Shown here: positions 1 to 64,000 of the stretch, one piece after another
Numbering within the stretch: position 1 is the first letter of the stretch
How the letters are laid out: every line of letters starts with the position of its first letter
Assembly (NCBI RefSeq): GCF_003966915.1
Contig: NZ_AP018150.1
Coordinates: 2,542,001-2,606,000, forward strand
Direction of reading: 5' to 3'
Origin: Mycoavidus cysteinexigens
GTDB taxonomy: Bacteria; Pseudomonadota; Gammaproteobacteria; Burkholderiales; Burkholderiaceae
Length of the DNA stretch: 64,000 bases
Notes under the pieces: model-generated
Told to the model about the DNA's origin: nothing
Seen by the model: only the letters and a program-made list of their open reading frames with translations
The model's database searches: none
Position numbers and translations under genes: made by a program

Positions 1-147
1 CGGTGCGATCTGACCCGCTCCTAATAATAAGGTAGCCGGCCGATCGCCGAACGTATTCACGATATCCGCACCATCCGCTAACGAGAGGCGGTAGTGCAGT
101 GTAACGTGCGAGCCTTGCTTCACTTCAGAAAGATTAATCAGGGTCAT
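1..147 (-). CDS. fkpB: FKBP-type peptidyl-prolyl isomerase, N-terminal part (runs off the window)
   Basis: The first 49 codons of a minus-strand gene are present; the rest lies before base 1. The product begins MTLINLSEVKQGSHVTLHYR and continues with LADGADIVNTFGDRPATLLLG, which matches the start of small SlyD/FkpB-like FKBP prolyl isomerases (beta strand followed by the D-G-x-x-x-x-x-F stretch). Such proteins catalyse cis-trans isomerisation of X-Pro bonds during folding. It is divergent from radC, an arrangement common in Burkholderia, where ispH usually follows. Only the N-terminus is visible, so the catalytic part cannot be checked. Confidence 0.75.
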   Translation of the reverse strand, partial: MTLINLSEVKQGSHVTLHYRLSLADGADIVNTFGDRPATLLLGAGQIAP

Positions 148-236
148 GCGATGCTAAATCAATATTTATCAAACCGGCGACCAAAAAGCCGCGCCGTAGA
201 GCATAAAAAAACGATATTGTAAGCGACTTAGCTCAG

Positions 237-938
237 ATGAGACAGTTAACGCCCCAAAGGGGGCACGCCATTCGCACTTGGCCCAATAGTGAGCGCCCGC
301 GCGAAAAATTAGCTCAAGCCGGCCCTGCCGCTTTGTCAGATGCCGAGCTGCTCGCCATTTTCTTGCGCGTTGGAGTCGCCGGACAAAGCGCGGTTGACCT
401 TGGCCGCACGTTAATCCATCACTTTGGTTCGTTACGCGCTTTATTAAACGCTTCACATGCAGATCTTAAAGCCGTGCATGGAATGGGCCCCGCCAAAATT
501 GCTCAACTGCATGCGATGAGTGAACTGATCCAACGCGCGCTAGCCGAGCAATTACGCAATAACACCTATCTTGAGTCGCCTACGGCCGTACGAAATTATT
601 TAAAATTGTTGATCGGCGCACGTCCTTATGAAGTTTTTGTTTGCTTATATCTGGATGCGCGCCATCGGCTAATTCGTGCGGAAGAATCAGCGCGCGGCAC
701 ATTAACCCAAACCGTCGTCTATCCACGTGAAATTGCCAAACAAGCATTGCTATTAAACGCGGCATCTTTGATCGTAGCGCATAATCATCCATCAGGCGCT
801 GTGGCCGCCAGCCCTGCCGACCGGCATTTGACTCAACAACTACAAACCGTGCTGGCGCTATTTGAGATAAAATTACTGGATCACTTTATCGTCGCTTCTA
901 ACGCGATTTTGTCGTTTTCTGAAAAAGGCTGGATATAA
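237..938 (+). CDS. radC: RadC family JAB-domain protein
   Basis: The 233-residue product has the RadC layout: an N-terminal region starting RTWPNSERPREKL, a helix-hairpin-helix-like stretch at about residues 76-93 (LKAVHGMGPAKIAQLHAM), then a JAB/MPN domain. The metal-binding motif AHNHPSG lies at about residues 181-187 with the downstream Asp in SPADRHLT, so the JAMM site looks intact. The family was named for a radiation-sensitive mutant, but its biochemical role is still unsettled. The length is normal. It precedes rpmB and rpmG, as in other Burkholderiaceae. The ATG used is the first in frame; no strong ribosome binding site is seen. Confidence 0.93.
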   Translation: MRQLTPQRGHAIRTWPNSERPREKLAQAGPAALSDAELLAIFLRVGVAGQSAVDLGRTLIHHFGSLRALLNASHADLKAVHGMGPAKIAQLHAMSELIQRALAEQLRNNTYLESPTAVRNYLKLLIGARPYEVFVCLYLDARHRLIRAEESARGTLTQTVVYPREIAKQALLLNAASLIVAHNHPSGAVAASPADRHLTQQLQTVLALFEIKLLDHFIVASNAILSFSEKGWI

Positions 939-1064
939 AGCCAACCATAAAAACTCCTGCAACTTCTGCAAAATTGTATGCTAGAATTCGGCCTTTCGAT
1001 TTTTATTTTACAACGCGCTGTAGCGATTGTTACCGCGTAGAATTTAGCGTACCAGGAGTGCTCA

Positions 1065-1298
1065 ATGGCACGAAAATGTAAGGTAACTGGGAAAGGGCCA
1101 ATGGTTGGCAATAACGTTTCCCATGCCAATAATAGAACAAAACGCCGCTATTTACCGAATTTGCAGTATCGCCGCATCTGGGTAGAAAGCGAAAATCGTG
1201 ACGTGCGACTGCGCATCTCGAATGCCGCACTACGCCTGATCGACAAGATAGGAATTGATGCCGTGCTCGCTGATTTACGCGCACGTGGCGAAATTTAA
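1065..1298 (+). CDS. rpmB: 50S ribosomal protein L28
   Basis: The 77-residue basic protein starts [20 protein letters not shown] and carries the L28 signature [12 protein letters not shown], then ends in a basic helix with RARGEI. Length and both ends match bacterial L28, a component of the large subunit. A Shine-Dalgarno-like AGGAG lies about nine bases before the ATG. An extended -10 element (TGCTAGAAT, 979-987) upstream may be its promoter. It is cotranscribed with rpmG ten bases downstream. Confidence 0.97.
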
Positions 1299-1308
1299 AG
1301 GATAAATC

Positions 1309-1476
1309 ATGGCTAAAGGCGGACGCGAAAAAATTAAGCTGGCATCATCGGCTGGCACAGGTCATTTTTATACCACGACAAAGAACAAACGCACACAACC
1401 AGGAAAGATGGAAATCATGAAATTCGATCCTGTCGTGCGTAAGCATGTTTCTTATACAGAAACTAAGCTGAAATAA
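1309..1476 (+). CDS. rpmG: 50S ribosomal protein L33
   Basis: A 55-codon gene, [20 protein letters not shown] followed by [21 protein letters not shown] and ending TETKLK. This is full-length proteobacterial L33 of the cysteine-free type: the positions of the zinc-binding CxxC pairs hold other residues. L33 sits near the E site of the large subunit. The gene follows rpmB by ten bases, and an AAGG sequence overlapping the end of rpmB serves as ribosome binding site. A hairpin with a T-run follows the stop codon, closing the rpmB-rpmG transcript. Confidence 0.97.
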
Positions 1477-1502
1477 ACGGTTTCAGACGACCTGATACAC
1501 CC

Positions 1503-1559
1503 AAACCCCGCCCAGCGCTGCTTTAGATTTTTTTGTAGCGACTGTGTGCGGGGTTTTTG
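1503..1559 (+). terminator. Candidate terminator after rpmBG
   Basis: The nine-base arms AAACCCCGC (1503-1511) and GCGGGGTTT (1549-1557) are exact inverted repeats around a 37-base loop and are followed by further T residues. Position right after rpmG supports a terminator, although the loop is long for a classical one. An in-frame upstream start for nadB at 1544 would lie inside the right arm, which argues for the later nadB start. Confidence 0.5.
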
Positions 1560-1576
1560 CTGCAAGTGGCTGGCAG

Positions 1577-3205
1577 ATGTCAAACCGCGAAAAATCTACC
1601 AACCCATTAAATTTCGATGTTGTCATCGTAGGCAGCGGCTTGGCCGGCTTAAGCGCAGCCCTGAAGCTCGCCCCCACTTTGCGCGTCGCGGTCATTGCTA
1701 AACGCTCGCTACACGATAGCGCGAGCGACTGGGCTCAAGGCGGAATTGCCGCTGCGCTGGATTCCGCTGACAGTATCGAAAACCATGTACAAGACACGCT
1801 GATTGCCGGCGGTGGCCTCTGTAATGAACACATCACCCGCTTTATCCTCGAACGAGGCGAATTAGCCATCAAATGGCTGCTTGAACAGGGCGTGCCTTTT
1901 ACCCGTGATGCCGCCAGCGAGCTGGGGTTTCACTTAACGCGCGAAGGCGGCCATAGCCACCGAAGAATTATGCACGCCGCAGATGCAACCGGCCATGCGG
2001 TAGTGTCCACTCTAGCTCAGCGCGTACGGACACATCCGAATATAACGCTGCTTGAAGAGCATTTTGCCATTGACCTCATTACGTCCGCCCCGCTTGGCGC
2101 GCCTGGGCGGCGTTGTAATGGCCTTTACGTACTCGATATACGCAATGGGCATACGCTCACCCTAGAAGCACCGCATATCGTGCTCGCTACGGGTGGTGCA
2201 GGCAAAGTCTATCTATATACAACCAATCCTGATACAGCAACCGGCGACGGCATCGCAATCGCCTGGCGGGCAGGCTGCCGGGTTGCAAATATGGAATTTA
2301 TCCAGTTCCATCCCACCTGCCTGTATCACCCCTATGCAAAGTCGTTTTTAATTAGCGAGGCCGTGCGTGGCGAAGGCGGTTTACTTAAACTCCCCGCGCA
2401 TGATGGCAACGGTCTACGCTTTATGCCCAAGCACGATGCGCGCGCTGAGCTCGCGCCACGCGATATTGTGGCGCGAGCCATCGATTTTGAAATTAAAAAA
2501 CACGGCATCGACTACGTTCACCTCGATATTAGCCACCAACCTCCGGAATTTTTGCGCGCGCATTTTCCGACCATTCTCGCGCGCTGCCTAGAATTTGGCA
2601 TTGACATTACGCAGCAACCGATTCCGGTGGTGCCGGCGGCGCACTACACATGTGGCGGCGTCGTTACCGATGCCTTTGGACGCACCGATATTGCTGGGCT
2701 CTTCGCAGTTGGAGAAACCGCTTATACGGGTTTACATGGCGCTAACCGGCTAGCGAGCAACTCTTTACTAGAATGCGTCGTCATGGCTCACTCCAGCGCC
2801 TCCGCGATTCAAACAGACCTCGCTAACCATGCATATCGTCCGAGCACACCCTTGCCGATCTGGGATGAAAGCCGCGTGACAGATCCAGACGAAGAAGTGG
2901 TGATTACCCATAACTGGGATGAATTACGCCGACTGATGTGGAATTATGTTGGGATTGTCCGCACGGATAAACGCTTATCGCGCGCCAAACATAGAATTGC
3001 GTTGTTGCGTAGTGAAATCGATGAATATTATGCTAATTTCCGCATCAGCCGGGATTTACTCGAATTACGTAATCTCGTCGAGGTCGCTGCGCTGATTGTA
3101 GAGAGTGCGTGCTTGCGGCGCGAAAGCCGCGGCTTACATTTCAGCCGCGATTGGCCTGAGCAGTTAGCTGAAGCGCTACCGACGGTACTGGTGCGGCAGC
3201 GTTAA
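1577..3205 (+). CDS. nadB: L-aspartate oxidase
   Basis: The 542-residue flavoprotein oxidises L-aspartate to iminoaspartate, the first step of de novo NAD synthesis. Near residues 17-30 is the FAD dinucleotide motif VVIVGSGLAGLSAA. Family active-site segments are present: FIQFHPTCLY (about 240), SEAVRGEGG (about 260), AAHYTCGGV (about 355) and HGANRLASNSLLE (about 390). The C-terminal helical domain is complete. The ATG at 1577 gives MSNREKS as the N-terminus; a longer form from 1544 would begin inside the rpmBG terminator. The partners nadC and nadA lie 6 kb away on the opposite strand, beyond the rhamnose block. Confidence 0.96.
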   Translation: MSNREKSTNPLNFDVVIVGSGLAGLSAALKLAPTLRVAVIAKRSLHDSASDWAQGGIAAALDSADSIENHVQDTLIAGGGLCNEHITRFILERGELAIKWLLEQGVPFTRDAASELGFHLTREGGHSHRRIMHAADATGHAVVSTLAQRVRTHPNITLLEEHFAIDLITSAPLGAPGRRCNGLYVLDIRNGHTLTLEAPHIVLATGGAGKVYLYTTNPDTATGDGIAIAWRAGCRVANMEFIQFHPTCLYHPYAKSFLISEAVRGEGGLLKLPAHDGNGLRFMPKHDARAELAPRDIVARAIDFEIKKHGIDYVHLDISHQPPEFLRAHFPTILARCLEFGIDITQQPIPVVPAAHYTCGGVVTDAFGRTDIAGLFAVGETAYTGLHGANRLASNSLLECVVMAHSSASAIQTDLANHAYRPSTPLPIWDESRVTDPDEEVVITHNWDELRRLMWNYVGIVRTDKRLSRAKHRIALLRSEIDEYYANFRISRDLLELRNLVEVAALIVESACLRRESRGLHFSRDWPEQLAEALPTVLVRQR

Positions 3206-3271
3206 ACGACTTTAAATTTTTTTATGCAATTTATACAAAATTGCAACCACCATTGGTCCTATTCCCCAAAA

Positions 3272-4189
3272 TTAGTGCAGTGGACCCATCCGTCCCGTCA
3301 ATCCATGCCATAACCCAATCAAGGACATCCTCAGATGATCCAGACGAGGCCTCATGAAGAGACTATAAATCATAAGGCGAACAGGAAGTTTTACCAGCTC
3401 AGTGGATTTCCAGCTCCACGGCACATAGCCCCGCTTGATGAGCGCGACCGCATTACGGAACAAATAATAATGACGCAATGGACTATGACTTGGATAGACG
3501 CGACCGAGCACGCGAACCGGTTCCCCACCCAATTCGTGCGCGAGACGCAACATAGGCGCACCAAGCGCTGAATAGCCTTTTGCGCGCGCCCTGACACACC
3601 ACTCCAGGTCCACAAAATCGATGAAAAGCCCTTCGTCCATGGGCCCGATGTCACGCCATGCCGCAAGATTGATGCACGAACCCGAACTAATCAAGAAATC
3701 GACCTCAATCGGCTGAGTGCCGACCGGCGCGATGCGTCGCAGCTTCCAATACCCAAAGCGTACGAAAGGGGTCACGCTGCCGAATCGTGCATCCTCGTAA
3801 GCGGGGCCAATCAGCGCGACCGGCTTACCTTGATTTAATTGCTCCTCGAGCAGGCACGGCAAGTCCCGAACCAGCTGGCTGGACGCTTCGCTGTCTTGAT
3901 CGAAGATCAACGCACTCTTACATCCGGCGTCAATTAAGACTTCCACCCCCTGATTGATTGCGGCCGCGATACCGCGGTTTGCTCCGTTGGCAACATACAC
4001 AATCTCATTGTCCAAGCCAAGGTCAGATGCGCGACTAACCTGCTCTGTATTATCGATAACCACGCAAAGTGCCATCTTAGCAAGCGCGTTCGCGCGCCGC
4101 ACGCACTCTACATCGGGCCGATAGAAGACCACGACAATACCACCGCTTAGGCCGTCCTGCGCAGCCTCATGATTCCATATCTTAGTCAA
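3272..4189 (-). CDS. Family 2 glycosyltransferase, rhamnosyltransferase-like
   Basis: The 305-residue product has a GT-A fold N-terminus: GGIVVVFYRPD (16-26), ANGANRGIAAAINQG (68-82) and the nucleotide-sugar/metal motif FDQDS (96-100), followed by SSGSCINLAAWRDIGPMDE. This pattern resembles WbbL/RfbN-type rhamnosyltransferases that move L-rhamnose from dTDP-rhamnose to a lipid-linked acceptor. It is the last gene of the rfbBACD operon and overlaps rfbD, which supplies that donor. The first possible start is TTG, since a stop codon directly precedes it in frame; there is no good ribosome binding site, so translational coupling to rfbD is likely. The exact acceptor cannot be read from sequence. 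Confidence 0.8.
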   Translation of the reverse strand: MTKIWNHEAAQDGLSGGIVVVFYRPDVECVRRANALAKMALCVVIDNTEQVSRASDLGLDNEIVYVANGANRGIAAAINQGVEVLIDAGCKSALIFDQDSEASSQLVRDLPCLLEEQLNQGKPVALIGPAYEDARFGSVTPFVRFGYWKLRRIAPVGTQPIEVDFLISSGSCINLAAWRDIGPMDEGLFIDFVDLEWCVRARAKGYSALGAPMLRLAHELGGEPVRVLGRVYPSHSPLRHYYLFRNAVALIKRGYVPWSWKSTELVKLPVRLMIYSLFMRPRLDHLRMSLIGLWHGLTGRMGPLH

Positions 4190-5078
4190 TCATGCAAAGG
4201 CGTAATGCCTCCCTCCAATCGGGCGCCCGCAACCCGAACACGCGCACGAGTTTCTCATTCGACATCCGCGAATTGGCCGGACGCTTAGCCGGTGTCGGAT
4301 ACTCAGCTGTCGAAATCTGCTTCACCACAGGCCGCCTATCAAGTTGCGACAACTCGAAAATTGCCGAGGCGAATCCATGCCACGATGTTGCACCGCCTGC
4401 GCTCAGGTGATACACCCCAGACCGCTGATGCCACCAGGATTTTTGATCTTGCGACGCTAGCGCCTGCGCAACCACGTGCGCTGTCAGCATTGCAATTGTA
4501 TTGCTCCATGTCGGCGCCCCAATCTGGTCAGCAACCACGTTCAGTTCCTCCCGCTCAGCGCCAATCCTTAGCATTGTCAGCAGCATGTTTTTTCCGCGCC
4601 TGCCATACACCCAGCTGGTTCGGAAAATCAGATAATTCGCACCACTCGCCGCAATTGCCTGCTCGCCAAAAAGTTTCGTACGACCATACACGTTCTGCGG
4701 ATCGGTCGGATCGCTCTCGACATACTCCCCATCCTTCTCGCCATTAAACACATAATCAGTCGAATAATGAATCAGCGGGATATTGAGCCTCTTGGCCTCA
4801 TCGGCGAGTACACCCGGTGCTTGACCGTTAATCGTCATTGCCAGGTCAGGCTCGCTCTCGGCTTTGTCAACACTCGTATATGCGGCAGGATTCACAATTA
4901 GCGTGGGACGCACCTCGCGTACAACCGAGCGTATCTGCTCGAGATTCGATAGATCCAGCATTGAACGGTCAGCCGCTACCACTCGACCGAGCCCCTGCAA
5001 CGCACGCGTCAGCGCGAAGCCAACCTGACCATTCACGCCGGTGACTAGTATCGTACGCCTTTCATGCTCCAAACTCAT
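4182..5078 (-). CDS. rfbD: dTDP-4-dehydrorhamnose reductase
   Basis: The 298-residue enzyme makes dTDP-L-rhamnose with NAD(P)H, the last step of the pathway. The Rossmann motif TGVNGQVG is at residues 13-20, the STDYVF segment near 105 and the catalytic YGRTK near 130, giving an S/T-Y-K triad of the extended SDR type. Length is normal. The start ATG is preceded by a strong GAGGAGG. It begins 11 bases after rfbC and overlaps the downstream glycosyltransferase by eight bases, consistent with one transcript. Confidence 0.95.
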   Translation of the reverse strand: MSLEHERRTILVTGVNGQVGFALTRALQGLGRVVAADRSMLDLSNLEQIRSVVREVRPTLIVNPAAYTSVDKAESEPDLAMTINGQAPGVLADEAKRLNIPLIHYSTDYVFNGEKDGEYVESDPTDPQNVYGRTKLFGEQAIAASGANYLIFRTSWVYGRRGKNMLLTMLRIGAEREELNVVADQIGAPTWSNTIAMLTAHVVAQALASQDQKSWWHQRSGVYHLSAGGATSWHGFASAIFELSQLDRRPVVKQISTAEYPTPAKRPANSRMSNEKLVRVFGLRAPDWREALRLCMID

Positions 5079-5089
5079 CAGCGCCTCCT

Positions 5090-5641
5090 CTAAGCGAAAA
5101 CTTCCGCTTCTGCAAGGTGTTTACCCGCAGCATCTTTCGCGGCGACCAGCGGTTCACCATCATACGGCCACTCGATACCAATCCGCGGGTCATTCCAGAC
5201 AATGCTGCGCTCAAACTCTGGAAACCAGTAGTCAGTCGTCTTATACAGAAACTCCGCCGATTCCGACAGAGTTACAAAGCCATGCGCGAAGCCCGCTGGT
5301 ACCCAGAGCTGTCGCTTGTTCTGGGCCGACAGATGCACGCCAACCCAATTGCCGAAGTTCGGCGAGCTCTTGCGAATATCCACCGCCACATCAAACACCT
5401 CACCTTGCACAACACGCACAAGCTTGCCCTGCGCGCGCTGGATCTGATAGTGCAAACCACGCAACACGCCCTTTTCAGAATGTGAATGGTTGTCCTGCAC
5501 AAACACCGCACGCATATCGACAAGTTCAGCAAACTCACGCGCGTTAAAGCTCTCAAAGAAAAAACCTCGCGCATCACCAAACACTTTCGGCTCAATGATC
5601 TTCACTTCGGGTAATGCAGTCGGCGTTACTTGGATGGCCAT
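5090..5641 (-). CDS. rfbC: dTDP-4-dehydrorhamnose 3,5-epimerase
   Basis: The 183-residue cupin-type epimerase inverts C3 and C5 of dTDP-4-keto-6-deoxyglucose. The signature [17 protein letters not shown] lies at residues 50-66, with the catalytic His64, and YKTTDYW near 135 supplies the conserved Tyr. AHGFVTLSE is also typical. The start overlaps the end of rfbA by 16 bases, so translation is probably coupled. Full length. Confidence 0.96.
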
Positions 5642-6531
5642 GCGATTTGGTCCGTCAAAATAGTTTGCAAATATTTACCATAGCCGTTTTTCGTGAGTGG
5701 CGCGGCCAGCCTGTGCAATTGCTCAGCATCAATCCAGCCGAGCCGATACGCAATTTCTTCTGGACACGCAACCACGAGCCCTTGCCGTTTTTGCAGCGTC
5801 GCAATGAATGTCGCCGCTTCGATCAAGGAATCATGCGTTCCCGTGTCAAGCCATGCGTAGCCGCGCCCCATGATTTCGACGTTCAGATTGCCCTGTTCGA
5901 GATAAACGGAATTGATATCGGTAATCTCTAACTCGCCGCGCGGCGACGGCTGGATTGTCGCCGCGATGTCACACACATTGTTGTCATAGAAGTACAAGCC
6001 TGTGACAGCATAGTTCGAGCGCGGCTTCGTCGGCTTCTCCTCAATCCTCAGCGCCCGAAACTCTCGGTCAAACTCGACCACACCATAGCGCTCCGGATCG
6101 TGCACGTGATATGCGAACACGGTAGCGCCCGCAGTTCGCTGGTTCGCCCTCTCAAGCTGCCCAACCAAATCGTGCCCGTAGAAAATATTGTCGCCGAGAA
6201 TCAACGCGGAAGGAGCCTCACCGATGAACTCGCGCCCGATGATGAACGCTTGCGCCAGGCCATCTGGCGAGGGCTGGACCGCGTAATGGAGGTTCATGCC
6301 CCATTGGTGACCATCACGCAGCATCGCTTCAAAACGCGGCGTGTCCTCTGGCGTCGAGATCACCAGTACGTCTCGAATGCCCGCCATCATAAGCGTAGAA
6401 AGCGGGTAGTAAATCATCGGCTTGTCGTACACTGGCAGCAACTGCTTGGAGACGGCGTGCGTGATTGGATAAAGCCGTGTGCCGGAGCCGCCAGCAAGAA
6501 TAATGCCCTTACGCTCAATGTGTGCCATCAT
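5626..6531 (-). CDS. rfbA: Glucose-1-phosphate thymidylyltransferase
   Basis: The 301-residue enzyme joins dTTP and glucose-1-phosphate to form dTDP-glucose, the committed step of dTDP-rhamnose synthesis. The nucleotide-binding loop GGSGTRLYP is at residues 14-22, followed by [25 protein letters not shown] and [19 protein letters not shown] match the sugar-binding core. Length equals the long RmlA form. Two adjacent ATG codons could start it. The gene follows rfbB by 12 bases and overlaps rfbC. Confidence 0.96.
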
Positions 6532-6543
6532 TATTGTTCTCGA

Positions 6544-7608
6544 TTATCCCGCACGCTGTGCGTAGTTCAGTTCGACCCACTTGCGATAGTCGCCCGACTG
6601 CACCTCATCCACCCAGCTCTGATTGCCAAGGTACCATAGGACAGTCTTCTTCAGGCCACTCTCGAACGTCTCAGCAGGCTTCCAGCCTAGATCGTGCTCG
6701 ATCTTTCGCGCGTCGATTGCGTAACGTTGATCGTGGCCTGGACGGTCGGTGACAAACGTGATCTGGTCGTGGTACGAACCGGCAGTTTTCGGTTTGAGTT
6801 GATCGAGCAGATCGCACAGCGTATGCACAACCTCAATATTTTTTTTCTCGTTCCAACCGCCTATATTGTAAGTTTCGCCAGGCGTGCCGCGCGCGAGCAC
6901 GGCGCAGATCGCGGCACAATGATCGCCAACGTACAACCAATCCCGCACGTTTTGCCCATCGCCGTATACTGGCAGCGGCTTACCGGCGAGCGCATTGGCA
7001 ATCATCAGCGGAATCAACTTCTCAGGGAAATGATACGGCCCATAGTTATTGGAGCAGTTTGTCGTCAGCGTAGGCAGTCCGTAAGTATGGTAATACGCTC
7101 GCACCAAGTGGTCAGCGCCGGCCTTGGTGGCCGAATAGGGGCTGTTCGGTGCATACGGCGTCACCTCGGAGAACGGTGGCTCGCTCTCGGAGAGCGAACC
7201 GAATACCTCGTCGGTGGATACGTGCAGAAACCGGAATGCAGCCTTCGCACCGGCATCTAGCCCGCTCCAGTAGGTTCGGGCGCTGTCCAGCAACGTGAAA
7301 GTGCCGATTACATTTGTCTGCACGAACTCGGCCGGTCCGTAGATTGACCGGTCGACATGGCTTTCGGCTGCGAAGTGCACAACCGCACGCGGCGCATGCT
7401 TCGCAAACAATGTATCGAGCGCGGCACGATCGCAAATATCCACGCGCGCGAATAAATGACGCGGGTCACCCTCAAGCGACTTCAACGTGCGCAGATTGCC
7501 TGCGTAAGTGAGTTTATCGACATTGAGAATAGCTTCATCGTTATCGCGCAACCAGTCAAGCACGAAATTACCGCCGATGAACCCGGCGCCGCCCGTTACG
7601 AGAATCAT
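6544..7608 (-). CDS. rfbB: dTDP-glucose 4,6-dehydratase
   Basis: The 354-residue SDR enzyme converts dTDP-glucose to the 4-keto-6-deoxy sugar with tightly bound [14 protein letters not shown] is at residues 5-15, STDEVFG and the catalytic YSATKAGAD further on, and [19 protein letters not shown] is a strong RmlB signature. I chose the ATG giving MILVTGG because homologues start there; an in-frame extension of 15 residues upstream has no family support. It is the first gene of the rfbBACD operon. A TATAAT on the minus strand (7725-7720) lies about 110 bases upstream but without a clear -35 box. Confidence 0.95.
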
Positions 7609-7714
7609 ACCTTTAACTCTAAAAAACACGACTACGCACAAACCTTCCCGCAAGGTAGTCAGGACAGTCGGTAGCGCGATCGGGGAAAAAATGGATGTCT
7701 GGAAAACAGATTAA

Positions 7715-7767
7715 GCAGGATTATACAGGAGCGGCCTAGTTAGGCCCCGTTTCTCAGCTGATCCTGC
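7715..7767 (-). terminator. Nested inverted repeat between glycosyltransferase and rfbB
   Basis: GCAGGAT (7715-7721) pairs with ATCCTGC (7761-7767), and inside it GGCCT/AGGCC (7733-7746) forms a second hairpin. The structure lies just downstream of the minus-strand glycosyltransferase gene and upstream of rfbB. It could end the former transcript; the minus-strand TATAAT at 7725-7720 within it could also serve rfbB. There is no strong T-run, so the role is uncertain. Confidence 0.35.
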
Positions 7768-7803
7768 CCCAAGATTAGTTCCATTCTAAAATAGAAAAAC
7801 GCG

Positions 7804-8820
7804 TTACAAATTCCTTAAATAGTACTTGGCCGACAGATTAAATAGGGCCGAGGACAGCAAAAGTGTTATCAGCCATAGCTTCATTTTGGACGTTATGCCC
7901 ACATAGGGATTAGCGTAGACCATCGATGCATATTTGCGCAGAGTCGATATAATCTCAGGCCGGTGTTCGCTGCGCTTTCTCGCTGCCTTAATCACATCGA
8001 CGATAAATGCCCTGCCGAAGCGCGGGACTAGGCAGTCTCGGAAATAGAAGCGCTGCTTGTCCCTCTCATCAGGGAACATCTCAACGAGCTTTTGAAAATA
8101 GAGAAAGCGGCTGCGGCTCATATGAATTGTGTAGGAGGCACTCTCCGCATGGATGCACCAGACGTACACTGGGCGATCGACGAAATAGTTTGTATAGCCT
8201 TTGCGAAAAATGCGGAGGAACAGGTCGTCGTCCTCATAGCCGATGAAACGCGGGTCGAAGCCTCCGACCGCAAGAAACGCTTTGCGACTAACCAATGACG
8301 CTGAAGGCAAGACAAACATGTCCTCCTGCAATAGATCAATGATCGCTCGCTTAGGATGGCTCGTGCATAGCTCCTTGACCATGGCCGTGCGCACGACATT
8401 CCCATCGCCATCGGCTTCTATCGCATCGCCATAAACAAAACCGAAGCGACTATCTTTCCTTGGAATCGCATGCATCAAGATCTCAATGTGGTCAGAAAGA
8501 TAGAAATCATCTTGGTCGAGAAAGCAGATGTACTCGGAGTCAGCAGCTTCTACGCCGGCATTGCGAGCTGATCCTTGGCCACCATTCGGCTTATCGACGA
8601 TGCGAAAATCATATTTTTTGGACAATTCATATAGCGCCGCCCGCTCTTCGGCGCGCGAGCCGTCATTTACGACGAACACTTCGTTGGCCGCCATGGTCTG
8701 TTCGGCGACACTCGCGAGTGCGCGCTCAATCCATTTTGAACCATTGTAGAAGGGAATGATGACAGCGACAGTGGAAGCAACGTGGTCGTTCGGCATGTTG
8801 AACGTTGGAGTTAACCTCAT
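7804..8820 (-). CDS. Family 2 glycosyltransferase
   Basis: The 338-residue protein is a GT-A glycosyltransferase of family 2. AVIIPFYNGSKWIERALASV (19-38) is the start of the fold, VVNDGS (50-55) and FLDQDD (100-105) are nucleotide-sugar and metal-binding motifs, and GGFDPRFIGYEDDDLFLRIF carries the ED catalytic-base region. The C-terminal 30 residues are hydrophobic and may touch the membrane. It probably adds a sugar to an O-antigen or exopolysaccharide next to the rhamnose operon. Donor and acceptor are unknown. It is transcribed separately from rfbB, with 195 bases between. Confidence 0.85.
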   Translation of the reverse strand: MRLTPTFNMPNDHVASTVAVIIPFYNGSKWIERALASVAEQTMAANEVFVVNDGSRAEERAALYELSKKYDFRIVDKPNGGQGSARNAGVEAADSEYICFLDQDDFYLSDHIEILMHAIPRKDSRFGFVYGDAIEADGDGNVVRTAMVKELCTSHPKRAIIDLLQEDMFVLPSASLVSRKAFLAVGGFDPRFIGYEDDDLFLRIFRKGYTNYFVDRPVYVWCIHAESASYTIHMSRSRFLYFQKLVEMFPDERDKQRFYFRDCLVPRFGRAFIVDVIKAARKRSEHRPEIISTLRKYASMVYANPYVGITSKMKLWLITLLLSSALFNLSAKYYLRNL

Positions 8821-9375
8821 TTGATGAACAGTTAAAAGCTTCCATTTTTAAATGGAATTAATTGAAAAAATATTTTGCTATGAAATGTTAAAGCCATGCA
8901 AATCGGTATCTGCCTCGTCTAGCTTTGTGCAGCCCAACTCGTACAGGAGATCAGTAGACTGAATAATAATATAATTTTTACGTGTAAAGGATTTCTTTCG
9001 AAGTGGATGGGTGAATTGAGTGCCGAATGCCTACGCTCGGGGTTGTACAACACATCAATTTATGTAAATACAGCTAAGCGATCGTCAATTTTATGTGTAA
9101 TTCATAGACATCGATTCAATTTTCCGATCTGTAAATCGGCATAATATAAGCCTTCTGCTAAAGTAAAAGAAGTGATATTAAAAAAGAGGGAGTGGTGGAA
9201 TTACCTACGCTGGTCTTGTTTGAATAAATTTCGCAATATAGACGAATTGCAAGAGGGCTTAAGCGGTTAGATTGACTTTGATGATTTTTGAGAACAATCC
9301 AATTCAAGAGGCCAAACGTCGAACAGGTGCGCAGAACGAAATTCGCTAGCTTTAACTCTGGCCATGGCCAAATGA
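8821..9375. other. Gene-free AT-rich stretch
   Basis: About 555 bases between the glycosyltransferase and nadC hold no reading frame that I can support. The DNA is noticeably richer in A and T than its flanks and has many stop codons in all frames. A perfect palindrome, TGGCCATGGCCA, lies at its right end, just downstream of nadC. It could contain the glycosyltransferase promoter at its left end and otherwise decayed DNA. Confidence 0.6.
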
Positions 9376-10248
9376 CTAGACTCTATCAACAACCCGCAAT
9401 GAATAGTCGATTGCCTGCAAATGCTTTGTCAAAGCGCCAATCGAAATTCGATCAACCCCTATTTCAGCAATTGCACGCACGGTATCTAAATTCACCCCGC
9501 CCGATACCTCTAGCACAGCACGTCCAGCATTGATGCGCACGGCTTCACGCAGTTCATCGAGGGTAAAATTGTCTAACAAAATTAACCGCGCCTGTGCACC
9601 AAGTGCTTCTGCAAGTTGAGCCAATGTTTCAACTTCGATTTGAACCGGCACTGATCGCTGCAACGCGCTGGCAGCGGCAAGCGCTTGGGTGATGCCGCCT
9701 GCTGCGGCAATATGGTTTTCTTTAATGAGGATACCGTCATATAGCGCAAGCCGCTGATTCTCACCTCCCCCAACCCGGACAGAATATTTCTGCGCCAGCC
9801 GTAAGCCTGGCAGAGTTTTACGCGTATCGAAAATGCGCGCTCGCGTCCCGGCAATAGCGTTAACATAAAGCCGTGTCGCGCTGGCGCTGCCTGAGAGCAA
9901 TTGCAAAAAATTGAGAGCAGCTCGTTCACCCGTGAGTAACGCGCGCAGCGGTCCGCGTAATATGCAAACCTCATCATTAGCCCGCATCAGCTCGCCCTCC
10001 CGATAACGCCATTCGAGCTTGATATTTGCATCAAGCTGGCGCATGACCTCTGTAAACCAGGGGGTACCACACAATACCGCGGCTTCACGCACAATAACGC
10101 GCGCTACGCCAAGCTGCTGAGCATCAAGTAAAAGGCCGGTTTGATCTTGGGAGCCAATGTCTTCTTGCAATGCATCGGTCACATTGCGGCTCAACGCCTG
10201 CTCAAATAACTCACCATATTCGGTACGGATTGCGTCAAGTGGCGTCAT
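9376..10248 (-). CDS. nadC: Nicotinate-nucleotide pyrophosphorylase (carboxylating)
   Basis: The 290-residue quinolinate phosphoribosyltransferase turns quinolinate and PRPP into nicotinate mononucleotide. DTRKTLPGLRLAQKYSVRVG holds the Arg and Lys that bind quinolinate and phosphate; KENHI, EVETLAQ and LLDNF are conserved, and VSGGVN plus ISIGALTK near the C-terminus close the PRPP site. Full length. It lies 62 bases downstream of nadA on the same strand, giving a nadA-nadC unit. Confidence 0.96.
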   Translation of the reverse strand: MTPLDAIRTEYGELFEQALSRNVTDALQEDIGSQDQTGLLLDAQQLGVARVIVREAAVLCGTPWFTEVMRQLDANIKLEWRYREGELMRANDEVCILRGPLRALLTGERAALNFLQLLSGSASATRLYVNAIAGTRARIFDTRKTLPGLRLAQKYSVRVGGGENQRLALYDGILIKENHIAAAGGITQALAAASALQRSVPVQIEVETLAQLAEALGAQARLILLDNFTLDELREAVRINAGRAVLEVSGGVNLDTVRAIAEIGVDRISIGALTKHLQAIDYSLRVVDRV

Positions 10249-10310
10249 CTTACAAAGAAGAAAGAGGGGGTGGCATTGAGCCTAAAAAGAGGATTTTTGT
10301 AGCCAATGAC

Positions 10311-11459
10311 TCAGGCCGGTCCAACTTGGGCGAATAACGCTCCATCACGCGCAAGATCGCCGCTAGCACGCACGTTGCTCTGACGCCGCGCGGCAAAATC
10401 AAGCATGCGATCAATTGGCAAACGCGCGCGCGCAGCAATCTCAGCCTCAACATGAATTTCATTATGTCCATGCTCAAGCACGTCGGCCAAGTTGGCCAGC
10501 CCATTCATCGCCATCCAAGGGCAGTGGGCACAACTTTTGCAGGTTGCGCTATGGCCCGCTGTAGGGGCTGCAATAAAATGTTTAGTAGGAGCGGCGGCGC
10601 GCATTTTATGCAAAATACCTAAGTCGGTAGCCACGATAAATTCAGTTGCATCAAGCGTTTGGGCGGCAGCAATTAATTGCGTTGTCGAGCCGACTACATC
10701 AGCCTGTGCCACCACTGCCGCGGGCGACTCTGGATGCACGAGTATTTTAGCCTGCGGATGTTCAACACGTAGCAGTTCTAACTCAACGCCTTTAAATTCA
10801 TCATGCACCACACATGAGCCTTGCCAAAGCAACATATCAGCGCCAGTTTTTTGCTGGATATATTGACCCAAATGACGATCCGGCGCCCACAGAATTTTTT
10901 TTCCTTGACGGTGCAACTCGGCGACGATGTCTAAGCCAATGGAGGAGGTCACCATCCAATCCGCGCGCGCTTTAACGGCGGCGCTCGTGTTAGCGTACAC
11001 CACCACTGTGCGCTCTGGGTGAGCCGCGCAAAATGCTGAGAATTCATCTGCTGGACAACCCAAATCTAGCGAACAGGTCGCATCGAGATCAGGCATCAGT
11101 ACGCGCTTATCCGGACTTAAAATCTTTGCGGTTTCCCCCATAAAGCGCACGCCTGCCACGACTAAAGTACGCGCCGGATGGTCGCGGCCAAAGCGGGCCA
11201 TTTCGAGTGAATCCGCCACACAACCACCGCTTTCGTCAGCCAATTCCTGCAATTGAGCATCCACATAATAATGCGCCACCAACACCGCTTGCTGGCGCAC
11301 CAGTAAGGCGCGGATCCGCTCTTTTAACGCGCGTTGCTCAGCCGCAGTAGGCGTGGCGGGCAAGCGCGCCCACGCTTGCCCTGTGCCGCAAACGGCGCCT
11401 TGCATTTGTGGTTGGTCAAAATCAACAGCCTTAATGGCTGGCAGTGACGAAGAATGCAT
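10311..11459 (-). CDS. nadA: Quinolinate synthase A
   Basis: The 382-residue enzyme condenses iminoaspartate (from NadB) with dihydroxyacetone phosphate to quinolinate using an oxygen-sensitive [4Fe-4S] cluster. Three cysteine regions are present: [18 protein letters not shown] and [32 protein letters not shown] is the typical N-terminal segment. Length is within the long NadA class. It begins two bases after the desaturase gene, so it probably shares that transcript, and nadC follows. Confidence 0.96.
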
Positions 11460-11461
11460 TT

Positions 11462-12655
11462 TTATGAATAACAGCGTAGGCGTAGCGAAAAATCTTGCAA
11501 GGCTTTAATGCCACTTTCTTCAGCTCGGCGGCACCAAGCTTGCAGCTGATGCAAAAGTTGCTCGCCGGAAGCATTTGAGCGCTCCCAAATAGCCGCCAGC
11601 TCGCCTTGCAATTCATGAAAGGTACGCAAAGCATTGCTATGCGCTAAAATTTGCGGCAACTCTTTTTGGAGTTTTTCAAGGCGTGCGCCTTCATCATGAA
11701 ACCATTTGCGCGCACTTTTAACCAACAAATATTTTTCTTTAGCGCCAACCTCTTTAAGGTACGCCAATTCATGGCGGTAAGCGCGCTTTATGGCCTGGGC
11801 GTAACGCGCCATCACATCATAACGATTCGCCAAGACCGCGTGCAAAGTCTCAAGATCCAGCGCTGGTTTGCCTCGTGTAAGTTTGGGGACAGGCGCCACT
11901 TTTTTGACTTTAGCTAACCGCAAAGCAGACAGAATGCGAATATACATCCAGCCAATATCAAACTCATACCATTTATTAGAGAGTTTAGCTGAAGTAGCAA
12001 AAGTATGATGATTGTTATGCAACTCTTCGCCGCCAATGATGATCCCCCAGGGGAAAATATTGGTGCTTGCATCAGCGCAATCGAAATTACGATAGCCCCA
12101 ATAGTGAGCAAGTCCATTGACCACGCCCGCAGCCCAAAACGGCACCCAAATCATCTGCAAAGCCCACACCGACACGCCAAGCACGCCAAAAAGCGCAACA
12201 TTGATAATCATCATCAATGAAACACCAAGCACCGAATGCTTTGCATAGATATTTCGTTCCAGCCAATCATCCGGCGTGCCACGGCTATATTTGCTAAGCG
12301 TTTCTTGATTTTTTGCTTCCGCTCGGTACAATTCAGCGCCCTCTAGCAGCACTTTCCAGATGCCGCGCCGTTGCGGGCTGTGCGGATCTTCATCAGTTTC
12401 ACACTTGGCATGATGTTTACGGTGAATCGCCGCCCATTGGCCGGTCACCATACCCGTCGTTAACCATAACCAACAGCGGAAAAAATGGCTGGCGATTGGG
12501 TGTAGGTCAAGCGCACGGTGGGCTTGGCAACGGTGTAGATAAACCGTCACCCCGATAATTGTTATATGCGTAACGACCAATGTATAAGCAGCAACCTGCC
12601 AATACGACCAACGCAATAAACCATGAGAGAAAAAATCAAGCAAAGCGTGCAACAA
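11462..12655 (-). CDS. Acyl-CoA (stearoyl-type) delta-9 desaturase
   Basis: The 397-residue membrane diiron enzyme introduces a double bond in fatty acyl chains. The three histidine boxes are HRCQAH (41-46), HRKHH (78-82) and ELHNNHH (about 211-217). Hydrophobic helices surround them, and the C-terminal 150 residues form a soluble helical tail typical of the Burkholderia form. There is no ATG at the start: TTG (12655) or ATT (12658) follows a good GGGAGG (12669-12664). It is the first gene before nadA-nadC. It may keep membranes fluid at low temperature. Confidence 0.92.
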
Positions 12656-12918
12656 AATGGCCGCCTCCCATTAAAAAATAAAAAACACCCGCTCAGCGCT
12701 ACCAAAAATTCAACTGCTAAAACCCCGCTAAAGCGGCGAGACCGACATATTCTATCCTATATGGCAGGTGTGCCGTTCACCTAAACTAGACATAGCCAAG
12801 GACGTAATCTGATCGCATATATAACTAGCATATACTCAATCTATGAAAATAGATGTATGGAACTTCGTCTGAGCTCTTGATTCCGAATGATTAAGGGCTA
12901 ACAGCCAGGCGCGCTTGA

Positions 12919-13176
12919 TTAAACCTCTTTGTGCGCCACTAATTTATGATATTTCTCAAGTAACTGTGTGCGCGTTTCAATATATTCAAGGTTAAGTGGA
13001 ATACACTCTACTGGGCAAACTTGTTGGCACTGCGGTTCATCAAAGTGCCCAACGCATTCAGTGCATTTACTCGGGTCGATCACATAGATCTCGGTGCCCA
13101 TTGAAATCGCATTATTTGGGCATTCTGGCTCGCAAACATCGCAATTAATACATTCTTCAGTAATCTTCAATGCCAT
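12919..13176 (-). CDS. YfhL-type 2[4Fe-4S] ferredoxin
   Basis: The 85-residue product carries two [4Fe-4S] motifs: C9-x2-C12-x2-C15-x3-C19-P and C38-x2-C41-x8-C50-x3-C54-P. The eight-residue loop in the second motif and the C-terminal helix mark the Allochromatium/YfhL class of low-potential ferredoxins, soluble electron carriers. I start at the ATG giving MALKITEEC; a longer frame upstream would lie inside coaD and has no family support. It follows coaD by four bases. Confidence 0.93.
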
Positions 13177-13180
13177 GAGC

Positions 13181-14400
<1,220 letters not shown>

Positions 14401-14421
14401 GCTAAGCTCAATTTTACCGCA

Positions 14422-15780
14422 CTACTCCGGCGCGCCCACTAATACTGTCACCATCTTGCTCAGATTGACATGTTTGGCGAATGCGGTTTGCGCTTCTTCA
14501 CGCGTCACCGCGTTAACCCGCGCCGTCCAGGTGTTCAAATAATCCAGCGGCAACCCATAAAAACCTATGGTTGCCACGATTTCCAAGCGTTTTCTATTAC
14601 TGTCAAGTTGCAGTGGGTAGCTATTAACCAAGTAATTTTTGGCAGCCTCCAATTCTGCTTGCGTAGGCCCTTGGGCAATAAATTTTGCGAGTGTTTCGCG
14701 CACCACAGCGAGCGCCTTAGGCGCTTGACCCTGCTGCGTTTGCAAGCTAATTTGAAAATAGCCAGGCTGCGCTGCGGGCACAAAAGCGCTATATACGCCA
14801 TAGGATAAACCGCGCTGCTCGCGCACTTCATGCCCCAGTCGAGAGATTAATGTACCACCGCCCAACACTTGGTTCGCTACGAGTAGCGCAAAATAATCTG
14901 GGTCGCCTCGTGCAATGGCTGGCGCCCCAAGCAAAATATGCGCTTGCAAGGCTGGATGCGGCACTTTAATCTCGCGTGGGCTCGCCAACGAGACAACAGG
15001 TGGCAGCTCAGCTCTTGGCATGCCACGCGGTAACGCGCGCATAAGTTGCTCCGCGATACGCTCTGCTTGCAACCGGTCGCAATCGCCCACAATGCTTAAG
15101 ACTGCATGCTGAGCGTCATAATGCGTCTGATAAAAGGCGGACAAGGCTGCTGGCGTGAGCGCTGAGATACTTTTAGGATCAGGCGATACGCCATATGGGT
15201 GCACGCCAAATACTGCTGCGCTGAAGGCTTTTTCAGCTTGTGCTTGCGGGCGGTTTGACAGCTCTTTAAGGGCCGTAATAAACCGCTGTTTTTCACGGTC
15301 CAGCTTTTTTTTCGGGAAAGACGGACATTGCAAGAGTGTCGCAAAAGTCGCTAACGCTGCATCACGTTCAGGCGCAGTTGATAAGGTGCGCAAATGCAAA
15401 GCCGCGCTATCTTTATCCACTGTATCGGAGATTACACCACCTATATCGGCAACACGATTCTCGATCTGAGCTTCAGTTAAGCCTAAGCAACCTTGGGTCG
15501 CGCGCGTACCCGTACGCAATATGCGCGCCGTCATGGCGGCCAGGCCGCTCCGACTAGGCGCATCATAACGGCTGCCCGCATCAAAATTGACTTGAATATC
15601 CAGCATTGGGATAGCATGATCTTCAACCAGCAGCACCTTCGCTCCGGACGCGGTGCGCCATTGCTGAATCAACGGTTCAGCTAGCGACGCAGAAGGTCGC
15701 CCCAGCATGATGACGGCCAAAAAAGTCGCACAAGCTAAATATAAGAATTGAGTTCTTATTAGCATCCTGATTCGCTCCAT
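14422..15780 (-). CDS. M16 family peptidase, non-catalytic subunit
   Basis: The 452-residue protein has a signal peptide (hydrophobic residues 8-34, cleavage likely after SLAEP) and the M16 fold, but no HxxEH zinc motif: the equivalent stretch reads SGLAAMTARIL. It does keep EVREQRGLSYGVYS, the Arg/Tyr pair that binds substrate in the partner subunit of two-chain M16 peptidases. The upstream gene has the zinc site and lacks this pair, so the two probably form one periplasmic heterodimer. Its ATG overlaps the upstream stop codon by one base. Confidence 0.9.
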   Translation of the reverse strand: MERIRMLIRTQFLYLACATFLAVIMLGRPSASLAEPLIQQWRTASGAKVLLVEDHAIPMLDIQVNFDAGSRYDAPSRSGLAAMTARILRTGTRATQGCLGLTEAQIENRVADIGGVISDTVDKDSAALHLRTLSTAPERDAALATFATLLQCPSFPKKKLDREKQRFITALKELSNRPQAQAEKAFSAAVFGVHPYGVSPDPKSISALTPAALSAFYQTHYDAQHAVLSIVGDCDRLQAERIAEQLMRALPRGMPRAELPPVVSLASPREIKVPHPALQAHILLGAPAIARGDPDYFALLVANQVLGGGTLISRLGHEVREQRGLSYGVYSAFVPAAQPGYFQISLQTQQGQAPKALAVVRETLAKFIAQGPTQAELEAAKNYLVNSYPLQLDSNRKRLEIVATIGFYGLPLDYLNTWTARVNAVTREEAQTAFAKHVNLSKMVTVLVGAPE

Positions 15781-17264
15781 TAGTTTTTCTGCGCCAGTTT
15801 TTTCAGACGCGTGGCAGAGCGTATTGACTGCGGCACAAGCGTCGCCACGGTCAACTGGTCATCTATGAAATAGCGCGCCGCGACTGCTTGTACATCCTGC
15901 GCTGTCACCGCATTTAAGGCTTGGTCAATTTGTTCGATAGCGCGCCATGAATGCCCGGCCATTTCCATTAAACCAATCTCCATGACTTGGCTAAATACTG
16001 AATCTCGCTCATAGATACGCGCCGCATACAATTGCGTTTTGACACGTTGCAATTCCTCAGCGCCCACGCCATTTTGAGCAATGCTCTGTAACTCACGACG
16101 CAAAGCGACTTCTAATTCTTTGACCGATTTACCCTGCGCTGGAAGCGCGCTGAGCGTAAATAACCTTGGCCCACGTGCCACCATGCTGTAAGAGGCATCG
16201 ACCCCATCGGCCAGACGTTGTTCACGCACCAGATGTTTTCCAAGCCGCGCATTCGGATAGCCGTCAAGCACTGCGGCCAACACACTCAGAGCGTAAGCAT
16301 CGTGCTTTCCCGTGGAACTTTCCTCTAATGGGACAGCCTTAAATGCCAGCGTGACGCGCGGCACGCTGACTGAGGCGTTCAACGCGACCCGTTTTAAACC
16401 CTGCTGTGGCGGTTCATTCTGCGGTTTACGCAACGGCAAGGGGCGTGCTGGAATCGCCCCAAACCAACGCTCAGCTTGCTGGCGGACTGATGCAGGATCG
16501 ACATCTCCCGCCACCACCAACAAGGCATTGTTCGGCGCGTACCAGCGCTCATACCAGGCGCGGGCATCAAGCCAAGTCATATGTTGTAAATCATCCTGCC
16601 AGCCAATCACTGGCCAGCGCACCGGCGACGCGCTATATGCCGTTGCCTGCAAGACTTCATCCAGCAACGCTTCGGGTTTGTCCTCTACGGATAAACGCCG
16701 CTCTTCCATCACCACCCGAATTTCACGATCAAAAGTTTCGCTTGTAAGCGCGAGATTTTGCATGCGATCCGCCTCGAGCTCCATGATGTCAGGCAAGTGT
16801 GATTTTTCTATGCGCGTGAAATACGCGGTGCAGTCCTGCATCGTAAACGCATTCTCGCTGCCGCCAAGGGCCGCTACACGCCGCGAAAATTCACCTGGTC
16901 CAACTTGCTGAGTACCACGAAACATCATATGCTCAAGTACATGCGCAACTCCGGTTGTGCCGCTCTGTTCATCGAGCGAACCGGCTTTATAAAAAAGCAT
17001 CTGTACGACTGTCGGCGCGCGGTGATCCTCCCGCACAATCACCCGTAACCCGTTAGCTAAAGCAAACTCCGTCGTAGGCAACGTGTGCTGGGCCCCTGTG
17101 GCTTCAGCTTTCAAGTCAGCGGCAGATACGCTAGCGACGCATAACAGCGTCGCAATACATATGCCGCGCGGTAAGAAATAAGCTCGCATAGAAGTGAGCG
17201 CCCTCAAGCATAATGGCTTAACGGCTTCCAACAAGCTTTTCACGGTATTCTTTTTCAGGAGCAT
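15780..17264 (-). CDS. M16 family zinc peptidase, catalytic subunit
   Basis: The 494-residue product carries the inverted zinc motif H118-VL-E121-H122 and, 76 residues after it, the third ligand Glu198 in VVMEERR. A hydrophobic segment at about 34-48 ending SVSAAD is a signal peptide, so it should act in the periplasm. A shorter start at 17189 (MRAYFLPRG) would give a more usual signal peptide and is a real alternative. The Arg/Tyr substrate pair is missing here and supplied by the next gene. Substrate unknown; the family degrades small peptides. Confidence 0.92.
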   Translation of the reverse strand: MLLKKNTVKSLLEAVKPLCLRALTSMRAYFLPRGICIATLLCVASVSAADLKAEATGAQHTLPTTEFALANGLRVIVREDHRAPTVVQMLFYKAGSLDEQSGTTGVAHVLEHMMFRGTQQVGPGEFSRRVAALGGSENAFTMQDCTAYFTRIEKSHLPDIMELEADRMQNLALTSETFDREIRVVMEERRLSVEDKPEALLDEVLQATAYSASPVRWPVIGWQDDLQHMTWLDARAWYERWYAPNNALLVVAGDVDPASVRQQAERWFGAIPARPLPLRKPQNEPPQQGLKRVALNASVSVPRVTLAFKAVPLEESSTGKHDAYALSVLAAVLDGYPNARLGKHLVREQRLADGVDASYSMVARGPRLFTLSALPAQGKSVKELEVALRRELQSIAQNGVGAEELQRVKTQLYAARIYERDSVFSQVMEIGLMEMAGHSWRAIEQIDQALNAVTAQDVQAVAARYFIDDQLTVATLVPQSIRSATRLKKLAQKN

Positions 17265-17441
17265 AGATTCATTTAATTCAATGTTTATTCAACAACAGGA
17301 CATTCTGCAGACGGCCCAACAAATTTGCTATGCCCCCAATACCCAATCACGTACAGCGGCTGATTAGGCTCTGCTAAAATGCACCTTTCGTTTACATCCA
17401 CCCTGAGCGTTTTGCAAACCAAATCTTTCAAACTATAAACC

Positions 17442-18467
17442 ATGTTTAGCTTCTTCAAAAAGCTTCATAAGAGCTCAACATCAACCTCTGAGCTCACTGA
17501 GGCAGAGAATAAATCAAAAAACGATACTCAGGATAAAAATCCTCCCGCCCCAGAGCTGACTCCAGATCGTCCAACCTCCTGGGTAAAACGGCTAAAATCT
17601 GGTCTGGCGAAAACCCGTAACAACTTTACAAACCTTTTTACCAACGTCAAGATCGACGAGGATTTTTTTGAAGAACTAGAAGCCGCTCTCTTAATGGCGG
17701 ACACGGGGCTTGAAGCCAGCCAATTTTTGCTCAATGCTCTGCGCCAAAAAATCCTCGCGGAGCGGCTTAATGACGGTGAAGCCGTCAAAGCGGCGTTACG
17801 CTCTTTATTAGCGGATTTATTAAAACCTCTTGAGCGCACATTAGTGCTTGACCGTGCGCAACCCTTAGTGATGATGATCACAGGTGTGAACGGCGCTGGC
17901 AAAACCACTAGCATTGGCAAACTCGCCCAACATTTACAGCGGCATGGACAATCTGTGTTGCTTGCCGCGGGCGACACTTTTCGCGCCGCCGCGCACGAGC
18001 AGCTTGCGCTATGGGGCGAACGCAATCAGATTAATGTGATTTCACAGCAAAGCGGAGACCCCGCCGCAGTCATTTTCGACGCCCTCAACGCGGCGCGCGC
18101 GCGCAAGTTAGACATCCTTATGGCGGACACCGCTGGGCGCTTGCCAACGCAATTGCATTTAATGGACGAGTTAAAAAAGATCAAACGCGTCATTGGCAAA
18201 GCCATGCATGACGCCCCGCATGAGATACTGCTTGTGATTGACGCGAATACTGGGCAGAATGCCCTCGCACAAGTCAAAGCGTTTGATGATGCGCTTGGCC
18301 TAACCGGATTGATTGTGACCAAGCTCGACGGCACAGCGAAAGGCGGCATCCTTGCCGCAATTGCGCGACAGCGGCCGATCCCCGTCTACTTCATTGGCGT
18401 AGGAGAACAAATTGACGATCTGCAGCCATTTTACGCCGAAGAATTCGCCAACGCGCTGCTGAATTAA
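17442..18467 (+). CDS. ftsY: Signal recognition particle receptor FtsY
   Basis: The 341-residue GTPase docks ribosome-SRP complexes at the inner membrane. It has a short acidic and Lys-rich N-terminal A domain (1-45), a helical N domain, and the G domain with G1 GVNGAGKTT (about 148), DTAGR (about 229) and TKLDGTAKGG (about 293). The A domain is shorter than in E. coli, as is common in betaproteobacteria. It lies divergent from the M16 genes and converges on the FAH-family gene with only 15 bases between. ftsE and ftsX do not follow it. Confidence 0.96.
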   Translation: MFSFFKKLHKSSTSTSELTEAENKSKNDTQDKNPPAPELTPDRPTSWVKRLKSGLAKTRNNFTNLFTNVKIDEDFFEELEAALLMADTGLEASQFLLNALRQKILAERLNDGEAVKAALRSLLADLLKPLERTLVLDRAQPLVMMITGVNGAGKTTSIGKLAQHLQRHGQSVLLAAGDTFRAAAHEQLALWGERNQINVISQQSGDPAAVIFDALNAARARKLDILMADTAGRLPTQLHLMDELKKIKRVIGKAMHDAPHEILLVIDANTGQNALAQVKAFDDALGLTGLIVTKLDGTAKGGILAAIARQRPIPVYFIGVGEQIDDLQPFYAEEFANALLN

Positions 18468-18482
18468 AGTTCAACCGAGCTT

Positions 18483-19181
18483 TTAAGTCACCTTAACCGT
18501 CAATTCGCCTAAACCGTCAATACCTGCCGTCATTAGGTCACCTTTCACGATCGGCCCTACGCCGCCGGGAGTTCCCATATAAATCAAATCTCCTGGCGCG
18601 AGCTCAGATAAGGTTGACAAATAAGATATAACATCCGCAATCGGCCAAATAAGCTGCGCCACATCAGCACGTTGCCTCTCAACCCCATTCACTTTGAGCC
18701 AAATTGCGCCCTGCTGACAATGCCCCACCTCCTCTACGCGATGGATCCGACCCAGTGGCGCTGAAGCATCAAAAGCTTTGGCACTTTCCCATGGATAGCC
18801 TTGCCGTTTCATTTCTGCTTGCAAATCGCGGCGCGTCATATCAAGACCCACAGCATAACCAAACACATAATCCAGCGCACGCTCAACGGAAATATCGCGG
18901 CCACGTTTACCTAATGCAACCACCAGCTCCACTTCATGATGCACGTTATTTGAACCCGGTGGATAAGGAAATTGCCCGACCACGTCCGGCGCTACATACA
19001 AGATAGCGTCAGCCGGTTTATTGAAAAATACTAAAGACGAATTCTGCGACACATGCCCCATCTCACGGGCGTGCTCTAGATAATTGCGGCCAATACAATA
19101 AATGCGGCGCACCGCGAAAGAGTCATTTGAATGTGCAATCGGCACAGTGATTGGCGGTGTTGCTGCAAATATTTCACTCAT
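18483..19181 (-). CDS. Fumarylacetoacetate hydrolase family protein
   Basis: The 232-residue protein has the FAH fold: RIYCIGRNYLEHAREMG near the start, the metal-binding HHEVELVVALG (about 92-102), DMTRRDLQAEMKRQGYPWES, and PGDLIYMGTPGGVG near the end. Members hydrolyse or decarboxylate acylpyruvates and related 2-oxo acids (YcgM/FAHD1 group). Length matches the short single-domain class. The precise substrate cannot be inferred. It is a single gene converging with ftsY. Confidence 0.88.
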   Translation of the reverse strand: MSEIFAATPPITVPIAHSNDSFAVRRIYCIGRNYLEHAREMGHVSQNSSLVFFNKPADAILYVAPDVVGQFPYPPGSNNVHHEVELVVALGKRGRDISVERALDYVFGYAVGLDMTRRDLQAEMKRQGYPWESAKAFDASAPLGRIHRVEEVGHCQQGAIWLKVNGVERQRADVAQLIWPIADVISYLSTLSELAPGDLIYMGTPGGVGPIVKGDLMTAGIDGLGELTVKVT

Positions 19182-19478
19182 TATACTTTTTCAGCCTCAT
19201 GCGGATTGATTGGTTTGCTCGACCTAAACATACTAAATGTCTCACAACATTATAATCCGCTCTATCTGAATAGATTTAGACTTTTCCAAAAATCACGCAG
19301 GTAGTTTAAAGTTAAAGTTACTCTCGTTTCGCTGAATCCCGTTTCCCCACATTTGCGAGAATAAACTGTATAGATACCACTGCCTAAAAAGGCTAAGAAA
19401 GAAAGATAGCAAACTCGAACAATCATCCACTTGACTGCGTGATTTCCGGTAAACGAATTTCCAAATATTATCGATATG

Positions 19479-19919
19479 CTAAGTGACTGATTCTAACCAG
19501 GTTTTATGACGCTTTTCGTCTTTTAAGCCATCTTCCAAGGAGTCATATACTTCTGTCCATTTATGTTTATGATGAGTAAGCCGCTCATAGGCGGTGTTGG
19601 TATCGATTTCATTATCTTTCATTGCATTTAAAATGGCTTTGTCTCCCAATATACTAGCTGCTATTATTTTCCCTTTTAACAAAAGTTGTTTCATATCTGG
19701 CCCGTTGGGAGGCGTCTCTCCATGTTGAGCGATAAGCTTAGAAAGTACCTGAATATGGCGTTTATGATCCTGTTGAAATTCTTCTAAATTTTCTTTATAG
19801 ACCGGATCCTTTATACGCTCAATCGCGGCCTGATACGCTTCAACAGCATCGTAGTCGAGCTCAATAAGCTCGGTAAGCGCCTTTAGAAAATCTTCTTGTG
19901 TGCCGACTAACGTTACCAT
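19479..19919 (-). CDS. Ferritin-like four-helix protein (DUF2383-like)
   Basis: The 146-residue, all-helical, Glu- and Lys-rich protein shows repeated E/H spacing typical of ferritin-like diiron bundles: ELDYDAVEAYQAAIERI, EEFQQDHKRHIQVLSKLI, and DEKRHKTWLE at the end. The closest match by eye is the DUF2383/PA2169-type family, stress-associated proteins of unknown reaction. The ATG giving MVTLVGTQ is chosen because AGGAG sits six bases upstream; a longer frame lacks this. It stands alone between 297 and 219 bases of AT-rich DNA next to hsp20 and rpoH, and may be stress-induced. Confidence 0.7.
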   Translation of the reverse strand: MVTLVGTQEDFLKALTELIELDYDAVEAYQAAIERIKDPVYKENLEEFQQDHKRHIQVLSKLIAQHGETPPNGPDMKQLLLKGKIIAASILGDKAILNAMKDNEIDTNTAYERLTHHKHKWTEVYDSLEDGLKDEKRHKTWLESVT

Positions 19920-20138
19920 TTCATGCTCCTTATAAAAAAGTGAGACGAGAATCACCGATACCTAAAAGTAATTTATTTCTGTCAATTAAAAAATCTTAGA
20001 AAAATAATATATAAAATTTATAGCGCCACGCTAAACTAATGACCACATAAGCTTAATAAATACTATCGGCAGCATATTTTTTAATAAAACGAGAAAATAG
20101 ATTTCATTATTATATGCAAGCTGGATTAGGAAATTCAT

Positions 20139-20537
20139 TTATAATCGAAAAGCACGTATTCTGTTCTCAGACCAGGGCAGATGAAGTGCCTCCCGTAAAT
20201 CCTTGCGCAATAAAAATAAAAGCTGGCTTAAATCAATGTTTTTACTTACGGTAAATTCCTCTATGAATTTATCTGTTGCATCGATAAGCTCTTTTGAACC
20301 AAAAATTTGAATATCCCTTAGCGCCGATTCAATATCAGCGACTTGAGTGTCTGTCAATTTTTTTCGCTGGGAAGCCGACTCTAGTTTCCGATAGGCCTCC
20401 AATAAATAATCAGTAATGAGATCGCGTTGTTTATTCTTACGGTCTCTGAAAACGCCAAACTGATATGTCACGATCCATCCTGCAACGGCTATTAGTCCTG
20501 CGAGTGAATGCTGATACTTCTCAAGTATTTCAAGCAT
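20139..20537 (-). CDS. Unknown membrane-anchored helical protein
   Basis: I do not recognise this 132-residue protein. Residues 12-29 (LAGLIAVAGWIVTYQFGV) form one membrane segment, followed by a highly charged RDRKNKQRD stretch and a helical cytoplasmic part (ITDYLLEAYRKLESASQRKK and onwards) rich in charged residues. A strong GGAGG precedes the ATG with a nine-base spacing, so it is likely translated. The coding DNA is AT-richer than the housekeeping neighbours. It lies divergent from hsp20 and tandem with the ferritin-like gene. Function unknown. Confidence 0.7.
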   Translation of the reverse strand: MLEILEKYQHSLAGLIAVAGWIVTYQFGVFRDRKNKQRDLITDYLLEAYRKLESASQRKKLTDTQVADIESALRDIQIFGSKELIDATDKFIEEFTVSKNIDLSQLLFLLRKDLREALHLPWSENRIRAFRL

Positions 20538-20930
20538 AGGATTTTTCCTCCAGAAAGTAAAATTTTAGTCAATCGACAAATTAAACACGCACAGCCACCT
20601 CATTAAAAACTAGCATATAAATTAGTATAGTAATTTTGAATTCTATCCGTCAATTTTTGCATTTCTTTAAACTGAGAAAAGGACACTGCGTTTATTGCAC
20701 TGAAACCAACAGAATTACTGACACAGCTTCGCGCCATACAGTTGCAATTATTTCGGGTCGAAAATCTAATTGATTGCAGGTCGAGGCGCTTTCAATTGCA
20801 AGCCATTAGAGTTACGAGGTGTTGAATTTATAACAATAGAACCTATAATTAAACCAAACGCCAAATTTCACAGCATTGAATTGACTTTAAACTGATGAGT
20901 CGCAATCGTAAATATTCGGAGGATCTAACC
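20538..20930. other. Divergent intergenic region before hsp20
   Basis: About 390 AT-rich bases separate the unknown membrane protein from hsp20. Apart from the hsp20 promoter and its ribosome binding site (CGGAGGA at 20917-20923), I see no gene or structured RNA. A short in-frame upstream ATG for hsp20 at 20895 exists but lacks a ribosome binding site. Confidence 0.6.
20822..20849 (+). promoter_or_regulatory. Candidate hsp20 promoter
   Basis: TTGAAT (20822-20827), a 16-base spacer and a perfect TATAAT (20844-20849) fit a sigma-70 promoter. The sequence can also be read as GTTGAA, 15 bases, then CCTATAAT, which is partly like the heat-shock sigma-32 pattern. It lies about 80 bases upstream of the hsp20 start. 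Confidence 0.5.
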
Positions 20931-21431
20931 ATGAGTAATATGCTTGCTCCCTGGAGAAAATATATACCTTTTTCCACTCAGCGAAACAGAGTCAACCCTT
21001 TTCAGGCAGTACAAACTGCATTTGACCGAATGCTGGAAGATTTCTACACAGATTTTAAAGGCACGTCAGGGTTTGTCAATGAAATGGAGGGCTTAATGAT
21101 TACGCCATCCATCGATATTACCGAGAGTCAGGACCTTTTTAAAATAGAGGTAGAGGTGCCAGGAATCGGCCCTGAAAGCCTTAAAGTAACCACGGAGAGC
21201 CATGCCGTGACGATCAAAGGGGAAAAAACCGTTTCCCACAAGGATAAGGACCGGAATTACGCTGTACGGGAAATTGCCTATGGAGCTTACCAGCGCACTA
21301 TACCCTTGCCAGAGTCAGTGGATATAGAAAAAGCCAAAGCAAGTTTTAAAGATGGCATACTTACCATAGAAGTGCCCAAAAAAGCGAGCGCCATGGAACA
21401 CTACAAAGAACTCGCCATTGAGTCAGCCTGA
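20931..21431 (+). CDS. Hsp20 / alpha-crystallin family small heat-shock protein
   Basis: The 166-residue chaperone binds unfolding proteins and holds them for refolding. The alpha-crystallin domain covers about residues 55-160: PSIDITESQDLFKIEVEVPG at its start, TIKGEKT in the middle and ASFKDGILTIEVPKK near the end, containing the G-x-L motif. The N-terminal arm contains NPFQAVQTAFDRMLEDFY. The start ATG has a CGGAGGA eight bases upstream. It precedes rpoH by 290 bases on the same strand. Confidence 0.93.
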   Translation: MSNMLAPWRKYIPFSTQRNRVNPFQAVQTAFDRMLEDFYTDFKGTSGFVNEMEGLMITPSIDITESQDLFKIEVEVPGIGPESLKVTTESHAVTIKGEKTVSHKDKDRNYAVREIAYGAYQRTIPLPESVDIEKAKASFKDGILTIEVPKKASAMEHYKELAIESA

Positions 21432-21663
21432 ACCGCGATAAAAAATTAGGGATTAAGGGTCGCCGCCCTGGAAGGGGATAAGCGCCTAAAGGTGCACGAT
21501 CGGCGCGGCCTCATGCCATTGATTTACCACTTTGTCACAATCCATATGGTTAAAGCCAACTGGATATGGAGCCGCGCTTGCCTTTTGCCGAATAAAATAT
21601 TACGTGCCGCTTATTGCAACTTCGCTCCAACTGAGCCTCATAGAAAGACCTCTCTAGAGCAAA

Positions 21664-21690
21664 TTAGCACTCTACGCAGAAGAGTGCTAA
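21664..21690 (+). promoter_or_regulatory. CIRCE operator (HrcA binding site) upstream of rpoH
   Basis: TTAGCACTC, nine spacer bases, GAGTGCTAA is an exact match to the CIRCE consensus, the operator of the heat-shock repressor HrcA. It ends 32 bases before the rpoH start codon, and an AT-rich -10-like sequence (TATTAT, from 21691) follows immediately, so bound HrcA should block the promoter. It predicts that rpoH is derepressed on heat shock. Confidence 0.92.
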
Positions 21691-21722
21691 TATTATAAAA
21701 ATACCTCTCTTAAGGAGCGTAA

Positions 21723-22637
21723 ATGATCACAAAACCTGAATTAAAGAGATCCGAACTAGGCGGAGCACTGGCTCTTACTCCCGGTATGCCGTTACTTGGC
21801 CCATTAGGCGATCTTAATGCCTATATCCAAGCTGTTAGCCGTATTCCAATGCTGCAAGCAGAGGAGGAGCAACAGCTCGCCACGAATTATCGTGAACATG
21901 GGACGCTTGAATCAGCTCGCAAGCTGGTTTTATCCCATCTACGCTTGGTTGTCTCAATCGCCCGTGGCTACCTAGGCTATGGATTGCCCCATGCCGATCT
22001 GATTCAGGAAGGCAATATTGGGCTAATGAAAGCCGTGAAACGCTTCGATCCTCAGCAAAATGTGCGACTCGTATCCTATGCAATTCACTGGATTAAGGCC
22101 GAAATTCATGAATATATCTTGCGTAACTGGCGGATTGTAAAAGTCGCCACCACCAAGGCTCAGCGCAAACTTTTCTTCAATTTACGCCGCCATAAACGGG
22201 GCGTGCAAGCACTGACTTCGAGTGAAGTCGATGCTTTAGCTAAAGAGTTGAACGTCAAGCGTGAAGATGTGACTGAAATGGAAACCCGTATGACGGGCGG
22301 AGATGTTGCGCTAGAAGGACAAATTGACGACAATGAAGAATCCTTTGCGCCCATTGCATATCTCACAGACATCCAACATGAGCCAACTGAGGTGCTGGCT
22401 AATCGCCAGTTTGATCGTTTACAAAGCGATGGCTTAGCAAGTGCGCTAAATACGCTCGATGCCCGTAGCCGCCGCATTGTTGAAGCGCGCTGGTTACAGG
22501 TTGATGCGGAGGGTTCTGGCGGCGCAACGTTGCATCATCTGGCGGCTGAATTCGGCGTCTCGGCCGAGCGCATTCGCCAAATCGAAGTCAGTGCCATGAA
22601 AAAGATGCGCAATGCATTGACTGCTTATACAGCTTGA
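21723..22637 (+). CDS. rpoH: Heat-shock sigma factor RpoH (sigma-32)
   Basis: The 304-residue sigma-70-family protein has region 2 (VLSHLRLVVSIARGYLGYG, then DLIQEGNIGLMKAVKRFDP), the RpoH box QRKLFFNLRR near residue 145, which is diagnostic for sigma-32, and region 4.2 near the end (AAEFGVSAERIRQIEVSAMK). It directs RNA polymerase to heat-shock promoters. AAGGAG lies five bases before the ATG. The CIRCE element upstream indicates HrcA control. Length is close to that of Burkholderia RpoH. Confidence 0.96.
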   Translation: MITKPELKRSELGGALALTPGMPLLGPLGDLNAYIQAVSRIPMLQAEEEQQLATNYREHGTLESARKLVLSHLRLVVSIARGYLGYGLPHADLIQEGNIGLMKAVKRFDPQQNVRLVSYAIHWIKAEIHEYILRNWRIVKVATTKAQRKLFFNLRRHKRGVQALTSSEVDALAKELNVKREDVTEMETRMTGGDVALEGQIDDNEESFAPIAYLTDIQHEPTEVLANRQFDRLQSDGLASALNTLDARSRRIVEARWLQVDAEGSGGATLHHLAAEFGVSAERIRQIEVSAMKKMRNALTAYTA

Positions 22638-23196
22638 CATCCTCACCGGCTTAAAGAGGACTTTTAGAAGTTGATTCGGCCCCCTAAATAGGGTCACGCT
22701 GCGCCAAATAGCAATTCCATCTAACCCATTAAACAGGCAAATAAATGACGGCTTTCATCCTAAGGGAAAGCACTCAAAGCCATTAAATCTGAGTTAGAGT
22801 CGCCCCATACTTACGGTGCCATCATGGACAGACAGCCGCCGGCGAATAGGAGACAAGATACGCTGATCCGAAGTTTTACTGGGGTAGAAAAACCGCGTGA
22901 GCAACAGATACTAACTGTGAAGTTGATTTGCCCTATTTTGGGTGTTTTGGAATTATTTGACGAAAAAGCGAGTAAAGTAGGTTTGTACCGACTTTTAAGG
23001 CTTGCGAGGCTCGATGATTGGCTTGTCTGCGTTTTTTGTCGAATTTCGAATAGCTTATCAATGAAGTTCGATTGCACCGCTAGGCCTAATATAATGAATT
23101 TATAGCGCGTTAAAAAAGTCACTACAATCCACCCCAACGGCTAAAACACTTAATTTAGCTCTCATAAAATTTCCTCCAATAAATACATCCATTCCA
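22638..23196. other. Stretch with decayed DNA between rpoH and the lipoprotein gene
   Basis: About 560 bases hold no reading frame with recognisable homology. Frames on both strands (about 93 and 108 codons, around 22811-23137) show low-complexity, uncharacteristic composition. On the minus strand a strong GGAGG (23176-23172) precedes an ATG at 23165 that reads only 21 codons before a stop, as if a gene start survives from a broken gene. The bases just after the rpoH stop vaguely resemble the hairpin end of an IS200/IS605 element. Nothing firmer can be said. Confidence 0.45.
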
Positions 23197-24330
23197 ATGA
23201 AATTATTTAGAATAATCAACTTAGTTTTTTGGGGAATATTTATTTCCGCCTGCGGCGGAGGAGGAAATGAAGAGGGAAAAATAGATCGGCAATACTTTAA
23301 TAAAACTTTACCACCCTATTCTGAACTTAAAATAAAAGAAAATGATGCCATTCATGCGATTAATACAACTTTAGGGGGAAATTTTATTTCATCGCAGGAT
23401 TACGAGCATTACATGAATTTAATTGCTATTAAGGAAAATCCATATGTTCCAAAAAAACAACTTAGGCTCATGCGAAAATATTATGATGGCGGCAAAATAA
23501 CCCACGAACTCTATACACAAGAAAGATTAGGAACAGAGTGGGATCAATTTCCGTGTATTAATGCTATTCCATACAAAGATTATATCCGCCAAATAGGAAT
23601 TTTTGGTTACCCCAAACATATGCAGAATGCTATCCATACGGTTAATTTTCTTTATAATTTAGCGCTCCCTTATCAATTTAATACAATTGAAAATGCCAAT
23701 TTATTCAATGCAAATCGAATAATGATTGATATAAAAGGATATTTTTTAGTATTACGTCAAGAAGATAATGGAGAGTGGTGGTTACTAGATAATTTTTCTG
23801 AAGGTCCAAAGAAAATTTCAGGAAGTCATATAGAGTGGTTAAATAATTTAACGCAATCTTTCCCCAGCATCAAAGTGCTATGTTTCACTTCAGAAGATCT
23901 TCTCAAAGCAGAAAACTCTACTAAAACGCTACCCGCTTCTTTCATAGATTCTATGACTGACAGCGATCCATTCGGAGAGGATTTTATAGAAGAATTCTTC
24001 TATTTTTCATTTCTCAGTCCATCAGACCGATTAACGCAAATAGGTGAAGATCTTTATTTAGAAAAATCTGCATTTAAAGATAACACCTATAGATTCCTAT
24101 ATGAATTTACCGCAGAGCTACTCAACAAAAGTACAGAGCAAAGAATTAGAGTATTGGAGATTTTTAACTCTTTCATCGAGCGCAGTCCAGAATCTATCTT
24201 AAATTCTGGTTTAAGAAAAAGTTACAGAGAACAAATTAATCCAGCTACGATTGATGCGTTTAGAAAAGCTGCACGTAAACAGGATATTTTAAGGTTCAAT
24301 CAGATGGACTATTATTGGATAGTTGATTAA
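23197..24330 (+). CDS. Lipoprotein with a degenerate Josephin-like domain
   Basis: The 377-residue protein has a lipoprotein signal (hydrophobic 5-18, lipobox ISA-C19). Residues 47-225 align by eye with the Josephin domain of ataxin-3: NDAIHAINTTLGGNF matches the start helix around the catalytic Cys, and KGYFLVLR, then EWWLLDNFSEGPKKIS, match the His/Asn strands up to the conserved G-P. The catalytic Cys14, His119 and Asn134 positions hold Asp50, Tyr182 and Asp198, so peptidase activity is unlikely. Residues 230-377 are not recognised. The gene is clearly AT-rich with AGA/ATA/TTA codons, suggesting transfer, and has no Shine-Dalgarno. The family call is inference; the lipoprotein call is stronger. 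Confidence 0.55.
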   Translation: MKLFRIINLVFWGIFISACGGGGNEEGKIDRQYFNKTLPPYSELKIKENDAIHAINTTLGGNFISSQDYEHYMNLIAIKENPYVPKKQLRLMRKYYDGGKITHELYTQERLGTEWDQFPCINAIPYKDYIRQIGIFGYPKHMQNAIHTVNFLYNLALPYQFNTIENANLFNANRIMIDIKGYFLVLRQEDNGEWWLLDNFSEGPKKISGSHIEWLNNLTQSFPSIKVLCFTSEDLLKAENSTKTLPASFIDSMTDSDPFGEDFIEEFFYFSFLSPSDRLTQIGEDLYLEKSAFKDNTYRFLYEFTAELLNKSTEQRIRVLEIFNSFIERSPESILNSGLRKSYREQINPATIDAFRKAARKQDILRFNQMDYYWIVD

Positions 24331-24429
24331 CGCTTACGCAACAGAACATGAGTCTCTCGGCTCTTTCTAACCATTCCGGCCTGGAGAGTGGCCTAGTGGG
24401 CAAAGAGCAATTAGCTGTATTAATTTTGC

Positions 24430-24465
24430 CCGTCTCATTGAGTACTCCCGTACTCAATGAGACGG
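24430..24465. terminator. Perfect hairpin between the lipoprotein gene and clpA
   Basis: A 16-base perfect stem, CCGTCTCATTGAGTAC with its reverse complement, encloses a four-base loop (TCCC). It lies between two convergent genes, 99 bases after the lipoprotein stop and 36 bases after the clpA stop. There is no long T-run on either side, so it may act as a weak bidirectional terminator or an mRNA 3'-end stabiliser. Confidence 0.55.
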
Positions 24466-24500
24466 CTTTCAATGCATCTGGGTCAACCGCGCTTAAGCTA

Positions 24501-26798
24501 TCAGTCAATCTCCGCCGTTTCAGGGTTTGTATTGTGTGACTCGCCGTTTTCATCAAAGATAAGTTGCACGTTGTTTTGCTGGTCCACATCGACCTTAACA
24601 CGCCCCCCATTTGACAGCTTGCCAAATAGTAATTCATCTGCCAAGGCGCGCCGGATAGTGCTTTGAATCAGACGTTGCATCGGCCGCGCGCCCATGAGTG
24701 GGTCGAAACCGCTGCTAGCAAGATATTTGCGCAGCTCATCAGTAAAAATAACCTCTACCTTCTTTTCATGGAGCTGCTCTTCCAATTGGATTAAGAACTT
24801 GTCAACTACACGCAGAATAATTTCTTCGTTGAGTGGGCGGAAGTTAATGATTGCGTCCAACCGATTACGAAACTCAGGAGTGAAGGTCTTTTTAATTTCG
24901 GCCATTTCATCGCCAGCTTCGTTGCGCGTAGTAAAACCAATTTTGGCTTTTTGCAGGGCTTCAGCGCCCGCGTTGGTGGTCATGATGACAATCACATTAC
25001 GGAAATCGGCTTTACGGCCATTGTTATCCGTCAATGTGCCATGATCCATCACTTGCAACAGAAGATTATAAATATCTGGATGCGCTTTTTCGATTTCATC
25101 CAGCAGCAACACGCAGTGCGGCTTTTTCGTGATCGCCTCCGTTAAGAGGCCACCTTGATCAAAGCCAACATAACCCGGCGGCGCGCCGATTAAACGGCTG
25201 ACCGCATGGCGCTCCATGTACTCAGACATATCAAAACGCGTCAGCTCAATCCCCAAGGTGAAAGCAAGTTGACGGGCGACCTCGGTTTTACCAACGCCCG
25301 TTGGGCCTGAGAATAGAAACGCGCCGATAGGTTTGCCAATTTGACCCAGTCCGGCACGCGCCATTTTAATCGCGGAGGCCAAAGCTTCAATGGCTAGGTC
25401 TTGTCCAAAGACCACGCTTTTGAGGTCGCGCTCAAGGGTCTGCAATTTGCTGCGATCATCGAGTGAAACGCTTTGGGTCGGCACGCGGGCGATTTTTGCA
25501 ATAATTTCCTCAATTTCAGTTTTACCTACGATCTTTTTTTGTTTCGATTTAGGTAATACGCGTTGCGCTGCGCCCGCTTCATCAATCACGTCAATCGCTT
25601 TATCAGGCAAATGCCGATCCGTAATAAAACGGGCCGATAATTCAGCCGCAGCGGATAATGCAGCGCCAGAATATTTAACATTGTGATGCTCTTCAAAGCG
25701 CGACTTCAATCCACGCAAAATCGCTATGGTTTGGGCCACCGTGGGCTCAGACACATCAATTTTTTGGAAACGCCGCGACAAAGCGGCATCTTTATCAAAA
25801 ATCCCGCGATACTCGGTAAAAGTAGTCGCTCCAATGCATTTTATTTGTCCTGACGAAAGCGCTGGTTTTAATAAGTTTGATGCGTCTAGCGTCCCGCCTG
25901 AGGCAGCGCCTGCGCCAATCAAAGTGTGAATTTCATCGATAAAAAGTATCGCATGAGGGCGCTCTTTTAATTCTTTAAGCACTATTTTTAAACGTTGCTC
26001 AAAATCGCCACGGTATTTAGTGCCGGCCAGCAAAGCGCCCATATCTAATGAATAAACCACTGCATTCGCCAATATATCAGGCACTTCGCCACGCGTGAGC
26101 CGCCAGGCAAGCCCTTCCGCGATAGCCGTTTTACCTACGCCGGCCTCCCCTACTAATAGCGGGTTGTTTTTCCGACGTCGGCACAAAACTTGCACTACGC
26201 GTTCAACTTCGGGCTCCCGCCCAATCAATGGATCAATGCGCCCTTCTTTGGCGAGTTGATTCAAGTTCTGCGTAAATTGCGCTAGCTGGGTTTCTTTTTG
26301 TCCAGCCGCTCCGTCTTGATCTGTGCTGGCATCCGCCGATTTTGTGGCTTCACTCTCGCCGGTTTTAGCGATTCCGTGCGCAATAAAATTGACCACATCT
26401 AAGCGCGCGATCCCTTGTTGCTGCAAGCAATAAACCGCATGCGACTCCTTTTCTCCAAAAATCGCAACCAATACATTTGCGCCGGTCACTTCTTTTTTGC
26501 CATTTGAGGCAGATTGGACATGCATAATCGCACGCTGAATCACCCTCTGAAAACCTAATGTAGGCTGTGTATCGGCGTCTATCGAACCCGGTACGACCGG
26601 AGTGTTATCGTGAATAAAATGGTGCAAATTGTGGCGCAGGTCATCAATGTTGGCCGCGCAAGCGCGCAATACCTCAACCGCGGTCGGATTATCTAACAGC
26701 GCTAGCAATAGGTGCTCTACCGTAATAAACTCATGCCGGGCTTGGCGCGCTTCCATAAACGCCATATGCAAGCTAACCTCTAGTTCTTGAGCGATCAT
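24501..26798 (-). CDS. clpA: ATP-dependent Clp protease ATP-binding subunit ClpA
   Basis: The 765-residue AAA+ unfoldase feeds proteins to ClpP. The N domain (1-140) starts [14 protein letters not shown]; two AAA modules carry Walker A GEAGVGKT (about 210) and GPTGVGKTE (about 490), and Walker [12 protein letters not shown] and [11 protein letters not shown]. The IGF loop that binds ClpP is present in [10 protein letters not shown] start at the ATG at 26798, which has GGAGAG upstream, rather than six codons earlier. It overlaps clpS by four bases. Confidence 0.96.
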
Positions 26799-27109
26799 GT
26801 TCTCTCCATAACGCATCGCAGCGGATGACCGGCCTGCTTTGCATGGGTGGTTACCTGCTTAACTTTGGTCATTGCCACATCACGCGTATAAACCCCACAA
26901 ATTGCTTTACCTTCGCAATGTACCTTCAGCATAATCTGAATTGAGGCCTTTTGGTCTTTTCTAAAGTATTTTTGAAGAATCATGACGACAAACCCCATCG
27001 GCGTAAAGTCATCATTTAACAACACGACTTGATACATAGGCGGCGGTTTTATTTTTTGCTTTTGCCGCTCAACCACAATGTTATCTTCGAGATTCGAGAA
27101 AATCGCCAT
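26795..27109 (-). CDS. clpS: ATP-dependent Clp protease adaptor ClpS
   Basis: The 104-residue adaptor delivers N-degron substrates to ClpA. The flexible N-terminal tail is followed by the core [24 protein letters not shown] and GHPLRCVME. The substrate-pocket residues NDD and the His of KVH are present. Position Met-Gly-Phe replaces the commoner Met-Glu-Phe next to the pocket, a minor oddity. The only in-frame ATG gives [10 protein letters not shown]. Stop and the clpA start overlap (ATGA), so the pair is coupled. Confidence 0.95.
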
Positions 27110-27234
27110 ACTCTTCTTTATTTTAAACAAGTTGCATGCACTTGCATTGTGGCCGGGCTCATTAGAGTAGAATAACTAACTTCATGCAGGTTGTTTGCAA
27201 CCGCCTCACCGAACCAAAATCAGTTCGACCAAAT

Positions 27235-28338
27235 CTAGATTTTTTCACCTTCGACATACGTTGCCTGCACCATCAGTTGGCGATCAAGCACAACTAAATC
27301 TGCCCAGGCGCCGACTGCGAGCCGACCACGTTGCGTTAAGCCCAAATAATCCGCCGCATAGCGTGACAAGCGGTGGGAGGCTTCGGCTAACGGCAAACCC
27401 AGCGAGACTAGATTACGCAGCGCTTGGTCCATCGTCAATGTGCTCCCGGCCAATGTGCCATCCGCCAAGCGCACGCCATTGACGCACTTAAGCACCGTCT
27501 GGCTACCCAATGGATAAGCGCCATCTGGCATACCCGCTGCCGCCGTGCTGTCAGTCACACAGTAGAGCTTGGGAATCGCGCGCAGCGCCGTGTAAATTGC
27601 TCCTGGATGCACGTGCAACAAATCTGGAATGAGTTCCGCATACTCAGCATGCGCAAGCGCCGCGCCCACCATGCCTGGCGCTCGATGGTGCAAGCCAGTC
27701 ATCGCGTTGAATATATGGGTAAACCCTGTTGCCCCCTGCTTAAGGGCGTTCACGCCATCCTCATAACTGCCTAACGTATGGCCAAGCTGTACCCGTATCC
27801 CGCGCGCGGCGAGCTGGGCGATGACACCTAAATGGCCAGCCAGCTCCGGCGCCAACGTTACCACCCGCAGCGGGGCTAGCTCCAAATAATAGAGCACTTC
27901 ATCCAGTGCCGCGAGCGCGGTTGCAGAAGGTTGCGCACCCAGCTTGCCAGGATTGATATACGGCCCTTCAAGGTGCACGCCGAGTATGCGGGCGCAACCT
28001 GGCGCGCGCTGCCGCACTTCAGACGCAAGCGTCGCCAAAACCGCGGCCAGCTCAGCGCGCGGCGCTGTCATTGTGGTGGCTAATAGACTTGTGGTGCCAT
28101 AACGCGCATGCATACGTGCCATGGTTTGAGTCGCTGCGCCGCCCTCCATCACATCAGCTCCACCTCCGCCATGCACATGCAGGTCAATAAAACCGGGCAA
28201 GATATAGGGTTCTTGGTTTGTCGCCGGTTCGCTAGATGCGCCATTGAGCGCCACAACCCGCCCTCCTTCAAGCATTATATGACCCAGCCGCCAGCCTTCG
28301 GAGGTTAAGATATTTCCGCACAACTTTAGGCTCTTCAC
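27235..28338 (-). CDS. nagA: N-acetylglucosamine-6-phosphate deacetylase
   Basis: The 367-residue amidohydrolase removes acetate from GlcNAc-6-phosphate in amino-sugar recycling or use. The metal site HVHGGGG follows LPGFIDL near residue 52; HLEGPYIN near 125, GHTLGSYEDG near 195, HIFNAMTGLHHRAPG near 215 and VTDSTAAAGMPDG near 270 complete the pattern. Full length. No nagB, nagK or PTS gene lies nearby, so it may serve cell-wall sugar recycling or use of host chitin-derived sugars; that is inference. Confidence 0.95.
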   Translation of the reverse strand: MKSLKLCGNILTSEGWRLGHIMLEGGRVVALNGASSEPATNQEPYILPGFIDLHVHGGGGADVMEGGAATQTMARMHARYGTTSLLATTMTAPRAELAAVLATLASEVRQRAPGCARILGVHLEGPYINPGKLGAQPSATALAALDEVLYYLELAPLRVVTLAPELAGHLGVIAQLAARGIRVQLGHTLGSYEDGVNALKQGATGFTHIFNAMTGLHHRAPGMVGAALAHAEYAELIPDLLHVHPGAIYTALRAIPKLYCVTDSTAAAGMPDGAYPLGSQTVLKCVNGVRLADGTLAGSTLTMDQALRNLVSLGLPLAEASHRLSRYAADYLGLTQRGRLAVGAWADLVVLDRQLMVQATYVEGEKI

Positions 28339-28365
28339 GGGCTACTCTTGAGCGCTGAACATCAA

Positions 28366-29007
28366 TTAATTAAGCAATATTTTTAAATCATGCACCCACG
28401 GCTCAGGTCCTTGCCCATCACGCGCAAAAAGACGCAGTTTGCCGCTTGCATCAAATACATAGCCCGCCGCTGTATGATCCATTGTATAAGTGTCAGCGGT
28501 TTCATCTGCGGCAGGATTCTTCGCCATTTCGTCTACGCTGGCGTGCTCTCGCGCGAAGAACACCCGGAAATCTTGCGTTACCTTTTTAAGCTGCGTTTCA
28601 TTCGCTGGCCGCAAACCGATAAAGCTCGGATCAAAAGCCGGGGCATAACGCGCTAACGAAGAGGGTGTATCCCGCGCTGGATCGACAGTAACAAACAATA
28701 CCTGCACCCGCTTTGCCTGCGCGCCCAATTGTTTTAGAGCTTGCGCAAGCGTTGCAAGCGTCATGGGACAAATGTCAGGACAATGCGTATAGCCGAACAA
28801 CAGCACCACCACTTTTCCTTTAAAATCAGCCAAGGTACGCATCTGACCATCCGTGTCCGGTAGCATAAAATCACCGCCAAAACTTGTGTTGCCAGTCAAA
28901 TCAGTATTTTTGAACGCGGGCGCGCGCGTGCAACCTGCCAACCCTATCAGCAGCAGGCACAGTAGACAGACCGTAAATTTAGAAGCCGCTGCGATAGATT
29001 TGTACAT
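28366..29007 (-). CDS. SCO1/SenC family copper chaperone lipoprotein
   Basis: The 213-residue protein helps load copper into the CuA centre of cytochrome oxidase. A signal ends in the lipobox LAG-C26; the thioredoxin-like domain has the copper-binding C76-PDI-C80 and the distal His in [26 protein letters not shown] is typical of the family. The ATG giving [10 protein letters not shown] overlaps the end of ctaB by 29 bases; an earlier in-frame start would overlap more. It is the last gene of the oxidase assembly run. Confidence 0.93.
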
Positions 29008-29887
29008 AGTGGTCAGCCAGTAATGCCGCAAATAGCAACGACAGATAAATAATTGAATAGCGAAACAGCTGGCGCGCTAGCGTATCCGAATAAGTGCGCC
29101 AGATGCGCCAGGCATACGCCAAAAAAATTGCGCCTAGCACAATCGCTGCGACTAGATAAACCACCCCACTCATGCGTGAAGCAAATGGCAACAACGACAC
29201 TCCAAATAGAACGATGGTGTAAAGCAAAATCTGCAAGCGCGTGAATTGCTCACCATGGGTAATCGGCAACATCGGCAAACCCGCTTGCGCATAGTCTTGT
29301 CGACGGTATAGCGCCAGCGCCCAAAAATGCGGTGGCGTCCAAACAAAAATAATCAAGACAAGCAACCACGCATCAGCCGGCACCGTGCCAGTTGCCGCCG
29401 CCCACCCAAGAGCCGGCGGCATCGCTCCAGCGGCGCCGCCAATCACGATATTTTGCGGCGTCAGCGGCTTTAAAATAAGCGTATAAATAATTGCATAGCC
29501 AATGAAGGTAGCCAGCGTGAGCCACATTGCTAGTGCATTGGTAGAGGCATAGAGCGTCCACATGCCAAGCCCGCCCAGCAGCGCTGAAAATAAAAGAATC
29601 TGGACAGAAGTTAAGTCACCTCGGGCGGACGGCCGCCATGCCGTGCGACGCATTAATGTATCGATTTTGCGTTCAAGCAAACAATTGATTGCAAAAGCCG
29701 CACTGGCTAATAGCCAAATTCCGGCTGCGCCACCCAGCACAATAGACCATGGGACGCTGCCAGGGGTTGATAAGAGCATGCCAATCACCGCACAAAACAC
29801 TGCGAGCTGCGTAACACGAGGTTTAGTCAGTGCCCAGTATTGGGAGATTCGGCTGCTAACAGATGGGCAAAAAGCGGTGCTTTCCAT
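28979..29887 (-). CDS. ctaB: Protoheme IX farnesyltransferase (heme O synthase)
   Basis: The 302-residue polytopic membrane enzyme adds a farnesyl group to heme B. The prenyl-diphosphate motif [19 protein letters not shown] lies at about residues 68-86, and [17 protein letters not shown] near 190 is the second conserved loop. About eight to nine hydrophobic helices are visible. It follows ctaA by four bases, and its heme O product is the ctaA substrate. The start ATG gives MESTAFCPS. Confidence 0.95.
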
Positions 29888-29891
29888 GAGT

Positions 29892-30980
29892 TCAGACCTT
29901 AGCTGCGGTATGCCGCACGCTTTGTCTGCTAATTGCGATACGGTAGTTTAGCATGATGAGCAACAACAAGAGTAATGCCGCACCGCCATTGTGCACGAGC
30001 GCCATCAGCAAAGGCCACTGCAATAGAATATTGGCTAAGCCAGTTAAACATTGCAATGCTACCAGCGCTAGCAAGCCATTCGCTAAAGTGAGCAACGCCT
30101 TAAATTGGCGCAAGCGCAAACCAAGCCCAAGCAACCAGACACTGACCACCCAAGCGAAATTGCGATGCGTCCAATGGATTGCTACTAGCGCATCTTGTGT
30201 AATAAAGTCCCCGGCTTTAGTTTGGCCTAACGCGCGCCATAGTTGAAAGCCTTGCGCAAAATCCATCGGCGGCAGCCAAGCACCATGGCAGGTCGGAAAG
30301 TCGGTACAAGCTAGCACCGCGTAATTCGCACTCACCCAACCGCCTAGCGCAATTTGCACCACAAGTAGCGCCAGCCCAATCCATACTGCCGGCTGCCAAC
30401 GGCTAGCCGCTGGTTCGGGGACAACCACTGGCATGCAGCTCAGCGCCAGCCTGGCCAGCGCGCCCAGTAACGTCAACCCCAGCAATAAATGAATCGTAAC
30501 AATGATCGGCTGTAATTTTAAAGTGACCGTCCAAGCGCCAAACGCGCCCTGTACGCAGATTAATATCAGTAATGCAACGGGCCACCAGGGCGATACTGGT
30601 AACGTTTTACGTTTGCACCACGCCACCACAACCTGCGCAATAATCAATACGCCCAGCGCCAACGCCAGATAGCGATGCATCATTTCAATCCAAGCCTTAG
30701 CCATGGTGACTGGGCCACTGGGTAAGGCAGCTTGCGCCGCTTGGATCGCTTGATGTGCAATAAATGGCGATGCTGCGCCATAGCAGCCCGGCCAATCAGG
30801 GCAGCCGAGGCCCGAATCTGTGAGACGCGTAAAGCTGCCAAATAACACTAGGTCAAAGGTGAGGATTGTCGTGACCCAGACCAATTTGCCGAATCGATCC
30901 GCACCGCTGCGTAGCCACACCCAAGCCAGCGGAATGAGCGCAATGCAAATGCCAATCAAGCTAAGCTGCAAAATAAACAC
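29892..30980 (-). CDS. ctaA: Heme A synthase (COX15/CtaA)
   Basis: The 362-residue integral membrane protein oxidises the C8 methyl of heme O to give heme A. Conserved parts are [20 protein letters not shown] near residue 48, [15 protein letters not shown] near 105 and the [12 protein letters not shown] heme-ligand helix near 272. The family's eight helices are visible. It precedes ctaB by four bases and follows the SCO-like gene by 19. Confidence 0.94.
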
Positions 30981-30999
30981 TTAGAGGCCCTAAAAAATT

Positions 31000-31590
31000 T
31001 CAACCAATGCTCGACCATTTCAACAATTTGCTGAGGTCTTTTTTGATTTTTCCGGGATTCGGATTGGGGGGGAAACGCATAATGAGATTACCGTTTGGAT
31101 CTACTAAATAAATATAGTCAGTGAGCTGCATACTGCCCTCAACCGGCAACCATTTGGCAAGAGCCATGGCATTGGCACTCAAAAAACGCATCTCGGGATA
31201 CGCTTGCTGCACGACCGGCGACACTGGAGCGCTGTCAGTGCGCAGCCAGACCGTTTCCACGCGCTCCCGCTCAATACCCTGCGCTACCCGTACTTGCCTC
31301 ATAAAATAGAGTTTCTTTACACAGTTTTCAGGGCATGCGCTCGCATCGACTGCAAGCAATAGCCATTTGCCTTTTAAAGTTTGCAAGGGAGTGACGTCAC
31401 CATTTTCTGTTTGCACCACTAAACTAGGCGGAATGGGTTGTGCTGGCTCAATTAATTTACCGTAATTCACCACGCCGCCAGCCGGCTTGAAAACATAATA
31501 AGAGAGGTAAGATGCAATGACTGGCGCCAAACAAACCAGCACCACTAGCAGCAACGTCTTCCGATGCGTGTTTTTGTTACTTGCATGCAT
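31000..31590 (-). CDS. SCO-like thioredoxin-fold membrane protein
   Basis: The 196-residue protein has one N-terminal membrane anchor (about 12-33, LLLVVLVCLAPVIASYLSYY) and a thioredoxin-like domain facing the periplasm. LKGKWLLLAVDASACPENC holds a CxxxC pair in the place of the SCO copper motif, and DYIYLVDPNGNLIMRF matches the strand that in SCO carries the copper-ligand His, but that His is missing. It sits between SURF1 and ctaA, as similar proteins do in Burkholderia. It probably assists oxidase assembly as a thiol or copper protein; the reaction is not established. Confidence 0.75.
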   Translation of the reverse strand: MHASNKNTHRKTLLLVVLVCLAPVIASYLSYYVFKPAGGVVNYGKLIEPAQPIPPSLVVQTENGDVTPLQTLKGKWLLLAVDASACPENCVKKLYFMRQVRVAQGIERERVETVWLRTDSAPVSPVVQQAYPEMRFLSANAMALAKWLPVEGSMQLTDYIYLVDPNGNLIMRFPPNPNPGKIKKDLSKLLKWSSIG

Positions 31591-31658
31591 GTTAAATACG
31601 GCTCGCGCCTGTGCTCCTAATTAATGATTTTGATTGACCGCGGCTCTAAAAATACAGG

Positions 31659-32369
31659 TTATTTCACCGCACTTAGCGCAGCGCGGCGTGCTGCATACAG
31701 GCCAGATAATAATATCGCGGCAGCGATTCCCCACCATTGGAGCATGTAACCATAGTTACGCTCCACTCCCGTTAAAATGTTCGGCCACGCACGCACCAGT
31801 TGGTCATCTATTTCGTTTGTCTGCCAGATAACAAAGGGCTGCAAAGGCAGTCCTGTCTCTAACTGATATGCCGCAAGATCCAAATTTTGCCGTATCCGCA
31901 AATGCGCGGCTGAACCGCCCGCGCCAAGTTCAAATGCCTGCCCCGGATCAGCGCGGGCAATTCCCTCTATTTCAACTTTATCCGTCGGTGTGGAATAGGG
32001 CGCAAGCACCGCGCGATCTTGCATATTACACGGTATCCAACCCCGGTTTACTAGAACATAAGTCCCCTCTTCCAACGCTAACGGCATCAGCACATGAAAG
32101 CCAGGGCGGGCATTGTAAGTTCGGTTATCCAGATACACGACGCGCTCGGGCATGAAACGCCCACGCGCCCGCACGCGATGATATTCGATTTCTTCGAGCG
32201 GTAACCGTGACGCACCGAGCGGGGTTGGCGTGCTATTCTGATAGCGCATCAGTTGGGCGGCAAGCGCTTCTTTCTGGTGCGCGCGGTCGCGCTGCCAAAA
32301 TCCTAAGCGCACCGCCAACGCAACCGCAATGAGTATCGCTAAGAACGGCCAAAAGCGAATTTTTAGCAT
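31659..32369 (-). CDS. SURF1 family cytochrome oxidase assembly protein
   Basis: The 236-residue protein has two membrane helices at the ends (about 6-24 and about 212-230) with a large periplasmic loop. The family marks are LGFWQRDRAHQKEAL near residue 22, RVRARGRFMPERVVYLDNRT, VLVNRGWIPC and RNYGYMLQWWGIAAAI near the end. SURF1 assists heme A insertion into subunit I. Position between ctaE and ctaA fits this role. Full length. Confidence 0.92.
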   Translation of the reverse strand: MLKIRFWPFLAILIAVALAVRLGFWQRDRAHQKEALAAQLMRYQNSTPTPLGASRLPLEEIEYHRVRARGRFMPERVVYLDNRTYNARPGFHVLMPLALEEGTYVLVNRGWIPCNMQDRAVLAPYSTPTDKVEIEGIARADPGQAFELGAGGSAAHLRIRQNLDLAAYQLETGLPLQPFVIWQTNEIDDQLVRAWPNILTGVERNYGYMLQWWGIAAAILLSGLYAARRAALSAVK

Positions 32370-32461
32370 CGCTATTTGACCGCGCAGGAGAGAATTGTTA
32401 ATGCGATAATAGCCAAGCTTACGCTGCTTTTTTGAAATTTTGCTGATTTATTTCTACCCAT

Positions 32462-32671
32462 ATGTCTGTTCTTATTGCCCTTGCTTTTCTCCTAATTGGC
32501 GCGAGCCTAATCTGCGCATTGTATTTTATGATGCACGACCGCGGCACCACGAAGCGCATGGTATATTCACTGATGGCCCGCGTTGGGCTCTCAATTGGGC
32601 TTTTCTTATTCATCTTATTTGCCTATTGGATGGGATGGATTCAAAGCACCGGTATTCCTTATAGCAATTAA
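32462..32671 (+). CDS. Twin transmembrane protein (DUF2909)
   Basis: The 69-residue protein consists of two membrane helices: about 3-22 (VLIALAFLLIGASLICALYF) and about 44-60 (IGLFLFILFAYWMGWI), joined by a short basic loop MHDRGTTKRM. It resembles the DUF2909 twin-helix proteins found next to cytochrome oxidase genes of betaproteobacteria; the role is unknown, perhaps in oxidase assembly. It lies on the strand opposite to the oxidase genes, divergent from SURF1 and convergent with ctaE. Confidence 0.85.
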   Translation: MSVLIALAFLLIGASLICALYFMMHDRGTTKRMVYSLMARVGLSIGLFLFILFAYWMGWIQSTGIPYSN

Positions 32672-32736
32672 AGAAAACCTCGCAGCGCCTAAAATACCCT
32701 CCCGTCTTCTAAGCGCTTCGAAATCATCCAAAACGT

Positions 32737-33594
32737 CTAAAGCCAATACACCACAATGTATAAGCCAAGCCAGACCACATCCACAAAATGCCAATACCAA
32801 GCCGCCCCTTCAAAAGCAAAGTGATGCTCTGCGCTAAAATGCCCACGGATTAGGCGCGCCAGCACGACACTCAGCATCAGTGTCCCCATCAGCACATGGA
32901 AGCCATGAAAACCCGTGAGCAGAAAAAAGGTCGAGCCGTACATACCGGAGCTCAGCTTAAGGTTCAGCTCACGGTAAGCATGAACATACTCGTAGCCCTG
33001 CATAAATAGAAAAATCACACCCAGCAACACCGTTGCGGCCAGCCAAATAATCGCTGGTTTACGATGATCATCCCGTAATGCATGGTGCGCAACGGTTAAC
33101 GTAGCGCCTGAGGTCAGCAGCAAAGCCGTGTTGATGGTAGGGATTGGCCACGCTGTCATGGCTTTAAAATGCGGCACTAAGTCGGCCGGCCCAACATTCG
33201 GCCAGGCCGCCATGAAATCCGGCCACAACACCCTATGATTGAGATCGCCAAGCAGCGGGCTAGCAAATGAGCGAGCGTAAAATAGCGCCCCAAAGAACGC
33301 GGCAAAAAACATGACTTCGGAAAAAATGAACCAACTCATGCTCCAGCGATAGGAAATATCAATGCGCTTGCCGTACTTTCCCTCTTCAGATTCAGTAATT
33401 GAATCGCCAAACCAGCGCCACAATACAAACAACAACCAAGCCAAACTGACGGCAAAAGCAAAAGCCCCCCAGCCTTGATCGTTAAGCCAGGCTGTTAGCG
33501 AAAGCATCATGCCAAGCAAACCTAACGCCGCCAAAATGGGGTGCTGCGATGGACTCGGCACAAAATAATAAGGTTTTTGATCTTGACTACTCAT
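32737..33594 (-). CDS. ctaE: Cytochrome c oxidase subunit III
   Basis: The 285-residue protein has seven hydrophobic segments and the family motifs YYFVPSPSQHPILAALG at the start, FIFSEVMFFAAFFGALFYAR near 95, and the C-terminal HHFAFEGAAWYWHFVDVVWL. It stabilises subunit I and the proton-uptake path. It follows ctaD by only 92 bases, where ctaG normally lies in related genomes. The start ATG gives MSSQDQKPYY. Confidence 0.96.
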   Translation of the reverse strand: MSSQDQKPYYFVPSPSQHPILAALGLLGMMLSLTAWLNDQGWGAFAFAVSLAWLLFVLWRWFGDSITESEEGKYGKRIDISYRWSMSWFIFSEVMFFAAFFGALFYARSFASPLLGDLNHRVLWPDFMAAWPNVGPADLVPHFKAMTAWPIPTINTALLLTSGATLTVAHHALRDDHRKPAIIWLAATVLLGVIFLFMQGYEYVHAYRELNLKLSSGMYGSTFFLLTGFHGFHVLMGTLMLSVVLARLIRGHFSAEHHFAFEGAAWYWHFVDVVWLGLYIVVYWL

Positions 33595-33686
33595 CGTTGT
33601 AGTTCCATTTCAAGCGTCTATTTGGCTATTTCCGTGGTTTTTGTTCTGGGATAAAACTCATCCATTCAATTGGATGAGCCATACCA
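33595..33686 (-). other. Short gap where ctaG (Cox11) is expected
   Basis: In many Betaproteobacteria a small assembly gene, ctaG (Cox11, CuB insertion) and a DUF2970 gene stand between ctaD and ctaE. Here only 92 bases separate the two. The minus strand contains one tiny frame of 18 codons (33682-33626, MAHPIEWMSFIPEQKPRK) that I cannot assign and that is not a Cox11 remnant by eye. Confidence 0.7.
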
Positions 33687-35282
33687 TTATTTAACCTCTG
33701 GAGGGGTTTCAAAAGTATGAAAAGGCGCGGGGCTAGGGATCGTCCATTCGAGTCCTTGAGCGCCTTCCCATGGTTTAGCTGGGGCCGGTGCGCAACGTTT
33801 GCCAAAATACGTCGGCAAAGCGACCCAAAACAAAAAGTACACCTGCATTAAACCGAAACCAAATGCGCCAATCGTCGCTAGCTGGTTATAGTCGGTAAAT
33901 TGCGCGGAGTAATCAACCACGCGACGCGGCATCCCAGATAAGCCCAGAAAGTGCATCGGGAAGAAGGTTATATTAAACGAAATCAAAGATCCCCAAAAAT
34001 GAATTCGGCCGCGGACTTCGTTATACATGTAACCGGTCCATTTTGGCGCCCAATAATACCAACCTGCATAAAGCGAAAATAGCGAGCCCGCAACCAACAC
34101 ATAATGGAAATGCGCAACCACATAATACGTCCCGTGCGCCGCCACATTCAGCGGGGCCATCGCCAGAATCAAGCCGGAAAAGCCACCGATTGTAAAGACC
34201 AGCAAAAAGCCTATGGCGAATAACATTGGCGTTTCGAAAGTGAGCGCGCCGCGCCACATGGTCGCAACCCAATTGAATACTTTAACTCCGGTTGGCACCG
34301 CAATCAGCATCGTTGCATACATGAAAAAAAGCTGACCGCTCACCACCATGCCCGTGACAAACATGTGGTGCGCCCACACCATGAAAGACAAGATAGCGAT
34401 TGACGCCGTGGCGTAAACCATCGAATGGTAACCAAACAAGGGTTTGCGCGAGAAAGCCGGAATCACCTGCGAGATCATGCCAAAAGCCGGCAAAATCATA
34501 ATATAGACTTCAGGATGGCCGAAGAACCAAAAAATATGTTGATATAAGACGGGGTCTCCGCCGCCTGCCGCATTAAAAAACGAGGTGCCGAAATGGCGGT
34601 CGAACAGCAGCATCGTCACAGCGCCCGCCAATACTGGCATTACGGCAATCAGCAAATAAGCCGTAATCAGCCAAGTCCAAGCAAACATTGGCATTTTCAT
34701 CAGCGTCATGCCAGGCGCGCGCATATTCAAGATGGTCACCACAATATTAATTGCGCCCATAATTGAAGAAGCGCCCATAATATGCACAGCAAAGATAGCC
34801 AAATCCATGCCTGGCCCCATTTGCACTGAAAGCGGCGCATATAATGTCCAACCCGCCGCCGTCGCGCCCCCTGGCACAAAAAATGAGGCGGTCAAGAGCA
34901 ACGCAGCTGGAGGCAGTAACCAGAAGCTGAAGTTATTCATGCGCGCGAATGCCATATCCGATGCCCCAATTTGCAAAGGCAGCATCCAATTAGCAAACCC
35001 CACAAATGCTGGCATGATTGCGCCAAACACCATGACGATACCGTGCATCGTGGTGAGCTGATTGAAAAATTCAGGGCGCATAATTTGCAAGCCGGGCTCA
35101 AACAGCTCCGCCCGGATCAACAGCGCCAGCACGCCGCCAGACAAAAACATGACGAACGAAAACAGCAAATACAAAGTACCAATATCTTTATGGTTCGTCG
35201 CGAGTAACCAGCGCCGCCATCCAGATGGACGTTCATGCGTATGATCGTGCTGCGCTGCCTGGTCGTGTCCGATCGTGGTCAT
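33687..35282 (-). CDS. ctaD: Cytochrome c oxidase subunit I
   Basis: The 531-residue heme-copper subunit reduces oxygen to water. Twelve hydrophobic helices are visible. Ligands and channels: FGHPEVYIMILPAFG (CuB His and the cross-linked Tyr, about 253), WAHHMF (two further CuB His residues, about 302), and VVAHFHYVL (heme a3 and heme a His, about 388). TMHGIVMVFGAIMPAFVGF holds another heme His. The Glu of the D-channel, usual in A1-type enzymes, lies within FGHPEVY. It follows ctaC by 35 bases. Confidence 0.97.
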   Translation of the reverse strand: MTTIGHDQAAQHDHTHERPSGWRRWLLATNHKDIGTLYLLFSFVMFLSGGVLALLIRAELFEPGLQIMRPEFFNQLTTMHGIVMVFGAIMPAFVGFANWMLPLQIGASDMAFARMNNFSFWLLPPAALLLTASFFVPGGATAAGWTLYAPLSVQMGPGMDLAIFAVHIMGASSIMGAINIVVTILNMRAPGMTLMKMPMFAWTWLITAYLLIAVMPVLAGAVTMLLFDRHFGTSFFNAAGGGDPVLYQHIFWFFGHPEVYIMILPAFGMISQVIPAFSRKPLFGYHSMVYATASIAILSFMVWAHHMFVTGMVVSGQLFFMYATMLIAVPTGVKVFNWVATMWRGALTFETPMLFAIGFLLVFTIGGFSGLILAMAPLNVAAHGTYYVVAHFHYVLVAGSLFSLYAGWYYWAPKWTGYMYNEVRGRIHFWGSLISFNITFFPMHFLGLSGMPRRVVDYSAQFTDYNQLATIGAFGFGLMQVYFLFWVALPTYFGKRCAPAPAKPWEGAQGLEWTIPSPAPFHTFETPPEVK

Positions 35283-35317
35283 AAAATTTCCTTATTTGTT
35301 TGGTTTGACGGGACAGA

Positions 35318-36598
35318 TTATGCGGCTGAATCTGAGGTGAGCGTTTGACTTAGCCGTGGCGTTTTATCTACTGCTGCGGCTGCTTTGCGAGCTGCGCCAG
35401 ACTTTTCATTAGGCGCGCCTTGCGCTTGGCTAGCAGCGCTGTTTAACGCTTGATTGCGTGCCACCGCAACTTGTCGCGGTTGGACTAGGTCTCCCGTGTG
35501 ATTGCTCCACGCATTACGCTGGTAGGTCACAACCGCGGCAAGATCAATGTCATTCAGCGTAGTAGCCCACGGCGGCATTTGTGCTTTGCCCTGCAGCACC
35601 AGATTCAAATGACTTCCTAATGGACCATTGGTCACCGGACCGCCATCAAGCGCTGGAAACGGGCCGATACCTTTGCCGTTCGCATGGTGGCAAACGGCGC
35701 AATGTGCGGCATAAATTTGTTCGCCGCGCACTTTAAGTTCGCTCATCGTCCAAGTTTTCTCCAGCTCGGCGCCGATTGGCGTGTTTTTTACCCGCTCCGC
35801 CACCCACTGCGCGTAATCCTGCTCGGATAAAACTTTGACCACCACCGGCATATAGGCGTGATCTTTGCCGCATAACTCAGTGCAAAAACCACGATAAGTC
35901 CCTACTTTTTCAGCTTTAAACCATGTATCGCGCACAAAACCAGGAATCGCATCCTGTTTTACGCCAAAAGCTGGCACCGACCAGGAATGCACCACATCGT
36001 TCGCGGTCGTAATAATGCGAATCTTTTTATTCACTGGCACTACTAGCGGGTGATCGACTTCCTGTAAATATGTATCGGAAATCGGCTGCCGCCCATTTAT
36101 TTGATCGCGCGGCGTGGTAATCGTGGATAAAAAACCAATTCCCGCGCCTGGGCCATTGATATAGTCGTAACCCCATTTCCATTGATAGCCCGTGACTTTT
36201 ACAGTGACATCGGCATTGCTAGTGTCTTTCATCGCAATCACCATTTTTGTCGCTGGCCATGCCATTAAGATTACGATCAAAAATGGCACCACGGTCCAAA
36301 TAATTTCAACTGTGGTGCTTTCATGAAAATGCGCCGGCTGATGCCCTTTAGACTTACGGTGAGCAAAGATCGAATAAAACATCACACCGAAGACACCGAC
36401 TAGAATCACTAGACAGATAATCAGCATCATCGTGTGCAATCCGTATAGCCCTTCAGCTATCTTGGTCACAGGCGTTTGAAAGTTAAGCCCGTTGACCACT
36501 GGGCCGCCAGGCATATCATTCACCGCATGGGCCACGTTCGCTAGCAACAAGCCACTACCTGCTAGCGCCCCTATTAGGATTCGCTTAATCGTTTTCAT
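35318..36598 (-). CDS. ctaC: Cytochrome c oxidase subunit II with fused cytochrome c domain
   Basis: The 426-residue periplasmic-facing subunit begins with a signal peptide (cleavage after AHA-VND), two membrane helices, the CuA cupredoxin domain with CTELCGKDHAYM (about 237-248), and a C-terminal cytochrome c domain with C-AV-CH (about 298-302) and axial Met in QMPPW. It accepts electrons from cytochrome c. The fused heme domain is normal for Burkholderiaceae. I start at the ATG giving MKTIKRILIG because it yields a compact signal peptide; an in-frame start 12 codons upstream is less likely. Confidence 0.95.
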   Translation of the reverse strand: MKTIKRILIGALAGSGLLLANVAHAVNDMPGGPVVNGLNFQTPVTKIAEGLYGLHTMMLIICLVILVGVFGVMFYSIFAHRKSKGHQPAHFHESTTVEIIWTVVPFLIVILMAWPATKMVIAMKDTSNADVTVKVTGYQWKWGYDYINGPGAGIGFLSTITTPRDQINGRQPISDTYLQEVDHPLVVPVNKKIRIITTANDVVHSWSVPAFGVKQDAIPGFVRDTWFKAEKVGTYRGFCTELCGKDHAYMPVVVKVLSEQDYAQWVAERVKNTPIGAELEKTWTMSELKVRGEQIYAAHCAVCHHANGKGIGPFPALDGGPVTNGPLGSHLNLVLQGKAQMPPWATTLNDIDLAAVVTYQRNAWSNHTGDLVQPRQVAVARNQALNSAASQAQGAPNEKSGAARKAAAAVDKTPRLSQTLTSDSAA

Positions 36599-36662
36599 TG
36601 GCGTTTTTATCTGAGATCTATGCATCAGGCGCATGACGCCTTCTTCATTTTAAAATCGAATC

Positions 36663-36686
36663 AAACGGAACATTATAATTCCGTTT
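36663..36686 (-). terminator. Hairpin after the methyltransferase gene
   Basis: AAACGGAA (36663-36670) and TTCCGTTT (36679-36686) form a perfect eight-base stem with an eight-base loop. On the minus strand it directly follows the methyltransferase stop, and TTT continues after it. The loop contains a minus-strand TATAAT about 75 bases before ctaC, so a ctaC promoter could lie at the same spot. Confidence 0.5.
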
Positions 36687-36688
36687 TC

Positions 36689-37675
36689 CTACTTTTGCTT
36701 TGTCGCTTTAGTAATTTCATCAGGACGCACTATCGCATAGCCTTCCGCAGTGGTTCTCTCAGCCACTTTCCAGGCATGGCCATAAATAATTTCAAAGGTG
36801 AGTGGAATTTTGCCATCAGCGCGCCGCTGCGCCTCTAGCCCCCCTACCAACTCTTGTTGCAAGCGACGACTGGTTAACCCCAGCGGGCGCCGCTCCCCCG
36901 TAAACGGATAAGCCCCCCAGCGCCGCACATCATTTAATAAAGCTGCCGGCGAGGGATAAGTAATCGTGAGTTTTTCCATCTCCATCACAGGTATTTCGAA
37001 GCCACTCGCCGCCAGCATATCGCCAAAGTCATGCATATCCGTGAAATCAAGCACGCGCGCCTGCGGCGTTTGCGCATCCGCATGCCGCCAGGCGGCGCGT
37101 AACTCACACAGTGAATCAGGCCCTAGCAAACTAAACATTAAAAGGCCACCCGTTTTTAGGACACGCCGCCATTCCGGTAAAACTTGATCGGGTCGAGTAT
37201 GCCAATGCAACGCCAGATTTGACCAAAATAAATCAAAGGTATTGGCGGCAAAAGGAAGATTTGCAAAATCGGCTTGCACGGTCTGCCGCGGGCGTGGCTG
37301 AAAAACCTTTCTTAATTGGCTGATAAAAGGACGGTTAAAATTCACCGTCCGATATAAAGTATCCGCTATACGCCCACGCCAACCCAGCCGCGGCGCGCCA
37401 GTGGCGGCCAAGGCCCGCACCAACATCTGATGGGAGACGTCCAGCCCATATATTTGCGCAGACTCAAACCGCGCTTGCAGCGCCAGCAAATCATCGCCCA
37501 GCCCGCAGCCGGCGTCTAATATGCGCTGCGGCATCAATTTCACGCACTTAAGGCGCTCATGCATACGCTGCGCGACCTCGCGTGGCAAGAAATGCACTGC
37601 AGCAAAAGCGTCTGCGCGCCGATCGAAAATTTGTTGCAAACGCTGAAGATTGACAGCAGGCTGAGAAGAGTCCAC
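36689..37675 (-). CDS. SAM-dependent methyltransferase, BioC-like
   Basis: The 328-residue class I methyltransferase has motif I ILDAGCGLGDD (52-62), QADFANLPFAANTFDLFWSN (motifs II/III region near 145) and EWRRVLKTGGLLMFSLLGPD (motif post-III). The layout resembles BioC, which methylates malonyl-ACP at the start of biotin synthesis, but no other bio gene is near and the C-terminal part is longer. I therefore keep a general call. It is divergent from comF and upstream of ctaC. Confidence 0.8.
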   Translation of the reverse strand: MDSSQPAVNLQRLQQIFDRRADAFAAVHFLPREVAQRMHERLKCVKLMPQRILDAGCGLGDDLLALQARFESAQIYGLDVSHQMLVRALAATGAPRLGWRGRIADTLYRTVNFNRPFISQLRKVFQPRPRQTVQADFANLPFAANTFDLFWSNLALHWHTRPDQVLPEWRRVLKTGGLLMFSLLGPDSLCELRAAWRHADAQTPQARVLDFTDMHDFGDMLAASGFEIPVMEMEKLTITYPSPAALLNDVRRWGAYPFTGERRPLGLTSRRLQQELVGGLEAQRRADGKIPLTFEIIYGHAWKVAERTTAEGYAIVRPDEITKATKQK

Positions 37676-37787
37676 GGCTGAAACAAAGATGACTGTAAGT
37701 AAATTAAGAATTGTGAGTATACTTGCCTACTTAAGGAACCAGGCTTAAAGATTCAAAAATTAAGGTAAATTTCCTTGCGTCTTGCTT

Positions 37788-38579
37788 ATGACGTCCCCAT
37801 TTTTGACGGTTACCGCATTTGCCCAGCATACGTTCAATCGATGCAAAGCATTCATGCATCTCGCGCTACCGTGCCGTTGCGCACTCTGCGGTAGTTTATC
37901 GCCGCACGCTCTCTGCAACGGCTGTGACAACGCTTATTGGCAAACTCATGATGACCGTTGCATGCGTTGCGCATTGCCGTTGCAGTCCGACCACGCTGGC
38001 CCCAATCACCCCCCTTCTCGGCTCTGTAGTCACTGTATTGTTGCGCCACCGGCCTTTGATGCAACGCTCGCGCTCACTCACTATGCTGCCCCTCTTGATC
38101 AGCTTGCACTCGCATTAAAATTTAATGCACAACTCACCATCGCCGCAATTTTTGCCGAACGTCTCGCGCGCTTAGTGCAACAAACCTACGCTCATGACAA
38201 ACTGAGTTATCCCAGTCTAATTCTGCCCGTACCGCTTTCCGCGGGTCGACTTGCAACGCGCGGCTACAATCAAGCCTGGGAGATTGCCCGCCCCTTGGCT
38301 CGGATCCTCCAAATTCCAGCGCAAGCCAGATGGGTTAAGCGCGTACTTGATACGCCACCGCAAACCCAGCTCAGTCATCTCCAAGCAAGACAACGCAATA
38401 TGCGCGGCGCATTCATGGCCGCAATGAATACGCAACAATTAGCCAGCGTACGCGGCCAACATATTGCTCTGGTGGATGATGTCATGACTTCTGGCGCAAC
38501 GCTGGCAGCCGTCGCTCGTATATTAAAAAACGCCGGCGCAGCGCGCGTTACCAATTGGGTCGCACTACGCACGCCATAA
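37788..38579 (+). CDS. comF: ComF family protein (phosphoribosyltransferase-like)
   Basis: The 263-residue protein has an N-terminal zinc finger with CRCALCGSL, LCNGCDNAYW, CMRCALPL and LCSHCIV, followed by a PRTase domain with the PRPP loop LVDDVMTSGATLAAV at about residue 228. ComF proteins take part in DNA uptake and recombination in competent bacteria. I start at the first ATG (MTSPFLTV); the frame opens two codons earlier at a TTG. Adjacent to trmL, as in related genomes. Confidence 0.88.
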   Translation: MTSPFLTVTAFAQHTFNRCKAFMHLALPCRCALCGSLSPHALCNGCDNAYWQTHDDRCMRCALPLQSDHAGPNHPPSRLCSHCIVAPPAFDATLALTHYAAPLDQLALALKFNAQLTIAAIFAERLARLVQQTYAHDKLSYPSLILPVPLSAGRLATRGYNQAWEIARPLARILQIPAQARWVKRVLDTPPQTQLSHLQARQRNMRGAFMAAMNTQQLASVRGQHIALVDDVMTSGATLAAVARILKNAGAARVTNWVALRTP

Positions 38580-38655
38580 ATTTGCTGCTGTGTTGGGTGA
38601 AGTCGCTCTGCCAGGCTATAATCTGCGCGCTATACACCGCTGAGCTGTCCTTTTT

Positions 38656-39126
38656 ATGTTTAACGTTGTTCTGGTCGAACCCGAAATCCCGTCTAATACA
38701 GGCAATATCATCCGCTTATGCGCGAATGCCGGCGCTCAACTTCATTTGATTGAGCCGCTTGGCTTTAAGCTTAACGATGCCAAAATGCGCCGCGCTGGAC
38801 TGGATTATCATGAATTTGTCTCAATGCGGGTACATCGCAGTTGGCAAGATTTTATCAGTCATGAGACTGTCCACGCCGCGCGTATGTTCGCATTCACTAC
38901 GCGGGGCGCCAGCCAGTTACACCACCACACCTTTGCTCAAGATGACTGGTTTATCTTTGGTCCGGAAACGCGAGGACTCAGCACCGAGCTACTGGCGCAA
39001 TTCAAACCGGAGCAACGCGTACGGTTACCGATGAGACCTGGCAATCGGAGCCTTAATTTATCAAATGCAGTGGCCATTACGGTTTTCGAAGCTTGGCGAC
39101 AGCAAGACTTTGCCGGCGGCGTGTAA
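38656..39126 (+). CDS. trmL: tRNA (cytidine(34)-2'-O)-methyltransferase
   Basis: The 156-residue SPOUT enzyme methylates the wobble ribose of tRNA-Leu species. Family motifs are FNVVLVEPEIPSNTGNIIRL at the start, FGPETRGLS (about 99-107) and the knot segment MRPGNRSLNLSNAVAIT (about 120-136). Length is standard for the minimal SPOUT class. It follows comF by 76 bases. Confidence 0.95.
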   Translation: MFNVVLVEPEIPSNTGNIIRLCANAGAQLHLIEPLGFKLNDAKMRRAGLDYHEFVSMRVHRSWQDFISHETVHAARMFAFTTRGASQLHHHTFAQDDWFIFGPETRGLSTELLAQFKPEQRVRLPMRPGNRSLNLSNAVAITVFEAWRQQDFAGGV

Positions 39127-39174
39127 GCGCCACTACCACACACGCGCCAAAAAAACCTCAATCAAGCTGAAATA

Positions 39175-40191
39175 CTAGGCACTGACCAAGCTCGCCTCTA
39201 CTTTGGCGGCTCTTTGTAACAACGCCTCAGCCGCCGCATGCGGCGCACAGCCGTCAAATAACACCGAGCATACCGCTTGAGTCACCGGCATTTCAACCGC
39301 CCGCGCATGCGCCAACGCTAATACCTCTGGTGCGCAGCGCACTCCTTCTGCAATATGACCCAGCGACGCTAGAATTTGGTCCAATGAGCGCCCTTGCGCC
39401 AACTGCAAGCCAACTGTGCGGTTACGAGATAAGTCACCGGTTGCCGTCAGGATTAAATCGCCAAGACCCGCCAGCCCCATAAAAGTCTCCGCCCGAGCGC
39501 CTAGAGCCATGCCTAACCGTGTCATTTCAGCTAGCCCACGCGTGATTAATGCGGCGCGCGCATTGAAGCCAAACCCAAGCCCGTCGGCGATGCCGGCCGC
39601 AATCGCTAAGACATTTTTAACCGCCCCGCCGATTTCGACACCGATCACATCATCCGCCGTATAGATCCGCATTGCGGCATGGTGAAACGCGCGCACTGCC
39701 GCATCACGGCAAGCCGCGGATTGGCTCGCAATGGTTAATGCCACCGGCAATCCTTGCGCCACCTCACGCGCAAAGCTCGGGCCAGATAAAGCCCCGCAGC
39801 TACGATGTTCTCCTAACTCAGCCGCCACAACTTGATGCGGTAAGCAGCGCGTAGCCACCTCAAATCCCTTACATAACCAGATCAGACGAGCGGGGATGCA
39901 GTTAAGCTCGCGCATGGTCTTGCACATCGCGCGCAGGCCGGCGACTGGCGTTGCAATAATGCATAATGCATCTTCCGCCGCCGCATACTGTAAGCTCGCC
40001 GCCAGATCCGCTTCATAACGCAAAGCGCTAGCCAGGCGCACGCCAGGCAAGTAAACTTTATTTTGCTGATCATGCGCTAATTGCTCAACCAATGCCGGAG
40101 CACGCGCCCACAGCAAAGTTGAATGACGGCTGGCCAGATGATGAGCCAACGCGGTCCCCCAAGCACCCGCACCTAAAACTGTAATATTCAT
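39175..40191 (-). CDS. gpsA: Glycerol-3-phosphate dehydrogenase [NAD(P)+]
   Basis: The 338-residue enzyme makes sn-glycerol 3-phosphate for phospholipids. The nucleotide motif [15 protein letters not shown] is at residues 5-19; [13 protein letters not shown] near 140 and the catalytic Lys in [14 protein letters not shown] near 190 are intact, as is the substrate loop [12 protein letters not shown]. Full length. It ends the secB-gpsA run and, with plsY elsewhere in this window, supplies phospholipid synthesis. Confidence 0.96.
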
Positions 40192-40218
40192 CGGATAACG
40201 GGCCGAGAGAAGACCTTT

Positions 40219-40258
40219 TTCTCTTCAAGACAGCCAATATATGTCAGCCTGAAGAGAA
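40219..40258. repeat. Inverted repeat between secB and gpsA
   Basis: TTCTCTTCA (40219-40227) and TGAAGAGAA (40250-40258) are exact nine-base inverted repeats, with inner arms GACA and TGTC that extend the structure. On the plus strand ATTTT follows. It may shape the secB-gpsA mRNA between the two genes; a terminator role is possible but unproven. Confidence 0.45.
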
Positions 40259-40285
40259 ATTTTGCATCATGCAACACTAAGTCGA

Positions 40286-40846
40286 TCATGCGCGAGGCAG
40301 GGGCGGCCGCTTCAGATTATTCGTGAAAGCGGAGGTTGCGCCATTGCCTTCCATGGCTTTGGGTTTTTGCACTGGCGCTTCCTTTTTGGCTTGCGCCTGC
40401 TGCGCCAAACGATGCTCATACAGCGACTGAAAATTGATTTCGGCGAGATGAATCGGCGGAAAACCCGCGCGCGTGACCGCATCGGCCAAATTTGCACGCA
40501 AATAAGGGAAAACGATTGAAGGACAGGCAATATTGAGCAATGGCTCCATCTGCTCTTCTTTGATATTGCGCACTTCGAATAGACCCGCCTGTTTTGCTTC
40601 GATTAAAAGGACAACTTTATCTTTAAGTTTAGCCGTCACCACGGTCGAAACCACGCTCTCATAAATCTCCTCTGAAACCTTGTCCGCTTTGAGACTAACC
40701 TCTATCTCAATCGTCGGCGCTTGTTTTTCAAGTTCAGCTAGAATGGCTGGCGAGTTAGGCTGCTCAAGCGACAAATCCTTGAGATAGAGGCGCTGAATAT
40801 TAAAAACAGGTTGTGCATTTTGCTGTGTAGTTTCGGTTGCCATCAT
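40286..40846 (-). CDS. secB: Protein-export chaperone SecB
   Basis: The 186-residue chaperone keeps precursor proteins unfolded for SecA. The core matches the family: [20 protein letters not shown] near residue 15, [20 protein letters not shown], and [20 protein letters not shown] near 108. The C-terminal 35 residues are Lys/Ala/Pro-rich and longer than in E. coli. It lies between grxC and gpsA, as in Burkholderia and E. coli (grxC-secB-gpsA). Confidence 0.96.
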
Positions 40847-40887
40847 ATTCCTTACAATTTTTAGTTTAAACTCAATAATTCTTCGAC

Positions 40888-41151
40888 CTACGCGTTCCCC
40901 GTAAGCAAAGGCGCTAACTCGCCATTACGATCAAGCGCCGCTAATTTATCATAGCCACCAATATGGGCTTCATCGATGAAAATCTGTGGCACCGTGCGCA
41001 GACCGGTACGCTGAATCATTTCATCACGCTTAGCTGGATCACTATCGATCGCGATTTTTTCTATATGTTCGACGCCGCGCGCCTTGAGCAGACGTTCAGC
41101 CATGTCGCAATATGGACATACTTGCTTACTATACATGAGCACTTTTTTCAT
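40888..41151 (-). CDS. grxC: Glutaredoxin 3
   Basis: The 87-residue dithiol glutaredoxin carries the active site C12-PY-C15, TVPQIFID (cis-Pro loop) and GGYDKL (glutathione binding). It reduces disulfides with glutathione in the cytoplasm. I start at the ATG giving [10 protein letters not shown], eight bases after the rhodanese stop and behind an AGGG; an earlier in-frame start would run into the rhodanese gene. It is cotranscribed with secB. Confidence 0.95.
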
Positions 41152-41159
41152 GACGACCC

Positions 41160-41567
41160 TTATTGTGTGACAGGCATCCCAGCTTGTTGCCACGCGGTTA
41201 AACCACCTTGCAAAACGAACACATCAGTATAGCCAGCCTGGCGCAAAATTACTTGCGCTTTGTGCGCGCGCCGGCCAGTCTGACAAATTAACAGTACCGG
41301 ATGCGCCTTGTTTTTCGCCACCTGCATCACTTTCGCGGGCAACGCATCGAAGGCCAAATGACGCGCTTGCGGCAAATGGCCTCGTCCGTACTCATCAGCG
41401 CTTCTGAGGTCGATCACCGCAGCATTGCGGTGATTAATCAATTGAGTCGCCTGCTGCGCAGATAAGTCGCGGCCGCGCCGCATCAAACTCGGCCAGAGCA
41501 ATAACCCGCTCGAAATAAGAGCGGCCAGCATGAACCCAAGATTGGTGTAATCAGCAAAAAATTTCAC
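41160..41567 (-). CDS. Rhodanese-like sulfurtransferase, membrane-anchored
   Basis: The 135-residue protein starts with one membrane helix (about 10-29) and continues as a single rhodanese domain: AAVIDLRSADEYGRGHLPQA, then the active-site loop with Cys95 in LLICQTGRRAHKA. It can move sulfane sulfur or act in redox sensing. In Burkholderia it likewise precedes grxC-secB. Complete. Confidence 0.9.
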   Translation of the reverse strand: MKFFADYTNLGFMLAALISSGLLLWPSLMRRGRDLSAQQATQLINHRNAAVIDLRSADEYGRGHLPQARHLAFDALPAKVMQVAKNKAHPVLLICQTGRRAHKAQVILRQAGYTDVFVLQGGLTAWQQAGMPVTQ

Positions 41568-41620
41568 GAGAATTTCTTCAATATTAAAAAAATGACCTTC
41601 ACATTATATAAAATAAACGC

Positions 41621-41649
41621 TTGACGGTTACTGAATCTGGCCCAATTAT
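41621..41649 (+). promoter_or_regulatory. Candidate gpmA promoter
   Basis: TTGACG (41621-41626) and, after a 17-base spacer, AATTAT (41644-41649) lie about 65 bases before the gpmA start. The -35 box is good and the -10 box moderate. Confidence 0.4.
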
Positions 41650-41714
41650 TCAAAGCCTCGGTGCAAGCTGTCTGTTTGCGTTATTTTTTGTACTTCTTAC
41701 TACCCTTATTTTAC

Positions 41715-42461
41715 ATGTATAAAATTGCCCTCATCCGCCACGGCGAATCGACGTGGAATAAAGAGAACCGTTTCACGGGTTGGATGGATGTCGACCTCAC
41801 TGAGCAGGGAATAAACGAAGCTCGTCAAGCTGGACGGCAGCTACAAGAGGCAGGCTACACCTTCGATCTTGCTTACACTTCAGTTTTAAAGCGCGCGATC
41901 CGCACGCTGTGGCATATTCAAGACGAAATGGATCTGCTGTATCTACCCGTAGTCCACTCATGGCGTCTGAATGAACGCCACTACGGCGCACTCACTGGTT
42001 TAAACAAAGCCGAGACTATTGCGCAATATGGCGCAGAACAAGTTTTGCAATGGCGGCGCAGCTATGAAACGCCACCGCCGGCGCTGGTCCCTACGGACTT
42101 ACGCGCGCCCTATAATGATCAACGTTACGCGCAGATCCCGCAGGGTGAGTTGCCGCTTGCCGAATGCTTAAAAGACACGGTGGCCCGTGTTTTGCCCTTA
42201 TGGAAGGAATCAATTGCGCCAGCCATTAAAGCCGGGCAACGCATTATACTTGCCGCACATGGCAATTCTTTGCGGGCCCTCATCAAATATCTTGAAGGCA
42301 TTTCTGATCAAGATATTATTGGCGTCAACATTCCAAATGGCGTGCCGCTGATTTATGAACTGGATGCAACACTCCAGCCAATTGCGCGTGGTTATCTAGG
42401 CGCAGACCTGCAACCAGTAGGCCAAACCATAGTCAGTCATGCGGCGCGCAGTGTAAGCTAA
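41715..42461 (+). CDS. gpmA: 2,3-bisphosphoglycerate-dependent phosphoglycerate mutase
   Basis: The 248-residue glycolytic enzyme interconverts 3- and 2-phosphoglycerate through a phosphohistidine. [10 protein letters not shown] (6-15) holds the catalytic His9; the Glu of [13 protein letters not shown] and the second His in [17 protein letters not shown] complete the site. The ATG giving [10 protein letters not shown] is used, because the frame before it adds 18 residues without family support. Length matches the dPGM class. Confidence 0.96.
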
Positions 42462-42541
42462 TTAATCTCGGCAAATTGGCATTTGGATTAAAAAATGTGC
42501 CACAATTAAACCCACTTTGACAGATCTCAGCCCTATTTTTC

Positions 42542-44047
42542 ATGCGTAAACATCTCAAATATATCAGCCTCATTGCCCTTGGTCTGGTCACGGGAGTACT
42601 GGCTACACTGCAGTTTTCCGCGGCCGCGCAAAATAATCAAGTTGGGCCGTTGCCATTAGATCAATTACGGCTTTTAGCTGAGGTGTTTGGGCAAGTCAAA
42701 CATGACTATGTCGAAACCGTTGAGGACAAAAAACTGATCACCGCCGCAATTAAGGGCATGGTCTCAAGCTTGGATCCGCATTCATCCTATCTTGATCAAA
42801 AAGAATATAAAGAACTCCAGGAACAAACGCGGGGACGCTTCGCTGGCCTAGGCATTGAGATTTCTCAAGAAGACGGGCTGATCAAGATTATTTCGCCGAT
42901 TGAAGATACCCCTGCATTTCGGGCTGGCATCCAACCTGGCGATCTCATTACTCGCATTGATGATAAACCCGTGCGCGGCATGACGCTTGATCAAGCCGTT
43001 AAACTGATGCGAGGCAAAGCAGGCACCTCTGTGACGCTGACGATTTATCGCAAAAGCGCCAATCGGATGGTTCCGATGACCATCACCCGCGCTGAAATCC
43101 ATGTGCAAAGCGTTAAGACCAAGATAGTCGAGCCGGGCTATGCGTGGGTCCGCATCACCAGTTTTCAGGAACGCACGGTCGCCGATCTCGCCACCAGACT
43201 TGAAGAACTTGTCAAAAAACAGCCCCCAACGCAGCCCCTAAAAGGTTTAGTTTTGGATTTGCGCAATAATGGCGGCGGCTTATTGCAAAGTGCGGTAGGT
43301 ATCTCCAGCGCTTTCTTGCCCCCCAACGCAACGATAGTTTCAACCAATGGTCAAGAAACTCATACCAAAGAAACTTACCGCGGCACTTTTGAGCATTATC
43401 GCCTACCTTCACTCAACTCCGACCCTTTAAAGAATTTGCCGTCCATTTTCAAAACGCTGCCCATGGTTGTCTTAACCAATGCCTATTCGGCCTCAGCGTC
43501 TGAAATTGTGGCGGGCGCGTTACAAAGCCATCAACGCGCATTGATTATGGGCCAAGCAACGTTTGGTAAAGGCTCGGTGCAAACCGTACGCCCGCTCACG
43601 ACGGATACCGCCCTACGCTTAACCACGGCCTACTATTACACGCCAAATGGTCGCTCCATCCAAAACAAAGGCATTGTGCCCGACGTCCCGATTGATCAAT
43701 ACGCCGAAGGCGATCCGAATGATGTCTTCATCACACGTGAAGTGGATTATCTGAACCACCTAGCCAACATACAGGACCCGAACGAGAAAAAAGAGCAAGA
43801 GCTCCGCGAGCAGCAACGCATCGAGCAATTACGCGAACTTGAAAAAGACAACGCGAAAAAAACTCCTGAGCAACGCGAAAAAGATCGAGAACGCGTACCC
43901 CCTACTTTTGGCAGCAAAGAAGACTTTATGTTGCAACAAGCCTTGCATCAATTGAAAGGCGAGCCGGTACAGCTATCTAAATCTAAACTCGAGCGCTCCA
44001 TGGCGGTCAACCAACCTGCTCGCCCAGCAGCGACGCCGGCCAATTAA
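42542..44047 (+). CDS. S41 family C-terminal processing peptidase
   Basis: The 501-residue periplasmic protease has a signal anchor (7-29), a helical N part (DYVETVEDKKLITAAIKGMV), a PDZ domain (about 95-170, containing RFAGLGIEI and AFRAGIQPGDLITRID) and the S41 core. The catalytic Ser lies in NAYSASASEIVAGAL and the Lys in FGKGSVQTV. The C-terminal 100 residues are charged and disordered. Substrates are unknown; CtpA-type proteases trim periplasmic and wall proteins. It precedes a moeB-like gene by 24 bases. Confidence 0.92.
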   Translation: MRKHLKYISLIALGLVTGVLATLQFSAAAQNNQVGPLPLDQLRLLAEVFGQVKHDYVETVEDKKLITAAIKGMVSSLDPHSSYLDQKEYKELQEQTRGRFAGLGIEISQEDGLIKIISPIEDTPAFRAGIQPGDLITRIDDKPVRGMTLDQAVKLMRGKAGTSVTLTIYRKSANRMVPMTITRAEIHVQSVKTKIVEPGYAWVRITSFQERTVADLATRLEELVKKQPPTQPLKGLVLDLRNNGGGLLQSAVGISSAFLPPNATIVSTNGQETHTKETYRGTFEHYRLPSLNSDPLKNLPSIFKTLPMVVLTNAYSASASEIVAGALQSHQRALIMGQATFGKGSVQTVRPLTTDTALRLTTAYYYTPNGRSIQNKGIVPDVPIDQYAEGDPNDVFITREVDYLNHLANIQDPNEKKEQELREQQRIEQLRELEKDNAKKTPEQREKDRERVPPTFGSKEDFMLQQALHQLKGEPVQLSKSKLERSMAVNQPARPAATPAN

Positions 44048-44071
44048 TCAAGCAGTCCGCCGGGAGCGGCA

Positions 44072-44824
44072 ATGAACGACGCACAACTGTTACGCTACTC
44101 CCGGCATATTTTTCTAGATGAGCTGGGAATTGAAGCGCAGCAGCTTTTCCTAGATGCTCACATCTTAATGATTGGCGCTGGCGGGCTCGGCGCGCCTGCG
44201 GCGCTTTATCTTGCCGCCGCAGGCATTGGCACGTTGACGCTGGTCGATGGCGACACGGTTGATCTTGCTAATTTACAACGGCAAATTATTTACGCCACTG
44301 AAACTGTAGGCCAGCCCAAAGTAACTGCCGCGCGCGCCGCGCTGTTGCGCCTTAATCCAGAAATCCACGTGAATGCGCTAGCGGTGCACGCCGATGCGTC
44401 CCTGCTTGACGAATGGGTTGCCCGCGCCAACGTAGTGCTTGATTGCACGGATGATTTCGCAACCCGACATATCATTAATCAAGCCTGCCTGAGGCATCGC
44501 AAACCGCTCGTATCCGGCGCTGCATTGCGCTTTGATGGGCAAATTAGCACCTTTGATCTACGTCTAGCACATTCCCCTTGTTATGCCTGCTTATTCCCAG
44601 CAGAGCCTGCCCCAACAGAAATGAGTTGCTCTAGAAGCGGGGTATTTGCGCCCCTGGTCGGCATGATTGGCTCTATGCAAGCCGCGGAAGCCCTACGTCT
44701 TATCGCTCACGCAGAAGCCCCCCTAAGCGGCCGGCTCTTATCGCTAGATGCATTACATATGCATTGGCGTCTCTTACACATTGCTCAGCAGCCTGATTGC
44801 GCCGCCTGTGGCGCAATTATTTAG
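44072..44824 (+). CDS. HesA/MoeB/ThiF family adenylyltransferase
   Basis: The 250-residue E1-like enzyme adenylates the C-terminus of a ubiquitin-fold sulfur carrier (MoaD or ThiS). Nucleotide motif MIGAGGLGAPAALYLAAAGI (33-52), DGDTVDLANLQRQIIY, DCTDDFATR and the catalytic-Cys loop MSCSRSGVFAPLVG are present. The structural zinc ligands CYAC (about 172) and CAAC near the end are intact. MoeB and ThiF cannot be told apart here. No carrier gene is adjacent. Confidence 0.9.
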   Translation: MNDAQLLRYSRHIFLDELGIEAQQLFLDAHILMIGAGGLGAPAALYLAAAGIGTLTLVDGDTVDLANLQRQIIYATETVGQPKVTAARAALLRLNPEIHVNALAVHADASLLDEWVARANVVLDCTDDFATRHIINQACLRHRKPLVSGAALRFDGQISTFDLRLAHSPCYACLFPAEPAPTEMSCSRSGVFAPLVGMIGSMQAAEALRLIAHAEAPLSGRLLSLDALHMHWRLLHIAQQPDCAACGAII

Positions 44825-44854
44825 AACGAAAACGTTACTGCCATCAAAAAAAGC

Positions 44855-44883
44855 TTGACACACGGAGCAAGAGCAACAACAAT
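44855..44883 (+). promoter_or_regulatory. Candidate cold-shock gene promoter
   Basis: A perfect TTGACA (44855-44860), a 17-base spacer and AACAAT (44878-44883) lie about 130 bases before the cold-shock protein start. Transcription from here would give a leader of roughly 120 bases, as is common for cspA-type mRNAs. Confidence 0.5.
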
Positions 44884-44889
44884 CGGGGT

Positions 44890-45009
44890 GGCGCGTTTTT
44901 TATAAGAGAAGCGCCGAGGTGAGCTTAAGTGAGGAGGGAGCGGCGCAAGCCGTCTAGCTTTTCGAACCGCGCTCGTGGTTGAAGTAACAAGAGTAGAAGG
45001 AAGTTGTAT
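44890..45009 (+). promoter_or_regulatory. Structured 5' leader of the cold-shock gene
   Basis: The 120-base region between the predicted transcription start and the ATG contains GGCGC...GCGCC (44890-44894 with 44911-44915) and further complementary G/C-rich arms (GAGCGG with CCGCGCTC). Long structured leaders regulate cspA family mRNAs by temperature; the same role is inferred here. Confidence 0.4.
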
Positions 45010-45237
45010 ATGAATGATCAGAACGCAGATCGCTGCCTAGGCACCGTCAAATGGTTTAACGACGGCAAAGGCTTTGGCTTTATCACGTCTGACACAGGGG
45101 GGGAGGATCTCTTCGCCCATTTTTCAGCAATTCAATCTAATGGTTTTAAATCATTAGCTGAAGGTGATAGAGTTAGCTTTAACATCGTAGACGGACCTAA
45201 AGGTAAACAGGCTTCAAATATCCAGAAAGTAAACTAA
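45010..45237 (+). CDS. Cold-shock domain protein (CspA family)
   Basis: The 75-residue OB-fold protein binds single-stranded RNA and DNA. RNP1 is KGFGFI (20-25) and RNP2 is LFAHFSAI (about 36-43); GTVKWFND and [10 protein letters not shown] match the family ends. A short non-conserved N-terminal extension (MNDQNADRC) is unusual. The ATG at 45010 is preceded by AAGGAAG. A strong terminator follows the gene. Confidence 0.95.
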
Positions 45238-45270
45238 AGTCTGTTTATTTAAGTAGTTCCTTGCATTAAA

Positions 45271-45304
45271 AAACGGCCGCATTCTGAATGCGGCCGTTTC
45301 TTTT
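45271..45304. terminator. Bidirectional terminator between the cold-shock gene and icd
   Basis: AAACGGCCGCATTC (45271-45284) and its exact complement (45286-45299) form a long GC-rich hairpin, followed by TTTC TTTT on the plus strand and TTTTTT on the minus strand. It lies between convergent genes and should end both transcripts. Confidence 0.9.
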
Positions 45305-45322
45305 ATGGCTGGCCTATTGTGG

Positions 45323-46579
45323 CTATTCCATATTTTCAATTAAGACTCGGCCAAAACCGGAGCAAGAGACTTGCGTCGCCCCTTCAAGCGAGCGCGCAAA
45401 ATCATAAGTGACCCGCTTTTGCAGGATCGACTTTTCCATAGCTGAAATAATAATCTCGGCGGCCTCGCACCAGCCGAGGTGGCGCAACATCATTTCAGCG
45501 GAAAGAATCTCTGAGCCTGGATTCACATAGTCTTTACCCGCATATTTGGGTGCGGTGCCATGCGTAGCCTCAAACATAGCCACTGAGTCCGACAAATTCG
45601 CGCCGGGCGCAATGCCAATTCCACCCACTTGGGCAGCCAGCGCATCCGAAATATAATCTCCATTCAGATTCAGCGTCGCTATCACATCATATTCAGCCGG
45701 GCGCAACAAAATTTGTTGTAAAAATGCGTCTGCGATCACATCTTTAACAATGATGTCACGACCTGTTTTGGGATTTTTCAATTTTGCCCAGGGACCGCCA
45801 TCTATCAACTGTGCGCCAAATTCTTTTTGCGCCAACGCGTAACCCCAATCACGAAATGCCCCTTCTGTATATTTCATGATATTGCCTTTATGCACCAATG
45901 TTACCGATTGACGATCGTTATCGATTGCATAATGGAGCGCTTTGCGCACCAGCCGCTCAGTCCCTTCGCGCGACACCGGCTTGATGCCAATCCCTGACGT
46001 GTGCGGAAAGCGAATTTTCGTTACGCCCATTTCCTCTTGTAAAAACCGAATGACTTTTTTCGCTTGCTCAGAATCCGCAGCCCATTCAATGCCTGCATAA
46101 ATATCCTCTGAATTTTCACGAAAAATCACCATATTGGTCTTTTCTGGTTCACGCAACGGTGACGGCACGCCGTTAAAATAGCGCACCGGACGCAAGCAGA
46201 CATACAAATCAAGCTCCTGACGCAACGCCACATTCAACGAGCGGATACCGCCTCCGATCGGAGTGGTTAACGGCCCTTTGATCGAAACACTATATTCTTT
46301 TAGTGCGGCCAACGTCTCGCCAGGCAACCAAACATCCGCCCCATAAACCTTGGTCGATTTTTCACCTGCAAAGACTTCCATCCAATTAATCTTTTTTTTG
46401 CTGCCATAGGCTTTACGCACTGCCGCATCGACGACTTCGATCATAACCGGCGTAATATCGGCGCCAATCCCATCCCCTTCAATGAAAGGGATGATCGGTT
46501 GATCAGGGACATGAATTGAGAAATCTGCATTGACGATAATTTTGTCGCCAGATGGAATTTTGATATGTTGGTATGGCAT
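45323..46579 (-). CDS. icd: Isocitrate dehydrogenase [NADP+]
   Basis: The 418-residue TCA-cycle enzyme oxidises isocitrate to 2-oxoglutarate. The substrate and regulatory-Ser loop is [20 protein letters not shown] near residue 113; [13 protein letters not shown] is near 30, and [12 protein letters not shown] near 340 is the cofactor loop. The ATG giving [11 protein letters not shown] has GGAG six bases upstream; a 20-residue in-frame extension lacks support. Length matches E. coli Icd. A TATAAT on the minus strand (46665-46660) may belong to its promoter. Confidence 0.96.
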
Positions 46580-46800
46580 AACTGACTCCAATAAAAGGCT
46601 TGGCTGGATAGACGTAAGAGACTCAAAAAACTCAGTCAACTCTTATATAAGACATAAGAATTATACTCGATTATTTTCCAATATTTAAGTTTCTCTAAAT
46701 TTGCTAGAAATCGCTGTCAACCGAATACCTGATCGTTCGTTTATAGACATGACTCAAGAATTCGAGTCTTTGACTAATACCCAACCTTACGAGGATAAAA

Positions 46801-47043
46801 ATGAGCAAACTGATCACTGTTTTGGCTGCTAGCTTCTTGATGAGCGCAACCGCTTTCGCTGCCACTGGCGAATATTCAGCCACCGCTCCAGTAGCAGATG
46901 CTGCTGCCACCACCGCACCGGCCGCTGCCGTCGCTCCTACTGCACCAGCAGCGAGCAAAGAAACCAAAAAAACAACCCATGCTGGCAAACATACTAGCAA
47001 AAAAGCAAAAGAGGCAAGCACCGGCAACACCAGCGCCGAGTAA
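46801..47043 (+). CDS. Small exported Ala/Lys-rich protein
   Basis: The 80-residue protein has a clear signal peptide (MSKLITVLAASFLMSATAFA) and a mature part composed of Ala/Pro/Thr repeats followed by a Lys/His/Thr-rich tail. Similar low-complexity exported proteins are common in Burkholderia, with unknown function. GAGG lies seven bases before the ATG. Because composition dominates, no family can be assigned. A terminator follows about 100 bases downstream. Confidence 0.75.
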   Translation: MSKLITVLAASFLMSATAFAATGEYSATAPVADAAATTAPAAAVAPTAPAASKETKKTTHAGKHTSKKAKEASTGNTSAE

Positions 47044-47141
47044 AGTAAAGCTCAAAGTTGGCAAACATGCCATAGAGCTTCGTGCGGCGGGACTTTGGGG
47101 CGGCCCCCCAACAGCAAGGCCACTCCTAATTGACCGCCTTT

Positions 47142-47176
47142 AAGGCAGATCATCATTGTATGATCTGCCTTTTATT
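47142..47176 (+). terminator. Intrinsic terminator after the exported Ala-rich gene
   Basis: AAGGCAGATCAT and its exact complement (47142-47153 with 47160-47171) enclose a six-base loop and are followed by TTATTT. This is a classic rho-independent terminator on the plus strand. An in-frame TTG start for the next gene lies inside it and is therefore not used. Confidence 0.9.
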
Positions 47177-47236
47177 TATGTCGCTCGGTTTTTTCTCTAT
47201 ACTTATGCGTCATTGTTTTGTCTAAGGAGCCCTCTC

Positions 47237-47728
47237 GTGCGCTTTTTGTCACGTCCTTTATTTCTGGCTACGCTCACTACATTGGCGCTCGCTATCGTCA
47301 GTATCAGCGGCATGGCGCTGTTTCCCAGGCTCGCTCAGGCCCAGCCTGCCTCACCCAAGCAGCACAGCACACTCCCTATAACCATGCTCACAATCGGCTT
47401 ATATTCAGTAAACGCTGAGGTCGCGAGCCGAGAAGCTGACCGCCAGCAGGGTTTAATGCATCGTACCAGCCTTGGACCTAATGACGGAATGCTCTTTGTC
47501 TTTGATGAAAACGCTCAACATTGCTTCTGGATGAAAAATACTAAGCTCGCGCTCTCGATTGCCTTTATTGATGAGTCCGGCATCATCACCGATATTGCTG
47601 AAATGAAGCCCGAAACCACAGAAAATCACTGTCCGCGGCGAGCTGGCCGCTACGCCCTGGAGATGAATCAGGGATGGTTTGCAGCAAAAGGCATCAAGCC
47701 TGGCGCGGCTATTCGTGGCTTGCCATAA
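47237..47728 (+). CDS. DUF192 family exported protein
   Basis: The 163-residue protein begins at a GTG with AAGGAG seven bases upstream. Residues 5-35 form a signal peptide or anchor ending RLAQAQPA. The DUF192 domain follows: EVASREADRQQGLMHRTSL, GMLFVFDENAQHCFWMKNT and ALEMNQGWFAAKGIKPG. The family is widespread and of unknown activity. The longer frame upstream starts within a terminator. It converges on sodB. Confidence 0.9.
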   Translation: MRFLSRPLFLATLTTLALAIVSISGMALFPRLAQAQPASPKQHSTLPITMLTIGLYSVNAEVASREADRQQGLMHRTSLGPNDGMLFVFDENAQHCFWMKNTKLALSIAFIDESGIITDIAEMKPETTENHCPRRAGRYALEMNQGWFAAKGIKPGAAIRGLP

Positions 47729-47793
47729 CGGCAAGAAACTTCTCGCTAGCGCTTACGCCCGCATCCGCTTCTTGCCAGCCCGGTAGCGCTAGA

Positions 47794-48375
47794 TTAAGCC
47801 GCGAAATTCTTCGCTGCAAAATCCCAGTTCACCATATTCCAAAACGCTTCTACAAACTTCAAACGCACATTGCGATAATCAATGTAATAAGCGTGCTCCC
47901 AAACATCTAATGTCAGGAGTGGTTTTGCATCGGTCGTCAGTGGCGTCGCTGCGTTACTGGTTGAAACCAGATCAAGCGAACCATCCGTCTTTTTAACCAG
48001 CCAAGCCCAACCAGAGCCAAAAGTGCCGATTGCCACCTTAGTAAAGGCTTCCTTAAATTGCTCGTAGCTACCCCATTGCTGCTGGATTGCCTCAGCCAGC
48101 GCCCCCGTTGGCTGTCCGCCGCCTTGTGGCGACAAGCTATGCCAGAAAAACGTATGATTCCAGATTTGCGCAGCATTATTAAAAATCGGGCCAGAAGCCT
48201 TTTTGATAATGTCCTCAAGCGACAAATTTTCAAATTCTGTACCCACAATTAATTTATTGAGGGTCGTGACATAAGTTTGATGGTGCTTGCCATAGTGAAA
48301 TTCAAGCGTCTCTTCTGACATATGCGGAACGAGAGCATTTTTTGCATAGGGCAGAGCAGGAAGAGTGTGTTCCAT
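47794..48375 (-). CDS. sodB: Superoxide dismutase [Fe]
   Basis: The 193-residue enzyme dismutates superoxide. Metal ligands are His27 (LEFHYGKHH), the His of NHTFFWHSL (about 74), and Asp and His in [10 protein letters not shown] (about 157 and 161). The Gln of AAQIWNHTF and the Ala/Gly pattern favour the iron form. Full length; cytoplasmic, as no signal peptide is seen. Separate transcript. Confidence 0.96.
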
Positions 48376-48521
48376 GGGTAAATTCCTTTTTTGTATCGAT
48401 GACTGATTAGTAGGATTAAGTAAATTTGAGGATTGAACCGTTCATTTTAGGCGACTTGGCATACGCTAGCAATGGCCACCATCCAGCCATGCGGATTCCC
48501 CATCTCATCGGCTTTCATCAA

Positions 48522-49766
48522 TCAGAACTCAGCCTGTGAGCGCACCTGCACCTGAGCCAGTTCGACCTCCGCGCTGCCCTGCGCCAAATGCACCACAATC
48601 CGTGAGGTTGCAGCTAACGCAGCAGGTGAGCGTAACGCTTGCTGATTGACGGGATCCAATACCGCAGCATAACCACGCTCCAGCGTGCGCTGCGGGCTTA
48701 ACAGATCAATTTTTGCCGCCGCTTCACGCACCATTGCGGAGCGTCGTTCATAGCGCTGAGCAAATACTGTAGCTAGACGCGTGGCGTGTTGCTGTAACTG
48801 AATTTTCTGCCGCCTTAAGCGCTCGGTGGGACTTAATAAACCACGCGCTAACCCATCTAGCTGCTGCGCATGACGCTCCATTAAACGCGTACACGCTCGT
48901 CTAAGTTGTTGCTGAGAGTGCTCAAGCGCGCGCACCAACATTTCATAAGCCGGGCTCACGAGCTCAGCAGCCCCAGTCGGAGTAGGTGCGCGTAAATCCG
49001 CCACAAAATCGACCATGGTGAAATCCGTTTCATGCCCCACCCCGCTGACCACCGGCAAGCGGCTAGCCGCTATCGCACGCGCTAATTTTTCCTCATTAAA
49101 GGCCCACAAATCTTCTAGCGACCCGCCACCGCGGCAAATTATCAAAAGTTCAACCTCAGCGCGCCGATTCGCACATTCGACCATTTCCGCCAGCTTGCCC
49201 GCCGCCTCGACACCCTGCACCGGTGCTGGATACACAATCACTGAAAGATGCGGCGCACGCCGCCTGAGTGTAGTCAAAACATCTTGTAACGCCGCCGCTT
49301 GCAATGACGTCACAATCCCGACGACACGCGGATAAGCCGGCAACACACGCTTTCTTTCCGGCGCAAATAGCCCTTCGCTTTCGAGTTTTTGCTTAAGCCG
49401 CAAAAAGGCCTCATAAAGCTGCCCTTGTCCAGTACGGCGAATATATTCAAGCTTTAATTGAACTTCACCCCTTGGTTCATAGATTGTGACCAATGCGCGC
49501 ACTTCAATTCGATCGCCATTCGCTGGCACAAACTGCATGGCCTGCGCACGCGTGCGAAACATCACGCAACGCATCTGGGCCGCGCTATCTTTCAAAGAAA
49601 AATACCAATGGCCGCTTGCTGCGCAGGTAAAGTTCGACACTTCACCGGCGACCCAGATGAGCGGAAAAGTCCGCTCAAGGGTTGTGCTAATCGCATAATT
49701 TAAAGATGAAACTGAAACAACGGCTTCGCCGTTACTCGCTATGGGCCAACTGGTTTTTATTTCCAT
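48522..49766 (-). CDS. xseA: Exodeoxyribonuclease VII large subunit
   Basis: The 414-residue nuclease subunit degrades single-stranded DNA with XseB. The N-terminal OB fold has WVAGEVSNFTCAASGHWYFS near residue 38 and AQMRCVMFRTRA; the catalytic core has GIVTSLQAAALQDVLTTLRR and ICRGGGSLEDLWAFNEEKLA, with SGVGHETDFTMVDFVAD. The coiled C-terminal part is somewhat shorter than in E. coli (about 455). xseB is not in the window. Confidence 0.95.
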   Translation of the reverse strand: MEIKTSWPIASNGEAVVSVSSLNYAISTTLERTFPLIWVAGEVSNFTCAASGHWYFSLKDSAAQMRCVMFRTRAQAMQFVPANGDRIEVRALVTIYEPRGEVQLKLEYIRRTGQGQLYEAFLRLKQKLESEGLFAPERKRVLPAYPRVVGIVTSLQAAALQDVLTTLRRRAPHLSVIVYPAPVQGVEAAGKLAEMVECANRRAEVELLIICRGGGSLEDLWAFNEEKLARAIAASRLPVVSGVGHETDFTMVDFVADLRAPTPTGAAELVSPAYEMLVRALEHSQQQLRRACTRLMERHAQQLDGLARGLLSPTERLRRQKIQLQQHATRLATVFAQRYERRSAMVREAAAKIDLLSPQRTLERGYAAVLDPVNQQALRSPAALAATSRIVVHLAQGSAEVELAQVQVRSQAEF

Positions 49767-50030
49767 TTACCTTACATTCGCTTAAAACTATTTTGTTGCA
49801 AATTTTATCTAATTGTACGTAAAAAGTGCTCTTTTAAGACATAATCAAGAGCTCAGACAGTTTAGTCAGGCAAACTCTCAAAGAGGCGGCAACGTTGCGT
49901 CATAGCTAGCTGCAAGCCACAGAGCCACCCTATTGCCGCCAACAAATATTGCATAGAATACGCCTTCTGCCTAAATGACTTAGGCACTATCTTAATCCGC
50001 CCAAGGCAATTAAAGTACTTCAGTCTCAAT

Positions 50031-51053
50031 ATGCTCAAACACTGGAAGTTGCATCTCGAACATTTTTTATGGCGTGAATGGCAACGTCGGGGCATATTTG
50101 CGTGGGGCCTGCTACCGTTGTCTCTTGTGTTCGGCATAGTCACTGCATTGCGCTATGCTAGTTTTGCTTTCGGCTTGCGCCGCGTTGAGTCTCTTGCAGT
50201 GCCCGTTATTATTGTTGGCAATGTCACCGTCGGCGGTACGGGCAAAACACCGACTGTAATCGCTTTGATCGAAGGATTGCGCCAGGCGGGATTTCATCCT
50301 GGCGTGATTGCACGAGGCTATGGCGTGCAGATCAAAGCGCCTTGCGCCGTCACCGCGCAATCCGTCGCCACGGCAGTGGGCGATGAGCCCCTTTTAATTG
50401 CCCAGCGCACCGGCGCACCCGTTTGGGTTTGCCCCGATAGAGTAGCCGCCGCGCGCGCGCTCTGCGCGCAGCACCCAGATGTAGATCTCATTATCAGTGA
50501 TGACGGCTTACAACACTATCGGCTAGCGCGCACAGTCGAATTGGTAGTTTTTGATCATCGGCTCGGCGGGAATGGTTTCCTCCTGCCCGCAGGTCCATTG
50601 CGCGAACCCCTCTTGCGCCGGCGCGACGCAACTTTGATTAACTGCCCTTCCTCTTATACGCTGCCGAATTCGCCAAATACTTTTGCCTTAAAGCTAACCG
50701 CAAACACCGCTTGGCATTTAGAGCATCCTGCTGTGCGCCGTCCATTAAGTCAATTTATTGGCAAGCGCATCCTGGCGGCTGCGGGCATCGGCGCGCCTGA
50801 ACGCTTCTTTTCAACTTTACGCGCACAAGGTCTAGCTTTAACCGCTACCCGCGCGCTCCCCGATCATTTCGCTTACGAGACTAATCCGTTTGTCGATGTC
50901 TCCGCTGAAATCATTCTAATTACCGAAAAGGATGCAGTAAAATGTCAGGATTGGCGCGACCCTCGACTCTGGGTTGTCCCCGCTGAGACGACACTTGATG
51001 CGCGCCTACTGACCCTTATTACAGAGAAAGTCCGTGGACACTCGCTTACTTGA
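50031..51053 (+). CDS. lpxK: Tetraacyldisaccharide 4'-kinase
   Basis: The 340-residue inner-membrane kinase phosphorylates the lipid A precursor at the 4' position. The P-loop [12 protein letters not shown] is at residues 63-74; an N-terminal helix (about 24-40) anchors it. [16 protein letters not shown] near 155 and [10 protein letters not shown] near 185 are family motifs. It overlaps ycaR by 20 bases and begins a lpxK-ycaR-kdsB-adk series. Confidence 0.95.
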
Positions 51054-51237
51054 AATTTTGGTGTGCCCTTTGTGCAAAAGCGCATTGACTCATGATCGCA
51101 CGACAGATGAATTGATTTGCCAGGTGGATAAGCTCGCTTATCCAATTCAAGATGGTATTCCCGTGCTGCTGGTTGACCAAGCGCGCCAAACCGTCGCCGG
51201 CAAATTGCTCGAGCCGGTTGACAGCAAACCCCAGTAA
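51034..51237 (+). CDS. Trm112 family protein (YcaR)
   Basis: The 67-residue protein starts at a GTG inside lpxK, giving [18 protein letters not shown], with C11 and C14 of the zinc ribbon and the [20 protein letters not shown] segment of the family. Bacterial Trm112 proteins are small zinc-ribbon partners; the molecular role of YcaR is not known. The overlap with lpxK suggests coupled translation. Confidence 0.93.
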
Positions 51238-51254
51238 TCAACAGACTCTTGCAA

Positions 51255-52100
51255 ATGTGTGATCTTGCTGCCTCTAGCGCGCTTAACGCGCTTGCTCCGC
51301 CGCCTTTTATCGCCGTGATCCCAGCCCGCCTGGCTTCATCTCGCTTGCCCGGCAAAGCATTGTTGGAGATTGATGGACAACCTATGGTTGTGCATGTTGC
51401 ACAGCGCGCACGCGCAGCCGGCGCGCAACAAGTGATCATTGCCACGGATGCGCAAGCCATTATGGAAGTTGCGCACCAATACGGCTTTTTAGCCGTACTC
51501 ACGCGCCCAACCCATCTATCTGGCACGGATCGGCTGGCTGAAGTGGTTGAGCAGTTTGGTTGGAGCGACGATACCATCGTGGTCAATGCGCAAGGCGATG
51601 AGCCGTTATTAGAGCCTAAATTGATCCAAAGCGTCGCGGCCCATTTAGCCCATCAGAAAGCGTGTGCAATTGCCACCGCAGCCCACCCGATCACGGCAGC
51701 CGCCGAGATCTTTGACCCGAATGTGGTGAAAACGGTACTCGATAAAAATGGCCACGCGCTGTATTTTTCGCGCGCGCCAATTCCATGGGCGCGGGATACA
51801 TACCAGCCTGACTGGTCTAATCTGCCAGCGATGTCCGCCCCACCCTGCACCGTATATCGACATATCGGTTTATATGCATACCGCGCCGCTTTTTTGCGCC
51901 GCTTTCCAGATTTAGCCGCTGCGCCGCTTGAGAAAGCCGAGGCTCTTGAGCAGTTACGCGCACTCTGGCACGGTGAACGTATCGCAGTGCTGATCACCCA
52001 CCACACCCCCGTCGCGGGCGTCGATGTGCCGGCTGATCTGGCACGCGTACGCCAGCACTTTGCAGCGATTGCACAAGGCAAGCACCAAGAAAAAACGTAA
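51255..52100 (+). CDS. kdsB: 3-deoxy-manno-octulosonate cytidylyltransferase
   Basis: The 281-residue enzyme activates Kdo as CMP-Kdo for lipid A inner-core synthesis. [18 protein letters not shown] is near residue 24, [13 protein letters not shown] near 105 and the CMP-binding region [12 protein letters not shown] near 200. I use the first ATG (MCDLAAS), two codons after an in-frame TTG. It is about 20 residues longer at the N-terminus than E. coli KdsB, so a later start is possible. Confidence 0.95.
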
Positions 52101-52179
52101 ACCAAGCAACCATGGCATAATCGATCATATTTAAAATGTTGCTTAGCGCAATAAATCACCCTATTCGGAGAATCACATC

Positions 52180-52857
52180 ATGCGTTTGATCCTGCTCGGC
52201 CCCCCTGGCGCAGGCAAGGGTACCCAGGCAAACTTTATCCGAGAAAAATTTGGCATCCCGCAAATTTCGACCGGCGATATGCTACGTTCCGCGATCAATA
52301 CGGGGGCGCCACTCGGCCTCAAGGCGCGCACCTTCATGGACGCTGGCGAGCTGGTGCCAGATGAATTAATCATTAGCTTGGTCAAAGAGCGCTTACAACA
52401 ACCTGACTGTGCCAATGGCTATCTGTTTGACGGCTTCCCACGCACCTTGCCCCAAGCGGATGCGCTGCGGCAGGCTGGCGTTGCGCTTGACTATGTGATA
52501 GAAATTGATGTGCCATTTGATGAAGTTATTTTGCGCATCAGCGGCCGGCGTGTACATCCTGCCTCAGGCCGGAGCTACCATATCAAATTTCACCCGCCCA
52601 AAGTCGAAGACCGCGACGATATTACTGGCGAGGCGCTGATTCAGCGCCAAGATGACGCAGAAGAAACCGTACGCAAACGACTTGCTGTCTATCTAGAGCA
52701 AACCAAGCCGCTAGTTGATTACTACGCGAATTGGGCAAAGCAAGGCAGCGTAGACGGTAAGCGCGATCACACCACCACGCCCGCCCAATATCGGCGCATT
52801 AGCGGACAGGGGAGTGTCGACGAAATCCGCCAGCGTATCTTTGATGCTCTGCAATAA
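52180..52857 (+). CDS. adk: Adenylate kinase
   Basis: The 225-residue enzyme interconverts ATP, ADP and AMP. P-loop [10 protein letters not shown] (7-16), [32 protein letters not shown] and the long-form LID ([20 protein letters not shown]) are present. The LID lacks the zinc cysteines, as is usual in proteobacteria. A GGAG lies nine bases before the ATG. Closes the lpxK-kdsB run. Confidence 0.97.
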
Positions 52858-52892
52858 GCACGGGAGCCACCACTCCCGCACAGACGCGGCAT

Positions 52893-54446
52893 CTAGCACC
52901 GCGTCTGGCGCTTAAACCAAGCATATTTGAACCCTAACAACCACAATGTCGCAAAATAGACTACGGCCACAAGCAGCAAGCTAGCGGCGAGCAGCAGCAT
53001 CCTTATGATGGGCGATGTACCAAGCTCAAGCCAGTCGAAATGCTGACGGAACCCCCACAGCACAATCGCTAATACGGAGCAAGCCAAAGTAAGTTGCACA
53101 AAAAAGCGTCCCCAACCTGGCGCCGGCTGATAGATACCTTTTTTATATAAACCAACAAAAAGTAAAAGCGCATTAATGCAAGCGCCAACTCCAATCGACA
53201 GGGAGAGCCCCGTGTGGGCAAAAAACGGCACAAAGATATAATTACACAGTTGCGTTATAGCTAATACAACCAAGGCAATTTTTACCGGTGTTTTGATGTC
53301 CTGCTTTGCATAAAAACCTGGGGCGAGAATTTTAACTAAAATTAGCCCGACCAAACCAACCCCATAGGCGCTTAACGCACGGCTCACCATCGCCACATCA
53401 AGCGCACTAAAACGGCCGTAATGATATAAGGTTGCAATCAAAGGCTCAGCATAAATCAAAAGTGCGATGGCGCTGGGCGCTGCGAGCAAAAATGTCAGCC
53501 TTAAGCCCCAATCAAGCAGTCCCGAATATTCAGCCGCATTCGCCTCAGCATGGGCTTGCGCCAAACTTGGCAGCAAAATAGTACCAAGCGCAACGCCTAA
53601 CAACGCGCTCGGGAATTCCATTAAACGATCCGCGTACGACAACCACGATACGCTGCCGGCCGTGAGTCTTGATGCAATATTCGTATTAATAATCAGGCTG
53701 AGTTGCGCCACCGATACCGCGAAAGTAGCCGGCACCATCTTTGCCAAAACTCTTTTAACTCCAGGATGGGTAAACGCCTTAAACGGACGAGCGCTAATTT
53801 TGGGCAACATACCGAGCTTTGCCAATGCTGGCAATTGCACTGCAAGCTGCAACACCCCGCCGGCGATTACGGCAAAAGCCAGCGCATAAATCGGGGTGTC
53901 TAAATAAGGTGCAACCCACAATGAGGCAACGATAAAGCTCAAATTAAGCAAAACCGGGGCTGCCGCGGGCAGCGCAAAATGGCGATAGGTATTCAACACA
54001 CCTGAAGCCAACGAGGCCAGCGAAACCAAGGCAATATAAGGGAACATAACGCGTGTCATAAACACCGCGGAGGAAAAGGCTTGAGCATCCGCTTGCAACC
54101 CCGTGGCAACCCCCCAAATCACCCATGAAGCCCCGCTCACCCCCGCGATCGACAACAACACAAGGATCCATGCCAGCACTGTAGCGCTTGCATCGACTAG
54201 CGCTTTGGTCGACACTTGGCCATGTTGGTTTTTGAATTCGCCTAAGATCGGCACAAAGGCTTGCGAGAATGCCCCTTCGGCCCATAAACGGCGCAGTAAG
54301 TTCGGAATTCTGAAAGCGATATTAAAAGCGTCGGTATATAGACTCGTCCCAAATGCGCGGGCGAACAGCATCTCGCGGACTAAGCCCGTGATCCTCGATA
54401 GCAGAGTAAATCCGCTCACCGTGAAAAGCGTTTTAAGTAGATTCAT
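52893..54446 (-). CDS. murJ: Lipid II flippase MurJ
   Basis: The 517-residue polytopic protein (about 14 helices) moves lipid II across the inner membrane for peptidoglycan synthesis. The start MNLLKTLFTVSGFTLLSRIT is followed by GLVREMLFARAFG, and FRIPNLLRRLWAEGAFSQAF and SWLSYADRLMEFPSALLG are MurJ signatures containing key charged residues. Divergent from rpsT, as in Burkholderia. Confidence 0.96.
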   Translation of the reverse strand: MNLLKTLFTVSGFTLLSRITGLVREMLFARAFGTSLYTDAFNIAFRIPNLLRRLWAEGAFSQAFVPILGEFKNQHGQVSTKALVDASATVLAWILVLLSIAGVSGASWVIWGVATGLQADAQAFSSAVFMTRVMFPYIALVSLASLASGVLNTYRHFALPAAAPVLLNLSFIVASLWVAPYLDTPIYALAFAVIAGGVLQLAVQLPALAKLGMLPKISARPFKAFTHPGVKRVLAKMVPATFAVSVAQLSLIINTNIASRLTAGSVSWLSYADRLMEFPSALLGVALGTILLPSLAQAHAEANAAEYSGLLDWGLRLTFLLAAPSAIALLIYAEPLIATLYHYGRFSALDVAMVSRALSAYGVGLVGLILVKILAPGFYAKQDIKTPVKIALVVLAITQLCNYIFVPFFAHTGLSLSIGVGACINALLLFVGLYKKGIYQPAPGWGRFFVQLTLACSVLAIVLWGFRQHFDWLELGTSPIIRMLLLAASLLLVAVVYFATLWLLGFKYAWFKRQTRC

Positions 54447-54489
54447 GCGACCACATTATACGTAGCCTAACGCGCCGATTTCGGCAAAT

Positions 54490-54519
54490 TTGCTACTTTT
54501 AGGCGAGCCCTGTTATAAT
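54490..54519 (+). promoter_or_regulatory. Candidate rpsT promoter
   Basis: TTGCTA (54490-54495), an 18-base spacer and a perfect extended -10, TGTTATAAT (54511-54519), lie about 90 bases before rpsT. The perfect -10 is typical of strong ribosomal protein promoters. Confidence 0.6.
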
Positions 54520-54607
54520 TCCGAGTTGTAAGAATTTCCGTCATTTTCCGATTCCATTTGTTTGCGTCGGAAATCATGACCGTTGAACAGACAAAAAAGG
54601 AATCGTC

Positions 54608-54892
54608 ATGGCTAACTCTGCACAAGCTCGCAAGCGTGCTCGCCAAGCCGCTAAGGCTAATGCGCATAATTCAGCGCTGCGCTCAAAACTGCGCACAGCG
54701 ATTAAAGCTGTCCGTAAGGCGATTGCCGCCGGCGACGCGACGCAAGCGAATGAAGTATTTAAGCAGTCCGCAAAAACTCTCGATATTATTGCTGACAAAA
54801 AACTCGTGCATAAAAACAAAGCAGCTCGTCACAAAAGCCGCCTTGCTGCCGCAGTGAAAAGTTTATCCGCACCAGCGGTTGCTGCTGAATAA
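54608..54892 (+). CDS. rpsT: 30S ribosomal protein S20
   Basis: The 94-residue basic protein starts [20 protein letters not shown] and contains [14 protein letters not shown] and [13 protein letters not shown], the S20 pattern. S20 stabilises the 16S rRNA 5' and 3' minor domains. AAGGA precedes the ATG. The C-terminal few residues (APAVAAE) extend slightly past the E. coli protein. Monocistronic, followed by a small hairpin. Confidence 0.97.
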
Positions 54893-54910
54893 CGAGAAAA
54901 TAAATAGAGC

Positions 54911-54930
54911 CGCTCTAAAAAATTAGAGCG
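54911..54930. terminator. Small hairpin between rpsT and DUF3579 gene
   Basis: CGCTCTAA and TTAGAGCG form an eight-base stem with a four-base loop. On the minus strand, T-rich sequence (CTATTTATTTT) follows it, so it is a better terminator for the convergent DUF3579 gene than for rpsT. Confidence 0.55.
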
Positions 54931-54947
54931 CGCTGCAACAACTCCAT

Positions 54948-55337
54948 TTATTTAGTGATTAGGTGAGAATCGCAACTCTCGCCTGATTCTGCATGGCGTT
55001 CGCGCTTTTCTGAGGTTGTAGGTTGCACAGGAAAATTGGGTAAAGAACAGGCTTGTGTCACAATAAGCTGATTATCCTTCGCAAAGCTCATGACGAAGTC
55101 GAACGCCGCCGGTTCAAGCGTGCGTAGCCGTTCATCCACAGCTACACATTTTAAATCGCCAACCATGACCGGCCGCACATAGAAAGAATATTTAAGCCGC
55201 GCGTTCGGCCCGCTTGCGCCAGGCCCAAATGACGACATCACGCCGCATAGCCGTTCCGGCCAATCGCTTGGCCGAAACCTCTGCCCATCTTCAGTTACGC
55301 CCTGGATAAAATATTCGCTCGGTAAAGCTTTGGTCAT
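54948..55337 (-). CDS. DUF3579 family protein
   Basis: The 129-residue protein reads SEYFIQGVTEDGQRFRPSDW, ERLCGVMSSFG, FYVRPVMVGDLKCVAVDERL and FDFVMSFAKDNQL, the DUF3579 pattern found next to argF in betaproteobacteria. Function unknown. The only in-frame ATG is used. The last 25 residues are charged and poorly conserved. Divergent from argF, convergent with rpsT. Confidence 0.85.
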   Translation of the reverse strand: MTKALPSEYFIQGVTEDGQRFRPSDWPERLCGVMSSFGPGASGPNARLKYSFYVRPVMVGDLKCVAVDERLRTLEPAAFDFVMSFAKDNQLIVTQACSLPNFPVQPTTSEKRERHAESGESCDSHLITK

Positions 55338-55527
55338 GGAAAGAACTGGCAAATTTCAGTGTAAAGCATTTGCAATTATAGCGTAGAAGCAAGCCGCGCC
55401 GCTGCCAGTCTTAAACCACGAAGACTCGTCAAACACCCGCGAATCCTTTATGCTTTAGTGTGCTTCTCAAAAAGGCGGCTCCGTCGCTACTGCGCTAGCG
55501 CGGTAAGCAGGCTGCTACATATGCTCT

Positions 55528-56457
55528 ATGAACTCAAAAAAAATTCGTCATTACCTGCAATTTAAAGATTTTTCACGCGATGAATACATTTACGTGCTTG
55601 AACGCGCGCGCTATTTGAAACAAAAATTCAAAAGCTATGAAACCTACCATCCGCTGCATGATTGCACGCTGGCGATGATTTTTGAAAAAAATTCGACGCG
55701 CACCCGACTTTCGTTTGAAGCAGGTATTCATCAGCTAGGCGGCCATGCAGTTTTCATGAGCACCAAAGACACCCAGCTAGGTCGCGGCGAACCGATTGAA
55801 GATGCCGCTCAGGTTATTTCGCGGATGGTTGATATCATCATGATCCGCACGTTTGGCCAGGATGTGTTGCAACGTTTTGCTGATCACTCGCGGGTACCCG
55901 TGATTAATGGGCTGACCAACGAATACCACCCGTGCCAGGTTTTAGCGGACATTTTTACTTATTATGAACGGCGCGCACCCATTTCTGGCAAAACCGTGGC
56001 CTGGATTGGCGATGCAAATAATATGGCTTACACTTGGGCTGAGGCGGCTCAAATTCTTGGTTTTAAACTTCATATTTCTACCCCACCAGGTTACCAACTT
56101 GAACGCGCACGCTTGAGCGCTGAAACGCTGGATTGGGTTGAAGAATATGATGACCCATTGGCGGCCTGCGCAGGAGCGGATCTGGTGACTACGGACGTTT
56201 GGACCAGCATGGGTTTTGAGGAAGAAAACGAAGCCCGTCAACGCGCTTTCGCCAACTGGTGCGTTAATGCTGAAATGATGGCGCAGGCTCATCCAGATGC
56301 ACTCTTTATGCATTGCCTACCCGCGCATCGCGGTGAGGAAGTAACCGCTGAAGTGATTGATGGCCCGCAAAGCGTGATTTGGGAAGAAGCGGAAAATCGC
56401 CTGCATGTGCAAAAAGCTTTAATGGAATTTCTCTTACTCGGCCGCATTGGCCATTAA
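55528..56457 (+). CDS. argF: Ornithine carbamoyltransferase
   Basis: The 309-residue enzyme forms citrulline from ornithine and carbamoyl phosphate. The carbamoyl-phosphate loop FEKNSTRTRLSFE is near residue 52, and MHCLPAHRGEEV near 260 holds the catalytic Cys. HPCQVLADIFTYYE and VAWIGDANNMAYTWAE are also conserved. Full length, anabolic type. It is followed 18 bases later by argG, the next step of the pathway. Confidence 0.96.
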   Translation: MNSKKIRHYLQFKDFSRDEYIYVLERARYLKQKFKSYETYHPLHDCTLAMIFEKNSTRTRLSFEAGIHQLGGHAVFMSTKDTQLGRGEPIEDAAQVISRMVDIIMIRTFGQDVLQRFADHSRVPVINGLTNEYHPCQVLADIFTYYERRAPISGKTVAWIGDANNMAYTWAEAAQILGFKLHISTPPGYQLERARLSAETLDWVEEYDDPLAACAGADLVTTDVWTSMGFEEENEARQRAFANWCVNAEMMAQAHPDALFMHCLPAHRGEEVTAEVIDGPQSVIWEEAENRLHVQKALMEFLLLGRIGH

Positions 56458-56475
56458 TCTATTTCTAGATAAACC

Positions 56476-57705
56476 ATGAGCACTAATCCGAAAGTTGTAC
56501 TCGCCTATTCAGGCGGCCTTGATACTTCCGTCATCCTTAAATGGTTGCAAGACAACTATCAGGCTGAAGTCATTACCTTCACCGCCGACATTGGCCAAGG
56601 CGAAGAACTGGAGCCTGCGCGTCAAAAAGCCATCCAGCTTGGAATTAAGCCCGAAAATATTTTTATCGACGATCTACGAGAGGAATTCGTCCGCGATTTT
56701 GTGTTTCCGATGTTTCGCTGCAATACCCTGTACGAAGGCGAGTATCTATTAGGCACTTCGATCGCGCGCCCCCTCATCGCCAAACGACAAATTGAAATCG
56801 CGCGCCAAACCGCAGCGCAATCCGTCGCCCACGGCGCTACCGGCAAAGGTAATGACCAGGTGCGTTTTGAGCTAGGCTATTATGCGCTTGAACCCAATAT
56901 TAAAGTGATTGCGCCTTGGCGCGAATGGGATCTGCTCTCGCGTGAAAAACTTCTCGCCTATGCGGAGCAAGCCGGCATTCCAATTGAAATGAAGCACAAG
57001 CAAGGCGGCGCACCCTATTCAATGGACGCCAATTTGCTGCACATTTCTTACGAAGGCCGTCACCTTGAAGACCCTAAAGCGCAAGCCGAAGCTGAAATGT
57101 GGCGTTGGACCGTAGCGCCGGAGCAGGCCCCTGAGCAACCTTGCTACTTAGAGCTTGAATATGAGCAGGGCGACCCAATTGCGCTGAATGGCCAACGCTT
57201 AACGCCCGCCCAAATGCTTGCTGCGCTTAACCAGATCGGAGGCGAGCATGGCGTTGGCCGCTTGGATCTAGTCGAAAACCGCTATGTTGGCATGAAGTCA
57301 CGCGGCTGCTACGAAACTCCGGGCGGCACAATTTTGCTCAAAGGACATCGCGGGATTGAATCGATTACCTTAGATCGTGAAGTCGCGCATCTAAAAGATG
57401 ACCTGATGGCCCGTTACGCCACCCTCATTTACAATGGTTACTGGTGGAGTCCCGAGCGCCGCGCATTGCAAGTATTGATCGATCATACGCAGCAAAATGT
57501 GAATGGCTGGGTCCGCCTCAAGCTCTATAAAGGCAATGTCACCGTGGTGGCGCGCGATTCAAAAAACAGCCTCTTCGATCAAACGATTGCAACTTTTGAC
57601 GATGACGGCGGCGCCTATAATCAGGCCGATGCGGGTGGTTTTATCAAACTCAATGCATTACGCATGAGAATTGCGGAAAATACGCGACGGCGGCGCGCGT
57701 CATAA
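56476..57705 (+). CDS. argG: Argininosuccinate synthase
   Basis: The 409-residue enzyme joins citrulline and aspartate with ATP. The PP-motif [15 protein letters not shown] is at residues 10-24; [19 protein letters not shown] and [20 protein letters not shown] are family segments. It belongs to the shorter (about 400-residue) class rather than the 447-residue E. coli type. Tandem with argF; convergent with murB, only seven bases apart. Confidence 0.96.
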
Positions 57706-57712
57706 AACATTC

Positions 57713-58738
57713 TTATATGACAGCGGGCTCCAATTCAAGCTGTACGCCGAATCGCGCCTGTACAGCGCGTTGAATTGCGCCCGCTAGCGCAAGTATGTCT
57801 GCACCATTAGCAGCGCCCGGATTGACCAATACTAACGCATGCTGCGCATGCACCGCCGCCCGCCCCAGCTGGCCCCCTTTCCAACCACACTGCTCGATCA
57901 GCCAGCCCGCAGCGAGCTTCATGCGCCGGTCGGGTTGACGATAGGCGACTAGATTCGGTTCATGCGCCAGCAATAAATCAAAATCTTCAGCGCTGATCAC
58001 TGGATTTTTAAAAAAACTGCCTACATTGCCAATCTTCGCCGGATCAGGGAGTTTAGCGCGGCGGATCGCCACTACCGTCTGAAAAATCTCGCGCGGCGTC
58101 GGTTTAGCGCGCGGCATATCCGCTACCGAGAATTGTCGCGCAAGCTCTGCATAATCGCAGCGTGGCCGCCACACTTTGGGCAGACGAAAAGTCACGGAGG
58201 TAATCACAAAACGCCCTCGCCCCTGTTGCTTAAAAAAACTATCACGATAAGCAAAGCAGCAGTCATCCTTATCAAACACCCTGGTTTCGCCAGTTGCGAT
58301 CTCAATTGCAGTCAGACGCGCAAAATATTCGGCTACTTCTAAACCGTATGCGCCAATATTTTGGATTGGCGCTGCGCCCACTACACCTGGAATCAACGCC
58401 AGGTTTTCTAAACCCGGCCGACCCTGTTCAAGAGTCCAGGCGACAAATTCATGCCAATTTTCACCCGCGCCGGCCTCCACAAACCAAGCATGCTCATCTT
58501 CATAGGCTAAACGCCGACCTTTAATGCCAATTAACCAAACAACTCCAGCAAAGTCGCCGGTTAACACGATATTACTGCCTCCGCCCAAGACTAAACGCGG
58601 CAAGTGCGCCGTGCGTGGATCCACTAACGCTGCTCTCAGCATGGCCTCATTCTCAATGCCTTGCGCATAACGCGCACGCGCATTAAAGCCGAATGTGTTA
58701 TGCGCCTGTAAAGCGTAATCGGTCATCAATTCAGACAT
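57713..58738 (-). CDS. murB: UDP-N-acetylmuramate dehydrogenase
   Basis: The 341-residue FAD enzyme reduces UDP-GlcNAc-enolpyruvate with NADPH to give UDP-MurNAc. [20 protein letters not shown] is near residue 49, [17 protein letters not shown] near 115 (FAD loop), [12 protein letters not shown] near 155 and [10 protein letters not shown] near 238 (catalytic Ser). The length and Tyr loop match the long type I form. Convergent with argG. Confidence 0.96.
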
Positions 58739-58918
58739 GATTTTTCAAATATAGGGAAGCGCGATTTGAGCAAAATGGACGGTCTCGGTAGAATGATGCT
58801 TTATCTGGGTTTGCTTACTTGATAAGCGACCGCACATTTTGCGAACAGGTGATTATAAAAGCCTATTTACGTGCTGTGGCTAACGCTGCAGTTTATACGC
58901 ATTTTCTTGGAGAAATTC

Positions 58919-59404
58919 ATGCCAACATTCGATGTTGTAAGCGAAGCTAATTTAATTGAAGTTAAAAACGCGGTAGATCAAACTAACAAAGAAGTTTCCA
59001 CACGTTTCGATTTTAAAGGCTCGGATGCGCGGATTGAGCAAAAAGAACGCGAACTCACCGCTTACGCCGATGATGATTTTAAACTGAGTCAGCTCAAAGA
59101 TATTTTGATTTCCAAAATGGCAAAGCGCCAAGTCGATGTGCGCTTTCTAGATTACGGCAAAACCGAAAAAATTGGCGGCGACAAAATCAAACAGCTGATT
59201 ACGGTTAAAAACGGGGTCAGCGGCGAGCTGGCTAAAAAAATTGTCAAACTCGTCAAAGACAATAAGCTGAAAGCTCAAGCCAGCATCCAAGGCGATGCAG
59301 TACGCATCTCTGGTAATAAACGAGATGAATTACAAACGATCATTGCTATGTTACGCACTGAAATCAAAGATACGCCGCTTGATTTTAATAATTTCCGGGA
59401 TTAG
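58919..59404 (+). CDS. YajQ family nucleotide-binding protein
   Basis: The 161-residue protein matches Yaj[37 protein letters not shown], and [18 protein letters not shown]. It binds nucleotides or RNA; homologues bind cyclic-di-GMP in Xanthomonas. I use the ATG with GGAG about six bases upstream; the longer frame before it is not conserved. It stands between murB and plsY. Confidence 0.95.
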
Positions 59405-59430
59405 GCTCTGCGCTCAGGAGTTCAGCTTGG

Positions 59431-60060
59431 TTAAAGCGATTTGTCTTTAGACTTTTGACCAAGCCGGCCTTCTTTGCCCGCAAATAAATTCTGGATATTT
59501 GAGCGATGCCGAGAGATTAAGAGCAAACTCATCGCCAGCACGGCAATTGAATTAGAGTCAAAGCCAAACATCAATATCTCATACAACGGCGCAAAAATAG
59601 CTGCGACCAACGCTGCGAGCGATGAATAACGAAAAAAGAACGCAATAATCAACCAGCTAGCCGCCGTGGCCAGGCCGAGAATAGGATGTATAGCAAACAA
59701 CACGCCAGCAGCCGTGGCGACCCCTTTACCCCCTTTGAAATGGAAAAATATTGGCCACAAATGACCTAAGAATACCGCCAGCGCAGCCAATCCAATGGCT
59801 TCATTACCCACCTCATATTGGCTACCAAAAGAGTGAACAAACTGTGCCGTAAGCCAGACGGCCAGCCAGCCTTTCAGCGCATCGCCGATTAAAGTAAGCA
59901 CTGCCGCGAGTGTATTGCCACTACGCAACACATTGGTCGCACCAGGGTTTTTTGAGCCGTAACTACGCGGATCTTGCAATCTCATCGCAGCACTTACGAC
60001 CACAGCGAACGAGATTGAACCAATACCATAAGCTAGAGCCGCGATAAATAAATAAGTCAT
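59431..60060 (-). CDS. plsY: Glycerol-3-phosphate acyltransferase PlsY
   Basis: The 209-residue five-helix membrane enzyme puts the first acyl chain on glycerol 3-phosphate from acyl-phosphate. The motifs [14 protein letters not shown] (about 36-49), [21 protein letters not shown] (split over about 92-112) and the later helices match PlsY. The substrate is the product of gpsA in this window. Convergent with yajQ. Confidence 0.96.
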
Positions 60061-60314
60061 AAAATCTTCTTAAAAAAGGAAGCAAAATTAACCAGAACCT
60101 GCTTTAGATAGAAGCAAGCTCTATTGTACTGAATTGACATCCTCATCGTTACAGGCACACGACTTGTATTTTGTGGAGGCGCCGCAATCAGGTACCCGCT
60201 GTTCCACACGAGTTTGTGGTCCAACTGGCGCTGAAATTCATACCAACCTTGACCGAATCTGAAATACGCAAGCATTGATTTAAAATAGCTCAACCATTCG
60301 CTAATCTCAGCTGA

Positions 60315-62012
60315 ATGCCAAATTATAGAAACCTGACTAGCCCGCGAAGGATGAGCTCGCCACAACCTATGTACAGCACACACAACCAGGCAATAGACGC
60401 TGCGTCATGCGATTTTGGCGACCTCCAATCCCTGCCGACCCTGCTTGCTAATTTACCTAAACGGATTGATGAACTGCCCGCACGCATCGCTCAACGTCAT
60501 CCCACCGCTCTTGCGCTGATCGAAAACCACCGCCATTTAAGCTATGCAGATTTGCGAGACGCGATTGATACCATGGCACAGCAACTGCGTCTAATGGGCG
60601 TGCAAGAAAATGATCGGATTATGGTCATCAATGAGAATTGCATAGCGCTAATTGTACTGATGCTCGCGATTACACGGCTCAATGCATGGCCGCTTCCCGT
60701 GAACGCTCGACTAACGAGCGCTGAAATTGACCGGATTCGGGCGCACGCAAACCCGCTACTTTCAATCTATACTCTTGAAGCCTCCCCTTCTGCGCAACAA
60801 CACGCTCAACACGATCACGCACAGCCTCTTGATTGCGTAGCTGTTGACATTGGCGCTCTGGCTTTTACCAAGGCAAGCCTCAACCCTCGCTCTCTAGACA
60901 ACCCGCTAAGGCTGCATGAAGCTCTGCCTGGGCCTCAAAATCCTCATACGGATGCCTCCCAGCAGTGCGCTGCGCTGCTCTATACGACAGGCACGACAGG
61001 CGCGCCGAAAGGCGTGATGCTATCGCATCACAATTTACTTTTTATTGCCGCAGTCTCAAGCACATTACGCCGCGTGACGGCTAGCGATGTCGTATATGCC
61101 GTGCTGCCTATCTCGCATGTGTACGGACTGGCTTCCGTCTGCCTCGGCACATTATTCGCTGGCGCAAGCTTACGGTTGGCGCCCCGTTTTTCACCTGAGA
61201 GCGTATGCGATGCGCTAGCGCATGAAAGCATCACGATTTTACAAGGGGTGCCAGCCATGCATGCAAAATTAATCGAATATGCACAAACGCACCCCGAGCG
61301 CTGGCATGCGCCACAGCTACGCTTTGTATACTCAGGTGGTGCGCCGCTCGATCTCACGCTGAAAAGACGCGCTGAAGCGTTCTACGGTATGCCGCTGCAT
61401 AATGGCTACGGCATGACTGAAAGTAGCCCAACCATTGCCCAAACCAGACTTGACCTTCCGCCTGCCGATACTTCGGTGGGCCCTCCGATTCCAGGCATTC
61501 AAGTCCGCATTGTTGGGCTCGATGGCGCTCTTCTCAAAAATGGCAAAGTCGGCGAGTTATGGGTACAAGGACCGAATGTCATGCTTGGCTATTACCGCGA
61601 CCCGCTTGCAACGCAAAACACGATTACTAAGGGTTGGCTTAAAACGGGCGATTTGGCCCGCCAGGACGAGAATCATGCATTACATATTGTGGGCCGCTGC
61701 ACAGAATTGATCATTCGCGCGGGATTTAATGTTTATCCCGCCGAGATCGAACAGGTTTTAAATAGCCATCCAGATGTCATGCATTCAGCCGTGGTTGGAC
61801 GCCCTTTGGCCAGCGATGAAGAGATCATCGCCTTTATCGAGCTGAAACCGGGTCTCCACGCCACCCCGCAAACCTTTGCTAACTGGTGCGCTGCACGCCT
61901 CGCGCCGTACAAACAACCGGCTGAGATCCACTTACTTGAAGCGTTACCTACAGCTCCCAGCGGGAAGATTTTAAAACGCGCCTTACAGCAACGCTTTACT
62001 GACGGTAATTAG
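60315..62012 (+). CDS. Acyl-CoA/AMP-forming ligase
   Basis: The 565-residue ANL-superfamily enzyme adenylates a carboxylic acid and usually forms a CoA thioester. The P-loop YTTGTTGAPKGVMLSH lies near residue 222, NGYGMTESSP near 360, LKTGDLARQDENHALHIVGR near 440 and APSGKILKRAL (catalytic Lys) near 555. The substrate is unknown; fatty acids or aromatic acids are both possible. The start is uncertain: several in-frame ATGs occur (60315, 60351, 60369) and none has a convincing ribosome binding site. Its end overlaps the convergent ppa by 17 bases. Confidence 0.85.
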   Translation: MPNYRNLTSPRRMSSPQPMYSTHNQAIDAASCDFGDLQSLPTLLANLPKRIDELPARIAQRHPTALALIENHRHLSYADLRDAIDTMAQQLRLMGVQENDRIMVINENCIALIVLMLAITRLNAWPLPVNARLTSAEIDRIRAHANPLLSIYTLEASPSAQQHAQHDHAQPLDCVAVDIGALAFTKASLNPRSLDNPLRLHEALPGPQNPHTDASQQCAALLYTTGTTGAPKGVMLSHHNLLFIAAVSSTLRRVTASDVVYAVLPISHVYGLASVCLGTLFAGASLRLAPRFSPESVCDALAHESITILQGVPAMHAKLIEYAQTHPERWHAPQLRFVYSGGAPLDLTLKRRAEAFYGMPLHNGYGMTESSPTIAQTRLDLPPADTSVGPPIPGIQVRIVGLDGALLKNGKVGELWVQGPNVMLGYYRDPLATQNTITKGWLKTGDLARQDENHALHIVGRCTELIIRAGFNVYPAEIEQVLNSHPDVMHSAVVGRPLASDEEIIAFIELKPGLHATPQTFANWCAARLAPYKQPAEIHLLEALPTAPSGKILKRALQQRFTDGN

Positions 62013-62523
62013 CAACCCCTTCGCTAATTTCGCGGTGAGCTGCATCTAAGCCTTGCCAGCCTTCCACTTTCACCCATTTACCTTTTTCCAGCGCTTTATA
62101 GTGCTCGAAAAAATGCCGAATTTGATCTTTTAAATAGGCTGGAACATCTTCAATCGTTTTAAGATGCGCCGTCATTGGACAGACTTTATCAACTGGGACT
62201 ACGATTAATTTTGCATCCACGCCGGACTCATCCGTCATTCTTAACATGCCAAGCGCACGGGCGCGCACCAGTGAGCCCGCCAGCAGCGGAAAAGGCGTAA
62301 GCACTAGCGCATCCACCGGATCTCCGTCACCGGCGAGCGTTTGCGGAATAAAACCATAGTTTGCTGGATAACGCATACCCGTGCCAATAAAACGATCGAC
62401 CACCAGCAAACCAAGCTCCTTGTCGGCCTCATATTTGACTGGCTCGCTCTGCGCGGGAATCTCGATGATGACATTAAAATCAGTGGGCAAGTCTTTACCA
62501 GCGGGGATGTGATTAAAGCTCAT
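61996..62523 (-). CDS. ppa: Inorganic pyrophosphatase
   Basis: The 175-residue soluble family I pyrophosphatase hydrolyses PPi and drives biosynthetic reactions. RFIGTGMRYPANYGFIPQTL and AGDGDPVDALVL (the D-x-D-P-x-D metal site) lie at about residues 44-80, and VDKVCPMTAHLKTIEDVP is near 115. Full length. Its 3' end overlaps the ligase gene on the other strand. Confidence 0.97.
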   Translation of the reverse strand: MSFNHIPAGKDLPTDFNVIIEIPAQSEPVKYEADKELGLLVVDRFIGTGMRYPANYGFIPQTLAGDGDPVDALVLTPFPLLAGSLVRARALGMLRMTDESGVDAKLIVVPVDKVCPMTAHLKTIEDVPAYLKDQIRHFFEHYKALEKGKWVKVEGWQGLDAAHREISEGVANYRQ

Positions 62524-62649
62524 GGATTTTCCTGTTTAATATTTGAAAGGATTCCAGCAATTGGAAATAGGATGGACCACCACAATACGCTTAACTTGTG
62601 GCGGCTGAAAAACTCAATTATAGCGATTAACCCCGCACTCAGACATCAG

Positions 62650-63588
62650 TTAGCCACGCGGATGATGCATGGCATGCAATACACTCAACCGCTCACGAGC
62701 GACATGTGTGTAAATCTGCGTGGTAGAAATATCAGCATGGCCAAGCAAAAGCTGCACCACGCGTAAATCCGCGCCATGATTCAACAGATGGGTAGCAAAA
62801 GCATGGCGCAATGTATGGGGAGATAACGGAGCATGGATCCCTGCTAGCTGCGCATAATGTTTAATGATGTGCCAAAATTGCTGACGCGTCATACCCGCGC
62901 CGCGTACCGTAATAAACAATGCGTCAGCTGCTCGATTTTGCAAAAGCGCAAAGCGCGCCACGTGCAGATAGCGTTCAATCCAGCCTTGCGCTTCCGCGCC
63001 AAATGGAACCAATCGTTCTTTCCCACCTTTACCCAAAATCCGCACGACACCATCGTTTAGACTGACCTCAACGGTTTTCAGCATCACCAACTCGGAGACA
63101 CGCAAACCGCTTGCATACATAAGCTCCAGCATCGTCCTATCGCGCAAACCCAAAGGCGTGGTTAGGTCTGGCGCCGCTAACAGCGCTTCAATCTGCGCCT
63201 CAGACAAAGTCGAGGGAAAACGCATAGGCTGTTTAGCCGCCCGGATTTTCAACGTAGGATCAACCGTTAGCCGCCGCTCGCGCAACCCCCAAGCACAATA
63301 ACGCCGGAAAACCGAAAGCCGTCGATTGGCGGAACTCGCTTTATCTGTGCTGCGGGCAGCAATATAGGCGCTTAACTGCGCCTCACTGACTTTATCCAGC
63401 ATGGTTGCCTCACGCTCAGCAAGCCACTCAGCGAAAAGCCTTAAGTCACGCCGATACGCCTCAAGCGTATTTTTTGCCAACCCATATTCAAGCCATAAGG
63501 TATCGCAAAACGTATCGATCGACGCTAGACTGGCATTGAGAACGCACACCTCGGCTGCATTGGGTTTAGTTATTGCGTTTATTACCAT
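62650..63588 (-). CDS. xerD: Site-specific tyrosine recombinase XerD
   Basis: The 312-residue recombinase resolves chromosome dimers at dif with XerC. The N-terminal SAM-like domain (about 20-110) begins FCDTLWLEYGLAKNTLEAYR. Catalytic residues: Arg in YASGLRVSELVML, Lys in LGKGGKERLVPFG, HTLRHAFATHLLNHGA (His-x-x-Arg), His in LLGHADISTT and the Tyr in QIYTH. Slightly longer at the N-terminus than E. coli XerD. It follows ogt by three bases. Confidence 0.95.
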   Translation of the reverse strand: MVINAITKPNAAEVCVLNASLASIDTFCDTLWLEYGLAKNTLEAYRRDLRLFAEWLAEREATMLDKVSEAQLSAYIAARSTDKASSANRRLSVFRRYCAWGLRERRLTVDPTLKIRAAKQPMRFPSTLSEAQIEALLAAPDLTTPLGLRDRTMLELMYASGLRVSELVMLKTVEVSLNDGVVRILGKGGKERLVPFGAEAQGWIERYLHVARFALLQNRAADALFITVRGAGMTRQQFWHIIKHYAQLAGIHAPLSPHTLRHAFATHLLNHGADLRVVQLLLGHADISTTQIYTHVARERLSVLHAMHHPRG

Positions 63589-63591
63589 GGG

Positions 63592-64000
63592 TTATTTATT
63601 TTTAAAAATAGAGCTGACTGAGTCAGAGTTATAGTTAACTCCTTCATGCGCGAGCAACCAGCGCTTCACCGTACGAAAGTATCCGTCGCCAGCATGATGG
63701 GCAAAGCCACCAATGCCATTTGCTCCAACCACGCGGTGACAAGGAATCACTAACGGAAAGTAATTCGAGCCACAGGCCTGCCCCACGGCGCGCGGCGCAC
63801 TACCAATTAAGCGCGCAAGTTGTCCATATGTCTGCACGGTCCCTGGCGCAATCTCACTGATCGCTTGCCACACACGACGTTGAAAAACGCTCCCTACTGT
63901 AGCCAGTGGCAAATCAAAAGTGGCGCTAGGTTGTTTAAGATACCGTTCAATTTGACGCACAGCCTGGCGCGCCAACGCATTGTTGGGCGACACTTCCTGA
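63592..64000 (-). CDS. ogt: Methylated-DNA-protein-cysteine methyltransferase (start outside window)
   Basis: The visible 136 codons cover the DNA-binding and active-site domain: FQRRVWQAISEIAPGTVQTY, QLARLIGSAPRAVGQACGSN and the acceptor site VIPCHRVVGANGIGGFA with the reactive Cys. It repairs O6-methylguanine by transferring the methyl group to itself. The frame stays open to the last base, and homologues are longer at the N-terminus, so the gene begins beyond the window; the GTG at 63993 is probably internal. It lies directly before xerD. Confidence 0.88.
   Translation of the reverse strand, partial: QEVSPNNALARQAVRQIERYLKQPSATFDLPLATVGSVFQRRVWQAISEIAPGTVQTYGQLARLIGSAPRAVGQACGSNYFPLVIPCHRVVGANGIGGFAHHAGDGYFRTVKRWLLAHEGVNYNSDSVSSIFKNK

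Follow-up and report, generated by a model that had tools for sequence, protein, structure and literature searches.

The gene at positions 23197 to 24330 of the window, i.e., the 64,000-nucleotide stretch of the Mycoavidus cysteinexigens genome analysed here (G000:C1:2542001-2606000), encodes a lipoprotein whose main domain, judging from homology, descends from Josephin-type deubiquitinases and which, by alignment to its intact homologues, lacks three of the four catalytic residues (Gln, Cys, and His). M. cysteinexigens B1-EB is an endohyphal Burkholderiaceae symbiont with a circular chromosome of 2,795,004 bp, in which the components for type II, III, and IV secretion are incomplete (PMC5877345). 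Its genome was available as a single contig (G000), and the relatives discussed below come from two congeners (G001 and G002) and two Glomeribacter gigasporarum genomes (G030, BEG34; G010, BEG1). The features of the gene and its surroundings, in window coordinates, are as follows:

23197..24330, + strand: gene (with stop codon) for the Josephin-type pseudo-enzyme lipoprotein of 377 aa; ATG start, zero internal stops, full-length relatives
23197..23250, + strand: lipoprotein signal peptide, residues 1-18; MK, a hydrophobic stretch, and ISA before Cys19, as in most paralogues
23242..23253, + strand: lipobox I16-S17-A18-C19; Gly at residue +2, the outer-membrane type under the Lol rule
23314..23931, + strand: Josephin-type pseudo-enzyme domain, about residues 40-245, from blastp, hhalign, and Foldseek
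23329..23331, + strand: Lys45, at the oxyanion-Gln position in the family alignment
23344..23346, + strand: Asp50, at the catalytic Cys position in the family alignment
23740..23745, + strand: Tyr182, in place of the catalytic His, followed by the retained aromatic gatekeeper Phe183 (family alignment)
23788..23790, + strand: Asp198, at the third catalytic position, kept (Asn or Asp in intact homologues; family alignment)
23932..24327, + strand: C-terminal region, residues 246-377, predicted to be mostly helical with low confidence
24430..24465, no strand: perfect 16-bp inverted repeat in the gap separating the pseudo-Josephin and clpA-like genes; loop of 4 bases, T run absent

The initial annotation, made from the letters alone, had read this gene as that of a lipoprotein with an ISAC lipobox, and translation confirmed the reading: ISAC19 stands behind a hydrophobic stretch (read by eye), and GGGG follows Cys19 directly. 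The Gly at +2 and the Gly-rich tether are compatible with a surface-exposed lipoprotein. No clear ribosome-binding site or promoter was seen in the sequence upstream of the gene. Downstream, the inverted repeat is a possible bidirectional transcription end for both of the genes flanking it.

On its own, the window protein does not match the Josephin profile PF02099 even at E <= 10, and scans against Pfam, NCBIfam, and PHROGs assigned it to no family; a DUF7688 match (E = 0.11) was dismissed as chance. When the PDB was searched with the protein alone, a single match was retrieved, to PaJOS (E = 0.95); the aligned part is the strand that follows the catalytic His. Two tandem proteins of the same genome, Mc653 and Mc693, match PF02099 in their N-terminal halves at 35.6 and 38.4 bits, respectively, and the Glomeribacter proteins do so at 30.5 and 28.9 bits, the cut-off being 26 bits. 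(RelB and PilO matches of the tandem proteins, at E = 0.0055 and 0.023, fell under the cut-off and were set aside.) In blastp comparisons, the window protein matched the intact N-terminal half of Mc653 (Mc653N) at 30% over 245 aa with E = 1e-23, the Glomeribacter protein Gg1 with E = 2e-22, and the dead C-terminal halves of the tandem proteins at 47-50% identity with E about 1e-102. Since it thus aligns to an intact paralogue half whose protein exceeds the PF02099 cut-off, we assign its domain to the Josephin type.

Profile comparisons point the same way. A profile built from the five domains that bear Cys and His retrieved human ataxin-3-like (5.9e-9), ataxin-3 (4.4e-7), and Josephin-2 (1.2e-5), and it aligns both the Cys block and the His/Asn block with ataxin-3-like and Josephin-2. 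A profile of the dead domains only, compared with one of the intact domains only using hhalign, gave 99.9% probability and E = 1.8e-31 over 206 columns, and the best PDB match of the dead-only profile was PcJOS (9fn4) at 0.0011. The likeness of two blocks to the ataxin-3 Josephin domain, which had first been noticed by eye, is therefore beyond chance, and the conserved G-P noticed in the His/Asn strands is indeed present, in the motif EGPKKIS.

At the Gln, Cys, His, gatekeeper, and third catalytic positions, the window protein has K45/D50/Y182/F183/D198. The same five positions read Q/C/H/F/D in Mc653N and in both Glomeribacter proteins, and Q/C/H/F/N in Mc693N; in the C-terminal halves they read A/I/S/F/D (Mc653C) and E/I/S/I/D (Mc693C). 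Of the residues of an active deubiquitinase (Cys, His, oxyanion Gln, and Asn/Asp), the window protein therefore keeps only Asp198. The initial annotation had named Asp50, Tyr182, and Asp198 as the catalytic positions and counted all three as dead. The residues are as it stated, and Cys and His are lost; Asp198, however, is not a lost position, because homologues with an intact Cys and His also have Asp or Asn there, and what the protein has actually lost is Gln (now Lys45), Cys (now Asp50), and His (now Tyr182). The aromatic gatekeeper is retained as Phe183, directly after the catalytic His position; in known enzymes this residue contacts ubiquitin Gly75 (PMC7391069). Homologues elsewhere that keep the Cys/His pair, which had been suggested as a check, do exist in the form of the two Glomeribacter proteins. 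Other family members lack single residues: the 261-aa type has Cys and His and lacks the third catalytic residue, the G002 protein has Gly at the third position, and a 430-aa protein of G001 keeps the Cys and has no His. The last of these (L014:4346-5638) is a mosaic, with an intact-like Cys helix, a dead-like body, and Ala at the His position, and is probably also inactive, as judged from its residues.

Structure prediction was of limited use. AlphaFold with the full-length protein as a single sequence yielded an unusable model (pLDDT 38), and a model of residues 30-245 from a three-row alignment, into which rows from the whole-genome searches did not enter, reached a mean pLDDT of 55.6, its strand half, mostly at 65-90, being the only confident part. 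A Foldseek search with the latter model placed a Josephin-ubiquitin complex at ranks 1-2 (best E = 1.7e-3, with low TM-scores), and its first 20 rows were all Josephins, Josephin-like clippases, or TssM. VIA-align put ataxin-3 on top at Z 6.8, little above unrelated chains, and because unrelated folds (triphosphate tunnel enzymes and Cif, at Z 4-6) follow so closely, we exclude this result as proof of fold. A papain-like Josephin fold of the domain is thus supported by the model, not proven.

The initial annotation had described Josephin domains as eukaryotic deubiquitinases, which is too narrow, as bacterial Josephins exist in Simkania, Parachlamydia, and Pigmentiphaga, among others (PMC10643670; PDB structures). 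With the Josephin domain of ataxin-3 and JOSD2 (PF02099, MEROPS C86), the window protein shares the order of the two blocks, the gatekeeper after the His position, and the pattern W..L[ND]S...GP; it differs in lacking the Gln, Cys, and His, in its lipoprotein signal, and in an extra helical C-terminal region, and the Mycoavidus/Glomeribacter family as a whole has its Cys and His blocks spaced further apart. Simkania, also an intracellular bacterium, encodes the Josephin-type proteins SnJos1 and SnJos2 in adjoining genes, but these have all the canonical active-site residues and no gatekeeper, whereas the window protein has the gatekeeper, is dead, and bears a lipoprotein signal (PMC10643670). 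The closest solved bacterial relatives are PaJOS (9g7g), BpJOS (9f5t), and PcJOS (9fn4/9fpa). These are catalytic enzymes, whereas the window protein lacks the catalytic Cys and His and has a membrane anchor. Clippases are recognized by their cutting ubiquitin before its C-terminal Gly-Gly. A bacterial Josephin family with ubiquitin C-terminal clippases is attributed to Mol Cell 2025 in a reference of PMC12751079. Burkholderia pseudomallei TssM, a Foldseek neighbour of the domain model, also belongs to an intracellular member of the Burkholderiaceae and strips ubiquitin from the bacterial surface, removing ester-linked ubiquitin from lipopolysaccharide (PMC10371091); it differs in being of the USP family and active. 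A search for USP-type enzymes in the five Mycoavidus and Glomeribacter genomes gave no match, and its control was equally silent.

PF02099 matches were found in 3 of 398 Burkholderiaceae genomes, all of them Mycoavidus or Glomeribacter and both genera endofungal, and in G000 alone among 300 genomes of the order and 398 of the phylum, with no clear match to further Josephin genes elsewhere in these two samples; the limits of this distribution are approximate, since the search misses the divergent members in G001 and G002. A scan of GTDB genomes with the window protein as single query gave no confirmed match, the same scan with the family alignment retrieved two Glomeribacter genomes only, and a search of viral contigs for the family found none.

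In M. cysteinexigens, the main cluster of the family lies at about 535.5-541.2 kb of the contig (G000:C1; L013:5489-11192) and comprises three related genes for Josephin-type lipoproteins of 693, 261, and 653 aa, i.e., the two tandem intact-plus-dead proteins and the one that has Cys and His and lacks the third residue. The cluster is located between arnT and arnF-like genes of the operon for 4-amino-arabinose (L-Ara4N) modification of lipid A, all on one strand, and this position is the same in all three Mycoavidus genomes. Five other Burkholderiaceae genomes carry arnF within about 20-120 bp behind arnT, which makes an insertion the most likely origin of the Josephin genes at this site. A degenerate remnant of the arnT 3' end (about 60% protein identity in pieces with the frame broken, and 82% DNA identity over 146 bp) is found between two of the Josephin genes (L013:8973-9172); its presence inside the cluster indicates that the unit was duplicated in tandem, arnT end included.

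The window gene stands apart from this cluster, between a sigma-factor gene (21723-22637) and the clpA-like gene (24501-26816). It had been called an AT-rich gene in an accessory region, and this holds: its G+C content is 33%, compared with 50% for the window, and in G001 and G002 the sigma-factor and clpA-like genes are adjacent without it. A copy between the sigma-factor gene and clpA is found only in M. cysteinexigens among the genomes compared; the gene is not a lone acquisition, however, but a member of a family that is present in the Mycoavidus/Glomeribacter lineage and was later duplicated. The 559 bp upstream of the window gene are unique in the genome, and neither an arnT remnant nor a paralogue flank lies beside the gene. 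A recent arrival by way of an insertion element was considered and rejected, as these comparisons revealed neither a mobile element nor a copied flank.

In the domain tree, the window protein, both C-terminal halves, and the 430-aa protein of G001 fall into one clade with support 100/99, separate from the other domains. In Mc653 and Mc693, both from this genome, a domain of the dead clade thus follows an intact Josephin domain within one fused protein. Outside the Cys helix, the window protein agrees with the C-terminal halves at 82-88 of 171 positions and with the N-terminal halves at 44-46 of 170. Within the helix the order is reversed, with agreement at 12 of 21 positions with the N-terminal halves and at 3-5 of 21 with the C-terminal halves, which leaves two possible histories: the middle of a tandem gene was lost, or the helix disappeared from the C-terminal halves after fusion. 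The C-terminal region (residues 246-377) is shared by dead-clade relatives only, being absent from the intact N-terminal halves and the Glomeribacter proteins, and among dead-clade members it is as conserved as the Josephin-type domain. These roughly 130 aa matched no known family. We would add as a separate observation that this stretch (23932-24327) could carry a binding function of its own.

The homology, active-site, and lipobox evidence agree with the initial suggestion of a Josephin-type pseudo-enzyme borne as a lipoprotein by a host-associated bacterium. As for what such a protein might do, we propose, on the strength of sequence features, that it is probably a pseudo-deubiquitinase, anchored in the outer membrane and binding the ubiquitin of the fungal host alongside sister proteins that are active. 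The lipid anchor would hold the protein at the outer membrane, given the Gly at +2, with the domain directed towards the fungal cytoplasm; were the lipoprotein to face the periplasm instead, it would never meet ubiquitin. The retained elements of the putative ubiquitin groove (Phe183, the WWLLD...GP strands, and the scaffold of the Cys helix) may then grip ubiquitin or its chains without cutting them, although the individual ubiquitin-contact residues could be assigned only with low confidence. A dead Josephin as a ubiquitin binder is plausible, since a Josephin has been observed to bind di-ubiquitin in titrations that precluded cleavage (PMC2928749). In this way the protein might hide ubiquitin marks on the symbiont from the autophagy receptors of the host, or might present them to the intact sister proteins, and the tandem intact-plus-dead proteins would represent a built-in version of the same arrangement, one half serving for catalysis and the other for capture. 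The location of the intact sisters in a lipid A modification operon would make ubiquitin on the bacterial surface an attractive target.

A distinctly less probable account, yet the strongest competitor, is that the scaffold has been repurposed, the dead domain binding some other host or bacterial partner, e.g., holding or regulating the intact sisters, with the C-terminal region carrying the function. The conservation of that region within the dead clade and its restriction to it would suit this account, as would the poorly kept Cys-helix segment of the C-terminal halves, whose groove may for this reason be altered. The window protein, on the other hand, keeps both the Cys-helix scaffold, at the 12 of 21 positions it shares with the intact N-terminal halves, and the gatekeeper Phe, which speaks against this account.

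It seems unlikely that the gene is a decaying duplicate, turned into a pseudo-enzyme merely by the end of selection, a frequent fate of genes in host-restricted genomes. The confinement of the locus to M. cysteinexigens, the lack of a clear ribosome-binding site or promoter, the low G+C content, and the loss of single catalytic residues in other family members would all be expected of such a duplicate, but the gene has 377 open codons, its homology is full-length with similarity even over the body, and two other dead domains are kept within long intact genes. Pairwise dN/dS was 0.39-0.40 between the window gene and the C-terminal halves, 0.51 between the two C-terminal halves, and 0.25 between the intact N-terminal halves, these being rough values obtained by simple counting, with dS approaching or exceeding 1 in several of the comparisons. 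A ratio of about 0.4 speaks against pseudogene decay and for purifying selection on the dead domain, apparently somewhat relaxed relative to the intact one. A rewired hydrolase that uses Asp50, Tyr182, and Asp198 and still acts on ubiquitin or another substrate is highly improbable, for although Asp198 is kept in all three dead domains of the genome and acidic or polar residues line the pocket, the C-terminal halves have Ile and Ser in place of Asp50 and Tyr182 and hence no conserved new triad, and we know of no papain-fold enzyme with an Asp/Tyr/Asp set.

We found no literature linking Mycoavidus or Glomeribacter to Josephins or deubiquitination, and as far as we could find, lipoprotein-anchored bacterial Josephins in tandem active-plus-dead form, together with their arn-operon setting, are new. 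Human Josephins are ubiquitin esterases (PMC7848729). A wider and quite tentative idea, which we hold with little confidence, is that endofungal Burkholderiaceae carry an anti-ubiquitin coat on their outer membrane, i.e., lipoproteins, encoded in the lipid A operon, that pair intact Josephin domains (as ubiquitin esterase or isopeptidase) with dead domains that hold ubiquitin, and that would remove or mask ubiquitin attached by the host to the symbiont surface, possibly to lipopolysaccharide.

A lineage-specific, membrane-anchored Josephin family in symbionts of Mortierella and arbuscular mycorrhizal fungi, absent from the other Burkholderiaceae searched, offers a handle on whether fungi recognize cytoplasmic bacteria by means of ubiquitin, as animal cells do. 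The family also forms a natural series of intact domains, single-residue losses, fully dead domains, and tandem intact-plus-dead proteins, in which the route from deubiquitinase to ubiquitin binder can be studied. If the anti-ubiquitin coat is real, fungal hosts would have to tag the bacteria inside their cells with ubiquitin, and dead deubiquitinases would be in use as capture modules.
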